Shown here: positions 1-64,000 of the stretch, piece after piece | How positions within the stretch are numbered: the first letter of the stretch is position 1 | Layout: the number at the start of each line of letters is the position of its first letter | Source: Collybia mongolica | Lineage: Eukaryota > Basidiomycota > Agaricomycetes > Agaricales > Clitocybaceae | Direction of reading: 5' to 3' | NCBI GenBank assembly: GCA_013420905.1 | Contig: JAAXNY010000004.1 | Span: 62,001 to 126,000, forward strand | Length of the DNA stretch: 64,000 nt | Notes under the pieces: model-generated | Databases searched by the model: none | What the model saw: only the letters and a program-made list of their open reading frames with translations | Told to the model about the DNA's origin: nothing | Program-made: the position numbers and the translations under genes

Positions 1-2069
1 TTGTTTTTTTTTATTTGGACGAAAATCAAGGCGCCTCTATGTTTCGACAAGCCAACCTCCTGCAAAGTTACACGCTGACTGCCCAGAAAGATATGTTTGA
101 TTCGCGTCTTTTCCCTTTCCCTTGGGCCCAACTTACAGAACTCAACCTGGTGGGGGTTATTTTATTATTGCGAAACGGCCACCAAGTATTTCGACAATGT
201 ATTAACCTCCTATCATGCCGCTTCAGCCTCACCAGAGACGCCGACTACGTGAGATAATGAAGGGCTCGTTTTATTGAGAAAGTTGGAGTCACTCAAGATA
301 GTGATGAACATCCCGGAATCGCCTATCCAATCTCCATGGACAATACAGCGGCACAGCTCTTTCTTTCCTGAATTACCCTCGGGCCCAGTCTACATCGCAG
401 GGCTCTGGTGATCCTCCCACTTCTGTCACTTATCATTCATAGTTTCCCGCGAACTCTTCCCCCCTGCATCTTAGAAATCTGTACCATGTATTTCTTCCTT
501 GTTTCTTTCTGCCTTGGTTGCTGACCCTTTCGTTGTTTCGTATCTGGACGTTTCTCCGTAACTCTTTATACAGGTCTTTATTTCACTTTTATGCTTTACA
601 CTGTCCCACACATCCGTAGGCCCTATGCATGGAAAACGTTCCGCTTGGACATAGACTGTACATACATGCAAATGTTCCGTGGCGCATGGGTAACCGTTGA
701 AATTGCGTGTGTTTATTCTTGTTACTACACCCAACCATCTTCTCCACCCGGTGCTCGTAAACTCAATATACATGTGAAACAGTGGATCTATTGCCTTGAA
801 GGAGTCAGATGCTAACAGGGAACTTCAAACAGGGGGTGTGCAATAGTGTTAGCTCGGGCTCAACCGCTCAGGTGTAAGCTATATATTTACTTGGTTTCTG
901 ATGTAGAGAAAGGTTTCACAGGTAACTGTGGAGTGATTTGTTTCGTAGTAATACCGCGTCCATCCTAGGGGATACGAACCATTGGTTGTGTTTGCGTTGG
1001 ACAAGGCGCATAGAAGCTGGAACGGGAATTGACTAGTGAGACACTCTCTTACCAGAACGATGCCGATGGATAACAGCTCTCGAACTGTAGATGGAAGTGT
1101 CCAGGGATGAGTGTGTGGCGAGAGGTGCGGGCAGAGCAGCTACAAGTTCACGGAGGACGTATATCAGACCCTGAAACACAAGGCTGCCGACACTAGACTT
1201 GGTGTAAGCTCCCAAGTCCCGATGGATGTTTTGGGGAAGTTGCGACATATTTGGTGAGTGAGGTGAGCTATGGGCTGTCTAGTTGATAGAGGCGCGTCCG
1301 TATAGGCAACGAAGTCGCCACATGGTGGCGGAGTTACTCGCAAATGACATGCGACGATGGCGGCCTGTGGGTGTGTGCGGCGTGTCGGGCCTGGGGGATT
1401 GACGGGAAGTCCAGCATGATGATTTCTTGCACTGGATGCCTATGGGCGCAGACCGCAGATGCCTTCCATCAATCGCATCTCCGATGATGTGGGATTTCTA
1501 TACATTTCTCCGTTTTCATGACCAGAATGGACCACTCCCACGATTTGCGCGGTTCGAATGAGCAGCTCGATGCTGCATCAGGAGCAATGTGGCTTTGGTA
1601 TGTCATTGTGAAATCAGCTTTGCTTCACAGCAAATACTGACGAACCCTGGACCCCATAACTCCAGTTCTGATTCAACTCTAGTCTCATTACAATTTCCAA
1701 CAACCTTTATAAGATAAACATTGTTGCATCAGTTTGCGAGACTGTATAGCAGCTATTCTTAATATTTGATAATGTGAAGCAGTATGTGGACCCGGGGTCA
1801 GCTCCACTACATCGATATGTTGGGGAAACCAAATCTTTACTTTGACCAGCATGTTTGGGCCTTTGACAAGACAACTAACCCTTGAACTGCCTTGATAATG
1901 ATGATGATGTACCATTTCCACATGAATCTTCCAACAATGATCATTGAGGTGAGGTATGAGGTATGCATGCCATCTCTCTTAGCCTTCTGGGAACGTCTGA
2001 GCCTTAGAGTAGCAGCTATAAATAGACAATAGCCTGATCTAACTTTACAATATCACTTGGTATGGAGGG
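1..2069. other. No supportable gene
   Basis: Only short, overlapping open frames on both strands, with no recognisable domain and no consistent exon chain. I see no repeat shared with the rest of the window here. It is best treated as intergenic or fully decayed sequence. Confidence 0.5.
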
Positions 2070-2374
2070 ATGAATGATGGAAGACCAAGCGCTTAGCGGC
2101 TATGTGACTAACATATGATCATATTCTATATGCTGATTGTGATAAAACGCACTTCGGGCCCCCCTTATGACAAATATCTACATCTGACATCAATTTGATA
2201 CTGTTTGTGCAAAGCGATTTTGAGGAATGCAACCACATCCGATCATTAGGAAATTATGAAATGAATATACCATAGTCCATCGTGAGAATTGACATCATTC
2301 TTCGCATATAAAGCCCTCAGAAATGTAATTGCAAACTTGTGCTTTTACAATCGGAGACAGATTCCTGCTATACA
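2070..2374 (+). promoter_or_regulatory. Upstream flank of membrane-protein gene, shared with its paralogue
   Basis: This stretch matches, in reverse complement and with many substitutions, the sequence at 26788-27060, including the word ATATGATCATAT and the segment around GGATGTGGTTGCATTCCTCA. It therefore belongs to the duplicated unit and probably holds the promoter and 5' UTR of the gene that starts at 2375. In the other copy a transposon separates this flank from its gene. Confidence 0.55.
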
Positions 2375-3800
2375 ATGCCACCCACAAGCCAGGAAATTGC
2401 TGATGCAATCCTACTAGTCCACTTGGGAGAATCACTTATACTCTCACTTGTACAGACTTTGGCATTGACCCTGATATATGGTATGTCTACCAGCCCTATC
2501 TTTCCAATCATTCATCACATTAATGTGAACAATTTCACATCTATGCAGGCCTATTTGTACTCCTATATTCCCAGGCAGTCTTGACATATCTGTATGTAAT
2601 CCCATTGCAATTTAGTTTAAAGGCAACAAAATGACATTTTTATCAGCAAAAAAAAGGACCCAACACAGCCTCAATTTTACATGTTTCTAATGAGTGGTAT
2701 CACTTTCATACTTGCTACAGCCCAAGAAGCTAGCATAATTGCAGGACTTGGAATCCACATTCATTCAGCTTTCATTAGATATCAAAACTTACCTCTGGTA
2801 GAGAGACTTTCATTGATAGGCAAACTGTTAGTGGAGACCAACTTGTTAGTCATCTGGGTGCCTCTTATTCAGGTGAGTTCCCATCCCAAGCAATCTAAGT
2901 AATTCAAATAGTAATCAAAATGGCTAGTTTATCATCAGTGATGGTGTTGTTATCTGGAGAGCATTCACTTTGATGCAACAGAGGAAATGGTTAATAGCCT
3001 TACCGTTGCTCTTGTTGCTTGGCACAGCAGGCATGTCACTATCTATTTTGCCACCAATAACCTCACAATACTCAAATTCATAACCATAAGCTTCTCTCTT
3101 TGTAGATGTGATACTCCGAACAATAACTACTAGGGGTCCAGGACAGGGAACACTTGAACAACTGAATAGAAACCTTGCTGTATCTGGAGTTTGCCTATCT
3201 CTTGCAACAAATGTTGTAGCTACTGCAATGTTTGGTTTTGTATTTTGGTAGGCCTCACCTTCTTCCAATCACCTCATGACCTTACATGCTGTAGGAATCA
3301 CAGAAAAGATATGATAACAGGACTAAGGAGATATCGACCAACTCAAGTTGTGCAGATTTTGGCTATTCTTGTAGAATCTGGAGTTGTATTTTGTCTAGCC
3401 CAAGTATGATATTTACATATCTGGTTGGTTTACTTGCTGATGGTGTTGTAGACTGTGTATTTTATTGTTGGACTCCTTCCTAGTGAAGGATTGACAGCAA
3501 GCAGTTATATCCAACAAATCATTCAGCCTTTGTTTTTCGGGATTTCAGTAAGTACAAATTGTCTATGTGGATTAGTGTCTGAGATAGATCCACATATTAC
3601 AGGCAATCTATCCAACAGCTGTTGTTGCTCTTGTAAACAGTGGCCATACTGCGGGTGAGATGTACACAATGGACGGTTCACTTGGAATATCCAGAGATGG
3701 TGCAGATCCTGGTGTAACAACTGGCATCCAGTTTGCTGTACCCAACCCTGCTACCAGTGTGGTAATAGTTCCTCAACAGGCCGAGGAGGGAGATCGTTGA
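2375..3800 (+). CDS. Multi-pass (7TM-like) membrane protein, eight exons, 340 aa
   Basis: I do not know a secure name for this family, but its layout matches the large Agaricomycete set of seven-helix membrane proteins of unknown function. Exons read as 2375-2480, 2549-2591, 2647-2872, 2928-3030, 3106-3247, 3295-3403, 3452-3547 and 3603-3800. They join in phase to 341 codons with no internal stop. Hydrophobic helices can be seen in every exon, for example GITFILATA in exon 3, WLIALPLLLLLGTA in exon 4 and AIYPTAVVALV at the start of exon 8. The tail is soluble and rich in Gly, Thr and Glu. Intron 4 starts with GC (CAG|GCATGT), so it would be a GC-AG intron; the same variant donor is found in the inverted paralogue at 21850-23310. 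The start was chosen because the paralogue has the same ATG context. Function is unknown; receptor- or sensor-like roles are only inference. Confidence 0.72.
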
Positions 3801-4778
3801 GGGAGTGCTAGTATACTCGCATCTAAGCTGCCTCTGTGGTGATAATGATTGATCATAATAAACATCATAATTATCTCATGATTCATGGTTTATACACTCA
3901 TCAAGCCTGGATCCAAATCTTAATCACACTGCGGCAGTGCCAGCCTTTTTTGCAGTCGAAAGGCTCGTGTAAGGAGATAGAAAGGTGAATTGCCATAGCA
4001 AATACCCTTTGTTGCCTCGTTTTCACCAAGCTTTCTTGAGGGGAAGATGATGCCACCGTAGTGTCAGGGAATCATGGGCTCAAAACGCCGGCGTCCATCA
4101 ATACCACTAACTCCGCTCACTATTGCACCATACCCAATCAGAATGGGCGTCACGTCCTTACCATTGATCCGCCCTGTTTCTGTGCTGTGCACGCCTTAAT
4201 ATAACCTCTATATTTCATCCTGACGGCCAGCGTGCCCGCATTCCGACGTTGCGCCTACATTGACTGATAGCGATCTAATCTCCATCTCCTTGGGTACGCT
4301 GCCAGGAACCTGTAGAAGAGCACCACATGGTTCGTGGCGGCCTGCGCCTCTCTCCAGGGGTTACATCTTTTCCGTAGATCACGAAGGGGTACACAGCATG
4401 CAAGGTATATTTATATCGGCATTACGCAGACTGTCTACTCCGTTCGAAGGCCTTCCGACTACCCCGAGTCCAAGGGGTCATTCTGGCTAGGATCACCAGC
4501 AATGCTACATCAATCTCCGGGGATCTCTGTCCGGCACGCGAACAAATGGGCTCAGGACCAGGCACTGGCGTCAAGATCAGGGTGATGTCGAAGGTTTATA
4601 TCAATGCCTAATCTCCACAGCAATAACTCCTATCGTAAACAAACAAACTTGATGCGCGCTTTAGGATGGGAGCGTCCAGCAATAAATAGATTATTTTTGA
4701 CATCTGCACCCGAGTATACAGAGTAAGTACGCTACACCTATATACCGAAACCACTCATTAGAACGTCCGTTCCATTCA
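3801..4778. other. Intergenic, no gene seen
   Basis: No coherent open frame or exon chain. The part from about 4520 to 4778 resembles 7080-7370 downstream of the intact FAD oxidoreductase gene (shared words such as GAGTATACAGAGTA), so it is the 3' flank of the FAD relic that follows. Confidence 0.5.
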
Positions 4779-5213
4779 CTACGCATAGAGCCCGAATCTC
4801 TCCCAGACAGTAGCGGGGAAAGAAAACGTATCCCTGGGGTCATATTTGTCCTTCAAGACCTGCAAGCGCGGGTAATGCACGCCGTAATAGTGTTTTTGCC
4901 CTAGCGAATTGCGGGTGAGAAACGCAGTTAAGGGCCAATGGGAGTCGACTTACTTCCACAAGCCCATGCATTGTAAAAATACAACAATCTATCAGCAAAA
5001 TAATTCGGGCAGGGCACGGTCAACTTGGAATGCCCACCCATAATCCCAATATGCAGGACTGTTGGAGATGATGCTATTTACGACGTCTCCAAGTTCACAC
5101 GAGTAAGATGTCTAATTCTTATAGCTTCTTAAGTCAACTCTTTCCAAGAATGCGCGTAGGTTTCAAATGCGCTGGTCCTCTTGGTCTTGACTTCGATTGA
5201 GGTGACAATTCCG
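4779..5213 (-). pseudogene. FAD oxidoreductase relic, C-terminal and middle pieces
   Basis: On the minus strand, 4779-4900 encodes the berberine-bridge C-terminus (a YYGVHYPRLQVLKDKYDP-type stretch followed by a stop). About 5030-5085 encodes the NSIISNSPAYWDYG exon. About 5130-5213 encodes the start of the large central exon (FGIVTSIEVKT). These correspond to exons 9, 7 and 5 of the intact paralogues at 7371-9303 and 10313-12243. Exons 3, 4 and 6 are missing. At 5213 the match switches strand: the next bases carry exons 1-2 on the plus strand. This is a dead, rearranged copy. Confidence 0.75.
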
Positions 5214-5455
5214 AACGCCTTTGCGGCCAACTTGAAGGACGGTCTCACTGCTGAGGGGATTATTGTAGTGTTCCCTGGGGACCAAAAGTATGTTTCTGCT
5301 AGTACCCCATATACATCTCGTTTCATAACATCATGGTTCCCTTACTGATACCTCCTGTATGACGTAGTTAACTTGGGCTGTGACTTCAAACCTGCTGTCG
5401 TTACATACAAGACAACCCCTCAGGATGTCTCTGAAATTCTCAAGCTCTGGAGAGG
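5214..5455 (+). pseudogene. FAD oxidoreductase relic, exons 1-2 in inverted orientation
   Basis: On the plus strand 5216-5305 encodes ANLKDGLTAEGIIVVFPGD and onward, matching the mature N-terminus of the FAD oxidoreductases. After an intron-like gap, 5371-5450 encodes DFKPAVVTYKTTPQDVSEIL, matching exon 2. The signal peptide is missing. The piece abuts, head to head, the minus-strand exon-5 fragment ending at 5213, so an inversion or template-switch event scrambled this gene copy. Confidence 0.75.
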
Positions 5456-5829
5456 ATTTGGGGGAGGTGTGTGATGGCGGGAACGACGTAATGGAGGGAG
5501 ATGAGAGAGGGGTTGTAGGTTTGATCGCAGGTGCTCCAAGGGCCTTTTTACACTCAAATGCGTCCAGTCAAGCAGATATTGGCTGAGAAACGGCGGTCAG
5601 TCAGAATGTGGTGTAAACGTGGAAAAACGGGAGCATACAATGATTATTGCAATGTTACCCCGCCATGCAGTACCGGGGTGCTCTTCAGTGTCCTGGGGGC
5701 TTGAGCTGAGACAGCGCACACTATATCTGGAAATGACAGGAAGTCACTAAATCGCTTTCACCAACAGCGAGTAAGCAACCTTACCATGGGCATAGATTGA
5801 TCAACAGTACGTCGGTTACAGTTGTGGGG
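5456..5829. other. No gene seen
   Basis: G-rich low-complexity start (GATTTGGGGGAGG type) followed by short open frames without recognisable features. Confidence 0.45.
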
Positions 5830-6200
5830 AATTATTCTTGTACAGGAACTCAACTTAATCCTACACCTCATGTCATATTTGTTCATAAAGTCGGTTAAGA
5901 GGCCCAGATGTCGTCAGACACAAGGTTCGGAAAGCCGCATGCCGCGAATTGCGCCAGGACCTCAAAGCGGAGGAGATTTCAATAAAAAACCTGTAATCCA
6001 GACATAGAGATAAAGAAAATACTCAAGAAGCCTCCCATTAAAATTCGGAGAGTCCGAGAAACCATGTAGGTGGATATGACATGAACATATTAGTGGAAAT
6101 TTCAAGAAGATTACACAGGTGTTCTTACTTTACAATAACTTGGCTAAACCTCCTTCAGATCCTCTTGGTATCTTCGTCGACTTCGCGGGTATGAGCGGTT
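5830..6200 (-). repeat. Inverted copy of the 16750-17160 segment
   Basis: The reverse complement of this stretch aligns over about 350 bp with 16800-17155. Shared landmarks are a CCAAGAGGATCTGAAG block, a possible donor GTAAAGTAAGAA, a GGATTACAGG possible acceptor and an ATCTGGGC block. Both copies look like decayed exon-intron sequence; neither retains a convincing protein, and I do not recognise the gene. Confidence 0.6.
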
Positions 6201-7370
6201 CTTATTCCTCAGGTCGACGATATCTCTAGTTTTTCCCACCAAGACCGGATCTACAGCCAGTTTTTATCCTTCGTAGGTAACTTGAACGTACTGTGGGCTT
6301 ATATTTTTCGCTTCAGATGGCTTCTTCTGTGAACAAGTACGCTTCCTCTCCTATTTTATTCACTGATCTCACATGAATGGCTAGATATACATACCAATAC
6401 TGAGATATAACACTTCAAATTCGCATCTACGAGGATGTTGGAAAGCCTTTGAAGTCACGCACACGCCAGCACATAATAAACCAACTTTTGTGAGTGGTAA
6501 GTGGCGGACAGCGAGGTACTGAGGGATTCGAATCCTTTCAATATTCGAGGTCATGTTCCGCGTGTATACTTACCGGCAGGAGAATACCAGATATCTGCCT
6601 TATACACTCCGAAACATTCACCTATAAATCTTGAAAACCCGTGAAAGCTTCTTTGAATATTTTGGGCGCACCGTGATACATCTCTCAATAATAACCTTCA
6701 GTTTTCCCCCCCACCCACGAACATCACAAGAGGCCAAGTTTCACTTAGGTCGCTGATACCTGCATGTACACAGGGATTTCAAACGCCGATGCCCACGCCG
6801 CCGCCATCTACGTCCACTATTGGGTCTCATTCAACACCAGACGTGGGCGCCAGAGGCACTTAACGACCCACCCGAAATTCACGGGACGTCGCTACACGAT
6901 CTGCGGCAGCCCAGGCATACCAAAGCTCGCGTATTTTACAGAACGTACACTGAGATACTCACCGTGCGCCAAAAAATCGCAAACAACTCTATTTATAAAA
7001 GGAAATTTCTAGCCCGAATCAGGTGGGACACGTATACGTAGACTGATAAACACTAATAAAAATATTACCCTACTTTTCGAGGGTCCCTGCCCAATACGCG
7101 AACGACGGGCTCAGGTATTGGTACGTGTACCTCTTTACCTTTAATAAAATCCAACAGACAGTGATTAAGACTACGATGCTGAAAATTCTCATGTACTAGA
7201 ATCAGGAAAATAATCCGAAAATTAGATATATAAGGAATTACTATCGGTACCCAAGTATACAGAGTACGTTACTTTACAGCTATATACAAAACTACTCGTG
7301 GGGATGTCTGTAGACAACAAGCTCCGAACCTGTCCGTTGACTATCCATAAGGATGCGGCCACGCTGCGAA
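6201..7370. other. Intergenic between relics and FAD gene
   Basis: Short open frames only, including an 82-codon one at 6764 without recognisable features. From about 7080 the sequence is the 3' flank shared with the FAD relic at 4.5-4.8 kb. Confidence 0.45.
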
Positions 7371-9303
7371 TCATTCCTCGATAGTGGTAGGGAAGGCGAA
7401 TACATTCTTGGGATCGTATTTGTCCTTCAAAGCTCGCAAGCGCGGGTAATGAGCGCCATAATAACGAGTTTGCCCTAGAAGAATGATGGGTGAGATAGGC
7501 AATTTGAGATGAGCCATCCCACATACAATCCGGAAGTCTATTGTCGATGTAGTTTGGATATGCTCTAGAAATACACACTCAAACCAAGTAGTTTGGATAA
7601 TTGGTGTGAAAACACTCACCCGTAATCCCAATTCGCCGGACTATTCGACGTGATGCTCTCTACTAATTCTTTAATCACACATCAGTCAAAGGTTCAGTCC
7701 AAGACATCCGGGGGTAGTGAACTCACTATCCAAGAACGTGAGTCCATCGTCTGGGAAAGGCGGCTGTTTATTGAAGGAAGATGCGTAGAATTGAATCGTA
7801 AGTGTCGAGCTTCTGTGAGCAAAAGCAGTCGCGTTTAACGGCACGGCGTTGACGGCAGAATTTTTTCCACCCCAGAGTTCAATTTCGGCGTACCAATCCT
7901 GATACCCAGCGTGTTGTTTTTCAGGACATTTTAAACAAAAGAAACACAAAAAATGCGGCACGTACCGTTGTTGAATCGAAGCCCTCGTATGCCATATAAT
8001 GCGCAAAGGCTGAGCGCGCCTTAATTGACATGGGAGAATCTTCGGGAGTCATGATCGACTTCGCATAAAACGTGTTAGGTTCCTCTGGTTGGGCGTGCGT
8101 GTCGAGCGGTCCAAACGCCATATATTTAATGCTATCGATATATGTTCCGGTTGTGATGTTCATGTCGGGTCCCTTCGGCATGTTGCTCAGGAATGGCATA
8201 ATCTTCGCGTTAAATTCGTTTGCAGGCCCGAACCACACACCTGAGAAATGGAATAGACCAGTTCCCTTTCTGGGTCCACGGTAGACATTGATCTGGACAT
8301 CAATTTCGGAGGGGATATTGGTTTGCGCGTATCTTTCGAGGGCACCGATCCCCTTTGCCACTCCATGAACATCGAGAATCCACTGGTACTCAAAAACTGT
8401 GGCGGAGGGTGGTTCTGGGAATGTCTTGACCTCTATTGAGGTGGTGATTCCGAACGACCCCCCTGAGCCTCGCATGCCCTGTTCATGCAAGAGTTGAAGC
8501 GGTTCTGCCTGCCATGGAGGGAGATCAAGAGCTTACCCAGAATAGATCCGAGTGCTCCTGATCGTTAGCCGTGATTATGGTGCCGTTGGCAAGAACCATA
8601 TTCACGGCAGAAATAGTATCGAGGGTGAGGCCCCACATACGTGAAGCAAATCCGAAGCCACCATAAGCTGTGTCCAAAACTTTGTGAGCAGCCAATTTTA
8701 CGACACAATTGGAATATCTTTACATGCATGACCACCGATCCCAATATAAGCACAGGTGCCATGGGGGAGACCCCTTCCAGCTTGAGATAAAGTGAGTGCA
8801 ATGTCCCCGAGGCGATTTCCACTCTCGATTATAGCAGTCCCTTTCGAAGAATTGATTGTAATTTTATTGAAGTTTTGCATATCCAACACGATGACGTCAT
8901 CCCCTCCTCCAAGGCCATTCGCAATGTAGCTGTGCTAATTAACCACATGTTAACTGCGCAAAATTTCCTAGAATGAATGTGTGACTTACTCCTCCACTCC
9001 GTGCGGCTGCCTTCATATTCAACGAATAGCTAATTTTCAGGATTTCAGAAACATCCTCTGGGGTTGTGGGGTATGTAACGACAGCAGGTTTGAAACTAAA
9101 ACGCAAATTGACTGGTATTCATTTGTTAGTGGAGCATGGCGATATGGTAGGCCTGGTGACATACACGGAGTGCTAGCAGCATTATACTTCGGCTCTCCAG
9201 GAAAGACTGCAGTAATCCCCGCGGCGATGAGATTGTCCTTCAAAGTCGCCGCATAAGCTAAAGTGGAGGCGAGCGCGACCAACAAAAAGTAAAATAACAA
9301 CAT
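7371..9303 (-). CDS. Secreted FAD-linked oxidoreductase (AA7 / BBE-like), 492 aa
   Basis: Nine exons on the minus strand: 9303-9165, 9111-8990, 8934-8724, 8667-8537, 8478-7966, 7898-7727, 7668-7620, 7564-7527 and 7474-7371. They join in phase to 493 codons including stop. Residues 1-18 form a signal peptide. A FAD_binding_4-type domain follows, with GGHSY (His88) and HGTCAYIGIGGHA (Cys148). These are the two positions that bind FAD covalently in glucooligosaccharide-oxidase-like enzymes, so bicovalent flavin is expected. The substrate domain comes next and a berberine-bridge C-terminal motif (YYGAHYPRLRALKDKYDP) closes the protein. The family oxidises oligosaccharides or secondary metabolites outside the cell; the substrate here cannot be read. 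An intact tandem paralogue lies just upstream in the same direction. A TATA sequence lies about 60 bp before the ATG. Confidence 0.88.
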
Positions 9304-9362
9304 CACTGTTCGCCTGATACGTTTGTGGGAGTCATGGGAGCCGGATTGCTTTTGGGCGTGCG

Positions 9363-9370
9363 TATATATA
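9363..9370 (-). promoter_or_regulatory. TATA box of FAD oxidoreductase gene
   Basis: TATATATA on the minus strand, about 60 bp upstream of the ATG at 9303. The equivalent position of the decayed copy at 31.8 kb carries TATATAAA, while the intact copy at 12.24 kb has only TATGTA-like sequence (rc of about 12300-12312). Confidence 0.55.
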
Positions 9371-10312
9371 CAATCAATAAAGTGAACTCCTTGCCCAAAT
9401 GGGTTCCCCTTGATATAAACCATTGATAAGTTTCTTACGGCAATGTGGGGCGTGTAACGTCAGGGATCGAGATATATGCCCATATCTGTATGAGAACGTC
9501 CATGTCACTCTAGTTTGCGCACACGGTTGGGGGAGAGGTGGGGTTTTTCGCAGGGGTGAACTCGCCAATCACGAATTCACGGGTAATTCCGCGCTGCGTC
9601 GAAGAATAGCATTTAGGATTTACGATTAAGCGTGGCATACTTGTCCTTGCCTGGGCTGGTTCAGCTGCGGGAGCTTTGAAACGACCCTCAACTGTAATCA
9701 AGCAATGTTCAGAAATCTCTGATTCGAAGTCATTCAGTGAGATTCAACTACTTGAGACTACGGCCTGATTTCATGTTTTCCTAACCACAGTCTGAAACAC
9801 GCAGATCAGACACTTTGGAACAACAAAATTGTAAGCTCATGCTGATATAGCATCCTCACCAAAGTCTGTGTTCGCTGCATTGCACATTTCGAAGTAATTT
9901 TGGCGAGATGGACGAAAAAAGAAATGACCGTTCAGAATCAGGCACAAGATTTGTTTATGTGTATATATGTACAATCTAAACGCCCGCAAACACCCGAATG
10001 CCACGGTTTTGACAGGAAAGTCGAACCGTGACATCAAATCATAGGAAATTGACTGAAGAACACACTTTCTGACAGGACGTTACTTACTCAAGTAGTCAAT
10101 ATTGTTCAGAGGGACTACAACTCGTGTTGAGCAGGCTGGGACCAACGGTACGCCCAAGGTATGCCCTAAATGTTACAATGCAAACGCGATCAAGGAGTAG
10201 TAGGCTCATTCCTGAACACTCAGGAAGCCCCCGAAGAGTGTAGTTAGGATCGCAATACAAAGAAAGCTTCTGTTAGTGTCTGAATTGGTTCAACATACTG
10301 TAGTTACGCTTA
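9371..10312. other. Spacer between tandem FAD genes
   Basis: About 0.94 kb without a supported gene. A 63-codon minus-strand frame (9701-9510, beginning MITVEGRFKAPAAEPAQAR) is the most protein-like piece but lacks a partner exon or paralogue in the window, so it is not called. Confidence 0.45.
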
Positions 10313-12243
10313 TCACTCCTCAACAGCAGTGGGGAAGTTAAACATGTCCGTGGGATCATACTTGCGTTTCAGAGCTTGCAAACGCGGATAATGGGCGCCG
10401 TAGTAACGGAATTGCCCTAAGGGACAAAGGAGTGAGATAAGCATCCCACGGAGAGGTCAAGTCGTTCGACGTACAATCTGGTAGCCGATCATCGAGGTAG
10501 TTTGGATATGCACTAGAATTATTAGATGTCAGCCAGTATTTTGAATAATTGTTTCGGAAATGCTCACCCATAATCCCAATCCGCGGGACTGTTTGAGGTA
10601 ATACTATTTACTAAGCCTGTACACACACATCAATCCACGGGTCCAGTCAGTACCGAATAGGAAGTAGACTTACCGTCCCCAAACGTGAGTCCAGAATCTG
10701 GATAGGGTGGCAGTCTGTCTGGGGAAGACAAATAAAATTGAATTGTAAACATTGAGCTTCTGTGAGCGAAGGCGGTTGCATCTGCTGGCACAGCATTGAG
10801 AGCGGAGTTCGTTCCCCCATACATTTCAACCTCAATGACCCAAGCCTAATTACATTGCAGTGGCTTTCAGGTTTCCGTCCAAACAATAAAAAAACCGATT
10901 GCACATACAATTTTCGTGTCGAAGCCCTCGTTCGCCAGATAGTGCGCAAAGGCCGTGCGTGCCTTGAGCGACATGGGCGAACTCTCTGGAGTCATGATCG
11001 ATTTGGTATAAAATGTATCATGCGGTTCTGGTTGCGCATGAGTATCAAGGGGTCCGCCTCCCACATACGCAAGGCCGTTGAGGTATGTTCCAGGTGTGAT
11101 CTTCACGTCGGGTCCCGCCGGCATATTGCTTAAAAAGGGCGCAATGGTCGCATTAAGCTTGCTTTCATCCCCATACCAGACGCCTGCGATGTGGTAAATC
11201 ACAGTTCCCCTTTTGGGACCGGGCAAAAGCACGATCCAGACATCGATCTCCGGGGGGATATCGGTGTGCCCGTACGTTTCAAGGGCGTCGATCCCCTTTG
11301 CAATGCCGTCAACATCGAGAGTCCACACATACTCAAATACTGTGGCAGAGGGAGGTTCTGGGAACGTCTTGACTTCGATTGATGTTGTAATTCCGAATGA
11401 CCCGCCTGAACCTCGCATGCCCTGTCCATTCGTCGATTAAAATATTTTGGGCGCTGCAGAGATTGGATAGTTACCCAGAATAAGTCCGAGTACATCCGCT
11501 CGTTGGCTGTGATTATTTTGCCGTTCGGAAGAACCATATCCACGGACAAGATGGTATCGAGGGTGAGACCCCACATGCGGGAAGTAAAGCCGAAGCCACC
11601 ATATGCTGCGTTGAAAGCTCATAAGCCGTAAAATTCTCGAAAAGATGGGAGACTCTTCACCTGCGTGGCCACCAATCCCAACATACGCACAATTACCATG
11701 AGGTATAGCCCTTCCGGCTTTCGACAAACCAAGGGCGATGTCCCCAAGACGATTTCCACTCTCGATGATAGCTGTTCCTTTCGAAGAATTGACGGTAATG
11801 TTGTTGAAATTTTGTAAATCCACCACAACCACACCATCCTTCCCGCCGGAGCCATTCGCAATGTAGCTGTGCTGTCGAAAAGCCCTGTGAAACACGTGAT
11901 TTATCTCAAAATGGAAGCATTACTCACACCTCCGCTCCTTGCGGATACCTTCATATTCAATGCCGAACTAATTCGGAGTATTTTAGAAATATCCTTTGGA
12001 GTTGTGGGCAATGTGACGACAGCGGGTTTGAAGTCAAAACGCAGGTTGACTGGATCATACAGGATTTAAGTGAGTTATGGTATTATCTAAGGCGGACGAC
12101 ATACACTGAGTGCTAGCAGCGACATATCCCGGGTCTCCAGGAAAGATCGCAGTAATCCCTGCAGCTGTGAGACTGTCTTTCAAGTTTGTCGCAGAGACCA
12201 AAGTGGAGGCCAGTGCAGGCAACAGAAGGCGTAAGAGCAACAT
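10313..12243 (-). CDS. Secreted FAD-linked oxidoreductase (AA7 / BBE-like), tandem paralogue
   Basis: Same nine-exon plan as the gene at 7371-9303, with every intron at the same position. The ATG at 12243 starts a signal peptide (MLLLRLLLPALASTLVSA). The flavin-linking His88 (GGHSY) and Cys148 (HGNCAYVGIGGHA) are kept. The large central exon begins GMRGSGGSFG (about 11418), and the C-terminus carries YYGAHYPRLQALKRKYDP and ends FNFPTAVEE. I found no stop or phase break. The central domain differs from the neighbour most between the SIEVKTFPEPP and DTHAQPE landmarks, which would be where substrate preference diverges (inference). The promoter region is less well kept than that of the neighbour: the TATA position reads TATGTA. 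Confidence 0.86.
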
Positions 12244-12299
12244 GGCCGTCCGCTTGATGTTTCTGTGGGAGTGGTGGGAAGGAATCTCTTTCGTGTAGG

Positions 12300-13084
12300 C
12301 CTTATGTACTATTCTTGAATTGCTAAATGAGCGCCCTGCGCGATCACGTTCGGCTTGATATCCACAGTGTGTTATGGCGACACTCTAGCATACAGCATCA
12401 GAGATCAAGGAACATGTCCACAATCAGCGAGAAAACCCGCCCCGGACACACCCCATGGTATTCTTTCTTAACCACATGGTCGAGGGAGGGATGAAATTTG
12501 GAGCAGTTCCGGCGATCACGGCTAAGCCGCGCGCTCAAAGGAGAAACGGGATGTAGAGTTAATGATAATATTCTGTTCCTTGCCTGAATGTCGGTGCCGT
12601 TCAGTATATAGGACCAGGGTATCTTGAAAAGCGAAGAGTGATTGAGTAACCGTAACACTGACGTTTGGCCGTGGAGGGACTTCCAAACTGAATCCCGTTT
12701 GTAAAACCCAGAGCGGACCGTTGCGCCATTCGGCCCGATGTGAGGCGCGTATGGATCTGAGTTAAAGCACCCAAATCAGACAACGCCGAAGTATCAGCAC
12801 TTTATGCCCAGCGTCGCGAGTGTGCTGGGTTGCACATTCTTAGATAACCGGAAGAAAACGGAGATGAAGCGTCGGGCACGTTGGGTTATGGATGTTTACG
12901 ATAAAGCTCGCTGTGCAATCCCACAACTTCCGAGTATGTGAAGACCACGCGGTTTGAAAAGATAAGATGATGGTTATAAGACGTTGATAACTCACATGGT
13001 TGGCTTCTTAGTATGAGAATTTGCTGCGCATTGCATCAGACAGGTGATGTAGACCAACATGAGGAGTGCATCACTAATTTTGGG
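12300..13084. other. Intergenic, no gene seen
   Basis: Short open frames only. A tRNA-like piece at about 12675-12750 (minus strand) was examined and not accepted as a gene. Confidence 0.45.
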
Positions 13085-13440
13085 GATTTCTGTCCGGCAT
13101 GCGGTCATAATGAGCGCCCTAATAATGTCTTTGTCCCAGAAAATTGACGAGTGAGATAAGTATTTTTGAATTTAAACAGGAGTCTATGTAGTTTGACATA
13201 CGATCTGAGAACTTACCATCAATGTGGCTTAAATATGCGCTTGAAGTATGTTTGAGCCATGCATTTTTGGATCACTGTTTTAAAAATAATCTCCCGGAAT
13301 CCCATTTTGATGGCCTGCTTGAGGTGGGAGTCCATACTGAAACTGTCGGCACATACCAGTCGGAGTCCCGCTCCTAACAAACGGGGTAGTGAACGGACTG
13401 TTCAAGAGCGTGAGTTCATGATCCATTCGGGCCCATAAAG
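13085..13440 (-). pseudogene. FAD oxidoreductase relic, 3' exons only
   Basis: The plus-strand text around 13095-13180 (rc of exon 9 start and intron 8) and 13300-13340 (rc of exon 7, CCCGGAATCCCATTTTG against CCCGTAATCCCAATTCG in the intact gene) aligns in order with the 3' third of the genes at 7371 and 10313. Reading frame is lost throughout. It marks another ancient copy of the family. Confidence 0.55.
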
Positions 13441-13549
13441 TCTATGCAGGCATAGTGTCAATAATCGCTCGTCAGTTTCGTAGTCTGATTTCTCTAAACG
13501 TTGGGTTTGCGAGAGGTGGCGGTGGAGATGCCATTATGATGGAGTTAGG

Positions 13550-14190
13550 CATTGGTATTTCGCACCTGTGTATCTGCATGTCCAGGAAACAAGCGTCTGG
13601 AGCGCCACGAGCGTAAGAACCTCCAAGCTTTTCATTCAATTAACTCCCGCTCAACAAGTTCACGTTCAGAGTGCCGTTTATCCATGAAGAATGCGGAAGA
13701 CGGAGTCTGTTTTATGTGGACATGGCAGGCTAGCAGGTTCCGCTTTGCCGAAGGTTTGGGAGCGGAAAGGTGTGAGCTCGACCGCCGGGTTCATCATTGC
13801 GCACGACCCTTACCTGTACTCACGACTGGTTGAGAATCTTATGGTAATTTTCACAAGCATAGGAGTGTACGCACCTTCCACGAGTGGAATCCCAGACTGT
13901 GTATTGACTGCCAGTGGTTCTTTCCCAAGGCTCAACGGCGTAGGTGAGGAGACCCTGGGACTGCGGAATGGATGTCGTGAGTTTTGACAATGTAGGCATC
14001 ACTGAGAGGGATGTACTTTAGTCTACTTTGTCTTTGATGAAGGTCCTCGACTTTATGCTTCACCCCATAAACCATATCGCATGATCCTTCCAGTGGGCCA
14101 TGCCCTCGTTTCCTTCGCGACTCGTCGTTACCGGCACCCGGGTTTCGCGATGACGCTCGAGACCGTCGTAGTGTAGAAATCACGCTTGTT
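13550..14190 (-). pseudogene. Decayed DUF6593-like gene, third copy
   Basis: On the minus strand, fragments such as HWKDHAI, GVKHKVEDLHQRQSRLKYIPL and an S-LGKEPLAV-like piece match the gene at 59499-60157 in order, with frame breaks between them. The following downstream block (GGTGCGTACAC donor region, then a GKAEPASL-like piece) is also recognisable. It lies in an inverted, decayed copy of the block repeated at 48.6-54.3 and 58.1-63.9 kb. Confidence 0.6.
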
Positions 14191-14239
14191 GTCGAATTTA
14201 TAGGTCTGGTGGCTCGTACTCGTGGGCCGTGAGCTCTGG

Positions 14240-15110
14240 ATCATGTGTGAGTCGTGATAGGAGGTAGTTTTCCCTGGCCCGTAGTAAATAGAATAAAATG
14301 GAAGTGTTGAATGCTGTGGTAAAAGGGCCGCGTTATGTACGCAATTCCGGCATCTAGGTGGGGTACACCCTCGTTAGGAAGAATGAATGTCAGGACTAGC
14401 CAGGAGGTGAGGTACGTGAGGTACGCGAGACGACAGTGGTAGACTGCGTAGAGGAGTGCAGGGAGGGATGTCGGGAACATTCATCGTGAGAGATTAACGG
14501 GGAAGCTTTATTGATGGAATTTATCGCATTAGAAACTTCCAGTACTGGCTTTCTTCTGAGGATTCGCGCGTGAGCAATGAACTAGGCGCTACGAACTAAG
14601 ATAAAGCGTTCGGTGGCCGTTGAATTTGTAGGAGGTGATACGCGGAATTGATTCGTACCACTGAGTATGATCTCCTGGTTCTTGAGCTCACATTGAGAGC
14701 AAACAACAATAACAGAGCACGGACCTGTCACGCCTTTGAAATTTGAGGTTGCCCGTGCCTTCGAGGCCTTGAAAATTCGGATGTTCAACTCAGCACACGC
14801 CGCAATCTGTCTCGTTGTTGTGCTGCGTTGCATTAATCTAATATAGTGACGTTATATGTGAGGTTTTTCTAAGATGTATGAAGCGACATTGGGATACTGA
14901 AGCAAGGGATGAACCTGACCGCCGACAAGAAACAAGCAGCCAAAGTTGAACGACGCTCAACGGGGAAAATCGGAACAAGGCTAAAAATAAAACTTTCAAG
15001 CTCCGCCTCGGTTCGGGACTCGGAAGTTCATTTTTTTCGCTTTCTTGTTGTCGAGTCTCGACAAACTGGATACACTTGTGCAATCTCAGTCATCTCTAAC
15101 TGCATGCTCA
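14240..15110 (-). repeat. Inverted decayed copy of block D flanks
   Basis: The reverse complement of about 14250-14400 matches 58080-58205 (words GAGGGTGTACCCCACCT, CTATTTACTACSGGC). The stretch 14840-15080 contains sequence like rc 50400-50500 and rc 59040-59120 (ACCTGACCGCCGACAAGAAACAAG). This is the same repeat block as in the right third of the window, inverted. Confidence 0.5.
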
Positions 15111-16749
15111 AATTTTGGCTCTGTGACCCACGTCTCCTGTCAATCTCTCAAATCCCTATGCTGTGCCCTTCCTTTCGCTATGCAGTTCCTCGCAATCACC
15201 TCCGCACAAGGGGGCACCAGGATTCGAACCCGGAACCCGGGGTAGGGGGGGGTGGGTCAAATTCAGCTTAAAAATATTTTCTAAAAATACTTCGAAATCT
15301 ATTTTTAATGCATAGCAACAACGTCGGGACACATCTCAGAGTTGGGACAGACAACGAGCTTCGTTCAAAGCACTAGATAGTAGAGAAAAAATGTATTTCG
15401 TTCACATTTCCTACCAATTACAAAGGAAAACCCGTCGAATGGTGAAAGGAAAGGTGTGAGTCTTGGATTCAATGAATTAACTTAAACGAGTTCACTCACC
15501 AAGGCAGACAAAGGCAAAGGAGAAACTCAAGTTCAATGATTCTACGACAGTGGTTTGCCCATCCTGTGGTGAAGATGTGCGCATTGGAATGGCTGGACCT
15601 GCTGACCTTGCACAACATGAAGGAAAGGGGCCATGTCATGTCCATTGCATGTTCGAGGGCTGTGAAACTTCATGGGTATGTTGTTAACATTAATATTTGT
15701 GAAAACCACGCGAGCCATCTGCGAAAATGTGCATGAGTGGCATAGGATGTATTTGAGCTGTGTAACAGACATGCTGCACAATGTAGGCATGCTTGCCTGG
15801 ATGGCAGATATAAAATATTACCTATGTTTTTCTTAGAATAGCCTTTTTGGGCCAGACATAACCGTTTTAGGCAGCACTGAGGGGGGGGGTTGGCAAGACC
15901 TTAGAGAAAAAAATCGACCCCATGTTGTTTTTCAAATCTTGGTGCCCCCTTGCCTCCGCATACATGCACCATCTATTAATGAGTTCCAAGCTCCGTACAC
16001 TCCTCCTCCGTGTTCATGCTGCAAAAAGAGTGCCTTATCCCTACAAGACCCACCTCATAAAGTTCACAGTGATATTCATCGGCATCTTCGCCCAGACCAA
16101 GTCTCTAGCCCGCTCTCACAAATCAGGTGACAGGGCATCACATGCCGAGTCATTACCCACTCTCTAACACAACAAGCTTTGCATTCGTCTGTGACTGGGC
16201 TGGCGCTTTGCACTCCATATGGGCTAGGCACAAACTACCTCCTTTACCCCAACTCTAAATCAACCTGTACAATATCCCCAAAACACGGACGACAGCCATC
16301 GCCAATGCTGATGAAGAGGCCTTATTACTCCCTTACCCACCTTCAAGTTCCAAGGTGGTACACGTTTGCTGCTTTTACCTATGGAGCATTCAGCAAGAAA
16401 TGTTGTGATGGACAATCTTGGACTGGGCCACTTTATCCGAGGGATGTATGTGGGTTGAGTGACACACTGGTAAGAAAGGAGTGGAAGGAATATGCAGGTA
16501 GCTCAGTAATGATCAAAGACCACACTCAGTTCCGGGCAGAGAAGAAGTACGTGTTCGAGATGGGTTCGTCTCAGTGCCATGTTGTGCTACTAACACATAT
16601 TTATGGCGTTCACCTGAACGGACTTTCAGAAATGTAGCGTGCTGTATGTATTAAACCTCCCTTATAACTGCTCCTCAATAACAACAGTATTGGGGAAGAC
16701 ATGCAAGGATTTTATAGACCTGGATTCCCCGTATTTGACTCATATTATC
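15111..16749. other. No intact gene; scattered relics
   Basis: 15185-15245 carries a tRNA T-arm-like word on the minus strand but no tRNA. 15545-15650 encodes in one frame a CPSCGEDVRIG-LAQHEG cysteine/histidine stretch resembling fungal zinc-finger fragments, without continuation. 15940-16035 is a member of a small repeat also present at about 49640-49745 (inverted) and 58820-58850. A 152-codon open frame at 16179-16637 has no recognisable domain. Confidence 0.4.
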
Positions 16750-17160
16750 TTGAAGCATAAACATCATGACACACCCTTGCTGCGCCGGGCAGGGCAAGGA
16801 TTACCACTCATACCTGCAGAGCCGGCGAAGATGCCAAGAGGATCTGAAGCAAGTTTGCCAAGTATTGTAAAGTAAGAATACCTAGTATAATCTTGAATTG
16901 CCCACTAATATCATCATGTCATATTCACACACACGGTTTCTCGGACTTTCCGAATTATAATGTGAGGCTTCTCGAGCATTTGCCTTATCTCTATGCTGGG
17001 ATTACAGGTTTGTTACTGCCTTGGTTTTGAAGTTCCAGCACAATATGTGGCACATGGCTTTCCCAACTTTGTGTCTGACAACATCTGGGCCGCTTAACCG
17101 ACTTAATGAAACAAATATGACATGAGTTGTAGGATCAAGTGGTGTTTCTGTACAAGAACA
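16750..17160 (+). repeat. Plus-strand copy of the 5830-6200 segment
   Basis: See the entry at 5830. This copy keeps an open stretch LIPAEPAKMPRGSEASLPSIV, a plausible GTAAGA donor, a GGATTACAG acceptor and a short tail ending shortly after LCLTTSGPLNRLNE. It could be the 3' end of a lost gene; I do not recognise the product. Confidence 0.55.
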
Positions 17161-17799
17161 ATACACGAAGTTACTTTCAATTTACTATATGCATGAGAGA
17201 TTAGCTACACTGTGAAACTGTGAATAGATGAAATTCAACCCTGTGTTTCATCCTCTTAAATAATAGAAATAATACATTAAAAATATGAAATTCATTCACT
17301 TAACAATCCTAAAATGTAATGAATTTCATCTTGAAGATGTTTGAAAACACACCCCTTGTGGGGGGAAAAATGGATGGAAAACCCCCCCTTAAGGTATAAT
17401 TTAGTGGATGAATTTCATGTGAAATTTGTCCGTATTCATACCCCCTGATTCTCGAGGCTATGGGATGAATTTCATTTCACCATAGGTGGAAAAAACAACC
17501 ATTGTGGGAGGTAATTCCTATCAATATGGGATTAATCTACTACCTTGATGGGTGAGAATAGCAATGTTTTTTGGGGTAACATTACTGCAAATTTCAGGCT
17601 ATGGGATGAATTTCATACCATGATAGGTGAAAATAATAGCCTTTGTAGGGATGGATTTCATACCATCGCAGGTGAGAATAATAGCCTTTGTGGGGATTAA
17701 TTCCATGCCATTTACGTCACTTAAATTTGAATTCATTATTTCTTCCTTGTTATCAATAAACACACTTTGTTCATTTTGTACAGTTAAGGTTTAACATCC

Positions 17800-17821
17800 T
17801 TTTTTTTTTTTTTTTTTTTTT
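17800..17821. repeat. Poly-T run (22 nt)
   Basis: Uninterrupted T tract inside the 17.35-21.32 kb element. It could be a retroposed poly-A tail on the other strand or simple slippage. Confidence 0.9.
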
Positions 17822-19599
17822 GGTCATATAATAATATTAAGTGCATGTGGGTTTGACCCAGCTACATGCGGGCATAGACACCTATTACCACTAAGTAATC
17901 TGTAATGAGCCATCAGGGTGGAGCTGTACACTAAGTTGCTCTCCAGGTCATATTACTGGTCTAGACTGAGGATACCTGCAGTCCAACGGTATTGTACTGT
18001 ACCATGTCTGAACCTCCCAATGCCTTAAAGGTTTGCCTTCGCTTGTTGGGGCATGGTCCCCTCCCTTCACATTGGTACCCCGTTCCACTCCCCCCCTGGT
18101 ATTTTCAGGGCACCCTGGAAACCCATTACTCCCCCCCAGTGTCGAAGATAAATGTCCAAACTAAATGAACGACCCATACCTCAAACCTGCTCCCCCTCTC
18201 CTGAATCCCCCCTATTACTTTCCCCCCTGTTCCACACCGCTCTCCCAAAGCGATGACTCCCCTCAAAATGAGGCCGCCAAATCCCACCATTGGTTGATAA
18301 ACTGGCATTCTCCCCAAGAGGTGTGCTCTGTGCAGGGACAGTAGCTGATTGGGGGCCAGACCCCTTCCTCCTTTTGTATTTGGGTGTAGTGGTTAAGCGA
18401 GTACAAATAAATCATCGAGAATGTTGGCGGTGACGCTCCCTAAGGATCTGCGCAAAGCAGAGTACTAGAGTTGTGGTGTCCTCATGTGGCCTGGTAGTTG
18501 ATGAGGTGGATGTGAATGGATTAGTGAAGCCCCCAGTACAGGCAAGATGAGATGACCCTGCAGATAGTCAGGATCAGCTCTGATAAGTTAAAAATTTGGA
18601 TATGGTATAAAAGGATGGTGGCCCAGGCCAAAAGAGTGGTCTGATGAAAGGTGATGTCGATTAGGGATGAGGTGTTAGGTAGTTTAGGGATGACCTAGTG
18701 CAGGAGGGACGAATTCCCACGGTCGGATGGTGGTGGTAAAAGATCAAGAAGCGTTGAAGGTTTAACATCCATAAGATCTAAGGTATTGTAATTTGAATGC
18801 TCTATCAACTAGTATACCTCTGATTCATATCCCTCATTCCAAAGTTCCTGATCACCAGCATTACCAACCAGACTGCAAACGCAACACTGTGATTTGTTAG
18901 AATCATGTATTGAGGTTAGTAATGAGAAAACTTACCCAAATGGCCCCATATAAATCCTTGTCATCCTGAAGCTGTACCTGGAGACAGAACCCATTTCCAG
19001 TGATGCCACACAGTGGGTATGGAATAGGACTCCCTACTTTTTCTTTAGCATGAGCAACTTTACATAAGGTGGTGAGTTTGGCTGGTCAGATTAGCATGAT
19101 AAAGATAAAAGAAAGTTAAGTAATGGATGGAAGTTGTTGGTCTTCGTGCACTGCCAGACTGCTCATTGTCTTTGTTGACCTTGTTGTAATGAAGTGATCT
19201 GTAAAATGGGTCAATGTTAATGTGCTTTGGATTAGATTGGGTTGACAGACATACTGAGACCCCCTCATTGTCCACCTGCACTTTGAGGTCAACGAAGTGG
19301 TGTACCATGTTGAGGACATTGTCAGGCATGGTTTTATCCTGCATACTAATGATGTCCTTCAGTTTCCTGTAGGATCATTATTAGCATTTATTAATATTCT
19401 TAATGAAGCCTTATAGTTTGTATTGGAATTCAAATGACTACTACAAGTATTACAATAGTAATTGTAATCTAACATTATACTAATTGTAATCTATTGATGA
19501 AGAGTGCTTACTACGAGGGGGAGGATGGGAGGCAGCAATGGGCAATGGTGGTGGTACAAGAGCAAGAAGGAAAGCATGTGAAAGCGGCTGCCAATGCAT

Positions 19600-20610
19600 A
19601 ATATAGCTCGGAATGTTCAGCCGTCGGGCATCTCAGTCAACAAAGCCATGTGATCGAATCTGAGGACACTGACAAATATTTTTATTTATTTATTCAAATT
19701 GTATACTATTCATTATTAATAGGAGGCTGAAAAATGTGCACTCACCAGGTTCGAACAGTTGCAGGGAGGATCATTATGTAATACTAATACCTTTGGCATG
19801 GATAACCGCTGGGCAAGACTGGCATTCTTAGTGAGGGGACAAGTAGTCCCAAGTCTACAAATGTGGTCACATGGTTACAAAGCATGTGACCAGGTCACAT
19901 TACCATTGCCACACCCTTGTTGATGATCTTCAACCACATCAGCAACACCCACCAAACCACCCAATGTCAACATGCAAATGCCGAAACCAAACACATGGCC
20001 CCCCAAGCACCAGAAGCCCCCCAAGACACACGAAAGGCAAATGACAGCACACAAAACGGCAATGAGGGCGCGCACACCTAGGGGAGTGGGGTGAAGGGTG
20101 GACAAGGACATGGAATGAGGGGATGACAAGGAAAGGGCACCCCGAGGGGCAGAGGGAGGTGAGTTGTCACAAAATTCTACTCACACACACACTCACTACG
20201 CAGCACAACCCCCCCAGGAAAGCCTCAGGAATCCGAGACGTGCGATGGACACAGAGGACAGACGCCGAAGGACACAGGTGAGGGACACAGACGCAGGCTA
20301 CTGACAACGTACATGGACATTGACATGGATGCAGATGCCGCCACAGACACGCATGCAGATGCAGGCGCAGACGCCAATGATGGACGACGACGCAGACACC
20401 AACACCAACACCAATGATGGATGACAATGCAGACACCGACACTGACACCAATGATGGATGACAATGCAGACACTGACACTGACACCGACATCGACATTGA
20501 CACCAACATTGACACGGATGCAGACATCGACACGGACGCAGACACCACCACAAACATGCATGCAGATGCAGGCGCAGATGCCAATGCAGACACCAAAGAC
20601 AGACCCCAAT
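19600..20610 (+). repeat. Diverged relative of the 27.5 / 30.4 kb elements
   Basis: Aligns with 27590-28080 in the same orientation over several blocks: TTATTAATA before a GGTTCRAACA word, the GGCATnnATAACCnnTGGGCAAG block, the GGTCACATTACCATTGCCAC block, and TGAGTTGT followed by CTCACYACGCAGC. It lacks the terminal motif and is older than those copies. It appears to be nested in, or captured by, the 17.35-21.32 kb element. Confidence 0.6.
20320..20600. repeat. GACACC/GACATT-type hexamer array
   Basis: Imperfect tandem array of six-base units (GACACC, GACATC, GATGCA, GACACT). It creates long open frames of Asp-Thr or Thr-Pro repeats on one strand and Ser/Val/Cys repeats on the other; these are not treated as genes. 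Confidence 0.8.
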
Positions 20611-20816
20611 GCACTTGCTCTCATACCACAACTATCACCCACTGCTACTTCTGCCCGGCCTCCTGGCCCCTTTTCCAGCCTCCTCATAAATTTGGTAAGT
20701 AGATGTCATTTTCTAGTATGTAGTAGTTCTATACAAATGTAGTCAGTACATTATAAGTACTCAATATTGAATACAATTTAGACTCAAGTACATAGTATGG
20801 ACCAATAGTACTAGTC

Positions 20817-20834
20817 ATATATATATATATATAT
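20817..20834. repeat. (AT)9 microsatellite
   Basis: Perfect AT dinucleotide run. Confidence 0.95.
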
Positions 20835-21394
20835 CAATTAACACAGTCATTTCATACTACATATAACACTTCATTCTAATCTAACCAAAATGTCAATTTC
20901 TCCTTTTCTAAATGATTCATCTAAGGCAGTAAAGTCATCCCATAAACCCACTATTTGTGGGATGAAATACCTTCTATGCTGAACTTAAATCATCCCACAT
21001 ATTCCACCTTTTATGGGATGAAAGTTCACTCTCTAATAGATTAAAATGATCTAATAAAACCCACCCATTATAGGATGAAATTCCCCTCTTTTTCACTGGA
21101 TTAAAATTGTCCCATAAAATTCACCTCTAATGGGATGAAAGTTCACACCACTAAGGGATGAAAATTTCTGAAATTATCAGAGCAGAAATTCATTTTCTCA
21201 AGGGATGAAATATCTGGGATGAAGTTTCATCCCAATTTCATACCCTTTAGATTCATCCACTAAACTTAAGAAATGCTGCTTTCATCCATTAAGTGGGGGA
21301 AAAACCTCCCCCACCAGGTGCACAGTGCTAGATGTGTACTAATGATGCATGTTAATGAATACCTCAACACTCCAAATACTCCTAATAGAATCAG

Positions 21395-21590
21395 ACACTA
21401 ATCCCTTAGGGGATGTTGGTTTGTGCATATGTTCTGAGGGTTTCTACCCCCTTTGCCACCCCATTGATTTCAAGAGTTCACATGTATTCAAATGCCGTGA
21501 CGAAGGGAGGTTTTTGTATGGCTTTGACTCTGATAGAGGCGGCGATTCCAAGCAACCCCCCTCCTGAGCCTCGCATGCCCTGTTGGCTTG
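21395..21590 (-). pseudogene. FAD oxidoreductase relic, start of central exon
   Basis: On the minus strand the text reads GMRGSGGGLLGIAASIRVK, then F-T-FEYM, matching the first 60 or so codons of the large central exon of the intact copies, with substitutions and a small indel. Nothing of the other exons is present. It ends close to the right terminus of the adjacent 4-kb element. Confidence 0.7.
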
Positions 21591-21849
21591 AAGTCAGAAG
21601 GGCTAGGTGTGTTGTAGAGACCGAGAGTGTGAGCATGTATCTCAAGTGTCCCACCTGCCAAATACTCATGGCTGTTGAGGTACATTTCATATGTAAGTTT
21701 CCCCCATGAGAATTACTCCATAACCCATCGCATTTCTTTGAGGAGCAACCGGCACTCCTCTTGCCAACAATAGGCTCTTGTGTGTGATTCGCACCACTCA
21801 ATACAAAGTGCTAGATGAGAATACTCAGAATCCCATATAATTTGTACCA

Positions 21850-23310
21850 TCACACTTCCGATGCAAGTGCACTAGCACTCCCTCTACAGTCTCCCTCCTT
21901 AACTTCTTGAGAAACAGTTATCACACTGGTAGCAGGGTTGGGTACAGCAAACTGGATGCCAGTTGTTACATCAGGATCTGCACCAGCTCTGGATATCCTG
22001 AGTGAGCTGTCCATTGTGTACATCTCACCCACAGTGTGGCAACTGTTCACAAGAGCAACAACAGCAGTTGGATAGATTGCCTGTAATACGTGGATCTATC
22101 TCAGACACTAATTGACATAGATGATTTGTACTTACTGAAAGCCCAAAAAAAAAAGGTTGAATGGTTTGTTGGACATAACTGCTTGCTGTCAAACTTCCAC
22201 TAGGAAGGAAACCAATGATTACAAACACAGTCTACAGCACGATTAGCCAGTAAATCTACCAGAGATGCAAATATCATACCTGGACTACACAATATAGAAC
22301 TCCAGATTCTACAAGAACACTCAAGATTTGCACAGCCTGAGTTGGTTGATGCCTCCTTAGTCCTGTAACCATATCTTTTCCGTGGTTCCTACAGCATGTG
22401 AGGTCACAAGATGATTGGAAGGAGGTGAGGCTTACCAAAATACAAAACCAAACATTGCTGTAGCTACAACATTTGTTGCAAGAGATAGGAAATTTCCAGA
22501 GAGAGAAAGGTTGCTATTTAGTTGTGTAAATAGTAGCTGTAGTGGATCCCTAGCAGTTACTATGGTTCGGAGTATGAGATCTGCAAAGAGAGAGGCTTAT
22601 CATTGATTTTGAGCATTGTGAGGTTGTTGGTGGCAAAAATAGATAGTGACATGCCTGCTGTGCCAAGCAGCAAGAGCAAAGGTAAGGCCATTAACCACTT
22701 CCTCTGTTGCATTAAAGCAAATGCTCTCCAGATAATAACACCATCACTGGTAATAAACTAGCCATTTTGATTACTATTTGAATTACTTAGATTGCTTGGG
22801 ATGGGAACTCACCTGAATACTGGGTATCCAATAGATTAACAAGTTGGTGTCTACTAGCAGTTTGTCCACCAATGGAGATCTCTCTATCAGAGGTAAGTCT
22901 TGATATCTAATGAAAAAAGAATGAATGAGGATTCCCAATCCTACAATGAAGCCAGCTTCTAGGGCTGTAGCCAGCATGAAAGTGATGCCACTCATTAGAG
23001 ACATGTAAACTTGAGGCCGGGTTGGGTTCTTTTTTTTGCTGATAAGAATGTCATCTTTGCTGCCCCCAGGGCCAAACCATAACAGGACCACATACTAATA
23101 GGTCAGGACTGCCTGGGAATACAGGAGCACAAATAAGCCTACATAGATATAAAATTATTCACATTAATGTGATGAATGATTGGAAGGATAGGGCTGGTAG
23201 ACATACCATAAATCAGGGTAAATGTCAAAGTCTGTGTGAGTGCTGATATAAGCAATTCTCATATGGAACAATAAAATTGCATCAGGAATGTCCTGGCTTG
23301 TGGATGGCAT
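21850..23310 (-). pseudogene. Inverted paralogue of the 7TM-like gene, frameshifted
   Basis: Exon order and intron positions match the gene at 2375-3800 in reverse orientation, including the GC-AG intron (CAG|GCATGT). Conserved stretches include FYM/VYM-LMSGITF, GLGIxIHS, SDxVxxW, FLSLATNVVATAMFGFVFW and the YPTAVVALVNS-like end. In exon 1 a 1-nt deletion relative to the intact copy (CATATG-AGAAT against CACTTGGGAGAAT) puts the rest of that exon in another frame, so a full-length product is unlikely unless translation starts later. A MULE transposon lies about 50-60 bp upstream of the ATG and separates the gene from its promoter flank (26788-27060). Confidence 0.7.
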
Positions 23311-23362
23311 TGTACACCAGAAATCTGGCTCCAAGTGTAAATAGCACAAGTTTGGGATGACA

Positions 23363-23372
23363 CTTCTCAGGG
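23363..23372. repeat. Left target-site duplication of MULE
   Basis: CTTCTCAGGG, repeated exactly at 26778-26787 on the other side of the element. Confidence 0.8.
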
Positions 23373-26300
23373 GAATTTGGACTCACACCGGAAAGTGACA
23401 TCACATCTTGTCACATGTGACATTCTGTTAATGTCACATGACTCCATATGTTGCGTCGCATCTGTAGAATTAGTCCCTCCATCAATATCAAATACCCATA
23501 CCATACAGCCCAAACAGATCTGATCAGAATGCAAGTGTCCCCTGACCCCAAAGATGTTACTTTTCTCAAAAAATGTGCTGCACGAGTTCCCCCGGTCCTA
23601 CACAAAGTCCCAGCAGTGGATGGAATCCTCAAGAAACTGAAAGTATCCCCAGATGTCAGGGTGATCATGCAGGCACATATTGCTGCAATTGGCTTAGACT
23701 ACAGAAGGTTTGGATGGGCACAGAATGAGCAAGGTAAATAACCTTTTAAATGTTGCAACTTTCAATTGCTTTGTAGAGATCAAATTAAACAATATCACCC
23801 CCATAGACCAAGCATTTGCACTTTTGACGGAACTCAATATGCATATTCCTCCCAACTTCAAGAGAGACACACATTCAAAGCTCACCATTATCATGAGTGA
23901 CAAGAATCTGGTGAACGCTACTGACAAATCTGCCATGTATATGCACCACCGTCGCGTCTATCAATGTCAATGCGGAGTTAATAACCACGAAGGCCATCAG
24001 GGCGGAAAGGCCAGGGAAATTGGTTGGGAGAATATTGGCTGTGGATTTTGGGTGCGATTGACTTCAACCCATAATGAACAAGAGGGTTCTGGTGTGTCAT
24101 GTGGGCATTCACCAATATATTCGCTAACAAAATTGTTAGTCCCAGTATTACTGACTATCGATGGGATTTTTGGAGACTTTACCCATTCGGTGGAGTGCCT
24201 TGACTTGTCCATCATGTCCCGTAATCCTCGGATTCTGCTTCACCCTGAACTTCGTGAGTATACACTAGCCCTCCTTTGGGATTGAGTTCCACTGCCACAG
24301 TTAAGGCAGCATTGTTGAGATTGGGCTCAGAAACGATGGGGGTTAGCCTCTGGAGATTCAGCCTATCATTTCACCCTCAATGATTCCGAAACGACATCCC
24401 TTTACTGGACAATAGCCCACGAGATTGGAATTCCCCAGCGAAGTACCGCCAAAAATAACCTTGATGTCTGGTTCAGGGCCAACAATCCCAACCCTCCTGA
24501 TCCCTGGCTTGCAGCTTCCTGCTTTTTGTACATTCCATATATCCCCGGCGAGACTGAACAGTTCAGCATTATCATTTGTACCCCTCAACAGCAGGAAATG
24601 GCTTGGAAATACAGTCATTACAAACACATATTCATGGACCTCACTTTCAGAGTCTGTTCTGGATGCGCTCTTTTGGCAATTCTGATGGCAATTGATGAGC
24701 AGAATAAAGGAATTCTGATTGCACAGCTTATGTTTACTGCCAAGAAAGGGATGAAGGCTGTGCATGCTGATTATGACAAGGAGCTTCTCAAGGAACAGCT
24801 TGGGCTCTGGAAAGCAAAAATGGGCAAGAACACAGCTGGTGAACAATTTGAGCCCTGCGTTGCACATACCAACAATGACACGCGCAAACAATATGGTCTT
24901 CAAGAACACTGGAAAAACATTCTGCTCTTACTCTGTATGTTTCATATCTGGCAGTGTTGGCGAAACGGACTCAACAAACATCTTGGTATGATTCCGAAAG
25001 GTGATGCTCAGCTACACATACAACGCCACCTGGCAAAGTTTCTGATGCATTTACTCAAGGAGATCAGTGACTACAAGGCTGCACTTGAGGCCTACAATCA
25101 AGAACTCATGTATTTCAAAGATCTTGAATCCTCAAAGGACCCTGTCAAGAAGAAACAAGGAAAAGGTGGCCTGGCTTTCCTCACATATCTGCAGTTGTAT
25201 CTCAAAGTCTGTGATTTCTGGTGCTCTTGGTCGATTGCTGGTGCCATGGAAACAGCAGAACAGATGGGAGTCTCACTCTCATCAGTCCCTCGTACTACCA
25301 ATCATCTGGAATCCTTCAATGGACGCCTCAAGGGGAGATATTTTGCACCTTACCTACACTTGGGACAGTTGCCACAAATTGACTATTGGATTCACACACT
25401 GATTACCCAAGCCCTACCAACATTCTTCGATGAATGGGCTGCAAAACGTGAGCAGAAGAAGTATTATGAATTCATGCAGCAAGCACCACCAGTAACTGAG
25501 CGATCTGAGGTATGTGCTTACCTATAAAAATTTTAGATGACTCAAAACTTCCTATTCCAGCCTGCAAATCCCCTCAATGTTGCTAATGCCACCAAAAGGT
25601 AGGCTGCCAAGGTTTTTTCACGCCCGAAATCAAAGGACTACTGAGCAACAAAGCAAATGGAGGATGAATACAACAAGGCAGTACAAACCCTTGAGAACTC
25701 GATGATAATGTCGGCAGAGGATTCAGATAACAAGAGTGACAATGAAGGTGAACAGAGTGTTGAGGATATGGAAGGCTACGGTATGCACCTTCAGATTTTG
25801 GATAACAGAGAGTGAAGTTTTGCAGCCAATATCAACATGGTGTTACTTTTGGTCCACTTCAAGAGCATGGATGTTGAGCCACCACACTCTGACCAAGACT
25901 ATCCAATGACGGCTGACATGGCCCATGTGGATGTGTCGTATAGCTTTGCTGATATGGCCCTCGACAACAGCGCAATCCTCGCAGACCTGTCCAATGTTGA
26001 TCTCGAAGCCCCGTATTGTGCACAGCCACCAAACGACATGGCTTCTTTTCTTCTGCCAAGCCTGCCTTGAAGCAATTCCAATGGACAGGCAATGGCTATG
26101 CTCGATCTTCTATGAGCAGAAGATCTATTTGTGGATGCACTCAAAGCGGCACTTGATGCTGGAATCTCACGCGCCGACTTGGAACCACACCTCAGCCATT
26201 CTGCCCATGAGCGACTATTTCAACAAATTCCTCACCCGCTTTCCTCTCATGCACCTGCGCAGGACATTCCGCCTCCTTTACTCTCAATACAACGTGCGTG

Positions 26301-26777
26301 CCAGCCCTCCATATCAGAGCAACCCATCCAACTTCCACATGTCCTACCTCAAAAGGAGCCTTGTGTCCTCCCTGGTTTTGATTTGCAGCGAAAAAGTAAG
26401 AGGCACCCTTCTCATGGTCTTAGATAATACATATGTGTAGCCGTTTTGTGAATTATATTATTACCTTGAACTGAATGAGCAACAAGGAGTTTTTACAGCG
26501 CTGGAGGCAAGACAATGGGGGTTTGGGGTTTCCCCAAGGAGCCGCAGGCAAAGGGGGTTTGGGGGGAACCCCCAAGCGTTGCAGCTGCTGCTGCAATGAT
26601 GAATGAAAAAAATTATTATATCTACGTTATATCTAAGTATACAACATTATCATTCCCTTTCCCTCGCTTTCCTTCTCTGCATTGACTCCTGGGCATGTTC
26701 TCCTCCACAACCGTGACCTTGAGAGTCACTGTGGTATGTCACGTGTGACGTCACTTTCCAGTGTGGGTTGAAACACC
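23373..26777 (+). mobile_element. Mutator-like (MULE) DNA transposon, 3.4 kb
   Basis: Bounded by exact 10-bp duplications (CTTCTCAGGG), within the 8-11 bp range usual for Mutator-like elements. The first about 32 bp and the reverse complement of the last about 32 bp form an imperfect inverted repeat; the best-kept part is GGAAAGTGAC[A/G]TCAC. The interior encodes a DDE transposase with a FAR1-like N-terminal domain. The insertion lies between a membrane-protein pseudogene and its upstream flank, so it postdates the duplication of that gene. Confidence 0.82.
23531..25527 (+). pseudogene. MULE transposase, core intact but N-terminal part frameshifted
   Basis: An N-terminal exon (MQVSPDPKDVTFLKK..., ending at a GTAAAT donor near 23732) continues after a short intron to MYMHHRRVYQCQCG-HEGHQ-GCGFWVRL, a FAR1/zinc-type DNA-binding segment, and a DFTHSVECL stretch. 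The frame is broken near 24285. The catalytic core is open from before 24526 to 25527: HIFMDLTF (first Asp, at about 24637), THTNND-like second Asp (about 24877), CMFHIWQCWRNGLN, and TTNHLESFNGRLK (Glu at about 25309). This matches the D-D-E layout of MULE transposases. A probable intron at 25510-25560 is followed by decayed sequence. The breaks suggest the copy is not autonomous now. Confidence 0.75.
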
Positions 26778-26787
26778 CTTCTCAGGG
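26778..26787. repeat. Right target-site duplication of MULE
   Basis: CTTCTCAGGG, identical to 23363-23372. Confidence 0.8.
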
Positions 26788-27060
26788 CTTTATATGTGAA
26801 GAATAATCCCTTTGCTCGTGATGGGACATGGTATATTTAGCTCTTAATATCCTGATCATTGGATGTGGTTGCATTCCTCAAAATCTTGTTACCCAGGCAG
26901 TATCAAATTGATGTCAGATCTAGATATTTGTTGTAGTGGGGGGACCCAAACTACATTTCATCACAATCAGCATATAGAATATGATCATATACATTTGCTG
27001 CACGGCTGCTAAGTGCTTGGTCTTCAATCATTCATGAACTGGAGTTTTGGAGTCAAAGGT
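26788..27060 (-). repeat. Displaced upstream flank of the 7TM pseudogene
   Basis: Reverse complement of the 2070-2320 sequence, with CTCAGGGCTTTATATG matching the region immediately upstream of the intact gene. It was contiguous with 23372 before the MULE inserted. Confidence 0.65.
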
Positions 27061-27480
27061 GGGGTCCTATGGGATAGTGGAAATCAAACATCTGGAAAGA
27101 TTACAGGTGAGGCACACAGATGGTGAATAAGCAATCGGCCAGTGGGTTTTTCTTTTACCTTCCGTATCTTTCCTTCCTGTCCAAACAGCTGCGAGCAGTT
27201 CCAGGCGTATACACACATCTCTGTATCCCATCTCCCACACCGGAAATAAGACCCTAGCATAGCTCCCATGATGAACTAAAAGATTTTGTACAGGAGCTAG
27301 CAGGTTTTTCAGTATTTTCCATGAAGCGGGTTGATTTCACAACGGAATCCTGAAACTGCATTGCTTCTGATGCAACATTGAGCTCTAAATTTGAACAGTG
27401 TAATTCTTGGGAGCAGTCCATTCTTGTCATGACAACAGAGATATATATAGAAATCCCACATAATCGGAGACGCAATTGGC
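27061..27480. other. No gene seen
   Basis: Short frames only; no match to the FAD gene whose 3' half is missing at 30.4 kb. Confidence 0.45.
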
Positions 27481-28175
27481 GGAGGTCTTTACACTAAGCC
27501 ACAACACATGGACTAGCACGGACAGACAGCTTGCAGAGTCCATGCGGCCAGTCAATTACTAATCAGATTAGTAATATAAATTTTATCTACACAAATTATA
27601 TATATATACTATTTGTTATTAATAACATAACATAACGGCGGTGAAAAACTTGCATCCGACTAGGTTCAAACACATACAGGCACAAACATTACATAATATG
27701 TTTGGCATTCATAACCATTGGGCAAGGCAGGCATTTCTAGCTACAGAATCACTGGCCTCAAGTCAATGGACTTAGGTCACATGATTACAAGGCACGTGCA
27801 ATGGTCACATTACCATTGCCACGTCTTTGTTGGTTCTTTTCAACCACATCAACAACACCTGGCAAAACTGCCAATGCCAACGCATCGAATGCCAACCAAC
27901 ATCAACATGACAATGCACAAGACGGTGTGGGGAGAAGGATAGAAACGGATGCGGAACGAGGGGACAATAAGGAAAGGGTGCCCTGAGGGGCAGAACCAGG
28001 TGAGTTGTACACCGCCGCTCACCCACATGCTCACCACGCAGCGCGTCCCCCCCCCCCACTTCAGGAACTTGAAACGAAGGATACGGCCACCAACAGCAAC
28101 AGGAGGAAGGTGGCAATGACAACGACAACAATGAAGACAGCAACAGCAACAGCAGCAACAGTACTGACAAGGCCT

Positions 28176-28207
<32 letters not shown>

Positions 28208-28674
28208 GGCACTAACAACGGCGCAACAACAACAACAACAACTACAACAAAGACAACCACCACCACCACGAGGATGACAACAACTAAGGACAACGAGGAT
28301 GACAATGACAATGATGACTAAGGACAATGGGGACAACGACAAGACAAGCGGCCAGTGCCGCCGCCGCTGAAACCCAGGCCGCTGATGACGTCGCAGGGGC
28401 CAACGAGGACGATGGGGGGCTGGGGGCCCCCGCCCCCACCTATATTAAATTATATTATCATATATGTATTATACTTAGTAATAATATATGTTTTATTCTA
28501 TTAATTATATAGATTGTTAGTAAGTAAAAGAGTAAGTAAGTGCTTCATAATAAAAGAAAGTAAGTGAGTCTGTGCAGAGTCCATGTGGACTTTGTGCTGT
28601 CCGTGCAGAGTCCGTGTGGAGTCTGTGCGGAGTCTGCGCAGAGTCTGCAAGGACATGTGGGGGAGTGTAAAGTG
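27481..28674 (+). mobile_element. Non-autonomous terminal-repeat element, copy 1 of inverted pair
   Basis: Ends show GGTCTTTACACTAAGCCACA at left and, in reverse complement, CACTTTACACTCCCCCACAT at right. Subterminal tandem units of about 11-15 bp (GCAGAGTCC-type) lie at 27520-27550 and 28565-28660. The interior is a GGTTCAAACA word, blocks rich in CAA/CAG triplets (28120-28270) and a C-run. Long frames there are low complexity and differ between copies, so I call no gene. The same sequence recurs inverted at 29212-30428. Confidence 0.65.
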
Positions 28675-29211
28675 CAGGATATGGTGGGTGTCAATGAGAT
28701 TATTTTGGATGGTTCTGAGGGGTATTCTTATCTCCTTCTACTCACACACTTGTTGGCATGATACTGGTCAGTCATGCCATTATCCTAGTAGTATAAGAGC
28801 ATTGAAGGGGAAAAAACTGGAAACTCCCCTTATTCCATCTCATGTCTTCTGACCTTCCACCAGTTCCCAGTGATATCACCTCTACAGTGCTGAGGATGCT
28901 AACTTGACACATACAAGTTCTGATTTGTGAAGTGGATTTTGTTCCTTCACTTTCGCTTGAAACAGACATGTACAAGTTACTCACCTCCCTCGATTACTCT
29001 AAGCCTCATGGGATAAGACATCTGTAGCAGTTGCGGAGGATGCTAGCTTGACACATTTTTGAAAATGCTGAAAAATCAGGTATTTTTGAGTGTGTTTCAT
29101 TTGACCCTTCTATGTAATACTTCAGATGTGAGTGCCTGGTCATAGCCGTGAGATGAGATGATTACGAGCCGCACCTTTGAGGAAGATATTTAGTACTCAT
29201 TTGTTCATAGC
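28675..29211 (+). other. Spacer of the palindrome, with a DUF6534 first-exon relic
   Basis: About 540 bp of unique sequence between the two inverted elements. At 28848-28890 the plus strand reads MSSDLPPVPSDITST before going out of frame. This resembles the first exon of the DUF6534 gene at 63011 (MSSEPPAIPGNITAT) and is probably a fragment of such a gene. The words GAGGATGCTA[A/G]CTTGACACAT occur twice (about 28890 and 29035). Confidence 0.45.
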
Positions 29212-30428
29212 TGTACTTTACACTCCCCCACATGTCCTTGCGGACTCCGCACGGACTCCGTACGGACTCCGCAAGGACAGCACAAAGTCCACACGGACTC
29301 TGCATGGACTCCGCGCAGACTCTGTGTGGACTCCACAGAGTCTGCACGGACTCACTTACTTTCTTTTATTATGAAGCACTTACTTACTCTTTTACTTACT
29401 AACAATCTATATAATTAATAGAATATAACATATATTATTACTAAGTATAATACATATATGATAAAATAATTTAATATAGGCGGGGGCGGGGGCCCCTGCC
29501 CCCCCATTGTCCTTGTCGGCCCCCACGACGTCGTCAGCAGCCTGGGTTTCAGCGGCGGCGGCACTGGCCGCTTGTCTTGTCGTTGTCCCCATTGTCCTTA
29601 GTCGTCATTGTCCTCGTTGTCCTCGTTGTCCTTAGTCGTTGTCATCCTTGTGGTGGTGGTGGTCATCTTTGTTGTAGTTGTGGTCATTGTCATCGTGCCA
29701 TTGTTAGTGCCACCGCTGCCACTGCTGTTGCCGTCATTGCCGCAGGCCTTGTCGGCACTGTTGCTGCTGTTGCTGTTGCTGTCTTCGTCGTTGTCGTTGT
29801 TGTTGCCGCCTTCCTCCTGTTGCTGTTGGCGGCCGTATCCTTCATTTCAAGTTCCTGAAAGTGGGGAGGGGGGGACGCGCTGCGTGGTGAGTGTGTGGGT
29901 GAGTGGCGGTGTACGACTCACCTGGTTCTGCCCCTCGGGGCGCCCTTTCCTTGTCGTCCCCTTGTTCCGCGTCCGTTTCTATCCTTCTCCCCACATCATC
30001 TTGTGCGTCGTCATGTTGATGTTGGTTGGCGTTCAATGTGTTGGCGTTGGCGGCGTGGGTGCATTGGCGTTGGTGTCGGTGTTGGCGGTTTTGGCGGGCG
30101 TTGTTGATGTGGTTGAAAAGAACCAACAAAGACGTGGCAATGGTAATGTGACCATTGCACGTGCCTTGTAATCATGTGACCTAAGTCCGTTCACTTGAGG
30201 CCAGTGATTCTGTAGCTAGAAATGCCTGCCTTGCCCAACGGTTATGAACGCCAAACATATTACGTAATGTTTGTGCCTGTATGTGTTCGAACCTAGTCGG
30301 ATGCAAGTTTTTCACCGCCGTTATGTTATGTTATTAATAACAAATAGTATATATAATTTGTGTAAATAAAATTTATATTACTAAGTCGATTAGTAATCGA
30401 CTGGCCGTGCGGACTCTGCGAGCTGTCC
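29212..30428 (-). mobile_element. Non-autonomous terminal-repeat element, copy 2 of inverted pair
   Basis: Reverse complement of 27481-28674 with modest divergence. It starts at the inner side with GTACTTTACACTCCCCCACA and the GGACTCCGCAC tandem units (29225-29350). The GTT/GTC triplet-rich tract, the GGTTCGAACC-like word and the TTATGTTATGTTATTAATAAC stretch are in the expected mirrored order. The outer end stops at GAGCTGTC (30428), about 40 bp short of the terminus seen in copy 1. The sequence then passes directly into intron 5 of a FAD oxidoreductase pseudogene, so this end is a truncation or rearrangement breakpoint. Confidence 0.65.
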
Positions 30429-30448
30429 ATAAAGAAGGCAATGCATAC

Positions 30449-31781
30449 TGTCTTGGACTCAAAGCCTTCATTTGCAAGGTAACTCGCAAAAGCTGTGTGT
30501 GCCTTGAGTGACATGGGTGAGCTCTCAGGGGTCATGAGCAACTTTGCATAGAATGTATCATGACCATCTGGCTTTGTGTGTGTGTCCAGAGGCTCTCCCG
30601 CCAAGTACCTAACGCTATTGATGTACGTTCCAGGCATCAGAGTCACCTTGGGCCCCTTTGGCATGTTGTTTAGGAATGGCACAATAGTCACGCTGAATTT
30701 GTCTTGAGGTCCATACCAGCCACCAGTAACGTGGAACACAACAGTTCCCTTACTGGGCCTGCGGAAGAGGTTGATCTCTCCCCTGATTTCGGAAGGAATG
30801 TTGGTTTGTGCGTATTTTTTGAAGGCATTAATTCCTTTGGCCGCAGCATCAATGTCAGGGGTCCATTTGTATTCATATATTGTGGCGGAGGGAGGTTCTG
30901 GGAATGTCTTGACTTTGATTGAGGTGGTGATTCCAAAAGACCCGCCCGAGCCTCACATGCCCTGTTTGTTTGAACGTTAAATGGGTACGTGGCAAGAGAG
31001 CCAAGAACTTACCCAGAACAAGTCAGAGTTCTCATGGGCATTAACTGTGGTAATTGTGCCGTTTGCCAGAACCATATTGACAGTGGCGATGGTGTCAAGA
31101 GTGAGACCCCACATACGGGAGGTGAATCCGAAGCCACCATAAGCTACGTTCAAATTGCATAGTCACAGAGGGTACTGGGAGATGGGAATATCCTTACATG
31201 CATGACTGCCAATCCCAACATAAGCGCAGACACCATGAGGTAGAGCCCTTCCAGCTTTTGACAAAGTGAGAGCAATGTCACCGAGACGATTTCCACTCTC
31301 GATGACAGCGGTCTCTTTCGAAGAATTAACGGTCACCTTGTTGAAATCTTGCATATCCAACACAACGACGCTGTCCCCTCCTCCAAGGCCGTTTGCAATG
31401 TAGCTGTGCTGTTGGACAAAACATTGAATTCACTAAAGTTTCTGTGATAGACTCATCACTTATGCCTCCACCACGCGCCGCTGCCTTCATGTTAAGTTCT
31501 TGGCTAAGTTTGAGAATTTCAGAGACGTCCTTTGGGGTTTTAGGAAATGTAACGACAGCGGGTTTAAAGTCGAAACGCAAATTGACTATATCATACAGGA
31601 TTCATTAGTTAGTGGGTCAAAGCGATATAACGGGCGACATACATGGAGTGCTAGCGGTGACATACTTAGGGTCTCCAGGAAATACTGCAGTAATCCCCAC
31701 AGCAGCGAGACCGTCCTTCAGGTTGGCCGCAAGGGCTAACATTGAAGTGAGCGCAAGAAGGAGAGAACGAAAGAGCAACAT
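30449..31781 (-). pseudogene. FAD oxidoreductase, 3'-truncated with nonsense mutation
   Basis: Exons 1-5 of the nine-exon family are present, with a good signal peptide (MLLFRSLLLALTSMLALA). Exons 6-9 are absent because the sequence runs into a mobile element 21 bp into intron 5. At the start of exon 5 the invariant GMRGSGG reads GM-stop-GSGG: CGA has become TGA. The exon-2 donor also reads GGCATAAGT rather than GGTAAGT-like. The copy therefore cannot make the enzyme. Its upstream TATA is intact, so it may still be transcribed. Confidence 0.82.
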
Positions 31782-31837
31782 TGTTGCTTGGTTGATGGTC
31801 CTGTGGAAGTGGTGACTTGAAGGGTGTCTGAACAGAG

Positions 31838-31847
31838 GTTTATATAC
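31838..31847 (-). promoter_or_regulatory. TATA box upstream of FAD pseudogene
   Basis: GTATATAAAC on the minus strand, about 60 bp before the ATG at 31781, same spacing as in the intact gene at 9303. Confidence 0.5.
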
Positions 31848-31978
31848 TAGCCTCGAATGGCAAAATAAGGGCCGATCTGCCAAGCGCGCCTGGATATGGA
31901 CAGCTGTTAGTAAGACGACCTGTGAAACGCATAACACTGGGCTTGAGGAGCACCATCACTTTCGGCACAATAGCCCGC

Positions 31979-32241
31979 TGATAGGGCCCAAAATTGTTTG
32001 CACTTATAAAGTCGACAAGTAAGGCTATTAGTATCATTTCTAATAACCAAGTAAATGGTAATAAAGGATTAGAGTCGAGCTCCAAGATGGCTAATCAGAG
32101 TGAACTAGTCTAATGGATAATACACTATCAGTACAGAGGACTATGAGTACGGTCTATTATTAGTCCTATTCACCATGCCCGGTTACAACCTCGGTGTCTT
32201 AGTTCATAAGTAACCGTTGTAGTATGATATCATTAGTCCGG
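31979..32241 (+). mobile_element. Solo LTR, left part (split by nested insertion)
   Basis: Begins TGATAGGGCCC and reads in the sense direction on the plus strand. It continues, after the nested element and minus the 4-bp duplication, at 46471-47427. The rejoined length is 1216 bp, the same as the LTRs of the nested element. Flanks show CCGC on both sides (31975-31978 and 47428-47431), a 4-bp target duplication. It is clearly older than the nested element, with scattered substitutions. Confidence 0.85.
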
Positions 32242-33457
32242 TGAAAGGGGGCTCCTGGGCTATAAGTGCGCTGATGCTATGAAATGTAATCTCTCTCACA
32301 CACACACCAAACCTAACAATCAACACACGAACAGTAGGAATCGCCTGTTTTGAGTTCGGGTTCAAGTGCTTAGAAGCACTAAGCTTTGAATAGTACTAGC
32401 CAAAGCCCTTTCCAATGATCTCTCGACGGGTTCGATTTAGACAAAAGCTTCAACACAGGTTCAAAAACCTGCTAGGTATATTTATAATATCTCTCGATCC
32501 AATAGACTGAGTACCAAGTGTACGTTCAATTATTAGTGATCCCAAGCGGATCTATAAGTCCAAGCGACTTATCAAACAATACAGTGCCAAGTGCACTAAG
32601 GCCAAGTGCCTAGTAATTCCAACGGACAATACAGTACTAAGTTCCAAGTGAACTAAGTTTCTTTAATTCTGTGGTTCTCCAATCAATTCCAATCAAGACA
32701 CGTTGAAGCAATCTGATCCTTAATTCGGGCACGCAATAGTGTTTTAACAAATGTGATTTGTATACTCTATAGTCGCGCGAAGTGGGGGCAAGATTCCTTG
32801 CCTTAGCGCTACTCATCTACAGTCTATTTATAATGTACAAACTAAATATCATATGGAATTGTAAATTTTACACGGAACCGCGCTCCCGCGCGCCAAGAAT
32901 CTGTATTCAATACTGACGCGTCTACTACAACTTGGCGCGCGCGCCATGCGTGCCAATTATGTCGTTTACTGGTTACTTATCAAATATTGAAAGAGCTGGC
33001 TAAACTCTTATCAAGTCCCGACCGCGCGCTCTGTTATTTAAAACAGCGCGGCACTGTCGTTTACTCCTCCTGATTGTCCTGGTTGCTATTCACGGTGTCC
33101 CGTCACTTCCGGTAGTTAACACCAAGTACCCCTGACTAGGATCGGGTTGTGCAAGTCCCGAATTTACAATTACTTCTCCTATTAATGATGATCCCCGGAC
33201 TAATGATATCATACTACAACGGTTACTTATGAACTAAGACACCGAGGTTGTAACCGGGCATGGTGAATAGGACTAATAATAGACCGTACTCATAGTCCTC
33301 TGTACTGATAGTGTATTATCCATTAGACTAGTTCACTCTGATTAGCCGTCTCGGAGCTCGACTCTAATCCTTTATTACTGCTTACTTGGTTATTAGAAAT
33401 GACACTAATAGCCTTACTTGTTGACTTTATAAGTGCAAACAATTTCGGGCCCTATCA
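32242..33457 (-). repeat. 3' LTR of the Gypsy element
   Basis: 1216 bp, TG...CA. Identical by eye to the LTR at 45255-46470 apart from 33358. The hairpin array lies at 32511-32654. Confidence 0.92.
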
Positions 33458-33472
33458 TCTCCCCCATACCAC
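33458..33472 (-). other. Polypurine tract
   Basis: On the minus strand GGTATGGGGGAGA directly precedes the 3' LTR (TGATAGGG). This fits the plus-strand primer of reverse transcription. Confidence 0.65.
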
Positions 33473-33907
33473 AAATGTAGACTGTCCTCAGTCTCTCTTT
33501 GCCGGCAGGTTGGTCCAATACTTCGGGTCTGCACGCGTCTAATCTTTCAGTACAATGTTACAACGGTTCCGCTTTTAGACAGGTAGGCGCGCGATGTTGG
33601 GATCGAGCCCAGAGGTTTACTTCCCATCAGGATCGTGACAGTTATATACGTCTCCTGAGAGAGTACTTGACATTTGGACATCGCTTTACAGATATTTCAG
33701 TCATCTGGACATTTTTCTCGTTATGTTTCTGACACTTCAGCAAGAGATCGGTACTCCTGTTTGTTCTTTAGAGCTTCGCAATGCAGGGTTGTGCGTTTTA
33801 AAAAGCTCGCGTCCTTGCTAAGTTTTAGACAATTTGGACTTTATAGCCCATTTCTAAATCTCTTTGCTATCTGCATCGCTCAAACGCTCCAACCTTTTCA
33901 AACAGAA

Positions 33908-35857
33908 ATGTCTTCCACTTCTACTTCCGCCATGGCTCGTGCTCTGCGCTCGCCTTCCGCGCTGTCTCTCTCGCTCTCTGCCGCGATTCTACCGACTGAG
34001 GGCCGTTCCCCCACTATGGTCTATGTGGACCAGCCGGTCCCCTCATTTTCCGACCTCCTTGAAGATGCCGAGGGCGATGTCTTTGTCGCCATGGAGCAAG
34101 GGTGGATTATTATGGCCGAGGAACTCGCGCCCCGTATGGACCATCAGGGCCCCCTTGACCTCGACGAGTTGATTGACTTCGTCGATCACTGCTCCATGCT
34201 CATCGTACGCCCATCTTTTACTTATTAAAACCTTTTACTTATTTACTGGTCTCAGGATGCCATCACTGGCGTGGTCCGTGGCGCGCGTTTTTCGCTGCCA
34301 TATCCGGCTATTCTCCTCCTGCGCGCGCTTCACCTTCAAGTGATGCGCATCCCAGTCGACGCGCGCGAGGCTTCGTGGTCTTCCTGGCGCACGGTCATAT
34401 CGACTGACCTGGGCCACAATTCCATTCTTCTGGTAAGTGACTTGTTTACTTCTTTACTCTGCCTGCCCTTGTCAAGCGGACTACCTTTTACTTTAGGGCC
34501 AGGCTCCCACTGTGGAGCAAGTCCTGGACCAGGTGGGGTCGCGCTTCGAGCGCGACAATGGTGAAAGTATCTTTCAGGATACTTTCCTTGTCCCTCCTCG
34601 CATGGTTGGCACACCGCGCCGTTACCATCAGTACCGGGACAGTTGGTCCGCCGCGCCCTTGCCGGCGCGCTCCCCGGTCTTGGTACCCGCGGTTCGTTTA
34701 TTACTGCTTTTTATTACTTTTCTTCGGTAGTTGACTTATTTTAATAGCCCCTCAAGCGGAAGCGTACAGCTGGGTCCAAGGGCAAAGGCCGTGCAGTTCC
34801 CCAGGTATATCCTTTACTTTACGAGTTTCACATTATTGCTGACTTGATTTCAAAATTCTAGTCCGACATGTCGCGCGCCCAGGGGACTGGCAGTGCTTCC
34901 GCGCCGCGTCCCTCGGAAGCAGGCCCGGTATGTCTCTTTTCTCTCTTGAAGTCATTTACTTTTACTCATCTTTATCTCCTTAGTCCTCTGGGCAGCCGCT
35001 GGTGAAGGTTGAAGTCCCTGAACTTCGGCTCTTCGATGATGAGATCGCCCGCCAGTTGGCTCAAGAGGGGTTCGCGGAGTTGTTGCCTCCCGCGGCCCCT
35101 TCTCCTCGTCGGTCGCGTAAGACCACTCGCTCTAGGGATAGGGCACAGGCGACACGCCGCAAGCACGCGCTGGTTCCCAACCGGGAGCTGACGCTGCTAC
35201 AGTCCCCCATTACCTCCCTGCTGGCTGACCTTGCGCCGCGGCGCTCTTCCGTATGTTTATTACTACTTTATTTCTTGTTACTGATCATTTTTACTAGGTG
35301 GGCTATCCTTGCACGATGTGCGCCACCCGCGGCGACATTGAGTGCACCTTCAACGGTTGGGGTAAACCGTGCGTGGAATGCGCCACCGCCAAGAAGGGGA
35401 AGTGCAGCTTCAGCCTCACTCCCCAGAAGCGCGCTAGGCTCCGTGAGGATCTGGGGCCCATGCTTGGTGCGGGCATTTCTAGTAAGCCATCTTCTTTCCG
35501 TCTTTTTGTTTACTACTGATTTTACTTATTCTACTAGCGGTTGCTGAAGCCTATGCTCAGCTCAGCGACGCGGACACCCTTGCCGCGGAGGTCATTCAGG
35601 CCGCTAACCGCGCGCTTGAAATGCGCGACTCCTTGTTGGCGCGCATAGTTGGCACCATTGGTAGGTTGTACGAGGAGGAAGGCCTGGAGGGCCTTCAAAA
35701 CCTCTTGCTGACTACGCCAGCCACGGAGAGCGCCCTCCTCTTCTACGCGGACTTCCAGAATCTCCCTTGGCCGCCCTTGGAAGAAGAAGTAGAGGTTGAT
35801 GACAGTTCTTCGTCGTCAAGATCTTCTGCGTCCGTTCCTGACAGCGAGGAGGAGTAG
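33908..35857 (+). CDS. Accessory gene 1 carried antisense in the Gypsy element, 520 aa, Zn2Cys6-like
   Basis: Eight exons (33908-34204, 34256-34432, 34497-34691, 34748-34804, 34862-34927, 34984-35250, 35298-35481, 35538-35857) join in phase to 521 codons. Introns are 47-64 nt, most containing TTTACTT words, with GT..AG ends. The product starts with a Ser/Ala-rich region and has a basic patch PLKRKR near residue 224 and an Arg/Lys-rich stretch near 310-330, both possible nuclear signals. Residues 358-389 form two CxxCx7C repeats (Cys358, 361, 369, 378, 381, 389), close to the fungal Zn2Cys6 binuclear cluster, which has six residues instead of seven in the inner spacing. The C-terminus is very acidic and Ser-rich, ending SVPDSEEE. 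A DNA-binding regulator carried by the element is a reasonable inference, not shown. Upstream is the 3' LTR, whose bidirectional activity could drive it. Confidence 0.75.
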
Positions 35858-36557
35858 CCGCGCCGCGCCCCCCCCCCTACGTTTTATATATATATCTGTG
35901 TTTCCCTGGGCCCTAGTGCCCTTTTTTTTTTTTACTTACATATTCCCCCGCCTTTCGTTGGGCTTCAATTCTTTAATTGAAGTCCAACACATATCTTGTA
36001 TACAGTCCCCTGGACTTTAAACAATACAATTGGTTTTTGCCGTTGTTCTATTGTCTTCATAAGAAAGCTTCCGCCCTTGCCCCGGCTACTTAAGTTATAA
36101 ATAGTACGGTTTAATTCTGGTGCAATTCTCTCGATCATTAAAAACCGTGGCGCGATCACTGACTTTTTATAGACAATCTATTTCAATCCTTGTAACCTTG
36201 GTAGGTTTTTCCAATTCGATTTTGCTTATACCCATCTCCCCCTCAACACTGATAACAACTGTCCCAGTTGTCATGCGGACACTGCCGCGCTCCACATGAA
36301 TTTTTACGGAGCTCCTTTTTTTTTTAATTGGGCCCAGCATTTCAATTAGGCACGCGTCTCGGACCTGTTCAGTTGAAATGTATAGATTTTTCTGGGGATA
36401 GAACGCGCGCAACGAATGAGAGACTGGGTAGCACTTCTCTAGTCGTAGAGGTATAAAAAGGGCACTGGCTGTGCTTTTTGTCCCAAGACATCGCCCAACT
36501 CTATTATACTCTCTTTACAACGTTCTGGTTCGAAGAATCAATTTCCTCTGCATCATT
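35858..36557. other. Spacer between the two accessory genes
   Basis: Pyrimidine runs (C9 at about 35868 and T12 near 35925) follow the stop of gene 1 and may be part of its 3' end. The rest has no exon chain on either strand. Confidence 0.5.
36452..36459 (+). promoter_or_regulatory. TATA box of accessory gene 2
   Basis: TATAAAAA-type word (TATAAAAG) about 100 bp upstream of the ATG at 36558, on the plus strand. It suggests gene 2 has its own promoter rather than using the LTR. Confidence 0.6.
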
Positions 36558-37935
36558 ATGACTAGCCCCCCCAACTATCAAGACATCGAGAACTTCAAGA
36601 TGGTCCAAGCTCAGTGGCACACCTTTCAAGCTCGTTTATCGATGGACACCCTTGTTGAACAAAGGGTCAGCGTCCGGAAGTTAGGCGAAACCGCGGTACA
36701 CTTTTTACCAATTAACTTATATACGCCGTTATCGTAACAACTTTTACAATTTACAGCTACTCCTGACTGAGTCCAAAATGGTTTTGACGGAGCGGTCCTG
36801 GCAGAATGTTATCTTTGGCGTCCGTAAAGCATTCCAGGGACTACAACATGTATACCCCGAGTTACTTCAAGAGCCCGTCTACCGTAACATTGTGACTCTT
36901 ACTGCCGCTATTCACCGTCACCGTGAAAAGGTCCGCACCGAGCACCTGTCTCAAACCGCGGTGCGCGCTTTTTACCTTATCTTGCACTGTACTGTTCTTA
37001 AACCATGGTTTTCTGGTACTAGGTCCCTGCTACTGGTGGTGATGTGGATAGTCCCGCTATTCCAGGCGAGGTCATTGCTGGCGGTGAATATGACGGTGAC
37101 ATTGAAATGTCTGGTACTGACTCGGTATGTTTCTTTTTAGCTACCGCGCTGTCAGTGCGCGACATACTCAATGGCGTCTCTTCTTTACTCAAGAATATGG
37201 TCATTGATTCCGGCGCTACGGCTAGTGCTACTGTCTCTGGGCCAGTGACTAGTCGTCTCCTTAGTGAAGGACCAATCACCCGTAGTCGCAAGGAGAAGGA
37301 GAACATTAAGGTTCCCCGTGTCAAAAGGACTAAGGCTGAAAAGGCTGCCATCAAGGTACCCATTCTTGTTTTTGCTCTGTCTATTACTTTGTTTCTCATT
37401 CCTACAGGACGGTAAGCGTTCTGAGCTCAACCGCGGCAGCACTCTTCGTCCCAAAAAGCGTACGAGGCAGGACACCCCGGATGAAGATCCAAAGGCATCT
37501 GCTGAGGGTACATTTTCTAATAATAGATGGTTCTATTTTTCTACTGACTGTGTATCAGATACTCGTGTCTTTATTGACTTCCGTCCCTCCAAGGAGCACG
37601 ATGTAGTCTTAGCGCGGGCGCGCTTGATTGCTGATGCGGGCGATCCCTTGTCACACACCAAGCAAGCCCTCGGTAGGATGCTTTTAAACTACCGCGCTGA
37701 GTTGGAGGAGATCAGTCATACAGTGTCCTTCTTATTGAAGCGTCGTGACGCCACTATGGACGAGGTTACTCGCCTCAACGGTCTAATGAACGAGGCCGCT
37801 CTGGAGGGAGGCTCTGACGAGGCTGCCACTGCAAGCGCTACCGAAGTCCATGACCAGGATGACAATGATAAAGAGGAGGTAGCTCCGGCTGATGTGCCCT
37901 TGCCCGAGGTTGAAGACGACTTCATATCTGCTTGA
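36558..37935 (+). CDS. Accessory gene 2 carried antisense in the Gypsy element, about 360 aa
   Basis: Exons 36558-36695, 36757-36960, 37023-37124, 37194-37355, 37408-37507 and 37559-37935 give 361 codons in phase. Two proposed introns (37125-37193 and 37508-37558) have GT..AG ends, are multiples of three and contain no stop, so they could be retained; the retained form would be 40 residues longer. The protein is soluble, with a basic middle (ITRSRKEKENIKVPRVKRTK and LRPKKRTRQ, possible nuclear signals), a helical heptad-like stretch near KQALGRMLLNYRAELEE and an acidic tail rich in Asp/Glu. I recognise no family. The stop lies 146 bp from the convergent end of pol. Confidence 0.65.
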
Positions 37936-38081
37936 GGGTAGTCCAATTAACTTCCTCCTTAGTTATGGTGTCCCTCCCCACGCTCCTTTGTATTACTGTC
38001 TTTACTCGGTTTAACACTGTCCTTACTACTTAGCTTCGTTGCTTACACTGTCTTTACTGCTTCTGTTTTCATACTGATTTA

Positions 38082-41000
38082 TCACTTATGCAACTTCCGG
38101 TGTGACATAGTAGTTTGTGGTAGTGCCGGCGCTATCCCCTCTTCAGTGTTTTCACTAGAGCTTGACTCTGAATCGGACTGATCCAATTGGACTCTGTCAA
38201 AGGTATAGTCACGCTCCTTATAAACTTGTCTATTAGCGGGATCTTTCGATTCCACTAAAGCATTTAATGTTTCGCTAGAGATGTCTATTAGATCTTGCAG
38301 ATTATCCGGCAGTTCAATTGTACTCCTAGCAAAATAGGGAATAACCCTAAACGCCCCCACTTTATGTTGCCACACCGATCCATCCATTTCACAAACAATA
38401 TAGGCTCCCCCGCGGTTTCGTCTCAGGACTATCATTGGTCCCAGGTACCGTGGCTTCAGCTTTTTATCGAGCGAACTTTCGACCTCGGTATTTCTAACTA
38501 GTACTAAACTTCCTGGTTTGAAATCATAGTCTCTGATGGTCGCGCTGTGATCCTTCTCATACTGTAATAGTCTCCTTCGTTTTTCTATATTGATACGTTT
38601 CCTCATATCGGCCACATGCTGGACGTGCTTAGCTAGAGCCTGCGCTCTAAACCCAATGAGTTCCTCTGTAGTCAATATTTTTCCTGGTAACTTTACTAAC
38701 CAAGTGGCTTCAATGATATCTAACGGTAAGGTTGGGTGCGCGCCCGTAATCATAAAATAGGGGGAGCAACCCGTCCCTCTCCGTATAGTAATCCTGTCAG
38801 CCCACATTACATGGTGGAAGAAGTAGTACCACTTCTTTACATCACCACCTGTAGCTTTGAAGACAGCTTGACGCACATCCCAATGTGCGCGCTCGGCGAT
38901 CCCATTTCCTTTGGAATTGTATGGTGATATACTTATTCCTGTAATACCATACTTGGATTCCAGCCACGCTTTGGCTGCGACAAAGGCAGGACCATTATCC
39001 GTTACAATTTCCGTTAGAGAACCCCATCTACAAATTACTTCTTCGAACAGCCACCTTCCCAAGGTCTTGCCGTCCTCAGATTTGAGGGGCGCGCCTTCCA
39101 TCCATGAAGACAGCGCACATCTTCCTTGGACAATGTATTTATAACCGTTAGACGATGGGCTCATATACATGGTGTCCGCATGCAATACTTGGAATATAGA
39201 CGGTGTGTGGGTTATAACAGGAGGGATTCTCAACAAAGTTAAAAGCCTTGTCTGACAGATGTGACATGACTTCACATACCATGATACATCGCGTTCCATT
39301 TCTGGCCACCAAAATCTTTTATCTATTAAAGATTTTGTTGCATAGAAACCCCTATGTCCAACAGAATCGTGAGACGCCTTCATCATATATGTTCGGTGAT
39401 TTTTATCAACAACAAGCTGGTGCGCGCTATCGATATTTTTCCTATACATCCTGCCTTCTGGATCCAAAAAGAAATTAGACGCCTGCCTTGCAAACTTTAG
39501 GTAGGCGCGATCTGTCATTCCTTTTGGTCTCTTTTGTGGTCTTTTTAACCATTCTTTTATTAAAGGTAGGTTTTTATCCTGTTCCTGTGCCGTAGGTGTC
39601 CGTTTAGACTCATCATATACTTCCCTTACATTAGGGTCGTATTTAAACTTTTCATTGGGTATGACAGTAGTATTTACAAGTTGCTTTAGATAAGCTTCTC
39701 TTTGAATACCGAACCGTCCTAAACCTAAGTGCTGTTTTACTTCTCCGATAAATGCTGCTTCACCAGCCCAGGCATTGTTTACTTCCACTTCAAAATCAGA
39801 GATTTCCTTTGCAAGTTGGAATAGATATCCGCCGCGCGTGTCGATCTCCTCTTTAAAGTCTGACAGTTCCAAAGGGTCATCCAATCCTTCCGTTGGGTTG
39901 ATAAACCTTAAAGGACCTGAGGGTTCGTCGTAACCATCATCTGGGTCCGGGTAGACAGGATCCCCTAGCTGCGCGTCGCGTCTTGACAGACCGTCTGGGC
40001 CAAAGCCTTTACCAGCTTTATGAACCAAAGTAAAGTGGAACATAAGTATCCTATCGATCCACCTATTTACCGTTGCATTAGGTCCTAAACTTGGGTTTGA
40101 TAACATCCCCTTAATGTACTTTGCATCCGTTTCCACTACCAAATTTCGTACTCCAATAAACCAATAATAACATGCCATTAGAACTCTCATTAATCCGAAT
40201 AGCTCTCGTTTGGGTTGTGAGAAGCGCGCTTCGCGCTCATTCAGAGTTATCAAGTCAAATCTAGCATAGTGCTTTCTTCCAGGTATATCAGGGTCTTCCT
40301 GGTAGATATAGTAGCCTACGGCTTTCCATGACGTATCTACTGACAGTACTACTGGCGTATTCCAGGTGTAATTAATTGGACGGAGCGCGGGGCTATTTTT
40401 AAGTGCGTCTAATAATAGCTGCTGCGCTTCTTCTTGCTCAGGCCCCCATATCCAAGGTTCACTACTCCTAGTTAACTTTTGAATTGGTTGACCTATACGG
40501 GCGAAGTCTTTAATGAAATTCCTGCATACACCAATAGTTCCCATGTAAGCGCGTACTTCACTGACATCTTTGCATGGTCCCCATCTTTCAACTACACCGA
40601 TTCTATCTGTAGTAGGTTTCCGTCCTTCATATGTACATCTATGTCCTACCACTAGAATTTCACTTGCGCATAACATAGACTTATATCCTGAAAATGTTCC
40701 TCCAGAATACTTCATTCTCTGTACGACGCGATTTACATTTTGCATATGTTCCCAGAAGAAGCGCCTAACACCTGGAGCACCAGGTAGCTCTTCTTCTGTT
40801 CCGTCCGGTAGTTCGTAACGCGTTGCTGGACCGCGCACGGGTACATCATCAATATAGGGTATTGTGACATGTGGTACCTCATCCTGTAGGATGTACGTGA
40901 CATCGTCATGAAATATTGGAACAGAATTCGTCCATCCCATAGGGAGTGTTACTAATCTCAGCGCGCCAAATGGTGTTTGGAACGTGGTTAGATCGCGCGA

Positions 41001-42085
41001 GGTTTCTGCTAAAGGCCTCTCATCGTATCCTACATATAGATCCATCATTCCGCCACAAGCGCGCCCTGCGAAGTGTTCTGCTAGTTCTTCGGTAGCGGGT
41101 GGTAGACCCGAGTGCGCTATTGTGACTGCATTCAGTGGTTCTAGACTATGTACAATTCTAAGCTTCTTTCCTGGGCCTTTCTTTAATACGGTAAACCATC
41201 TAGACCTGTATGATGAATTGGATCTCTCATAGACTCCTGCATCAATTTTTGTCTTGATGATTTTACAAACATCTTCATAGATTCCTGGTGGGATTCTAAT
41301 GTTCCTCTCTGTCCACGGCGTATGTGGGACTACTGGTATTTCGACGGGAGGAAAATATTCCTTCTTAAAACTACCGCGCTCACTATCATTCCAAGCAAAA
41401 CCATCATTATGTTTGCACATAAAGTCGTGGATTATATCCATCTCTTTAGGTTTTAAGAAGCTTTCTTCTTCGTGTACTCTTTGGAATTCCGCGCGCCTTT
41501 CCTCAGTGTACCTCCCAGTTGGTTTAAACGGAGGTGGGTTAGGCGTTAGAACTGGTAGGGCTGCTAAAGGGTCGCCCTTTATATCTCTGATAATTCTAAA
41601 TTTATCAGGCAGGTCCGCCAGTGTTGGTTTTGTTTTCAAATGTACTGGTTTATACTTCTTTCCTACTAGCTGATCCATGGTCTCAATATTACACTTTTCA
41701 CTTGTTGCCGTTCCAAGACCGCGCTCGTTTGTGCCAATTTGCCACTGCTTTAATTTACTTAAAGCTTTATTGATCATGGGCTGTTCTTGAGCGTATGTCA
41801 GCGGTCTAGTGGGTGTGCTTGCTGGGTCCCTACTGTTCTGCTCGTAGTTTATTACTGGTCCATCGCGCTCATCTACGGAAGCCAAGTACGTGGCTAGTAA
41901 TTCGCGTTCAGGTACTGTACTATTCATGTTTACATCACTTCTAGACAAAAAGACATCTCTAAGTTCTTTGTGACCAAAATTCCGCTTATCAGTAGGGTGT
42001 CTATAACCCGTTATAATAAAGTTCCCGTCCTCATCTTCAGCAATTTCTACGGCTAGCTCTCCTTGATCACTTTGGATTAATTCAT
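38082..42085 (-). CDS. Gypsy pol: reverse transcriptase, RNase H, integrase
   Basis: The frame is open from the end of the protease frame; a long part begins at 41948 without needing an ATG, as expected of a frame expressed by -1 shift from the protease frame. Counting from 41948: RT has YIDD at residues 365-368 and the upstream LPMGWTNSV motif. RNase H has Asp538 (LSVDTS), Glu582 and Asp608 (VETDAKYI). The integrase zinc domain has His860, His865, Cys895 and Cys898. The catalytic triad is Asp925, Asp984 and Glu1019. The tail ([22 protein letters not shown]) is the usual GPY/F-like end; no chromodomain follows. About 1290 residues, no internal stop, so it is likely functional. Confidence 0.93.
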
Positions 42086-43282
42086 CGAAGGCCGAAAATC
42101 CTGCTCCGGTTGTCTTTTCAACAGCTTAGGCGGTGATCCCTTTGCATGGGTAGGAATAGTACACCTTCGTCCCGTGTTAGGGTCCGTGATAGTGACTACT
42201 TGTCCCCCGTCCCGAGCATTTTTGATCTGACTTTCCGTGAGCGTATCAAACGGTCTCCCGAGCAATACTTTGTATGCGGGTGAATTTATAATATGTACTT
42301 GGAGGTAGATGGCCATGTCATTAAACAAGAAAGGGACATTGCGCGCTAATCCCGCTGTTTTCTCCACTTGTTTATTAGCACTCTGCATGTGTATGACAAC
42401 GTCCGGATCCCATGAAATATCCAAGTCTAAAGCCGTTTGTTTAGCCATTGATACTATTTGGGATCCCCCATCTAATAAAGATTCCTCCGTTCCTACCCCA
42501 TTTATTACTGGATATACTGCGCGCAAAGAGGCCGATTCTTTTGCTACATACAACTGTTTGGGCTCTTCCCCGGCTGGTAAAGATTCTAAATACTGTAGGA
42601 CTGGGTCCCCACATATTATAGATCCCTTAGGTATTCCGCCGCGGTCATACTCTGAGATGAAGAAAGACTGGAATGGGATTGACTCTACTGGTAGCGCGTC
42701 ATGCCGTAAGTAGTTATCATCAAGTTCCCAGTCCCCTCCAAAGGGTAAGACGTCTTCCTCATCTATTCCGTTTATTTGCAAGTTAGCGTCCCTTTGGGTA
42801 AGGGACTTACGTCTGGCAGTTACAATATTCTTTATTCCATCTCTAATGGTTTTTGACGAGCCCATTAACTCTCCCATGGTCAATGTGATAGGGTTGTCTA
42901 ACACTTTAGCAATTATATCGCCACCTTTTAATTTTACTTCTATCGGGGACTTAGTTTCATAAGTCGGACCGCGCTTAGTGTTAAAATTAGGTAGCGGATC
43001 AACTGGTTCAGGGTTGCGTTCCGTTCTCCGGGGTATGTAGGGTACCACGGGCACATCGATGTAGGGTAATTCTTTTCGTACTGGGGACTTTACTGATGGT
43101 TCAACAAATTTTACTTTCTTTTTACTAGGAGACGGCGCTACCAACTCCTCTTCACTACTATCCTGACTACTCTCTGAATTGTTACTTTCTTGACGACTAT
43201 TTCTATTTTTACTTCGGTCCTCTGGCTGTCTCTTGGAACGCGACCTAGTCGTAGGTCTAGCGTGTTCCTTAGCCTCCTTCAT
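42077..43282 (-). CDS. Gypsy protease frame
   Basis: 401 codons with a Ser/Lys/Arg-rich N-terminus ([17 protein letters not shown]) and an aspartic protease core: [16 protein letters not shown] around residue 271 is the catalytic Asp-Gly-Gly variant of the usual DSG/DTG, and the later [11 protein letters not shown] is the flap-distal ILGRP-like motif. The ATG lies 5 nt after the gag stop, and the frame is -1 relative to gag, open across the junction. Translation could therefore use frameshifting or reinitiation. It overlaps the beginning of the pol frame by about 10 nt or more, again at -1. Confidence 0.85.
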
Positions 43283-43287
43283 CGGAC

Positions 43288-44799
43288 CTAATTGAAACCC
43301 GACTCTTTAACCTTGTTTTGGTTATTGAGTTCTGCTACCTGCCCTAATAAAGTACTCATTTGTGCTTGTAAGGCTACTATGTCAGGGTTCGGCGCGCTCT
43401 TTGCCGTAGGATTATAGTTATTATTTATATATTCCTGTTTCTGCATCTGAGGTGCTACTGGCAGCGCGGTTTGCGCGCTCTGTTGTCCTAACATTTGTTG
43501 CGCTTGAAATTGTGCCATTTGTGCCATTATGGCTTTCAAGGTTCCAATGTCGTTACTATTGTCTACTGCATTATGTGACTGCATAACGGACAATACTCCT
43601 GGAGCGGGTCCTTCTGTGACATCTCCGTAATAAAGGGCCACTACCTTCTTTGAATGGAAGTGTTCCACTTTATCTTTCAATGATACCGTTTCTGGTTCTC
43701 TTGGAATATATGATCCGTCTGGTAAGCATACTCCTCCATTTGCATTGGTTTTTATTTTCCCTTCCTCAAAATGTTTCTGTTTCTCGGGACAGGCCATTAT
43801 GAAGTGTCCGGGTGTAAAACAGTAGTGACATTTATACGCATTTGGTCTTTGCGGTTGTCCTTCTTTAGGCTTTCCGTACTGATTCTGATACTGATGCTGC
43901 TGGGGTGCGCTATTCGTGGCATGGTTCTGAACAGTTGCTTGTTGAAGCGCTTTCATTACATCCTCGAATCCACTCCTCGTATTCTTCTCATTTACTTGGA
44001 GACGGTCTAACAAATTAACTATTTGTTGTTTTATTTCATCCATCTCTACTTTGATTTTGGGCGCTGCTGTTGCTGTTACGGACGTTATAAACGATCTATT
44101 TGTGTCTGGAATATTCATGTTGGCTACACCTTCAGAAATGCTGATTGCAGTTGCTATAACTTCCTCCAGATCGTACTGATCCCCTTTTCGTCGCGCGAGC
44201 GCGGCGGCTTCGGCAATAGTATTAGGATCTGCTCGGTTGTTTGTAGCAACGGCTTGTCCTGCCTGTGTAGCATTAGACTGATTATTCCCTAGCAGGGTTA
44301 GCCTTCCTTGTACTTGGGATCTGAAGACTTCGTCTAGACATCCCAAGAACTTGGTAACTAATTCACGGTTAGAGATAATAGGTGGCCTAACTCCCAAGAG
44401 TTTAATAGATTCTGCTTTGAATTCACGCTTCAGCTTTTTCAGCGCGGCCTCATCGGTTACTCCAATACGTGGGTTGGCGCGACACACTGCCTCTAACTTG
44501 GCTACTGATCCTTCTACTTGATCGAGTGCTTCCAGATAACTAGAGATCAACTCTGTCTTGAAATCCGTCCAAGTGCCTGTCTTATAGTGGTCTAATGCCC
44601 TCCACTCATTCTCTGATTGTAGGTCTGCGTATTTTCCCAACATTAACTTCTTTTCTTCATCATTTGTAATGTTACACTCCTTCCATAGGACCTCCATTCG
44701 CTCCAGAAACCGGATTAAACCCGTGGGCTCTTTTCCTTTGAATACTGGTGCATCACGGACGCCTGGTTGGGGCATATATTTACGAGGGGGTTCAGTCAT
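43288..44799 (-). CDS. Gypsy Gag
   Basis: From the first in-frame ATG (44799, MTEPPRKYMPQPG) about 503 residues. The central region FLERMEVLWKECN...ALDHYKTGTW resembles the retrotransposon Gag capsid domain. A Gln-rich linker is followed by one CCHC zinc knuckle (CHYC-x4-H-x4-C; about residues 324-337 from this ATG) and a Gln-rich tail. The frame is open without any ATG a further 346 nt upstream to 45145, coding Arg/Ser/Pro-rich sequence (PPPRRARTRG). A spliced or non-AUG longer Gag is possible. Confidence 0.88.
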   Translation of the reverse strand: MTEPPRKYMPQPGVRDAPVFKGKEPTGLIRFLERMEVLWKECNITNDEEKKLMLGKYADLQSENEWRALDHYKTGTWTDFKTELISSYLEALDQVEGSVAKLEAVCRANPRIGVTDEAALKKLKREFKAESIKLLGVRPPIISNRELVTKFLGCLDEVFRSQVQGRLTLLGNNQSNATQAGQAVATNNRADPNTIAEAAALARRKGDQYDLEEVIATAISISEGVANMNIPDTNRSFITSVTATAAPKIKVEMDEIKQQIVNLLDRLQVNEKNTRSGFEDVMKALQQATVQNHATNSAPQQHQYQNQYGKPKEGQPQRPNAYKCHYCFTPGHFIMACPEKQKHFEEGKIKTNANGGVCLPDGSYIPREPETVSLKDKVEHFHSKKVVALYYGDVTEGPAPGVLSVMQSHNAVDNSNDIGTLKAIMAQMAQFQAQQMLGQQSAQTALPVAPQMQKQEYINNNYNPTAKSAPNPDIVALQAQMSTLLGQVAELNNQNKVKESGFN

Positions 44800-45234
44800 G
44801 ATTACTGAACGGTTCTGAGTAGCTAACGAGTTCGGGTTTGCTACTGGGTTTACTACGGACAATCTTCCGCGCGCTACTGGTCTACTAGTAGTCGATATGT
44901 TTCCTAAGGGCTCTGGAGTTCTAAATACTTGCCTTGGTCCTGAAGATCCAAAGGCTGGTTGTGAAGATCCTCGTGTGCGCGCTCGCCTAGGAGGTGGTAA
45001 CGACTCTGTTGCTCCAGCGTTTTGCGAATTTTTAGTCTTCCGCGTTTTTGTAGCTACTTGTCTTGCAAGTGGCTGATTAGTTAGTCTGTTTGACGAGCTG
45101 GCTTGTGGGCGCGGCTCTTGAGACAGATTGACTAAACTTTCTCCGCTCTACTTCAATTTGTAGACGACGTTACTCGTCTTGGTATAATATTTTTCAAAGA
45201 AAGATGCTCTCTTTAGACTATTCAAAACTCTGAA

Positions 45235-45252
45235 CCCTCGCGGTGGGCTCCA
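45235..45252 (-). other. Primer-binding site
   Basis: On the minus strand, two bases after the 5' LTR, TGGAGCCCACCGCGAGGG. It begins with TGG, complementary to a tRNA CCA tail. I cannot assign the tRNA. Confidence 0.6.
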
Positions 45253-45523
45253 GATGAAAGGGGGCTCCTGGGCTATAAGTGCGCTGATGCTATGAAATGT
45301 AATCTCTCTCACACACACACCAAACCTAACAATCAACACACGAACAGTAGGAATCGCCTGTTTTGAGTTCGGGTTCAAGTGCTTAGAAGCACTAAGCTTT
45401 GAATAGTACTAGCCAAAGCCCTTTCCAATGATCTCTCGACGGGTTCGATTTAGACAAAAGCTTCAACACAGGTTCAAAAACCTGCTAGGTATATTTATAA
45501 TATCTCTCGATCCAATAGACTGA

Positions 45524-45667
45524 GTACCAAGTGTACGTTCAATTATTAGTGATCCCAAGCGGATCTATAAGTCCAAGCGACTTATCAAACAATACAGTGC
45601 CAAGTGCACTAAGGCCAAGTGCCTAGTAATTCCAACGGACAATACAGTACTAAGTTCCAAGTGAACT
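45524..45667 (-). repeat. Array of six hairpins with constant CAAGY / RCTTG pentaloop
   Basis: Plus-strand reading: GTAC-CAAGT-GTAC (45524-45536), GATCC-CAAGC-GGATC (45551-45565), ATAAGTC-CAAGC-GACTTAT (45567-45585), AGTGC-CAAGT-GCACT (45596-45610), AGGC-CAAGT-GCCT (45612-45624), AGTTC-CAAGT-GAACT (45653-45667). Stems differ completely but each is perfectly complementary. The 3' LTR has the same array at 32511-32654. The old solo LTR keeps all six (47015-47158), with one changed loop base and one wobble pair. They lie downstream of the LTR TATA box, so they would be in the 5' leader RNA. Confidence 0.85.
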
Positions 45668-45836
45668 AAGTTTCTTTAATTCTGTGGTTCTCCAATCAAT
45701 TCCAATCAAGACACGTTGAAGCAATCTGATCCTTAATTCGGGCACGCAATAGTGTTTTAACAAATGTGATTTGTATACTCTATAGTCGCGCGAAGTGGGG
45801 GCAAGATTCCTTGCCTTAGCGCTACTCATCTACAGT

Positions 45837-45845
45837 CTATTTATA
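45837..45845 (-). promoter_or_regulatory. LTR TATA box
   Basis: TATAAATAG in the sense direction; the solo LTR keeps CTATAAATAG at about 46838-46847. Confidence 0.6.
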
Positions 45846-46470
45846 ATGTACAAACTAAATATCATATGGAATTGTAAATTTTACACGGAACCGCGCTCCC
45901 GCGCGCCAAGAATCTGTATTCAATACTGACGCGTCTACTACAACTTGGCGCGCGCGCCATGCGTGCCAATTATGTCGTTTACTGGTTACTTATCAAATAT
46001 TGAAAGAGCTGGCTAAACTCTTATCAAGTCCCGACCGCGCGCTCTGTTATTTAAAACAGCGCGGCACTGTCGTTTACTCCTCCTGATTGTCCTGGTTGCT
46101 ATTCACGGTGTCCCGTCACTTCCGGTAGTTAACACCAAGTACCCCTGACTAGGATCGGGTTGTGCAAGTCCCGAATTTACAATTACTTCTCCTATTAATG
46201 ATGATCCCCGGACTAATGATATCATACTACAACGGTTACTTATGAACTAAGACACCGAGGTTGTAACCGGGCATGGTGAATAGGACTAATAATAGACCGT
46301 ACTCATAGTCCTCTGTACTGATAGTGTATTATCCATTAGACTAGTTCACTCTGATTAGCCGTCTCGGAGCCCGACTCTAATCCTTTATTACTGCTTACTT
46401 GGTTATTAGAAATGACACTAATAGCCTTACTTGTTGACTTTATAAGTGCAAACAATTTCGGGCCCTATCA

Positions 46471-47427
46471 CCGGGGATCATCATTAATAGGAGAAGTAAT
46501 TGTAAATTCGGGACTTGCACAACCCAATCCTAGTCAGGGGTACTTGGTGTTAACTACCGGAAGCGACGGGACCCCGTGAATAGCAACCGGGACAATCAGG
46601 AGGAGTAAATGACAGTGCCGCGCTGTTTTAAATAACAAAGCGCGCGGTCGTGACTTGATAAGAGTTTAGCCAGCTCTTTCAATATTTGATAAGTAACCAG
46701 TAAACGGCATAATTGGCACACATGGCACGCGCGCCAAGTTGTAGAGGACGCATCAGCATTGAATACAGATCCTTGGTGCGCGGGAGCGCGGTTCCGTGTA
46801 AAATTTACAATTCCGTATGATATTTAGTTTGTACACTATAAATAGACTGTAGATGAGTAGCGCTAAAGCAAGGAATCTTGCCCCCACTTCGCGCGACTAT
46901 AGAGTGTACAAATCACATTTGTTAAAACACTATTGCGTGCCTGAATTAAGGATCAGATTGCTTCAACGTGTCTTGATTGGAATTGATTGAAGAACTACAG
47001 AATTAAAGAAACTTAGTTCACTTGGAACTTAGTACCATATTGTCTGTTGGAATTACTAGGCACTTGGCCTTAGTGCACTTGGCACTGTATTGTTTGATAA
47101 GTCACTTGGACTTGTAGATCCGCTTGGGATCATTAATAATTGAACGTACACTTGGTACTCAGTCTATTGGATCGAGAGATATTATAAATATACCTAGCAG
47201 GTTTTTAAACCTGTGTTGAAGCTTTTGTCTAAAACAAACCCGTTGAGAGATCATTGGAAAGGGCTTTGGCTAGTACTATTCAAAGCTTAGTGCTTCTAAG
47301 CACTTGAACCCGAACTCAAAACAGGCGATTCCTACTGTTCGTGTGTTGATTGTTAGGTTTGGTGTGTGTGTGTAAGGGATTACATTTCATAGCATCAGCG
47401 CACTTATAGCCCAGGAGCCCCCTTTCA
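46471..47427 (+). mobile_element. Solo LTR, right part
   Basis: Continuation of 31979-32241. Begins with the duplicated CCGG and ends CCCCCTTTCA at 47427, followed by the 4-bp duplication CCGC. Contains the six-hairpin array at 47015-47158. Confidence 0.85.
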
Positions 47428-48579
47428 CCGCTCCAAAAAACCACTGTTGGGCCCCTTAGTCGGGGAGGGGGGAGGTGTATATTACCCAGAGTGAATCCGG
47501 CAATTGCGGCTAAAAACCATGCTGGCTGGAGCAGCATTAAGCACATCATCAGTGAGACCATGGGCATGACTTGAACATTGTTCGGCTTGTGACAATGAAG
47601 TTTTGTCAGCTTAGGAATCTCTTAACTTTGAAATTTACCTCATGAAACGCACCCAGAAATTCCCGCCCTGTGGCCCAATGCATCCTGCTTAAGTCAGGAA
47701 ATATTGAGTCAGAAAGCTTGAATCAATGGTATTTCAAGCTCACCATACACAAGTACGGCCAATTTCCAAAAATATTTTGTTTGAGTGTTTGAGGTAATTT
47801 TAGCAGGGCCATTGGCATTGGGATATTGGGCTGTACTGTTTATAGGTATGGCTCGGGTAAATGTCCAGATGGCTTGAATTCAACTCCTATGTTTGCCACT
47901 TGTATGGCCTGGTATTCCCAATTACATCTGGAAGATATCTCTATGAGTTGAATTATTTCTCGAGCTGTATTACAGTCCTCATTAGCCTAGTCTATTACAT
48001 ACCTATCAATCATAGTAAAATGATGGCTTTAGTTGGCATTCCCGTAGCATGTACTTGCCGTAATCTCATGCGGCCTTCCTGTGTAACCAGTCCTCCTTGT
48101 AGTTTCCGCTATGCTTGGAGCTATATCCTGTGTGTATTGGTGGGAATGTTAAGTGGAAAACCTCCTATTTTGGACATATCACCAAGTATTCTAAGGTGGA
48201 TATAGAAGCCTTTGAATTGCCGCACATACCTAAAATACCTGAATCTAGGCATTTGGAAGTCATGTGGAGTCGGGTGGTTTGATGTGCTGGTTATGGTGAT
48301 GTTACACCATTTGGCTTACCTGGGATATGTGTATATCCTCCATAATATAACGTACCATATTTCCCAATGGTCCTACTAATGTAAGGCCCTGGTGCGTGAT
48401 CCATCACCCAAAGAGGTTAGTGCTCGATTCAAAAGTAAAAAAGAGTGCGGTAGGTCAGGCCACGCATACATAGTGATTAACTGTGCGATGATACTGGTCT
48501 ACTCAAAGTTGGGGTTGAGGTAGTGCTACGCGTTGCTGGACACCACATGTATGCTGGTATCAGGACTAGAAGGAAGTCG
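47428..48579. other. Mostly intergenic; isolated signal-peptide-like exon on minus strand
   Basis: The minus strand from 47567 reads MPMVSLMMCLMLLQPAWFL then AAIAGFTL, followed by a GTAATA donor. This looks like an exon coding a hydrophobic leader, but no partner exon is visible, perhaps because the LTR elements inserted just downstream. A 114-codon plus-strand frame at 47861 is hydrophobic but unsupported. Confidence 0.35.
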
Positions 48580-51167
48580 AATCAAAAGCAGTATGTAGTG
48601 TAGATAGAGGTGAAACCGTGTCTGTGAAGAGAGACCTGGGTTCTGTCTTGGCCAACGCTTTGCCCAGGTCATCAACAACTACGTTCACATTGGTTTGCGG
48701 CAGAGGAAAGAAGAGCGATGCATAAAGCCATGGTTGACCTCCCGCCCACCCAAAAAACCTACACCACAAACTCTCACCTGATTATCCACCGGGTTGCGCT
48801 TGTAAACCAAGAGCAAGCATGGATGATGCAGCCTATTTACTGAGCATGCAAGCAGCACCAAAGATTTACTTGTGAGCAGACCTCGAATACGAGATGCATT
48901 ACAAAACTCCACAGGACAGCAATATTGATACGACCAGATGACCAGACAACCAGACATGGAGGAAAATGAGAACAAGGTCTGATGACCCAATTCCTAGATG
49001 GCTGTTCTTCTATCCCTAGCCTCATCAGGCCGGTAGTGACCATTCAGCGACCAAAAAAAGGCCAAAGTCTGGGTATAGACCCTAATACACCAGGAAATGC
49101 ATCGGCATTCCGTATGGACCAATTGAACAATATCTTCATGAAACAGACTCAGGACAGACTTCCTGGATCACGTAAACGATACACCCTCTGCGCATCTCCC
49201 TAGCATAATCCCAGACCATGGATTCATCTCCTGATTTAGATTATCAATGGCATGTCCGAGACTATTTCTTACCCTAATGAAGAACACGAAACCTTTGATT
49301 TGGAACCCTTGGAAAGTTGACTGTACTGGCACACACAAAAGCACTGGTCATTGAGGGACAACCTAAACACAAACACAGCCAAATGGATAGGTGGATATGG
49401 AGGAAGACCAAGAGTCGTAGAAGTCGGTTGTTTCTCATGTAGTGGGGTGCAACGATAAAGATAAGCTGAGAATACTATTCCAACTTCAAAGTGAGAAATG
49501 GACACCACTGACGTACCACAGCGAAACATGTGTTCAACCACTCTCTTCCCTTCCGCACACCCAATGATGCTTCATGCCGTCTTTATGCTTTTTCCATGTA
49601 ACTCTTCAATCCACCCTTCCTGGCCAGGGGTGAGGTTGAGGGGATGGAGCACTTTTTCCGTGGCAATGAGTGTGTGAGGTTTGGAACTCATCAAGATATG
49701 ATGCATGTATGCAGGCACAAAGGCCAAAGGCACTGCAACAAACTGCATAAAGAAAGACCGAAAGGGGGGGCCTGGCATCGTGTATTTGAGAGATTGGCTG
49801 GGGCTGGTATCGTGGAATCTGCCGCATGCTCAAATAGACATGGGTGTTCATTTGTGACAAAGATCTGCAGTTTCTATGAGCTAATATCTGGTGTATGTTC
49901 ATTGCTATTCCACCTTATAGTGAGGAAAGGACACCATCTGGGCACAACAGAATGAAACGTACACTTTGTCACTCTCTTCCCTTGAACATCATTCCCCATG
50001 CACTTGGCCACACTGTACCCCCAACCAACTACTCATTCCACCTTTCCCAGTTGAAGATAGTTCGCGAGAACCCTGATGGGTATTGTTATGAGAGCCAAGT
50101 AGAGAGCTTGAATTTAGATGGAGCAGCCTGGGTCCAACAGAGGAGCGTGCAAAATTGGAAAGTTACTAGTCATCACCAGACAGTGTATGTATGGCACGAA
50201 TGCTGAGGGGATTTTGACGAACCACATAGTCAAAAAGAAGGACTCAGCATTAAAAAGTTGTGAGGTCGACGGGATGTGGGAGTCATAGAGCCCAACAAGA
50301 GTATCTGTGAGATTCTGTGTCCAGTCCATAGAGACTCAACAACTATGCGAAAAAAAAGAAAAAAAACCATCCGACTCCCAAACTGAAGAAGAGCCCAATT
50401 GTTTTTTTTTTTAGCTAAATTCCAGTTTTCCCCATCCAGCCTCGTTCCACTCTGGCTGCTTTTTTTCTTGTCAGCGGTCAGATCCATCCCTTGCTTCAGA
50501 ATCTCTGTCTCTCCACCTTGAATGATTCCCCGGTCATAACATTGATTTATGTGACCAATTTCATGAAACGTGAAATGCCCGCTAAATCGATTATGGCGCA
50601 CGCTATTGTAATATTGAACACCCAACTTCTCAGGGATTTCAAACCATGCACAACCTAAACATTTTAACCATGACTTCAATGGCAACTCAAATACCCCCAC
50701 GTTTGACTCCCAGCTGAGGTATGGTCATCCAGTATCGGAATGTTCCCTTTAATGACAAACCATGAGCTCAAACACCAGGAGCTCATAATCAGTTGTACAC
50801 ACTTATCTTCTATTCATCCAAGCATAAAAATGAATGGTGCATCAAATCCTCTTACCTCTAGTCCGTCACCCATAACTACACAGCTCAGGGACTTCAGCCA
50901 ACATCAAGGTGTATTTCGCCAATTAGGGTTCCCCGTTAACCTCTCCATGTACTTTCCCGACACTCCTTCCTACACTCGGTGGATAATAAATCTTTACTCC
51001 GAGCTTCATACAAGTGGTACGTGCCCCTTCTATCACTCCATCCACCACTTCAGCCCGGGGGATAATTACCTCCAATCATGACTTACCAGATCCAATTATA
51101 CTCAACAGACTCGCTCCACTTCGCCACACCAAACCATCGTTCATGATACACATCCAAGGCCACAACC

Positions 51168-51698
51168 ATGAGCAATACCTACATATTCAACCACAAGTGT
51201 GACTTCTACACCACTACCACTTCGAGTGTCAACACATCCGAGGAACACAGATTCTCTAGAGTCTTTGTGAGGCCCGGGGTGCCCATAATGATGACGCTGA
51301 CGAGTGTCAAAGATAACAAGGGGATTATACACTGGAAAGACCATGCAATAGAGGTCGATGGGAAGGAACTAATGGCAGTCGAAGTGCAGTTCAGGATCCC
51401 AGTCATGGAAAGTGTGTACACTTTTCTGCGTGTGAGATGTATCATTAGATTAACCAGACACAATGCCAGGTGTGGGCTGTGCAAGGCAACAAATCGGCAC
51501 CAATCAACCACAGTCAAACCCACACCCTACCACTCCAAGATTTTTGGCAAAGCAGACCCTGCTAGCCTGCGGGTGTCCATCACAGACGCAGAATCTGTAT
51601 TCCTCGTCCTCCTCCTCATGTACTTGCACCGGACGGAGCTTCCTCGACCTTCATGGACAAGTGGCGTTTGGAACCTGAGCTGGTTGAGTGGGAGCTGA
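51168..51698 (+). pseudogene. DUF6593-like gene copy with internal deletion
   Basis: 176 codons read without a stop, from MSNTYIFNHKCDFYTTT through IHWKDHAIEVDGK to ITDAESVFLVLLLMYLHRT. Compared with the paralogue at 59499 it lacks about 138 bp (46 codons) between GATGGG and GGAAAG-AACC, where both edges carry GGG; this removes the VEDLQQRQGRLEY region. The intron predicted in the paralogue (GTGCGTAC...GCAAG) is present only in altered form, and splicing it would shift frame. The copy is probably not functional, although read-through is open. Confidence 0.55.
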
Positions 51699-52358
51699 AG
51701 GGACGGGACACATAGAGTGGGAGGACGGTGTGTTGGATTCATAGCATAGCTTTTAGTCAGTAATCTTTATATTTGAATCCATGTAACCCATCCACCTTTC
51801 TCCATTCGCCTCCGACAATGTGAGACACTGCCCGTCATTGCTCCGAGATGTGGGATATACTGAGTTGACACCCCCAAGTCGGCACCCCCAACTTCCAGGC
51901 CTTCATGAGGCGCCTACCTTGATCCCAAATAGACCCCACTTTCTTCCGCTGGGTAACCCTTTTTCTCCATGCCTCATAATATATGGCGGCCCCAGCCAAG
52001 CTCACCAGTGATGATCCAAGGTGTGCATATCCTTTGCACGTCCTTCCCCTGTTTGACCCCTGCAGCATTAGGCAGCGGGTTGTCCAGATGACCACTTGTG
52101 AGCATTGTGGCCTCGCTCCTCTTGAGAGTTGAGAGTTTAAACTGCACAAATGGCGGCAGGTATGGAGGGGGGGGAAGGCATTATGCACAATGCGCTTATG
52201 TCTCTGTACAGCCAGACAACCTAGTGCCTGGAGCCCTACGAGTTAACGACCCCCTTTCCCCTTTGCACTTTCACAACCGGATATTAATGTTCGTACTAAT
52301 GATGCAATAAATTCATTGAGGAGCTCTACTGGTCGCTGATTTGGCCAGTGCTCAATGG

Positions 52359-53650
52359 TCATTGATCCTGGTGCTTATTAGCATGGAATCCATCCAGGCC
52401 GAGATGATAATATGTATTCCCAATGGCACTATCTGTCGTATTGGAAACCAAAGTCTTGTGCGGCGATTCAAGGTCGATATCAGAGCCCTGGACACGGGCT
52501 AAGGGTTCTGTAGAGAGCCCTTCAGCCGCGGCTTTCCAAAGGACTAAACGATTGTTGAATGTGACCAGAAGCGTATTTGGGTACCTGGTAAGGATTGACT
52601 GAGATGCAGGAAAAGATATATATGAGGAGTCCGAGCTTACAGCTTGCCCATTATCAATGTCCTTTACATTTCTTTCAGCCCAAACAAGCTGGAAAATTCC
52701 TACAGGTTACTCATGTGCAAATGTAGAACTCATTTCCCTGTTGTGACCTGAGTGAATGATAGCAATATATTGAAGACGTGGGCTCATACGTACAGGAAAA
52801 CACGCGTATAAGATGTAAGACAACAAGGCCATACTTCCTGAAATGTTTATCAGATCATTTTTTGATATTTGATGTGTTTCGAGATGTACCTGTCAGTGTA
52901 TTTGTCTCCACAATCAGTCTGACAAGCCGATTAAGGACTTTATTAGCATGTTGATAATCCTGCTTCTTGGACTTGTGGAACTGTGTAAATATCATTAGTC
53001 CCTATGCTAGCGACTTTTACAGAAATTGAAATACAATATACAACATCGATCCTGCTATCAATATATCAGAGATGGTATCTCCAAGAAGCCATACCTGTCA
53101 ATATATCAGAGGTTAGTCGCGCTGTTCTATCGTATCTTTTGAGGAGATTTTTCACACATGGAATGAGAAGGGGAACAACAAATCTTCGTGAAATCGGCTG
53201 AAATGACTTATTTCATACCCCTAAGGGCAGTTGAATCAGATATAGCACACCAAATGTGGTGCACATACCTGAACGGCTGCTCCAAAGGCTCCGGCAGTCC
53301 AGACCATAGATGTCTTTGTAATGAAATTCAGTATAAGGCCAGTAGCACGTAATTGGGATGTTTAGAATGCTCACCAGAACTATCAGAGCGCTAAGCCACC
53401 AGTAATCCTTTTGCAAAACCCAGATACGATATGCAAAGAAGCATTGGACAATGGCTGCAATAATTCCACATAGAAACGGCGTATCCCAAGGTGAAAAGTC
53501 CAGATGATTCAGGTTGCCATATCCAGCAGGAAACCTGTATGTTTTGATAGTCATATACCATAGGACCCGAACTGCCCCAGAATTGTATGAACCAATAGCA
53601 TAAATCAGCCATCAAAAGGGCGGTTTGTGCTACTTCAAACAAGTACGTTC
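52359..53650 (-). pseudogene. DUF6534 membrane-protein gene lacking its first exons
   Basis: Exons matching the gene at 61319-63011 are kept: EVAQTALLMADLCYW, then WFPAGYGNLNHLDFSPWDTP, VQCFFAYRIWVL, TSMVWTAGAFGAAVQ, VWLLGDTISDILIAGSMLYI, FHKSKKQDYQHANKVLNRLV and a C-terminal exon with NTLLVTFNNRLVL ending KHQDQ-stop. The upstream 420 bp that encode the N-terminus in the other copy are deleted between GTTCCG and CGAGGCTCTT, with CG shared at the junction. Without a start exon it is unlikely to be translated. Confidence 0.75.
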
Positions 53651-54300
53651 CGCGAGGCTCTTATATGCATAGCATAAGGCAACCGAAACACGGAGTATGA
53701 TCATATCATGGAGAATAATCAATATTGTGGTATGGCAACAGAGACAAACAAGTGCGTGGGTAGAAAAATATAAGAATTCCTTACAGAACAATCAAAAACA
53801 ATGGAAAGGTATCATTAGCAGTAGTTGATGATGCCTGTCATTCCTGGGGGCTGTGTTAATTAGCTGTTTAAGGGAGAGAAATCGCACAAGCACAGTCACT
53901 GTTCACAACTCAGCCTCAATGAGGCCTAAGTACAGGTCATATTGGCCCAGGATGACAATAATGGTTTTAAGAAAAAGCTAATGTACATAATCAAACGAAT
54001 AGATCCCTCGCCCTGGAGTTTGAGGAAGAAAGATTGATCCTGCCTCCCCAAGGGACTGATCTGCTTGACCATTCCCAAATGCAATCGATATTCTCACATG
54101 GGTCCTTGATATTACTTTCTGAGTTTTGCCTTGATCTTGCTGGATTGATGAAATTACAAATGGTTGATTTATAAATACATCGATAAGCTAGTGCCAAATT
54201 ACCCATGACTTACTATGTGCTGATGGTGAATTGAGGCCAGGACAAATCTGATGGCAAGACTTGAACATACTTCTTTCTATCATGTCACCTTCCCGTCTGC

Positions 54301-55634
54301 TTCCTGTCAATGTTGTTCTACTCCATAATATCTATCAAATGCACAGGTCGTAAGTCTCTGCATCCCACTAAACCTTAGTCATTAGCATTTTGCTCATTCT
54401 TAACTCCGCTTGTGTCATAACCAAACCATGTATTATCCACCTCACATCATGGCATTGAAATGGCATGCGAGCAGATATTTTCCCACCCACATTCTCACCA
54501 AAGGTCGGGTACTATACTGAGGTGTACGTGTTTGCATGTATGCCCCCCCATATATGTTCATGTTCTCAAGAGCTCTTTATAGCATGTGCTGCCCAACCCA
54601 GGCATAGCCAACAGAGGCGAGGCATGGTGTTTCCTGAGATATCAGAGGAGAACGTAGACGTAAACATTAGAATGAGCTCACAAAGGTGTAGTGACTTCGA
54701 TATCTGTGGTGTGCGGAATGACGGGCGCCATGAGCAAGAGGAATGAAAATATGGAGAGCCATCAGATGCGGTGAGATGTGTATAACTATGATTGCCTCGA
54801 GTATGATCATTTTACATCACCTGTGCACGAATATATAAGTAATGGCGACTTTGTTCAGCCTAAAGCGCATACCAATGGTATGGTCATGTACTCTTGAATG
54901 AGAAGAATATATCAACTCTCTCACACTCCACATTGCGTTGAGTCCTCCACGGTCATTCCCTCTGCGTTCAGTACCATGAAGCAGGGTGTATTTGCCAGGG
55001 AAGATACCAGTATAGAATAAGCTGACAGACAAGTGGCTGATGAAACAATGCAAGTGCCAAGGAGTGCGAGGGTATTAATGTCAGGGTGTGCCTCCCCCCA
55101 TGCGCTGGAGTTGTAGCCAAAGATATGCTAGAGACACATGTGCGCTGCGTGAAGCGCAATCTAGCCTGATGCATCGCACAGTCAGACTTTTGGATCATTG
55201 CAGAGGTGAGGGTGCCGTAGGGCTATTGTGCCCGACAATGTCCGGAAATACATCCCCTGTATTACAAGGTTGCATGAAGGGGTTGTGGGTGTTCCTCCTA
55301 GGACAATCCCTGACGGTGGGGTGTGCCATTGGTTTTCTCACTTGGTTGCCTTGCTGTCCTAGTAGATATGTCTGACCAGCAAGTCTACTTCTGCTTGCAC
55401 TTGCATCTGCGGATGAGGAACGGGAGTTTCATAAAGTTTCATGACGTAGGAGACTGGATGGTGCGCCATCCTTACTGAGGGACATTGTCTTTTACAGTGA
55501 CTGGAAAATTGTCCACAACCCTCTTGGAGTTGTCCACTTGCACGCCTCACAACTAGGTCTCTGGAATTTGACAGCAATAGCCCTGCGCCTGACTATGTAG
55601 TCAACCGTTGTCATCTCATACACATCAAATGTTG
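54301..55634. other. No gene seen
   Basis: Short frames on both strands without recognisable domains or paralogues. The last 30 bp (ACACATCAAATGTTGGCTAG) match 63895-63925, the far end of block D2. Confidence 0.45.
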
Positions 55635-55642
55635 GCTAGCCT
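55635..55642. repeat. Left 8-bp target duplication
   Basis: GCTAGCCT, repeated at 58058-58065. The unoccupied counterpart at about 63912 reads GCTGGCCT. Confidence 0.65.
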
Positions 55643-58057
55643 CAGTACTTCACACTCCCCCACATCCTGCAGAGGATTCCGATCGGAATCCAGAGGAATG
55701 CAGGAGGATTTTGAGAAAGTTTTAAAACAGAAAATTCCTTTGAGGAATTCCACAATATTCTGCTTGGATTCTGCTTGGAACACAGAATTCCAATCAGAAT
55801 CATCGGAATTCCGCAGAATTTTGAGGAATTTCTTACAAAGTGTGGAAGAAGAAAATTCTCAAAGGAATTCCGCAACATTCCACTCGGACTCTGATCAGAA
55901 TTCATAAGTTTTAAGTCAAAACAGTCAATAAAGTCAATAGTATATCTAACATTTTGGACTCCAACCAAAAGTCATGCACCTCACTTACAGATCAGACACA
56001 TCACACATCCACCATCACTATCACACTCAAACACAACCTCAAAGTGATCTTAATTAAAAGTAAGAACAGAGTATGATATCAAGTAGTGCCCCAAAAAAAA
56101 AAACATTGCTAAAAAAAACATCTCAACCTACACTGACCATATGCAAGCAAGATGCACACCCTGAAAAGAGAATGGTCAGTTGAAAGGGCAGAGTGTATGC
56201 TTTCAGAAACACCCAGGCTCGGGATGTGTCGTTGAGCAGTCATCTTGCAGTTAATTAAATCAGTTGGTTACAGTTAGTGGCAGGTAAGAGCAGGTACTCA
56301 CCATATGCAACGGCGAAGTGCATCGGGAAAGAGGTGTGGTCAATCAAAAGAGAACATGAACGCTCTCAGGAACACCCTCCCTTGGCGCATACGGTTCGAC
56401 GGTTGTCATGCAATAAAAAAAACAAATTTATAGGGCCAGGATGAAGAGAAGGCACTCACCATATGAAACAAAGGCACAAACCGTGACAAGCGTGCGGTCA
56501 TTCAATAGAGGAATAGGAGCGCATCCAGGAACACCAAGCGTTATGCCATACAGATCAGCGGTTGTCTTGCAATAAAAAATTTGAGTTTATGGGGCAGGGT
56601 GATGAGGAGGCACTAACTTGGCATATGACAAAATCAATTGTTCATTGTGCGCATGGGACATCAAGAAATAGAGAGTTCAGCGCACTCAGGAGCCCTAGGC
56701 GTTTTTCTAAACGGCCCAGAACTCGGCACACAATGAGCAAAATGATTGGTGAGGAGATGAAGTGAGGACTTACTCACCTAGGGCCGCTCCCGGGACACCG
56801 CTCATCCCACACGCTTAACGTCCGGCTCAGGGAGACATAGGATGATGAGGAACATTAGTCATACCTGTAAAGAACATGGCATTGGTATATCAGTTAACAA
56901 GATGAAGGTAGGGGTAGATGACGAGGAGGTACATACATTGTATGGGGTACAAGCCATCGTTTCTCGAATGGCTGGTATGGCCATGTAGACACTAGGCGGG
57001 ATGTTCAGGAACCGTCGGCGCTTTGCTGAACGGTGCAGGAACGATAATGGGGTGCTCAAAATGACAAGTTATGGGATAATGGCCAAGAACGCACCTAGGC
57101 AGATGCACAGGGAACCATATGACAAAAAGGACATATTTCCAGGTAGAGGTCGTCAATGGCATTTAGGAAATGGCCTGGTTGTGGTAAACGGATGTGTGCT
57201 TGCTGTGGAAAGTGCGATTTAGTAAAAAAAGGGACAAAGTTGAAGTGTGACTCACCGAACGAGTGCGCGAGGTGGTTGATCTTTAAACAAATCTTTTTCC
57301 ACACCTGTCCTGGCATAATGCATCGATAATTAGTCACTAGCGCGTGATACAAACAAGGTCTGGGGTGGTTACAGTATATTAGTGCATGCATATGGGGTTG
57401 GTAACATTTATGACTTGCAACAATATCGGTGATGTCAATGGGTAATCAGCCACATTGAAGACAATTCGTACGTCGAGTTAATACTGAAACAGCTTTGTTA
57501 GTTGAGATCAGAGTGACGCTGGATACAGAAAAAAAATGACATCAAACAGGTATGCACCCTGCCTTCGGCTTGGCGGCGCTTGCCTTGACGGTGGTGGTGG
57601 CTTTCGTGTGCTTGCGGGCTTCGTTGTCCTTGTTGGTCACTTAGGTGGCATGCTTGCGACCACAGGTGGAAGGCGGGGGCATCACGCGGACGTGGCTGCT
57701 CCTTGTCATCGGGCGTTCAGCAGCTCTGCAGGTTTTTGCTGGGTTGCTGGGTGCTGGGTTGCTGGGCCTCGGTGTGGTTGAGGTTGATGATGTGCCCATT
57801 GTTGATCGATGAGGTGGCCGATAAGTCACGTGACCACAACGCGTCTATTATGTCCCTACAACGCTCCAGAATTCCTGTGGGCTCTGTCAGAATTTCAGTG
57901 TTCCGAAGCCGGAATTCCTGTGGAATTTCATTCTGCTCGGAATCCAAGCAGAATCTGTTCGGAATTTTTGTCAATTTTTACAGCCATTTTCTATAACCTC
58001 TGCAGCCGAAATTCCGACAGGAATCCGCTGGAAGATGTGGGGGAGTGTAAAGACCTC
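55643..58057. mobile_element. 2.4-kb terminal-repeat element with 8-bp duplications
   Basis: Left end CAGTACTTCACACTCCCCCA and reverse complement of the right end GAGGTCTTTACACTCCCCCA form the terminal inverted repeat. Both ends then carry repeated GGAATTCCG/CAGAATTCC words (55680-55905 and 57865-58030). The terminal ACACTCCCCCACAT word is shared with the paired elements at 27.5 and 29.2 kb, so the two families may be mobilised by one transposase. The 8-bp duplication fits hAT- or Zisupton/KDZ-type transposition. No transposase is encoded. Confidence 0.7.
56130..57060 (-). repeat. Degenerate tandem array of about 155-bp exon-like units
   Basis: About five units. On the minus strand each unit has an A-rich or T-rich lead-in ending in GCAAG/GCATG, a roughly 100-bp coding-like part with a VPE/VSE landmark, and an end CATATG or similar followed by GTGAGT or GTCAGT. 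Clear boundaries lie at about 56137, 56298, 56455, 56612 and 56768. Two units read open (GVSESIHSAL and GVPGCAPIPLL); at least one contains a stop. The pattern looks like serial duplication of one exon plus its intron. Confidence 0.55.
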
Positions 58058-58065
58058 GCTAGCCT
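58058..58065. repeat. Right 8-bp target duplication
   Basis: GCTAGCCT, identical to 55635-55642. Confidence 0.65.
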
Positions 58066-58069
58066 TGGC

Positions 58070-59498
58070 ATTCAGTTCCCCGACCGAGGGTGTACCCCAC
58101 CTGCTACGCCATGGCGGATGCCCGCATCCCATTCTGCGCTTTCATACAAATTCAACACTCCAAACTATTCTATTTACTACCGGCTGGGGAGAACCACCTC
58201 CTATCAACGTCCGTAAAGAGGGGCGTGGGCCCGGCCAGGGCCAACACTTTACTCCATGACATCAACCCCTGCCCTTGCTTTGGCTTGATGCAGAGGAAAG
58301 AGGCATTTACGAATATGGTTAATCACGCATGCATCGGAGGGCTCACATCAGAAATCCTCACCTGCACGTCTGCCGGATCGCGTTTATAAAAGTCAAGAAC
58401 AAGTACGGAAGATGCTGGTTTCTTTCATGAACATGCGCCCCACAATAATTGACTTGAGAAAATATAGGGAGTACCAGATATGATACATTCCACAAAGCTG
58501 TCTTATGTAGGTCCATCTCCCGGTACTGTGCCATCTCGGTGATGCAGCGGAAACGCCTTGTGTACATTTTACTGAGATATTTTGAGAATCCGCGAGAGAA
58601 CCTTGGATTTGACTTCAGACACCGGTACGGGTAAAAGCGCTGGTATTTCGGGATGTCCTATACACGCGAATGCGGAAGAATGGAAGGGTAGGTATGTGGG
58701 GATAGACGTATCTACCCACATGCCGTCCAAGCTATCTAGATCCCATTTTCATTTCCGTTTCCGCTCTATTACTTCTTGTGATACTCACCTCACATCTTTC
58801 TGCATGAGCCTTCGCGTTCTAATGGTGTGTGTACGCAGGCACAAACGCTGAGGGGATTGCGACGAATCACATGTACAAAAGAGAAAATCCAGCATTAGGA
58901 GTTTGAGAGTATTTGGGAGTCACTGCCTAACGCAAGGACGGAAGAGCAGTTACAAGATTCTGGTTCCTGTTCGTCGAGGCTCAACAACAATGAAACCGAA
59001 AAAACAACGCATCCGACTCCCGAACCGAAGCGCACCTTGACCTGCCACATTTCCGGTTTTCCCCGTCAGCATCATTCCACTCTGGCTTCTTGTTTCTTGT
59101 CGCCGGTTAGATCCACCCTTTACTGAGTCATCTCCATATTACAACATTGAGAGATTCCTCCAGCATGAAGTCAGTTCATGTGATAAAATATAGTACAATG
59201 CGAACGCAAAGAGTGTATCATATCAGATCGATTGTGGTGCGTGGTAGTTTCAACCGTGTCTATGTTTTTCAACCATGGTTTTAACGAACAACCGGGTCGT
59301 CAATAGCCTGTCATATTCTGCGTTCCACCGTTCCTTTCTACGCTCCATTTCATCTTAACTATCGTCACGTAGCAGTTTTTTCCCTTCTGCGTCCGGCAAT
59401 GACTAACCGGATCTAATTATATAAACAGGCTCACAGCACGGTTGCTTCACTCCCCTACACCCACTGCATCTCACGATTCGTAATCTAGGACCCCAACC
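58070..59498. other. Leading part of block D2, no gene accepted
   Basis: Contains segments shared with 48770-48960 and 50210-50500, plus a member of the repeat at 15.94 kb. Open frames are short and disagree between copies, so I do not call a gene. Confidence 0.45.
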
Positions 59499-60157
59499 AT
59501 GAGCTACATCTACATATTCAACAACAAGCATAACTTCTACACCACGACCGCTGCAGGCGTCAGCACATCTGAGGAATACAGGTTCTCCAGCGTCTTTGCG
59601 AAACCCGGGGTGCCCTTAACGACCACAGCGACGAGTCCTGCGGGAAACGAGGGCGCGATACACTGGAAGGACCATGCGATAGAGATTGATGGGGTGAAGC
59701 ATACTGTCGAGGACCTTCAGCAGAGACAGGGTAGGCTAGAGTACGTCGTTCTCCCACTTGCTCACCGCGTCGCCAAAACTCGCTCACTACGTTCACCACA
59801 GATCTCCACACTCCCGCCGCTGGGTCCTGGGAAAGAACCAATGGCAGTCGAAATACAGTTCAGGATCCCAGTCGTGGAAGGTGCGTACACTTCTCCGCAT
59901 GTCAAATGTATAACCAGACGCAACGCCAGGTGTGGGCTGTGCAAGACGACAAAACAGTATCCACCCCCGCAGTCGAGCTCACACCCTACCGCTCCAGAAC
60001 TTTGGGCAAAGCGGACCCCGCTAGCCTGCGGGTGTCCGTCACAGACGCAGAATCTGTGTTCCTCATCCTCCTTCTCGTGTACTCGCACCGGACAGAGCTT
60101 CCTCGACCTTCGTGGACAGGCGGCGTTTTGAACCTGAGCTGGTTGAGTGGGGGCTGA
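59499..60157 (+). CDS. Small DUF6593-like protein, 197 aa, two exons
   Basis: Exon 1 is 59499-59880 and exon 2 is 59946-60157. A 65-nt intron (GTGCGT...GCAAG) keeps the frame, giving 198 codons including stop. The product begins MSYIYIFNNKHNFYTTTAAG, has IHWKDHAIEIDG and VEDLQQRQGRLEYV in the middle, and ends with DPASLRVSVTDAESVFLILLL followed by basic and aromatic residues. The late hydrophobic Leu-rich strand preceded by an Asp is what I recall of the DUF6593 family, common in mushrooms and of unknown function; the assignment is tentative. Two damaged copies lie at 51168-51698 and 13550-14190. No signal peptide is seen. Confidence 0.62.
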
Positions 60158-61318
60158 AGGGACGGGGCGTCTAGAGTGGGAGGACGGTGCGTTGGAATCA
60201 TAGTGTAGTGTTTAGTCAGTAAGCTTTCTATTCGAACCATGTAACCCATACGCCTTTCAGATCATTCGTCTCCGGCAATGTGAGACGCCGCTTGTCATTG
60301 CTCCGAGATGCGGGATATACTGAGTTGACACCCCAAGTCAACACCCCCAACTTCCAGACTTTCGTGAGGCGCCTACCTCGATCCCAAACGCGATATGGCA
60401 ATTCGTAGTTGTCTGGCTAATAGACCGGCCCCAGCCAAGCTCACCAGCGATTATCTAAGGTGTGCATATTCTTCGCACGTCCTTCCCCTGTTTGACCCCC
60501 GCAGCATTAGGCAGCAGGGTTGTCCCGATAACCACTTGCGAGCATTATGGCTTCGCTGCTCTTGATTGTTGAGTGTTGAATACGCACAAGTGGCGGCAGG
60601 GATGGAGGGAGAGGAAGGCGTTACGCATAATGCGTCTGTGTCTCTACACAGCCAGGCAATTCAGTGCCTGGAGGACTATGTATACGAGCTGAGAATCCCT
60701 TTGCACCCCACCCAACGCCATGGGCCGGTCTACTCTTGCTGTGCTTATTGCCGGATTCACATGTTCCCCAGATCGAACTTCCATACACAGGTCGGTACTA
60801 CTCTCGGATACTTGTGGAAAAACCAGACCCTTACCATGTCTGATCAAACCCCGGAGTTTTGTGGGCGGGGGCTGGTAGATATACATGTACGTCAAAAAAC
60901 TGAAATAATTTCAAAGGTATTACACAGCCGGGGGGAAGATAAGACATATCTATCAACTGGGTGCATAACTGGACGAAATGGGTAAGCGCTCTCCCAATTT
61001 CGTTTAAAATATATCGACTGAACGTGATTTTTAGATGAGGACTGAAGAGGAATTCTGGCGAACCACAAGCAAACTATTTTCCACCTCACCCGTTTCACAT
61101 CGCCCATGGTTTAAGGCGTGCGTGTCAACCAAAACTCTGATTACCCACTCCATATCTACGGATCATGCTCCAGTAAATCTTATTGCATTGGACACAGGAA
61201 CGGGTTAAATAAGCAAATTTACAACCAGATTTTCTATGTTTGTACTACTGATACAATAGATTTATCGAGGAGCTCTGACTGGTAACATATTTAATAGAGC
61301 GAAACCAGTACTCAATAG
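60158..61318. other. Intergenic, no gene accepted
   Basis: A 139-codon frame at 60566-60985 has some cysteines but no domain that I recognise, and the D1 counterpart does not keep it open. Confidence 0.45.
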
Positions 61319-63011
61319 TCAGTGATTCTGGTGCTTGTTAGTATGGAATCCATCCGGGCTGAGATGATAATATGTATGCCCAATGACACTATCTGACATA
61401 TTGGATACCAGAACCTTGCGTGGGGATTCGAGGTCGATATCAGGACCCCCGACACGGGCTGCGGATTCTGTAGAGATTCCTTCGGCCACGGCTTTCCGAA
61501 GTACTAAACGATTGTTGAATGTGACCAGGAGCGTATTCGAGTACCTGATAAGGATCAACTGAGATGCAGGAAAAGATATATATGAGGAGTCCGAGCTTAC
61601 AGCTTGCCCATTATTAACGTCCTTGACATTGCATTCAGCGCATACAAGCTGGATTGTTCCTAATGGGTTACTCACGTGCAAATGTAGAACCCATTTCCCT
61701 GTTGTGACCCGAGTGAATGATAGCAATATATTGAAGACGTGGGCTCATACGTACAGGAAAACACGCGTATAAGATGTAAGACAACAAGGCCATACTTCCT
61801 GAAATGTTTATCAGATCATTTTTCGATATTTGATGTGTTTCGAGATGTACCTGTCAGTGTATTTGTCTCCACAATCAGTCTGACAAGCCGATTAAGGACT
61901 TTATTAGCATGTTGATAATCCTGCTTCTTGGACTTGTGGAACTGTGTAAATATCATTAGTCCCTATGCTAGCGACTTTTACAGAAATTGAAATACAATAT
62001 ACAACATCGATCCTGCTATCAATATATCAGAGATGGTATCTCCAAGAAGCCATACCTGTCAATATATCAGAGGTTAGTCGCGCTGTTCTATCGTATCTTT
62101 TGAGGAGATTTTTCACACATGGAATGAGATGGAGAACGACTGATCTTCGTGAAATCGGCTGAAATGGCTTGTTACATACCCCTAAGGGTAGCTAAGTCAA
62201 GTCCAACAGACCAAATATGGTGCGCTTACTCGAACGGCGGCTCCAAAGGCTCCGGCGGTCTGGACCATAGATGTCTATGCAATGAAATTCAGTGTAAGAC
62301 CGGTAGCGTGTAGTTAGGTCGTTTTAGAATACTCACCAAGGCTATCAGAGCACTAAGCCACCAGTAATTCCTTTTCAAAACCCAAATACGATATGCAAAG
62401 AAGCATTGGACGACGGCTGCAATGATTCCACATAGAAAAGGCGTATCCCAAGGTGCAAAGTATACATAATCCAGATGATTCATGTTGCCATATCCAGCAG
62501 CAAACCTGTACCGTTTCCATAGTCATATACCATCAAATCTGAGCTGTCCCAGAAATATACGAACCAATAACATAAATCAGCCGTCGAAAGGGCAGTTTGC
62601 GCTACTTCAAGCAAGTACGTTCCGTATACTGTGTGAAATTGGGATCAACTCATGAGTATAGTATAGATGACGCTCGACATTTTGGTCTCACTTACCTAGG
62701 AACTTTACGGACACCTTGTCCTCGGGGAAGTTGAGGTGATAGATATCTAAGAGGACCTGATAAATAATGTCCTACAGAGAATCATGTCATAAACACACGT
62801 ACAGACTTGGACAGTTAGGACGCCATAAAGACCCCAGTTGGACAGAGTGCCAACGATCTATGTTGTTCATGGGCTATTGTTGTAAGAAATTGTCCGGGAG
62901 ACTGACCTGAGGCACAGTACTACGTCCTTGTGAGCCAAACGAAAAGCTGGGTAGACACCAAACTTACGTAGCGGTGATATTGCCAGGAATTGCCGGAGGT
63001 TCAGAAGACAT
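61319..63011 (-). CDS. DUF6534 seven-transmembrane protein
   Basis: Reads from MSSEPPAIPGNITA (ATG at 63011) through IVGTLSNWGLYGVLTVQV, YIYHLNFPEDKVSVKFL, VYGTYLLEVAQTALSTADLC, WFAAGYGNMNHLDY (after a 63-nt intron), PFLCGIIAAVVQCFFAYRIW, WWLSALIAL, TSMVQTAGAFGAAVR, VWLLGDTISDILIAGSMLYI, NRLVRLIVETNTLT, a SMALLSYILYACFP helix and YSNTLLVTFNNRLVLR. The last motif and the VQCFFAYRIW motif are hallmarks of DUF6534. The soluble tail ends at 61319. Most introns (45-63 nt) join in phase; the one after the first exon does not resolve cleanly, because the only acceptor that keeps phase implies a 21-nt intron. The family is large in Agaricomycetes and its role is unknown. Confidence 0.75.
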
Positions 63012-64000
63012 GAGACTGGATAAGCATCATTTCGAGTTTTGCCTTTCGAGGCTCTTATATGCATAGCATAAGGCGACCGAAACATAGAGTACGATCATAT
63101 CATGGAGAATAATCAATATCGTGGTACGGCAACGAAGGCCAACAAGTGCGTGGGTAGAAAACGATAAAAATACTTACAGAACAATCGAAAGTGATGGAAA
63201 TATATTATTAGCAGTAGTTGATGACGCCCATCATGCCTTGGGGCTGTGTGTATTCGCGGTATAAGGAAGAGAATTCGCACAAGCACAGTCACTGTTCACA
63301 ACTCCGCCTCAATGAGGCTTAGGTGCGGGTCATATTGGCCCAGGACGACAATAATAACTTTGAAAAAAAGCTATTATCATCATGCCGAGGCGGATCCTGT
63401 CTAGATTGTTCACAGCAGTTCACAAACAGCTTTTTGCATTGATATGCGATCTTTTGAGCTATTCAAGGCATACCAAAGTCTCAGAAGATGTACAAGGTAG
63501 ATGGACGTCACAGACACGATAAACGTCAAGGGCTCAGAACTGACAACTCCGACAAAGAGACGAAAATCGAGGTGCAATTAAAAGGGCAGGAACACCTTGA
63601 AGAGCTAAGTCAAAGAAAATCGACAATCTAGGTACGCCTTAGAGCGCCCGCCTTGGGCGCACCTAAGCAGCTGATGAACATCATTAAACGAACAGATTCC
63701 TCGCCGGTATATCAATCATAACACATAAATCATCTCATTAGCTTTCGTTTCGGGTATTAGATCTAGGACTTCTGATTGAGACTGAGGATGGCGGTGCGCC
63801 ACATATAGTATGTCTGGACCACACTCTAGATGATCCTGAAGTCCCGCGATTTGGTGACCAGGGCTTGTGGATATTTGCCCGAAGTTGTCATCTCGTACAC
63901 ATCGAACATCGGCTGGCCTTGACATTCAGTTCCCCGAACGAGGGTGGACCCCACTTGCTAGGCCAAGGCGGATGCCCGCATCCCATTCTGCGCTTCTATA
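63012..64000. other. Intergenic, end of window
   Basis: 63060-63380 matches 53660-53950 upstream of the D1 copy. The final 120 bp (63885-64000) match 58040-58145, 55610-55640 and, inverted, about 14330-14370, so another copy of the block-edge repeat starts here and may continue beyond the window. Confidence 0.5.

Follow-up and report, generated by a model that had tools for sequence, protein, structure and literature searches.

Two intron-bearing genes under purifying selection lie antisense to gag-pol in a probably young Ty3/Gypsy family

Introduction

Can a retrotransposon keep intron-containing genes as long-term cargo, and what would such genes do for it? The question is raised by an element in a 64-kb window, the whole stretch of DNA that we analysed, in which two spliced gene models lie antisense to gag-pol. 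A 2020 review and a 2025 study (PMC7264820, PMC11963269) describe antisense genes located between pol and the 3' LTR as having no known function. An earlier note on this DNA had proposed that the two genes are long-term cargo whose introns are shielded by their antisense orientation.

Results

The element is probably young

The window contains a complete Ty3/Gypsy element on the minus strand, with two TG..CA LTRs and a CCGG target duplication on both sides. The 5' LTR (45255..46470, minus strand) and the 3' LTR (32242..33457, minus strand), each 1216 bp long by repeat comparison, differ at 1 of 1216 bp. A putative primer binding site that starts with TGG lies 2 nt from the 5' LTR (45232..45252, minus strand). 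The following minus-strand frames are gag (43288..45147, 619 aa), with a CCHC zinc knuckle slightly under the Pfam cut-off (E 8.5e-6), a protease-region frame (42077..43306, 409 aa) that overlaps both neighbours in other frames, and pol (38082..42125, 1347 aa). The domain order is protease, RT, RNase H and integrase, where the aspartyl protease match in the frame preceding pol is weak (Pfam E 0.013). Within pol, Pfam located RT at residues 354-496, RNase H at 560-693 and integrase at 906-1070; RT_RNaseH_2, RT_RNaseH and Integrase_H2C2 scored above the cut-off, and RVT_1 and rve below. No chromodomain was found in the element by Pfam. The element sits inside an older, inverted LTR of its own family, which it splits into a left part (31979-32241) and a right part (46471..47427, plus strand) and which is 96-97% identical to its own LTR. 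When the left flanks of 20 other copies were compared (about 322 bp each), three matched the element and 17 did not. We regard the element as a recent insertion and its Ty3/Gypsy family, whose host is probably a mushroom-type (agaric-type) fungus, as young and probably still mobile.

Antisense gene 1 keeps its introns in all aligned copies

Both genes are placed as had been claimed, between the 3' LTR, which ends at 33457, and the end of pol at 38082. Gene 1 (33908..35857, plus strand; ATG at 33908, stop at 35857) has eight exons (33908-34204, 34256-34432, 34497-34691, 34748-34804, 34862-34927, 34984-35250, 35298-35481 and 35538-35857), separated by seven GT..AG introns that are 47-64 nt long. 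Its spliced translation is open over 520 codons, in agreement with the earlier note, whose phased eight-exon model is thereby borne out. The coding length was identical and the introns were retained in 30 of 30 aligned copies, with every intron GT..AG in 29 of them, and two older copies with 81 and 84% DNA identity also retain all seven GT..AG introns. Gapped columns numbered 0 of 1563 in exons versus 24 of 405 in introns (30 copies; Fisher p 1.9e-17). Ahead of the gene, at about 33796-33805, is an AT-rich TATA-like site; 17 of 19 copies share its core, which is one base shorter in the other two. Gene 1 adjoins LTR sequence in all 20 copies examined (stretches of 4.6-7 kb); this LTR is cut in two of them (L045 and L053) and inverted in another (L054).

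Antisense gene 2 probably has five exons

Gene 2 (36558..37935, plus strand; ATG at 36558, stop at 37935) stays open in three splice choices: six exons giving 360 aa, a form of 383 aa in which a 69-nt stretch is kept, and a third of 344 aa. The exons are 36558-36695, 36757-36960, 37023-37355 (or 37023-37124 plus 37194-37355), 37408-37507 and 37559-37935. The six-exon, 360-codon model proposed earlier does translate without a stop, but its intron 3 (37125-37193, 69 nt) is probably exon. A protein database search identified a full-length homologue in Collybia nuda (P0122, 63% identical), which encodes this stretch (SARDVLNVVSTLLKNMVID against SVRDILNGVSSLLKNMVID). Moreover, the length of this stretch, 69 nt, is constant across all aligned copies, whereas the other four introns vary in length (introns 1, 2 and 5 among copies, intron 4 in L060). 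The five-exon, 383-aa model is therefore the likelier one. Changes within the 69 nt were one synonymous and two nonsynonymous. Of 18 complete rows, 17 have the same coding length for gene 2 and the remaining one (L042) is 9 nt shorter and in frame; gapped columns were 9 of 1083 in exons, all from L042, versus 8 of 300 in introns, a count that does not discriminate. About 105 bp upstream of the ATG is the TATA-box-like site that had been predicted (36450..36460, plus strand); its core was unchanged in all 19 covering copies of 20 examined, and its role as a promoter is putative.

Both genes belong to the family

In the same genome, gene 1 was found at at least 78 places and gene 2 at at least 94. 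Scored pol copies all span 1347 aa (35 of 35), 34 of them without a stop, and gene 2 lies antisense 153-154 bp beyond every one of the 35. Two further Gypsy families from this genome, each represented by one post-pol stretch, were queried by tblastn with gene 1 and with the Collybia protein, and the matches were all at chance level (E 0.49 or more). The longest antisense frames beyond pol were 80 aa (L065) and 91 aa (L066) in an ORF list that may miss short exons, which makes this a weak negative. Searching the genome with the Collybia protein, we found its last exon, among the matches listed, only at places already known for gene 2, by a comparison made by eye; limited to the matches listed, this is a weak test.

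A search for homologous proteins, as had been suggested, succeeded for gene 2 with the Collybia nuda protein and, among the some 8000 candidates with the most words in common that were scored, brought up nothing related to gene 1 at E values up to 1. The same database yielded 1140 relatives of pol and one of gene 2, so fungal proteins are represented there. Gene 2 and pol had no relative among viral contigs.

Both genes are under purifying selection

Codon models gave omega values of 0.34 for gene 1, 0.39 for gene 2 and 0.49 for the end of pol. After stratification by mutation type and CpG, the ratios of nonsynonymous to synonymous rates were 0.45, 0.43 and 0.54, respectively, compared with 1.1-2.1 in six shifted-frame controls. 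Mean pairwise dN/dS was 0.18 for gene 1 and 0.16 for gene 2 among pairs with dS above 0.05, and 0.45 and 0.35 among close pairs (dS under 0.03). There are many CpG changes among the element copies. Gene 1 has diverged more at synonymous sites (up to 0.18) than in its introns (about 0.06), so the simple pairwise dN/dS is probably lowered by decay of CpG sites and the controlled figures are weaker. Selection on both genes holds across subfamilies and is about as strong as on the end of pol. Chance assembly of the exons is ruled out by the indel pattern of gene 1 together with these tests.

The proteins have a nuclear look

The claim that both proteins look nuclear, one with a Zn2Cys6-like cluster, holds in part. 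Gene 1 has the basic stretches KRKR and RRSRK, and gene 2 has RPKKRTR, which its Collybia homologue shares; these and the acidic tails would suit nuclear proteins. Gene 1 does have six Cys residues in the pattern C-x2-C-x7-C-x8-C-x2-C-x7-C (residues 358-389; 35310..35405, plus strand), which is present in 29 of 30 copies. The Zn2Cys6 reading, however, lacks Pfam support. The Zn2Cys6 spacing is C-x2-C-x6-C-x5-12-C-x2-C-x6-8-C, while the first long spacing here is x7, and no Pfam family matched gene 1 at E values up to 1, PF00172 (Zn2Cys6 fungal transcription factors) included. The cluster also has no special conservation (10 of 32 sites variable, versus 119 of 520 over the whole of gene 1). Ferredoxin-thioredoxin reductases appeared over the cluster in a sequence search of the PDB (E 0.8-1.6) and were taken as chance, and DUF3237 for gene 2 fell under the Pfam cut-off (E 0.047). 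Neither gene had a Pfam family at the cut-off or a credible PDB relative, gene 2 being searched in the PDB by sequence through its Collybia homologue. The single-sequence AlphaFold2 model of that homologue had a mean pLDDT of 40, too poor for use.

Discussion

Both genes are conserved, intron-bearing coding genes, present in many copies, and purifying selection acts on them to a degree similar to that seen for pol. As selection has kept them intact in many copies, their products probably function as accessory proteins of the element. The proposal of long-term cargo with introns shielded by antisense orientation is well supported by the introns of gene 1, the selection on both genes, the constant place of gene 2 beside pol and its Collybia homologue.

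On balance, we favour the reading that a young Gypsy family carries two long-standing antisense accessory genes, probably HBZ-like nuclear regulators of the element. Each gene would have a promoter of its own that drives transcription in the direction of pol, and its transcript would be spliced, as is that of HBZ. The introns would survive because reverse transcription uses genomic RNA, in which they run backwards and are not recognised by the spliceosome. As the most likely mechanism, both would be nuclear proteins that, like HBZ of HTLV-1, serve the element as accessory regulators, with gene 1 as a basic Cys-cluster protein and gene 2 as its partner, on the chromatin or promoter of the element. 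The level of genomic RNA would then be set by the two proteins, and convergent transcription may be a second brake. The transcription regulator or silencing antagonist of the earlier note is an inference from nuclear-looking composition, to which the Pfam and PDB searches lent no support, and the regulatory role that we suggest for both proteins is guessed from their composition and by analogy. A bolder version, which we consider rather unlikely, is that the lineage has long kept a two-gene, many-intron antisense module, in effect a mobile HBZ switch; its two proteins would jointly control transcription or target integration into the element's own copies.

The proteins might instead serve a later step than transcription, such as nuclear import of the preintegration complex or the choice of integration site. 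This would fit the nuclear-looking basic stretches and the nesting of the family in its own copies, seen in the window and in the three matching flanks, and nuclear import was raised for plant antisense ORFs by Vicient and Casacuberta (PMC7264820). However, self-nesting may reflect no more than clustering of repeats, 17 of the 20 flanks were unmatched, and Pfam recognised no chromatin-reading domain; we consider this explanation unlikely. That the proteins counter host silencing, as the earlier note proposed, seems to us quite unlikely. Sense and antisense transcripts could form double-stranded RNA that the element would have to withstand, and the many CpG changes suggest that the host methylates or mutates the copies, but Pfam gave no similarity to a known suppressor and the same observations are equally compatible with self-repression.

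The coding evidence bears on the remaining explanations, both of which we judge very improbable. If the antisense RNA mattered and the proteins were by-products, as the non-coding antisense transcripts known in other elements (PMC7264820) might suggest, one would not expect stratified ratios of 0.45 and 0.43 in the true frames against values above 1 in shifted frames, nor gene 1 indels in introns and none in exons. Recently captured host genes, carried as useless passengers, would account for the introns and promoter-like sites in the style of host genes. Against such capture are the position of gene 2, the same in all 35 scored pol copies, its diverged homologue in Collybia and the selection across subfamilies, and also, as a weak test, the genome search with the Collybia protein, whose last exon matched only known gene 2 places among the matches listed.

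Returning to the preferred reading of antisense accessory genes, the evidence that the proteins matter is clear here: codon selection, the indel pattern of gene 1 and a gene 2 homologue in another species. With their introns, these genes lend themselves to a clean test of whether an antisense position lets introns survive reverse transcription, and in RNA data any spliced reads would mark activity unmistakably.

Literature searches, with most subscription papers outside their scope, returned no element like this one. HBZ of HTLV-1 and other retroviral antisense genes are the functional parallel, HBZ being described as a nuclear protein with a role in the provirus life cycle (PMC11963269). Like the genes here, HBZ is an antisense gene of a retroelement; its antisense promoter lies inside the 3' LTR (PMC7264820), whereas the likely promoters here are internal to the element. 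HBZ is also a bZIP protein of a vertebrate retrovirus, while Pfam found no bZIP in the present genes. Among fungi, Boty/BcGypsy1 of Botrytis cinerea is likewise an LTR element with an added antisense gene, brtn (Zhao et al. 2011, via PMC7264820, PMC8365987 and PMC4227169). Compared by description, one gene is named in Boty and two are present here, and a chromodomain is reported for the gag-pol of Boty (PMC4227169), unlike the element in the window as searched by Pfam.

Plant Gypsy elements with extra antisense ORFs between pol and the 3' LTR include Grande (gene23), RIRE2, Retand (TRP28) and PvRetro13, and nuclear localisation and an own promoter are reported for gene23 (PMC7264820, PMC11963269). 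The earlier note was silent on these plant precedents and on the one in Botrytis. TRP28 (PF04195), which would mark the Retand lineage, gave no match up to E 1 in either antisense gene when its Pfam profile was compared. The present genes resemble those of plant aORF-3R elements in place and orientation and in their occurrence in most or all copies of the family (PMC7264820, PMC11963269). In contrast to the plant elements, there are two genes here, with seven and four to five introns; the word "intron" appears in the main text of neither PMC7264820 nor PMC11963269, and the plant genes may still have introns. Elements of plants and of Botrytis thus already provide examples of antisense genes in this position, and what is new here is that there are two, with many introns.

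Element structure and gene models

A complete LTR retrotransposon was found on the minus strand of the window, where two LTRs of 1216 bp each (32242-33457 and 45255-46470, both minus strand) differ from each other at one position and CCGG is present at both element ends. The element is inserted in an older, oppositely oriented LTR of the same family, pieces of which flank it at 31979-32241 and 46471-47427. Among the left flanks of 20 other copies (about 322 bp each), three (L042, L052 and L053) match family sequence, namely the gene 1 region, the gene 2 end or the family LTR. A candidate primer binding site starting with TGG is separated from the 5' LTR by 2 nt. The gag, protease-region and pol open frames (38082-45147, stop to stop) follow in this order in different frames and overlap by 19 and 49 nt, which suggests that programmed frameshifts may connect them, and the RT, RNase H and integrase domains of pol are in the Gypsy order. 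Elsewhere in the window, 28568-29353 is occupied by short tandem repeats whose units measure 11 to 53 nt and are rich in CGGACTCCGCA-like motifs.

Both plus-strand genes are located between the 3' LTR and the pol end. Gene 1 (33908-35857) encodes 520 aa in eight exons and translates as the earlier note had claimed. Gene 2 (36558-37935) encodes 383 aa in five exons or 360 aa in six. The six-exon, 360-codon version proposed previously also translates, but its third intron (37125-37193) is doubtful because the stretch is a multiple of three without a stop, is coded in a Collybia nuda homologue and has a constant length in every aligned copy, whereas each of the other four introns varies in some copy. 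The core of the TATA box that had been assigned to gene 2, a putative promoter element, is identical in all 19 copies covering the site.

The gene 1 protein has basic stretches and an acidic serine tail, and that of gene 2 combines a conserved N-terminal portion with a basic RPKKRTR motif, also present in the Collybia homologue, and an acidic tail. The basic patches and acidic tails of the earlier description are present, as is a cluster of six cysteines in gene 1, which Pfam does not support as Zn2Cys6; neither protein contains a Pfam domain at the cut-off. The cluster (C-x2-C-x7-C-x8-C-x2-C-x7-C) occurs in 29 of 30 gene 1 copies, with conservation no higher than that of its surroundings. No credible PDB relative was found for gene 1 or for gene 2, for which the Collybia protein served as the query. 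The composition would suit nuclear proteins but proves nothing. The protein database yielded a single relative of gene 2, a hypothetical protein from Collybia nuda, a member of the Agaricales, with 63% identity over the whole query, compared as a protein apart from its DNA surroundings; no relative of gene 1 was found in the same database. This affinity makes an agaric-type fungus the most likely host of the window.

Conservation among genomic copies

In the genome searched (46 Mb, 26 contigs), the first exons of gene 1 were found in at least 78 places and the last exon of gene 2 in at least 94 (one partial), window included. Among the 78 gene 1 matches listed, 64 extend past exon 1 and 14 stop at or near its end. 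We scored 35 pol copies out of 657 first-look candidates; every one extends over the complete 1347 aa and 34 lack a stop, and in a comparison using 41 of the 94 listed gene 2 matches, gene 2 lay antisense 153-154 bp past pol in all 35. The adjacency of gene 1 was assessed in 20 copies fetched at 4.6-7 kb, and LTR sequence adjoins gene 1 in every one. This LTR is truncated in L045 and L053; in L054 (the same place as L025) it is inverted and the LTR-gene 1 stretch is unalignable, with gene 1 still open. Gene 2 is absent or cut in three of the 20, owing to the contig end in L052 and to an additional LTR within the element in L056 and L058.

We aligned 30 of the 78 listed gene 1 copies (window and L030-L058), excluding shorter loci from the same places as duplicates. 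The coding length is 1563 in all 30, none has an internal stop, and all seven introns are GT..AG in 29, the exception being L055 with two altered donors. Gapped columns number 0/1563 in exons versus 24/405 in introns. Several of the changes in intron length are not divisible by three, and a frame read through the introns could not absorb them. For gene 2 (20 fetched copies and the window; 18 complete rows), the six-exon coding length is 1083 bases in 17 rows and 1074 in L042. Its gapped columns, 9/1083 in exons (all from L042) versus 8/300 in introns, make indels alone weakly informative.

Two older gene 1 copies, whose DNA is 81 and 84% identical to that of the window, have broken frames, yet all seven GT..AG introns are kept. 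Among the four lowest-identity gene 2 loci, chosen from the full last-exon matches listed, two are fully open; the others (L059 and L062) are unalignable at the start, and the frame of L062 is also broken.

Selection on the antisense genes

Maximum-likelihood omega over all branches was 0.34 for gene 1 (30 rows), 0.39 for gene 2 (18 rows, 383-aa model) and 0.49 for the pol end (final 267 codons, 18 rows). To allow for the many differences between copies at CpG sites, a second estimate set nonsynonymous against synonymous changes separately for every mutation type and CpG class, taking the window copy as the reference. The controlled ratios were 0.45, 0.43 and 0.54 for gene 1, gene 2 and the pol end, while shifted frames gave 1.55 and 1.67, 1.44 and 2.07, and 1.29 and 1.11, respectively. 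Non-CpG changes were 83/913 synonymous versus 53/2809 nonsynonymous in gene 1, 26/686 versus 17/2223 in gene 2 and 18/457 versus 10/1637 in pol (Fisher p 3e-20, 2e-7 and 1e-6, all too small given shared descent). Taken together, both antisense genes are constrained about like the pol end, and the dN/dS check suggested beforehand speaks against neutral decay of either frame.

A caveat is that simple pairwise dN/dS looks stronger than the controlled ratio, with means of 0.18 (gene 1) and 0.16 (gene 2) for pairs with dS >0.05, probably because CpG decay inflates dS, which is larger than intron divergence. Closely related pairs (dS <0.03) gave 0.45 and 0.35. The diverged copies L055, L060, L061, L063 and L064 carry many CpG-type transitions, e.g. 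Arg to Cys, His or Gln, suggesting that repeats may be cytosine-methylated in the host fungus.

Proposed function and known systems

We consider it very probable that both genes are real accessory genes under selection. The genomic RNA would extend from the 5' LTR across gag, pol and both antisense genes as far as the 3' LTR, with plus-strand mRNAs transcribed in the opposite direction from internal promoters. The introns would survive retrotransposition because they are reversed in the genomic RNA. Both proteins would probably re-enter the nucleus and adjust the element's own transcription, on the model of HBZ, the antisense protein of HTLV-1. This regulatory role is tentative, and we lean slightly against it; the main rivals are that both proteins serve in integration or in anti-silencing. 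Selected accessory genes with self-regulation, taken loosely as one statement that rests mostly on its first part, we slightly favor.

Such genes were not found in two other Gypsy families of the same genome, a weak negative from one stretch each. In one of them, a sense-oriented 371-aa open frame follows pol (L066:1185-2300, minus strand). The word 'antisense' is absent from the main text of surveys of fungal LTR elements (PMC3248453) and Laccaria TEs (PMC3411680). In plants, antisense coding regions between pol and the 3' LTR are described in a 2025 paper for all recently active clusters of the Gypsy lineage Retand, and DNA binding is suggested for most (PMC11963269). Both that paper and a 2020 review (PMC7264820) term the function of such genes unknown, and the review asks that antisense and spliced transcripts be looked for. 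New here are two antisense genes with seven and four to five introns, together with evidence of selection on them.
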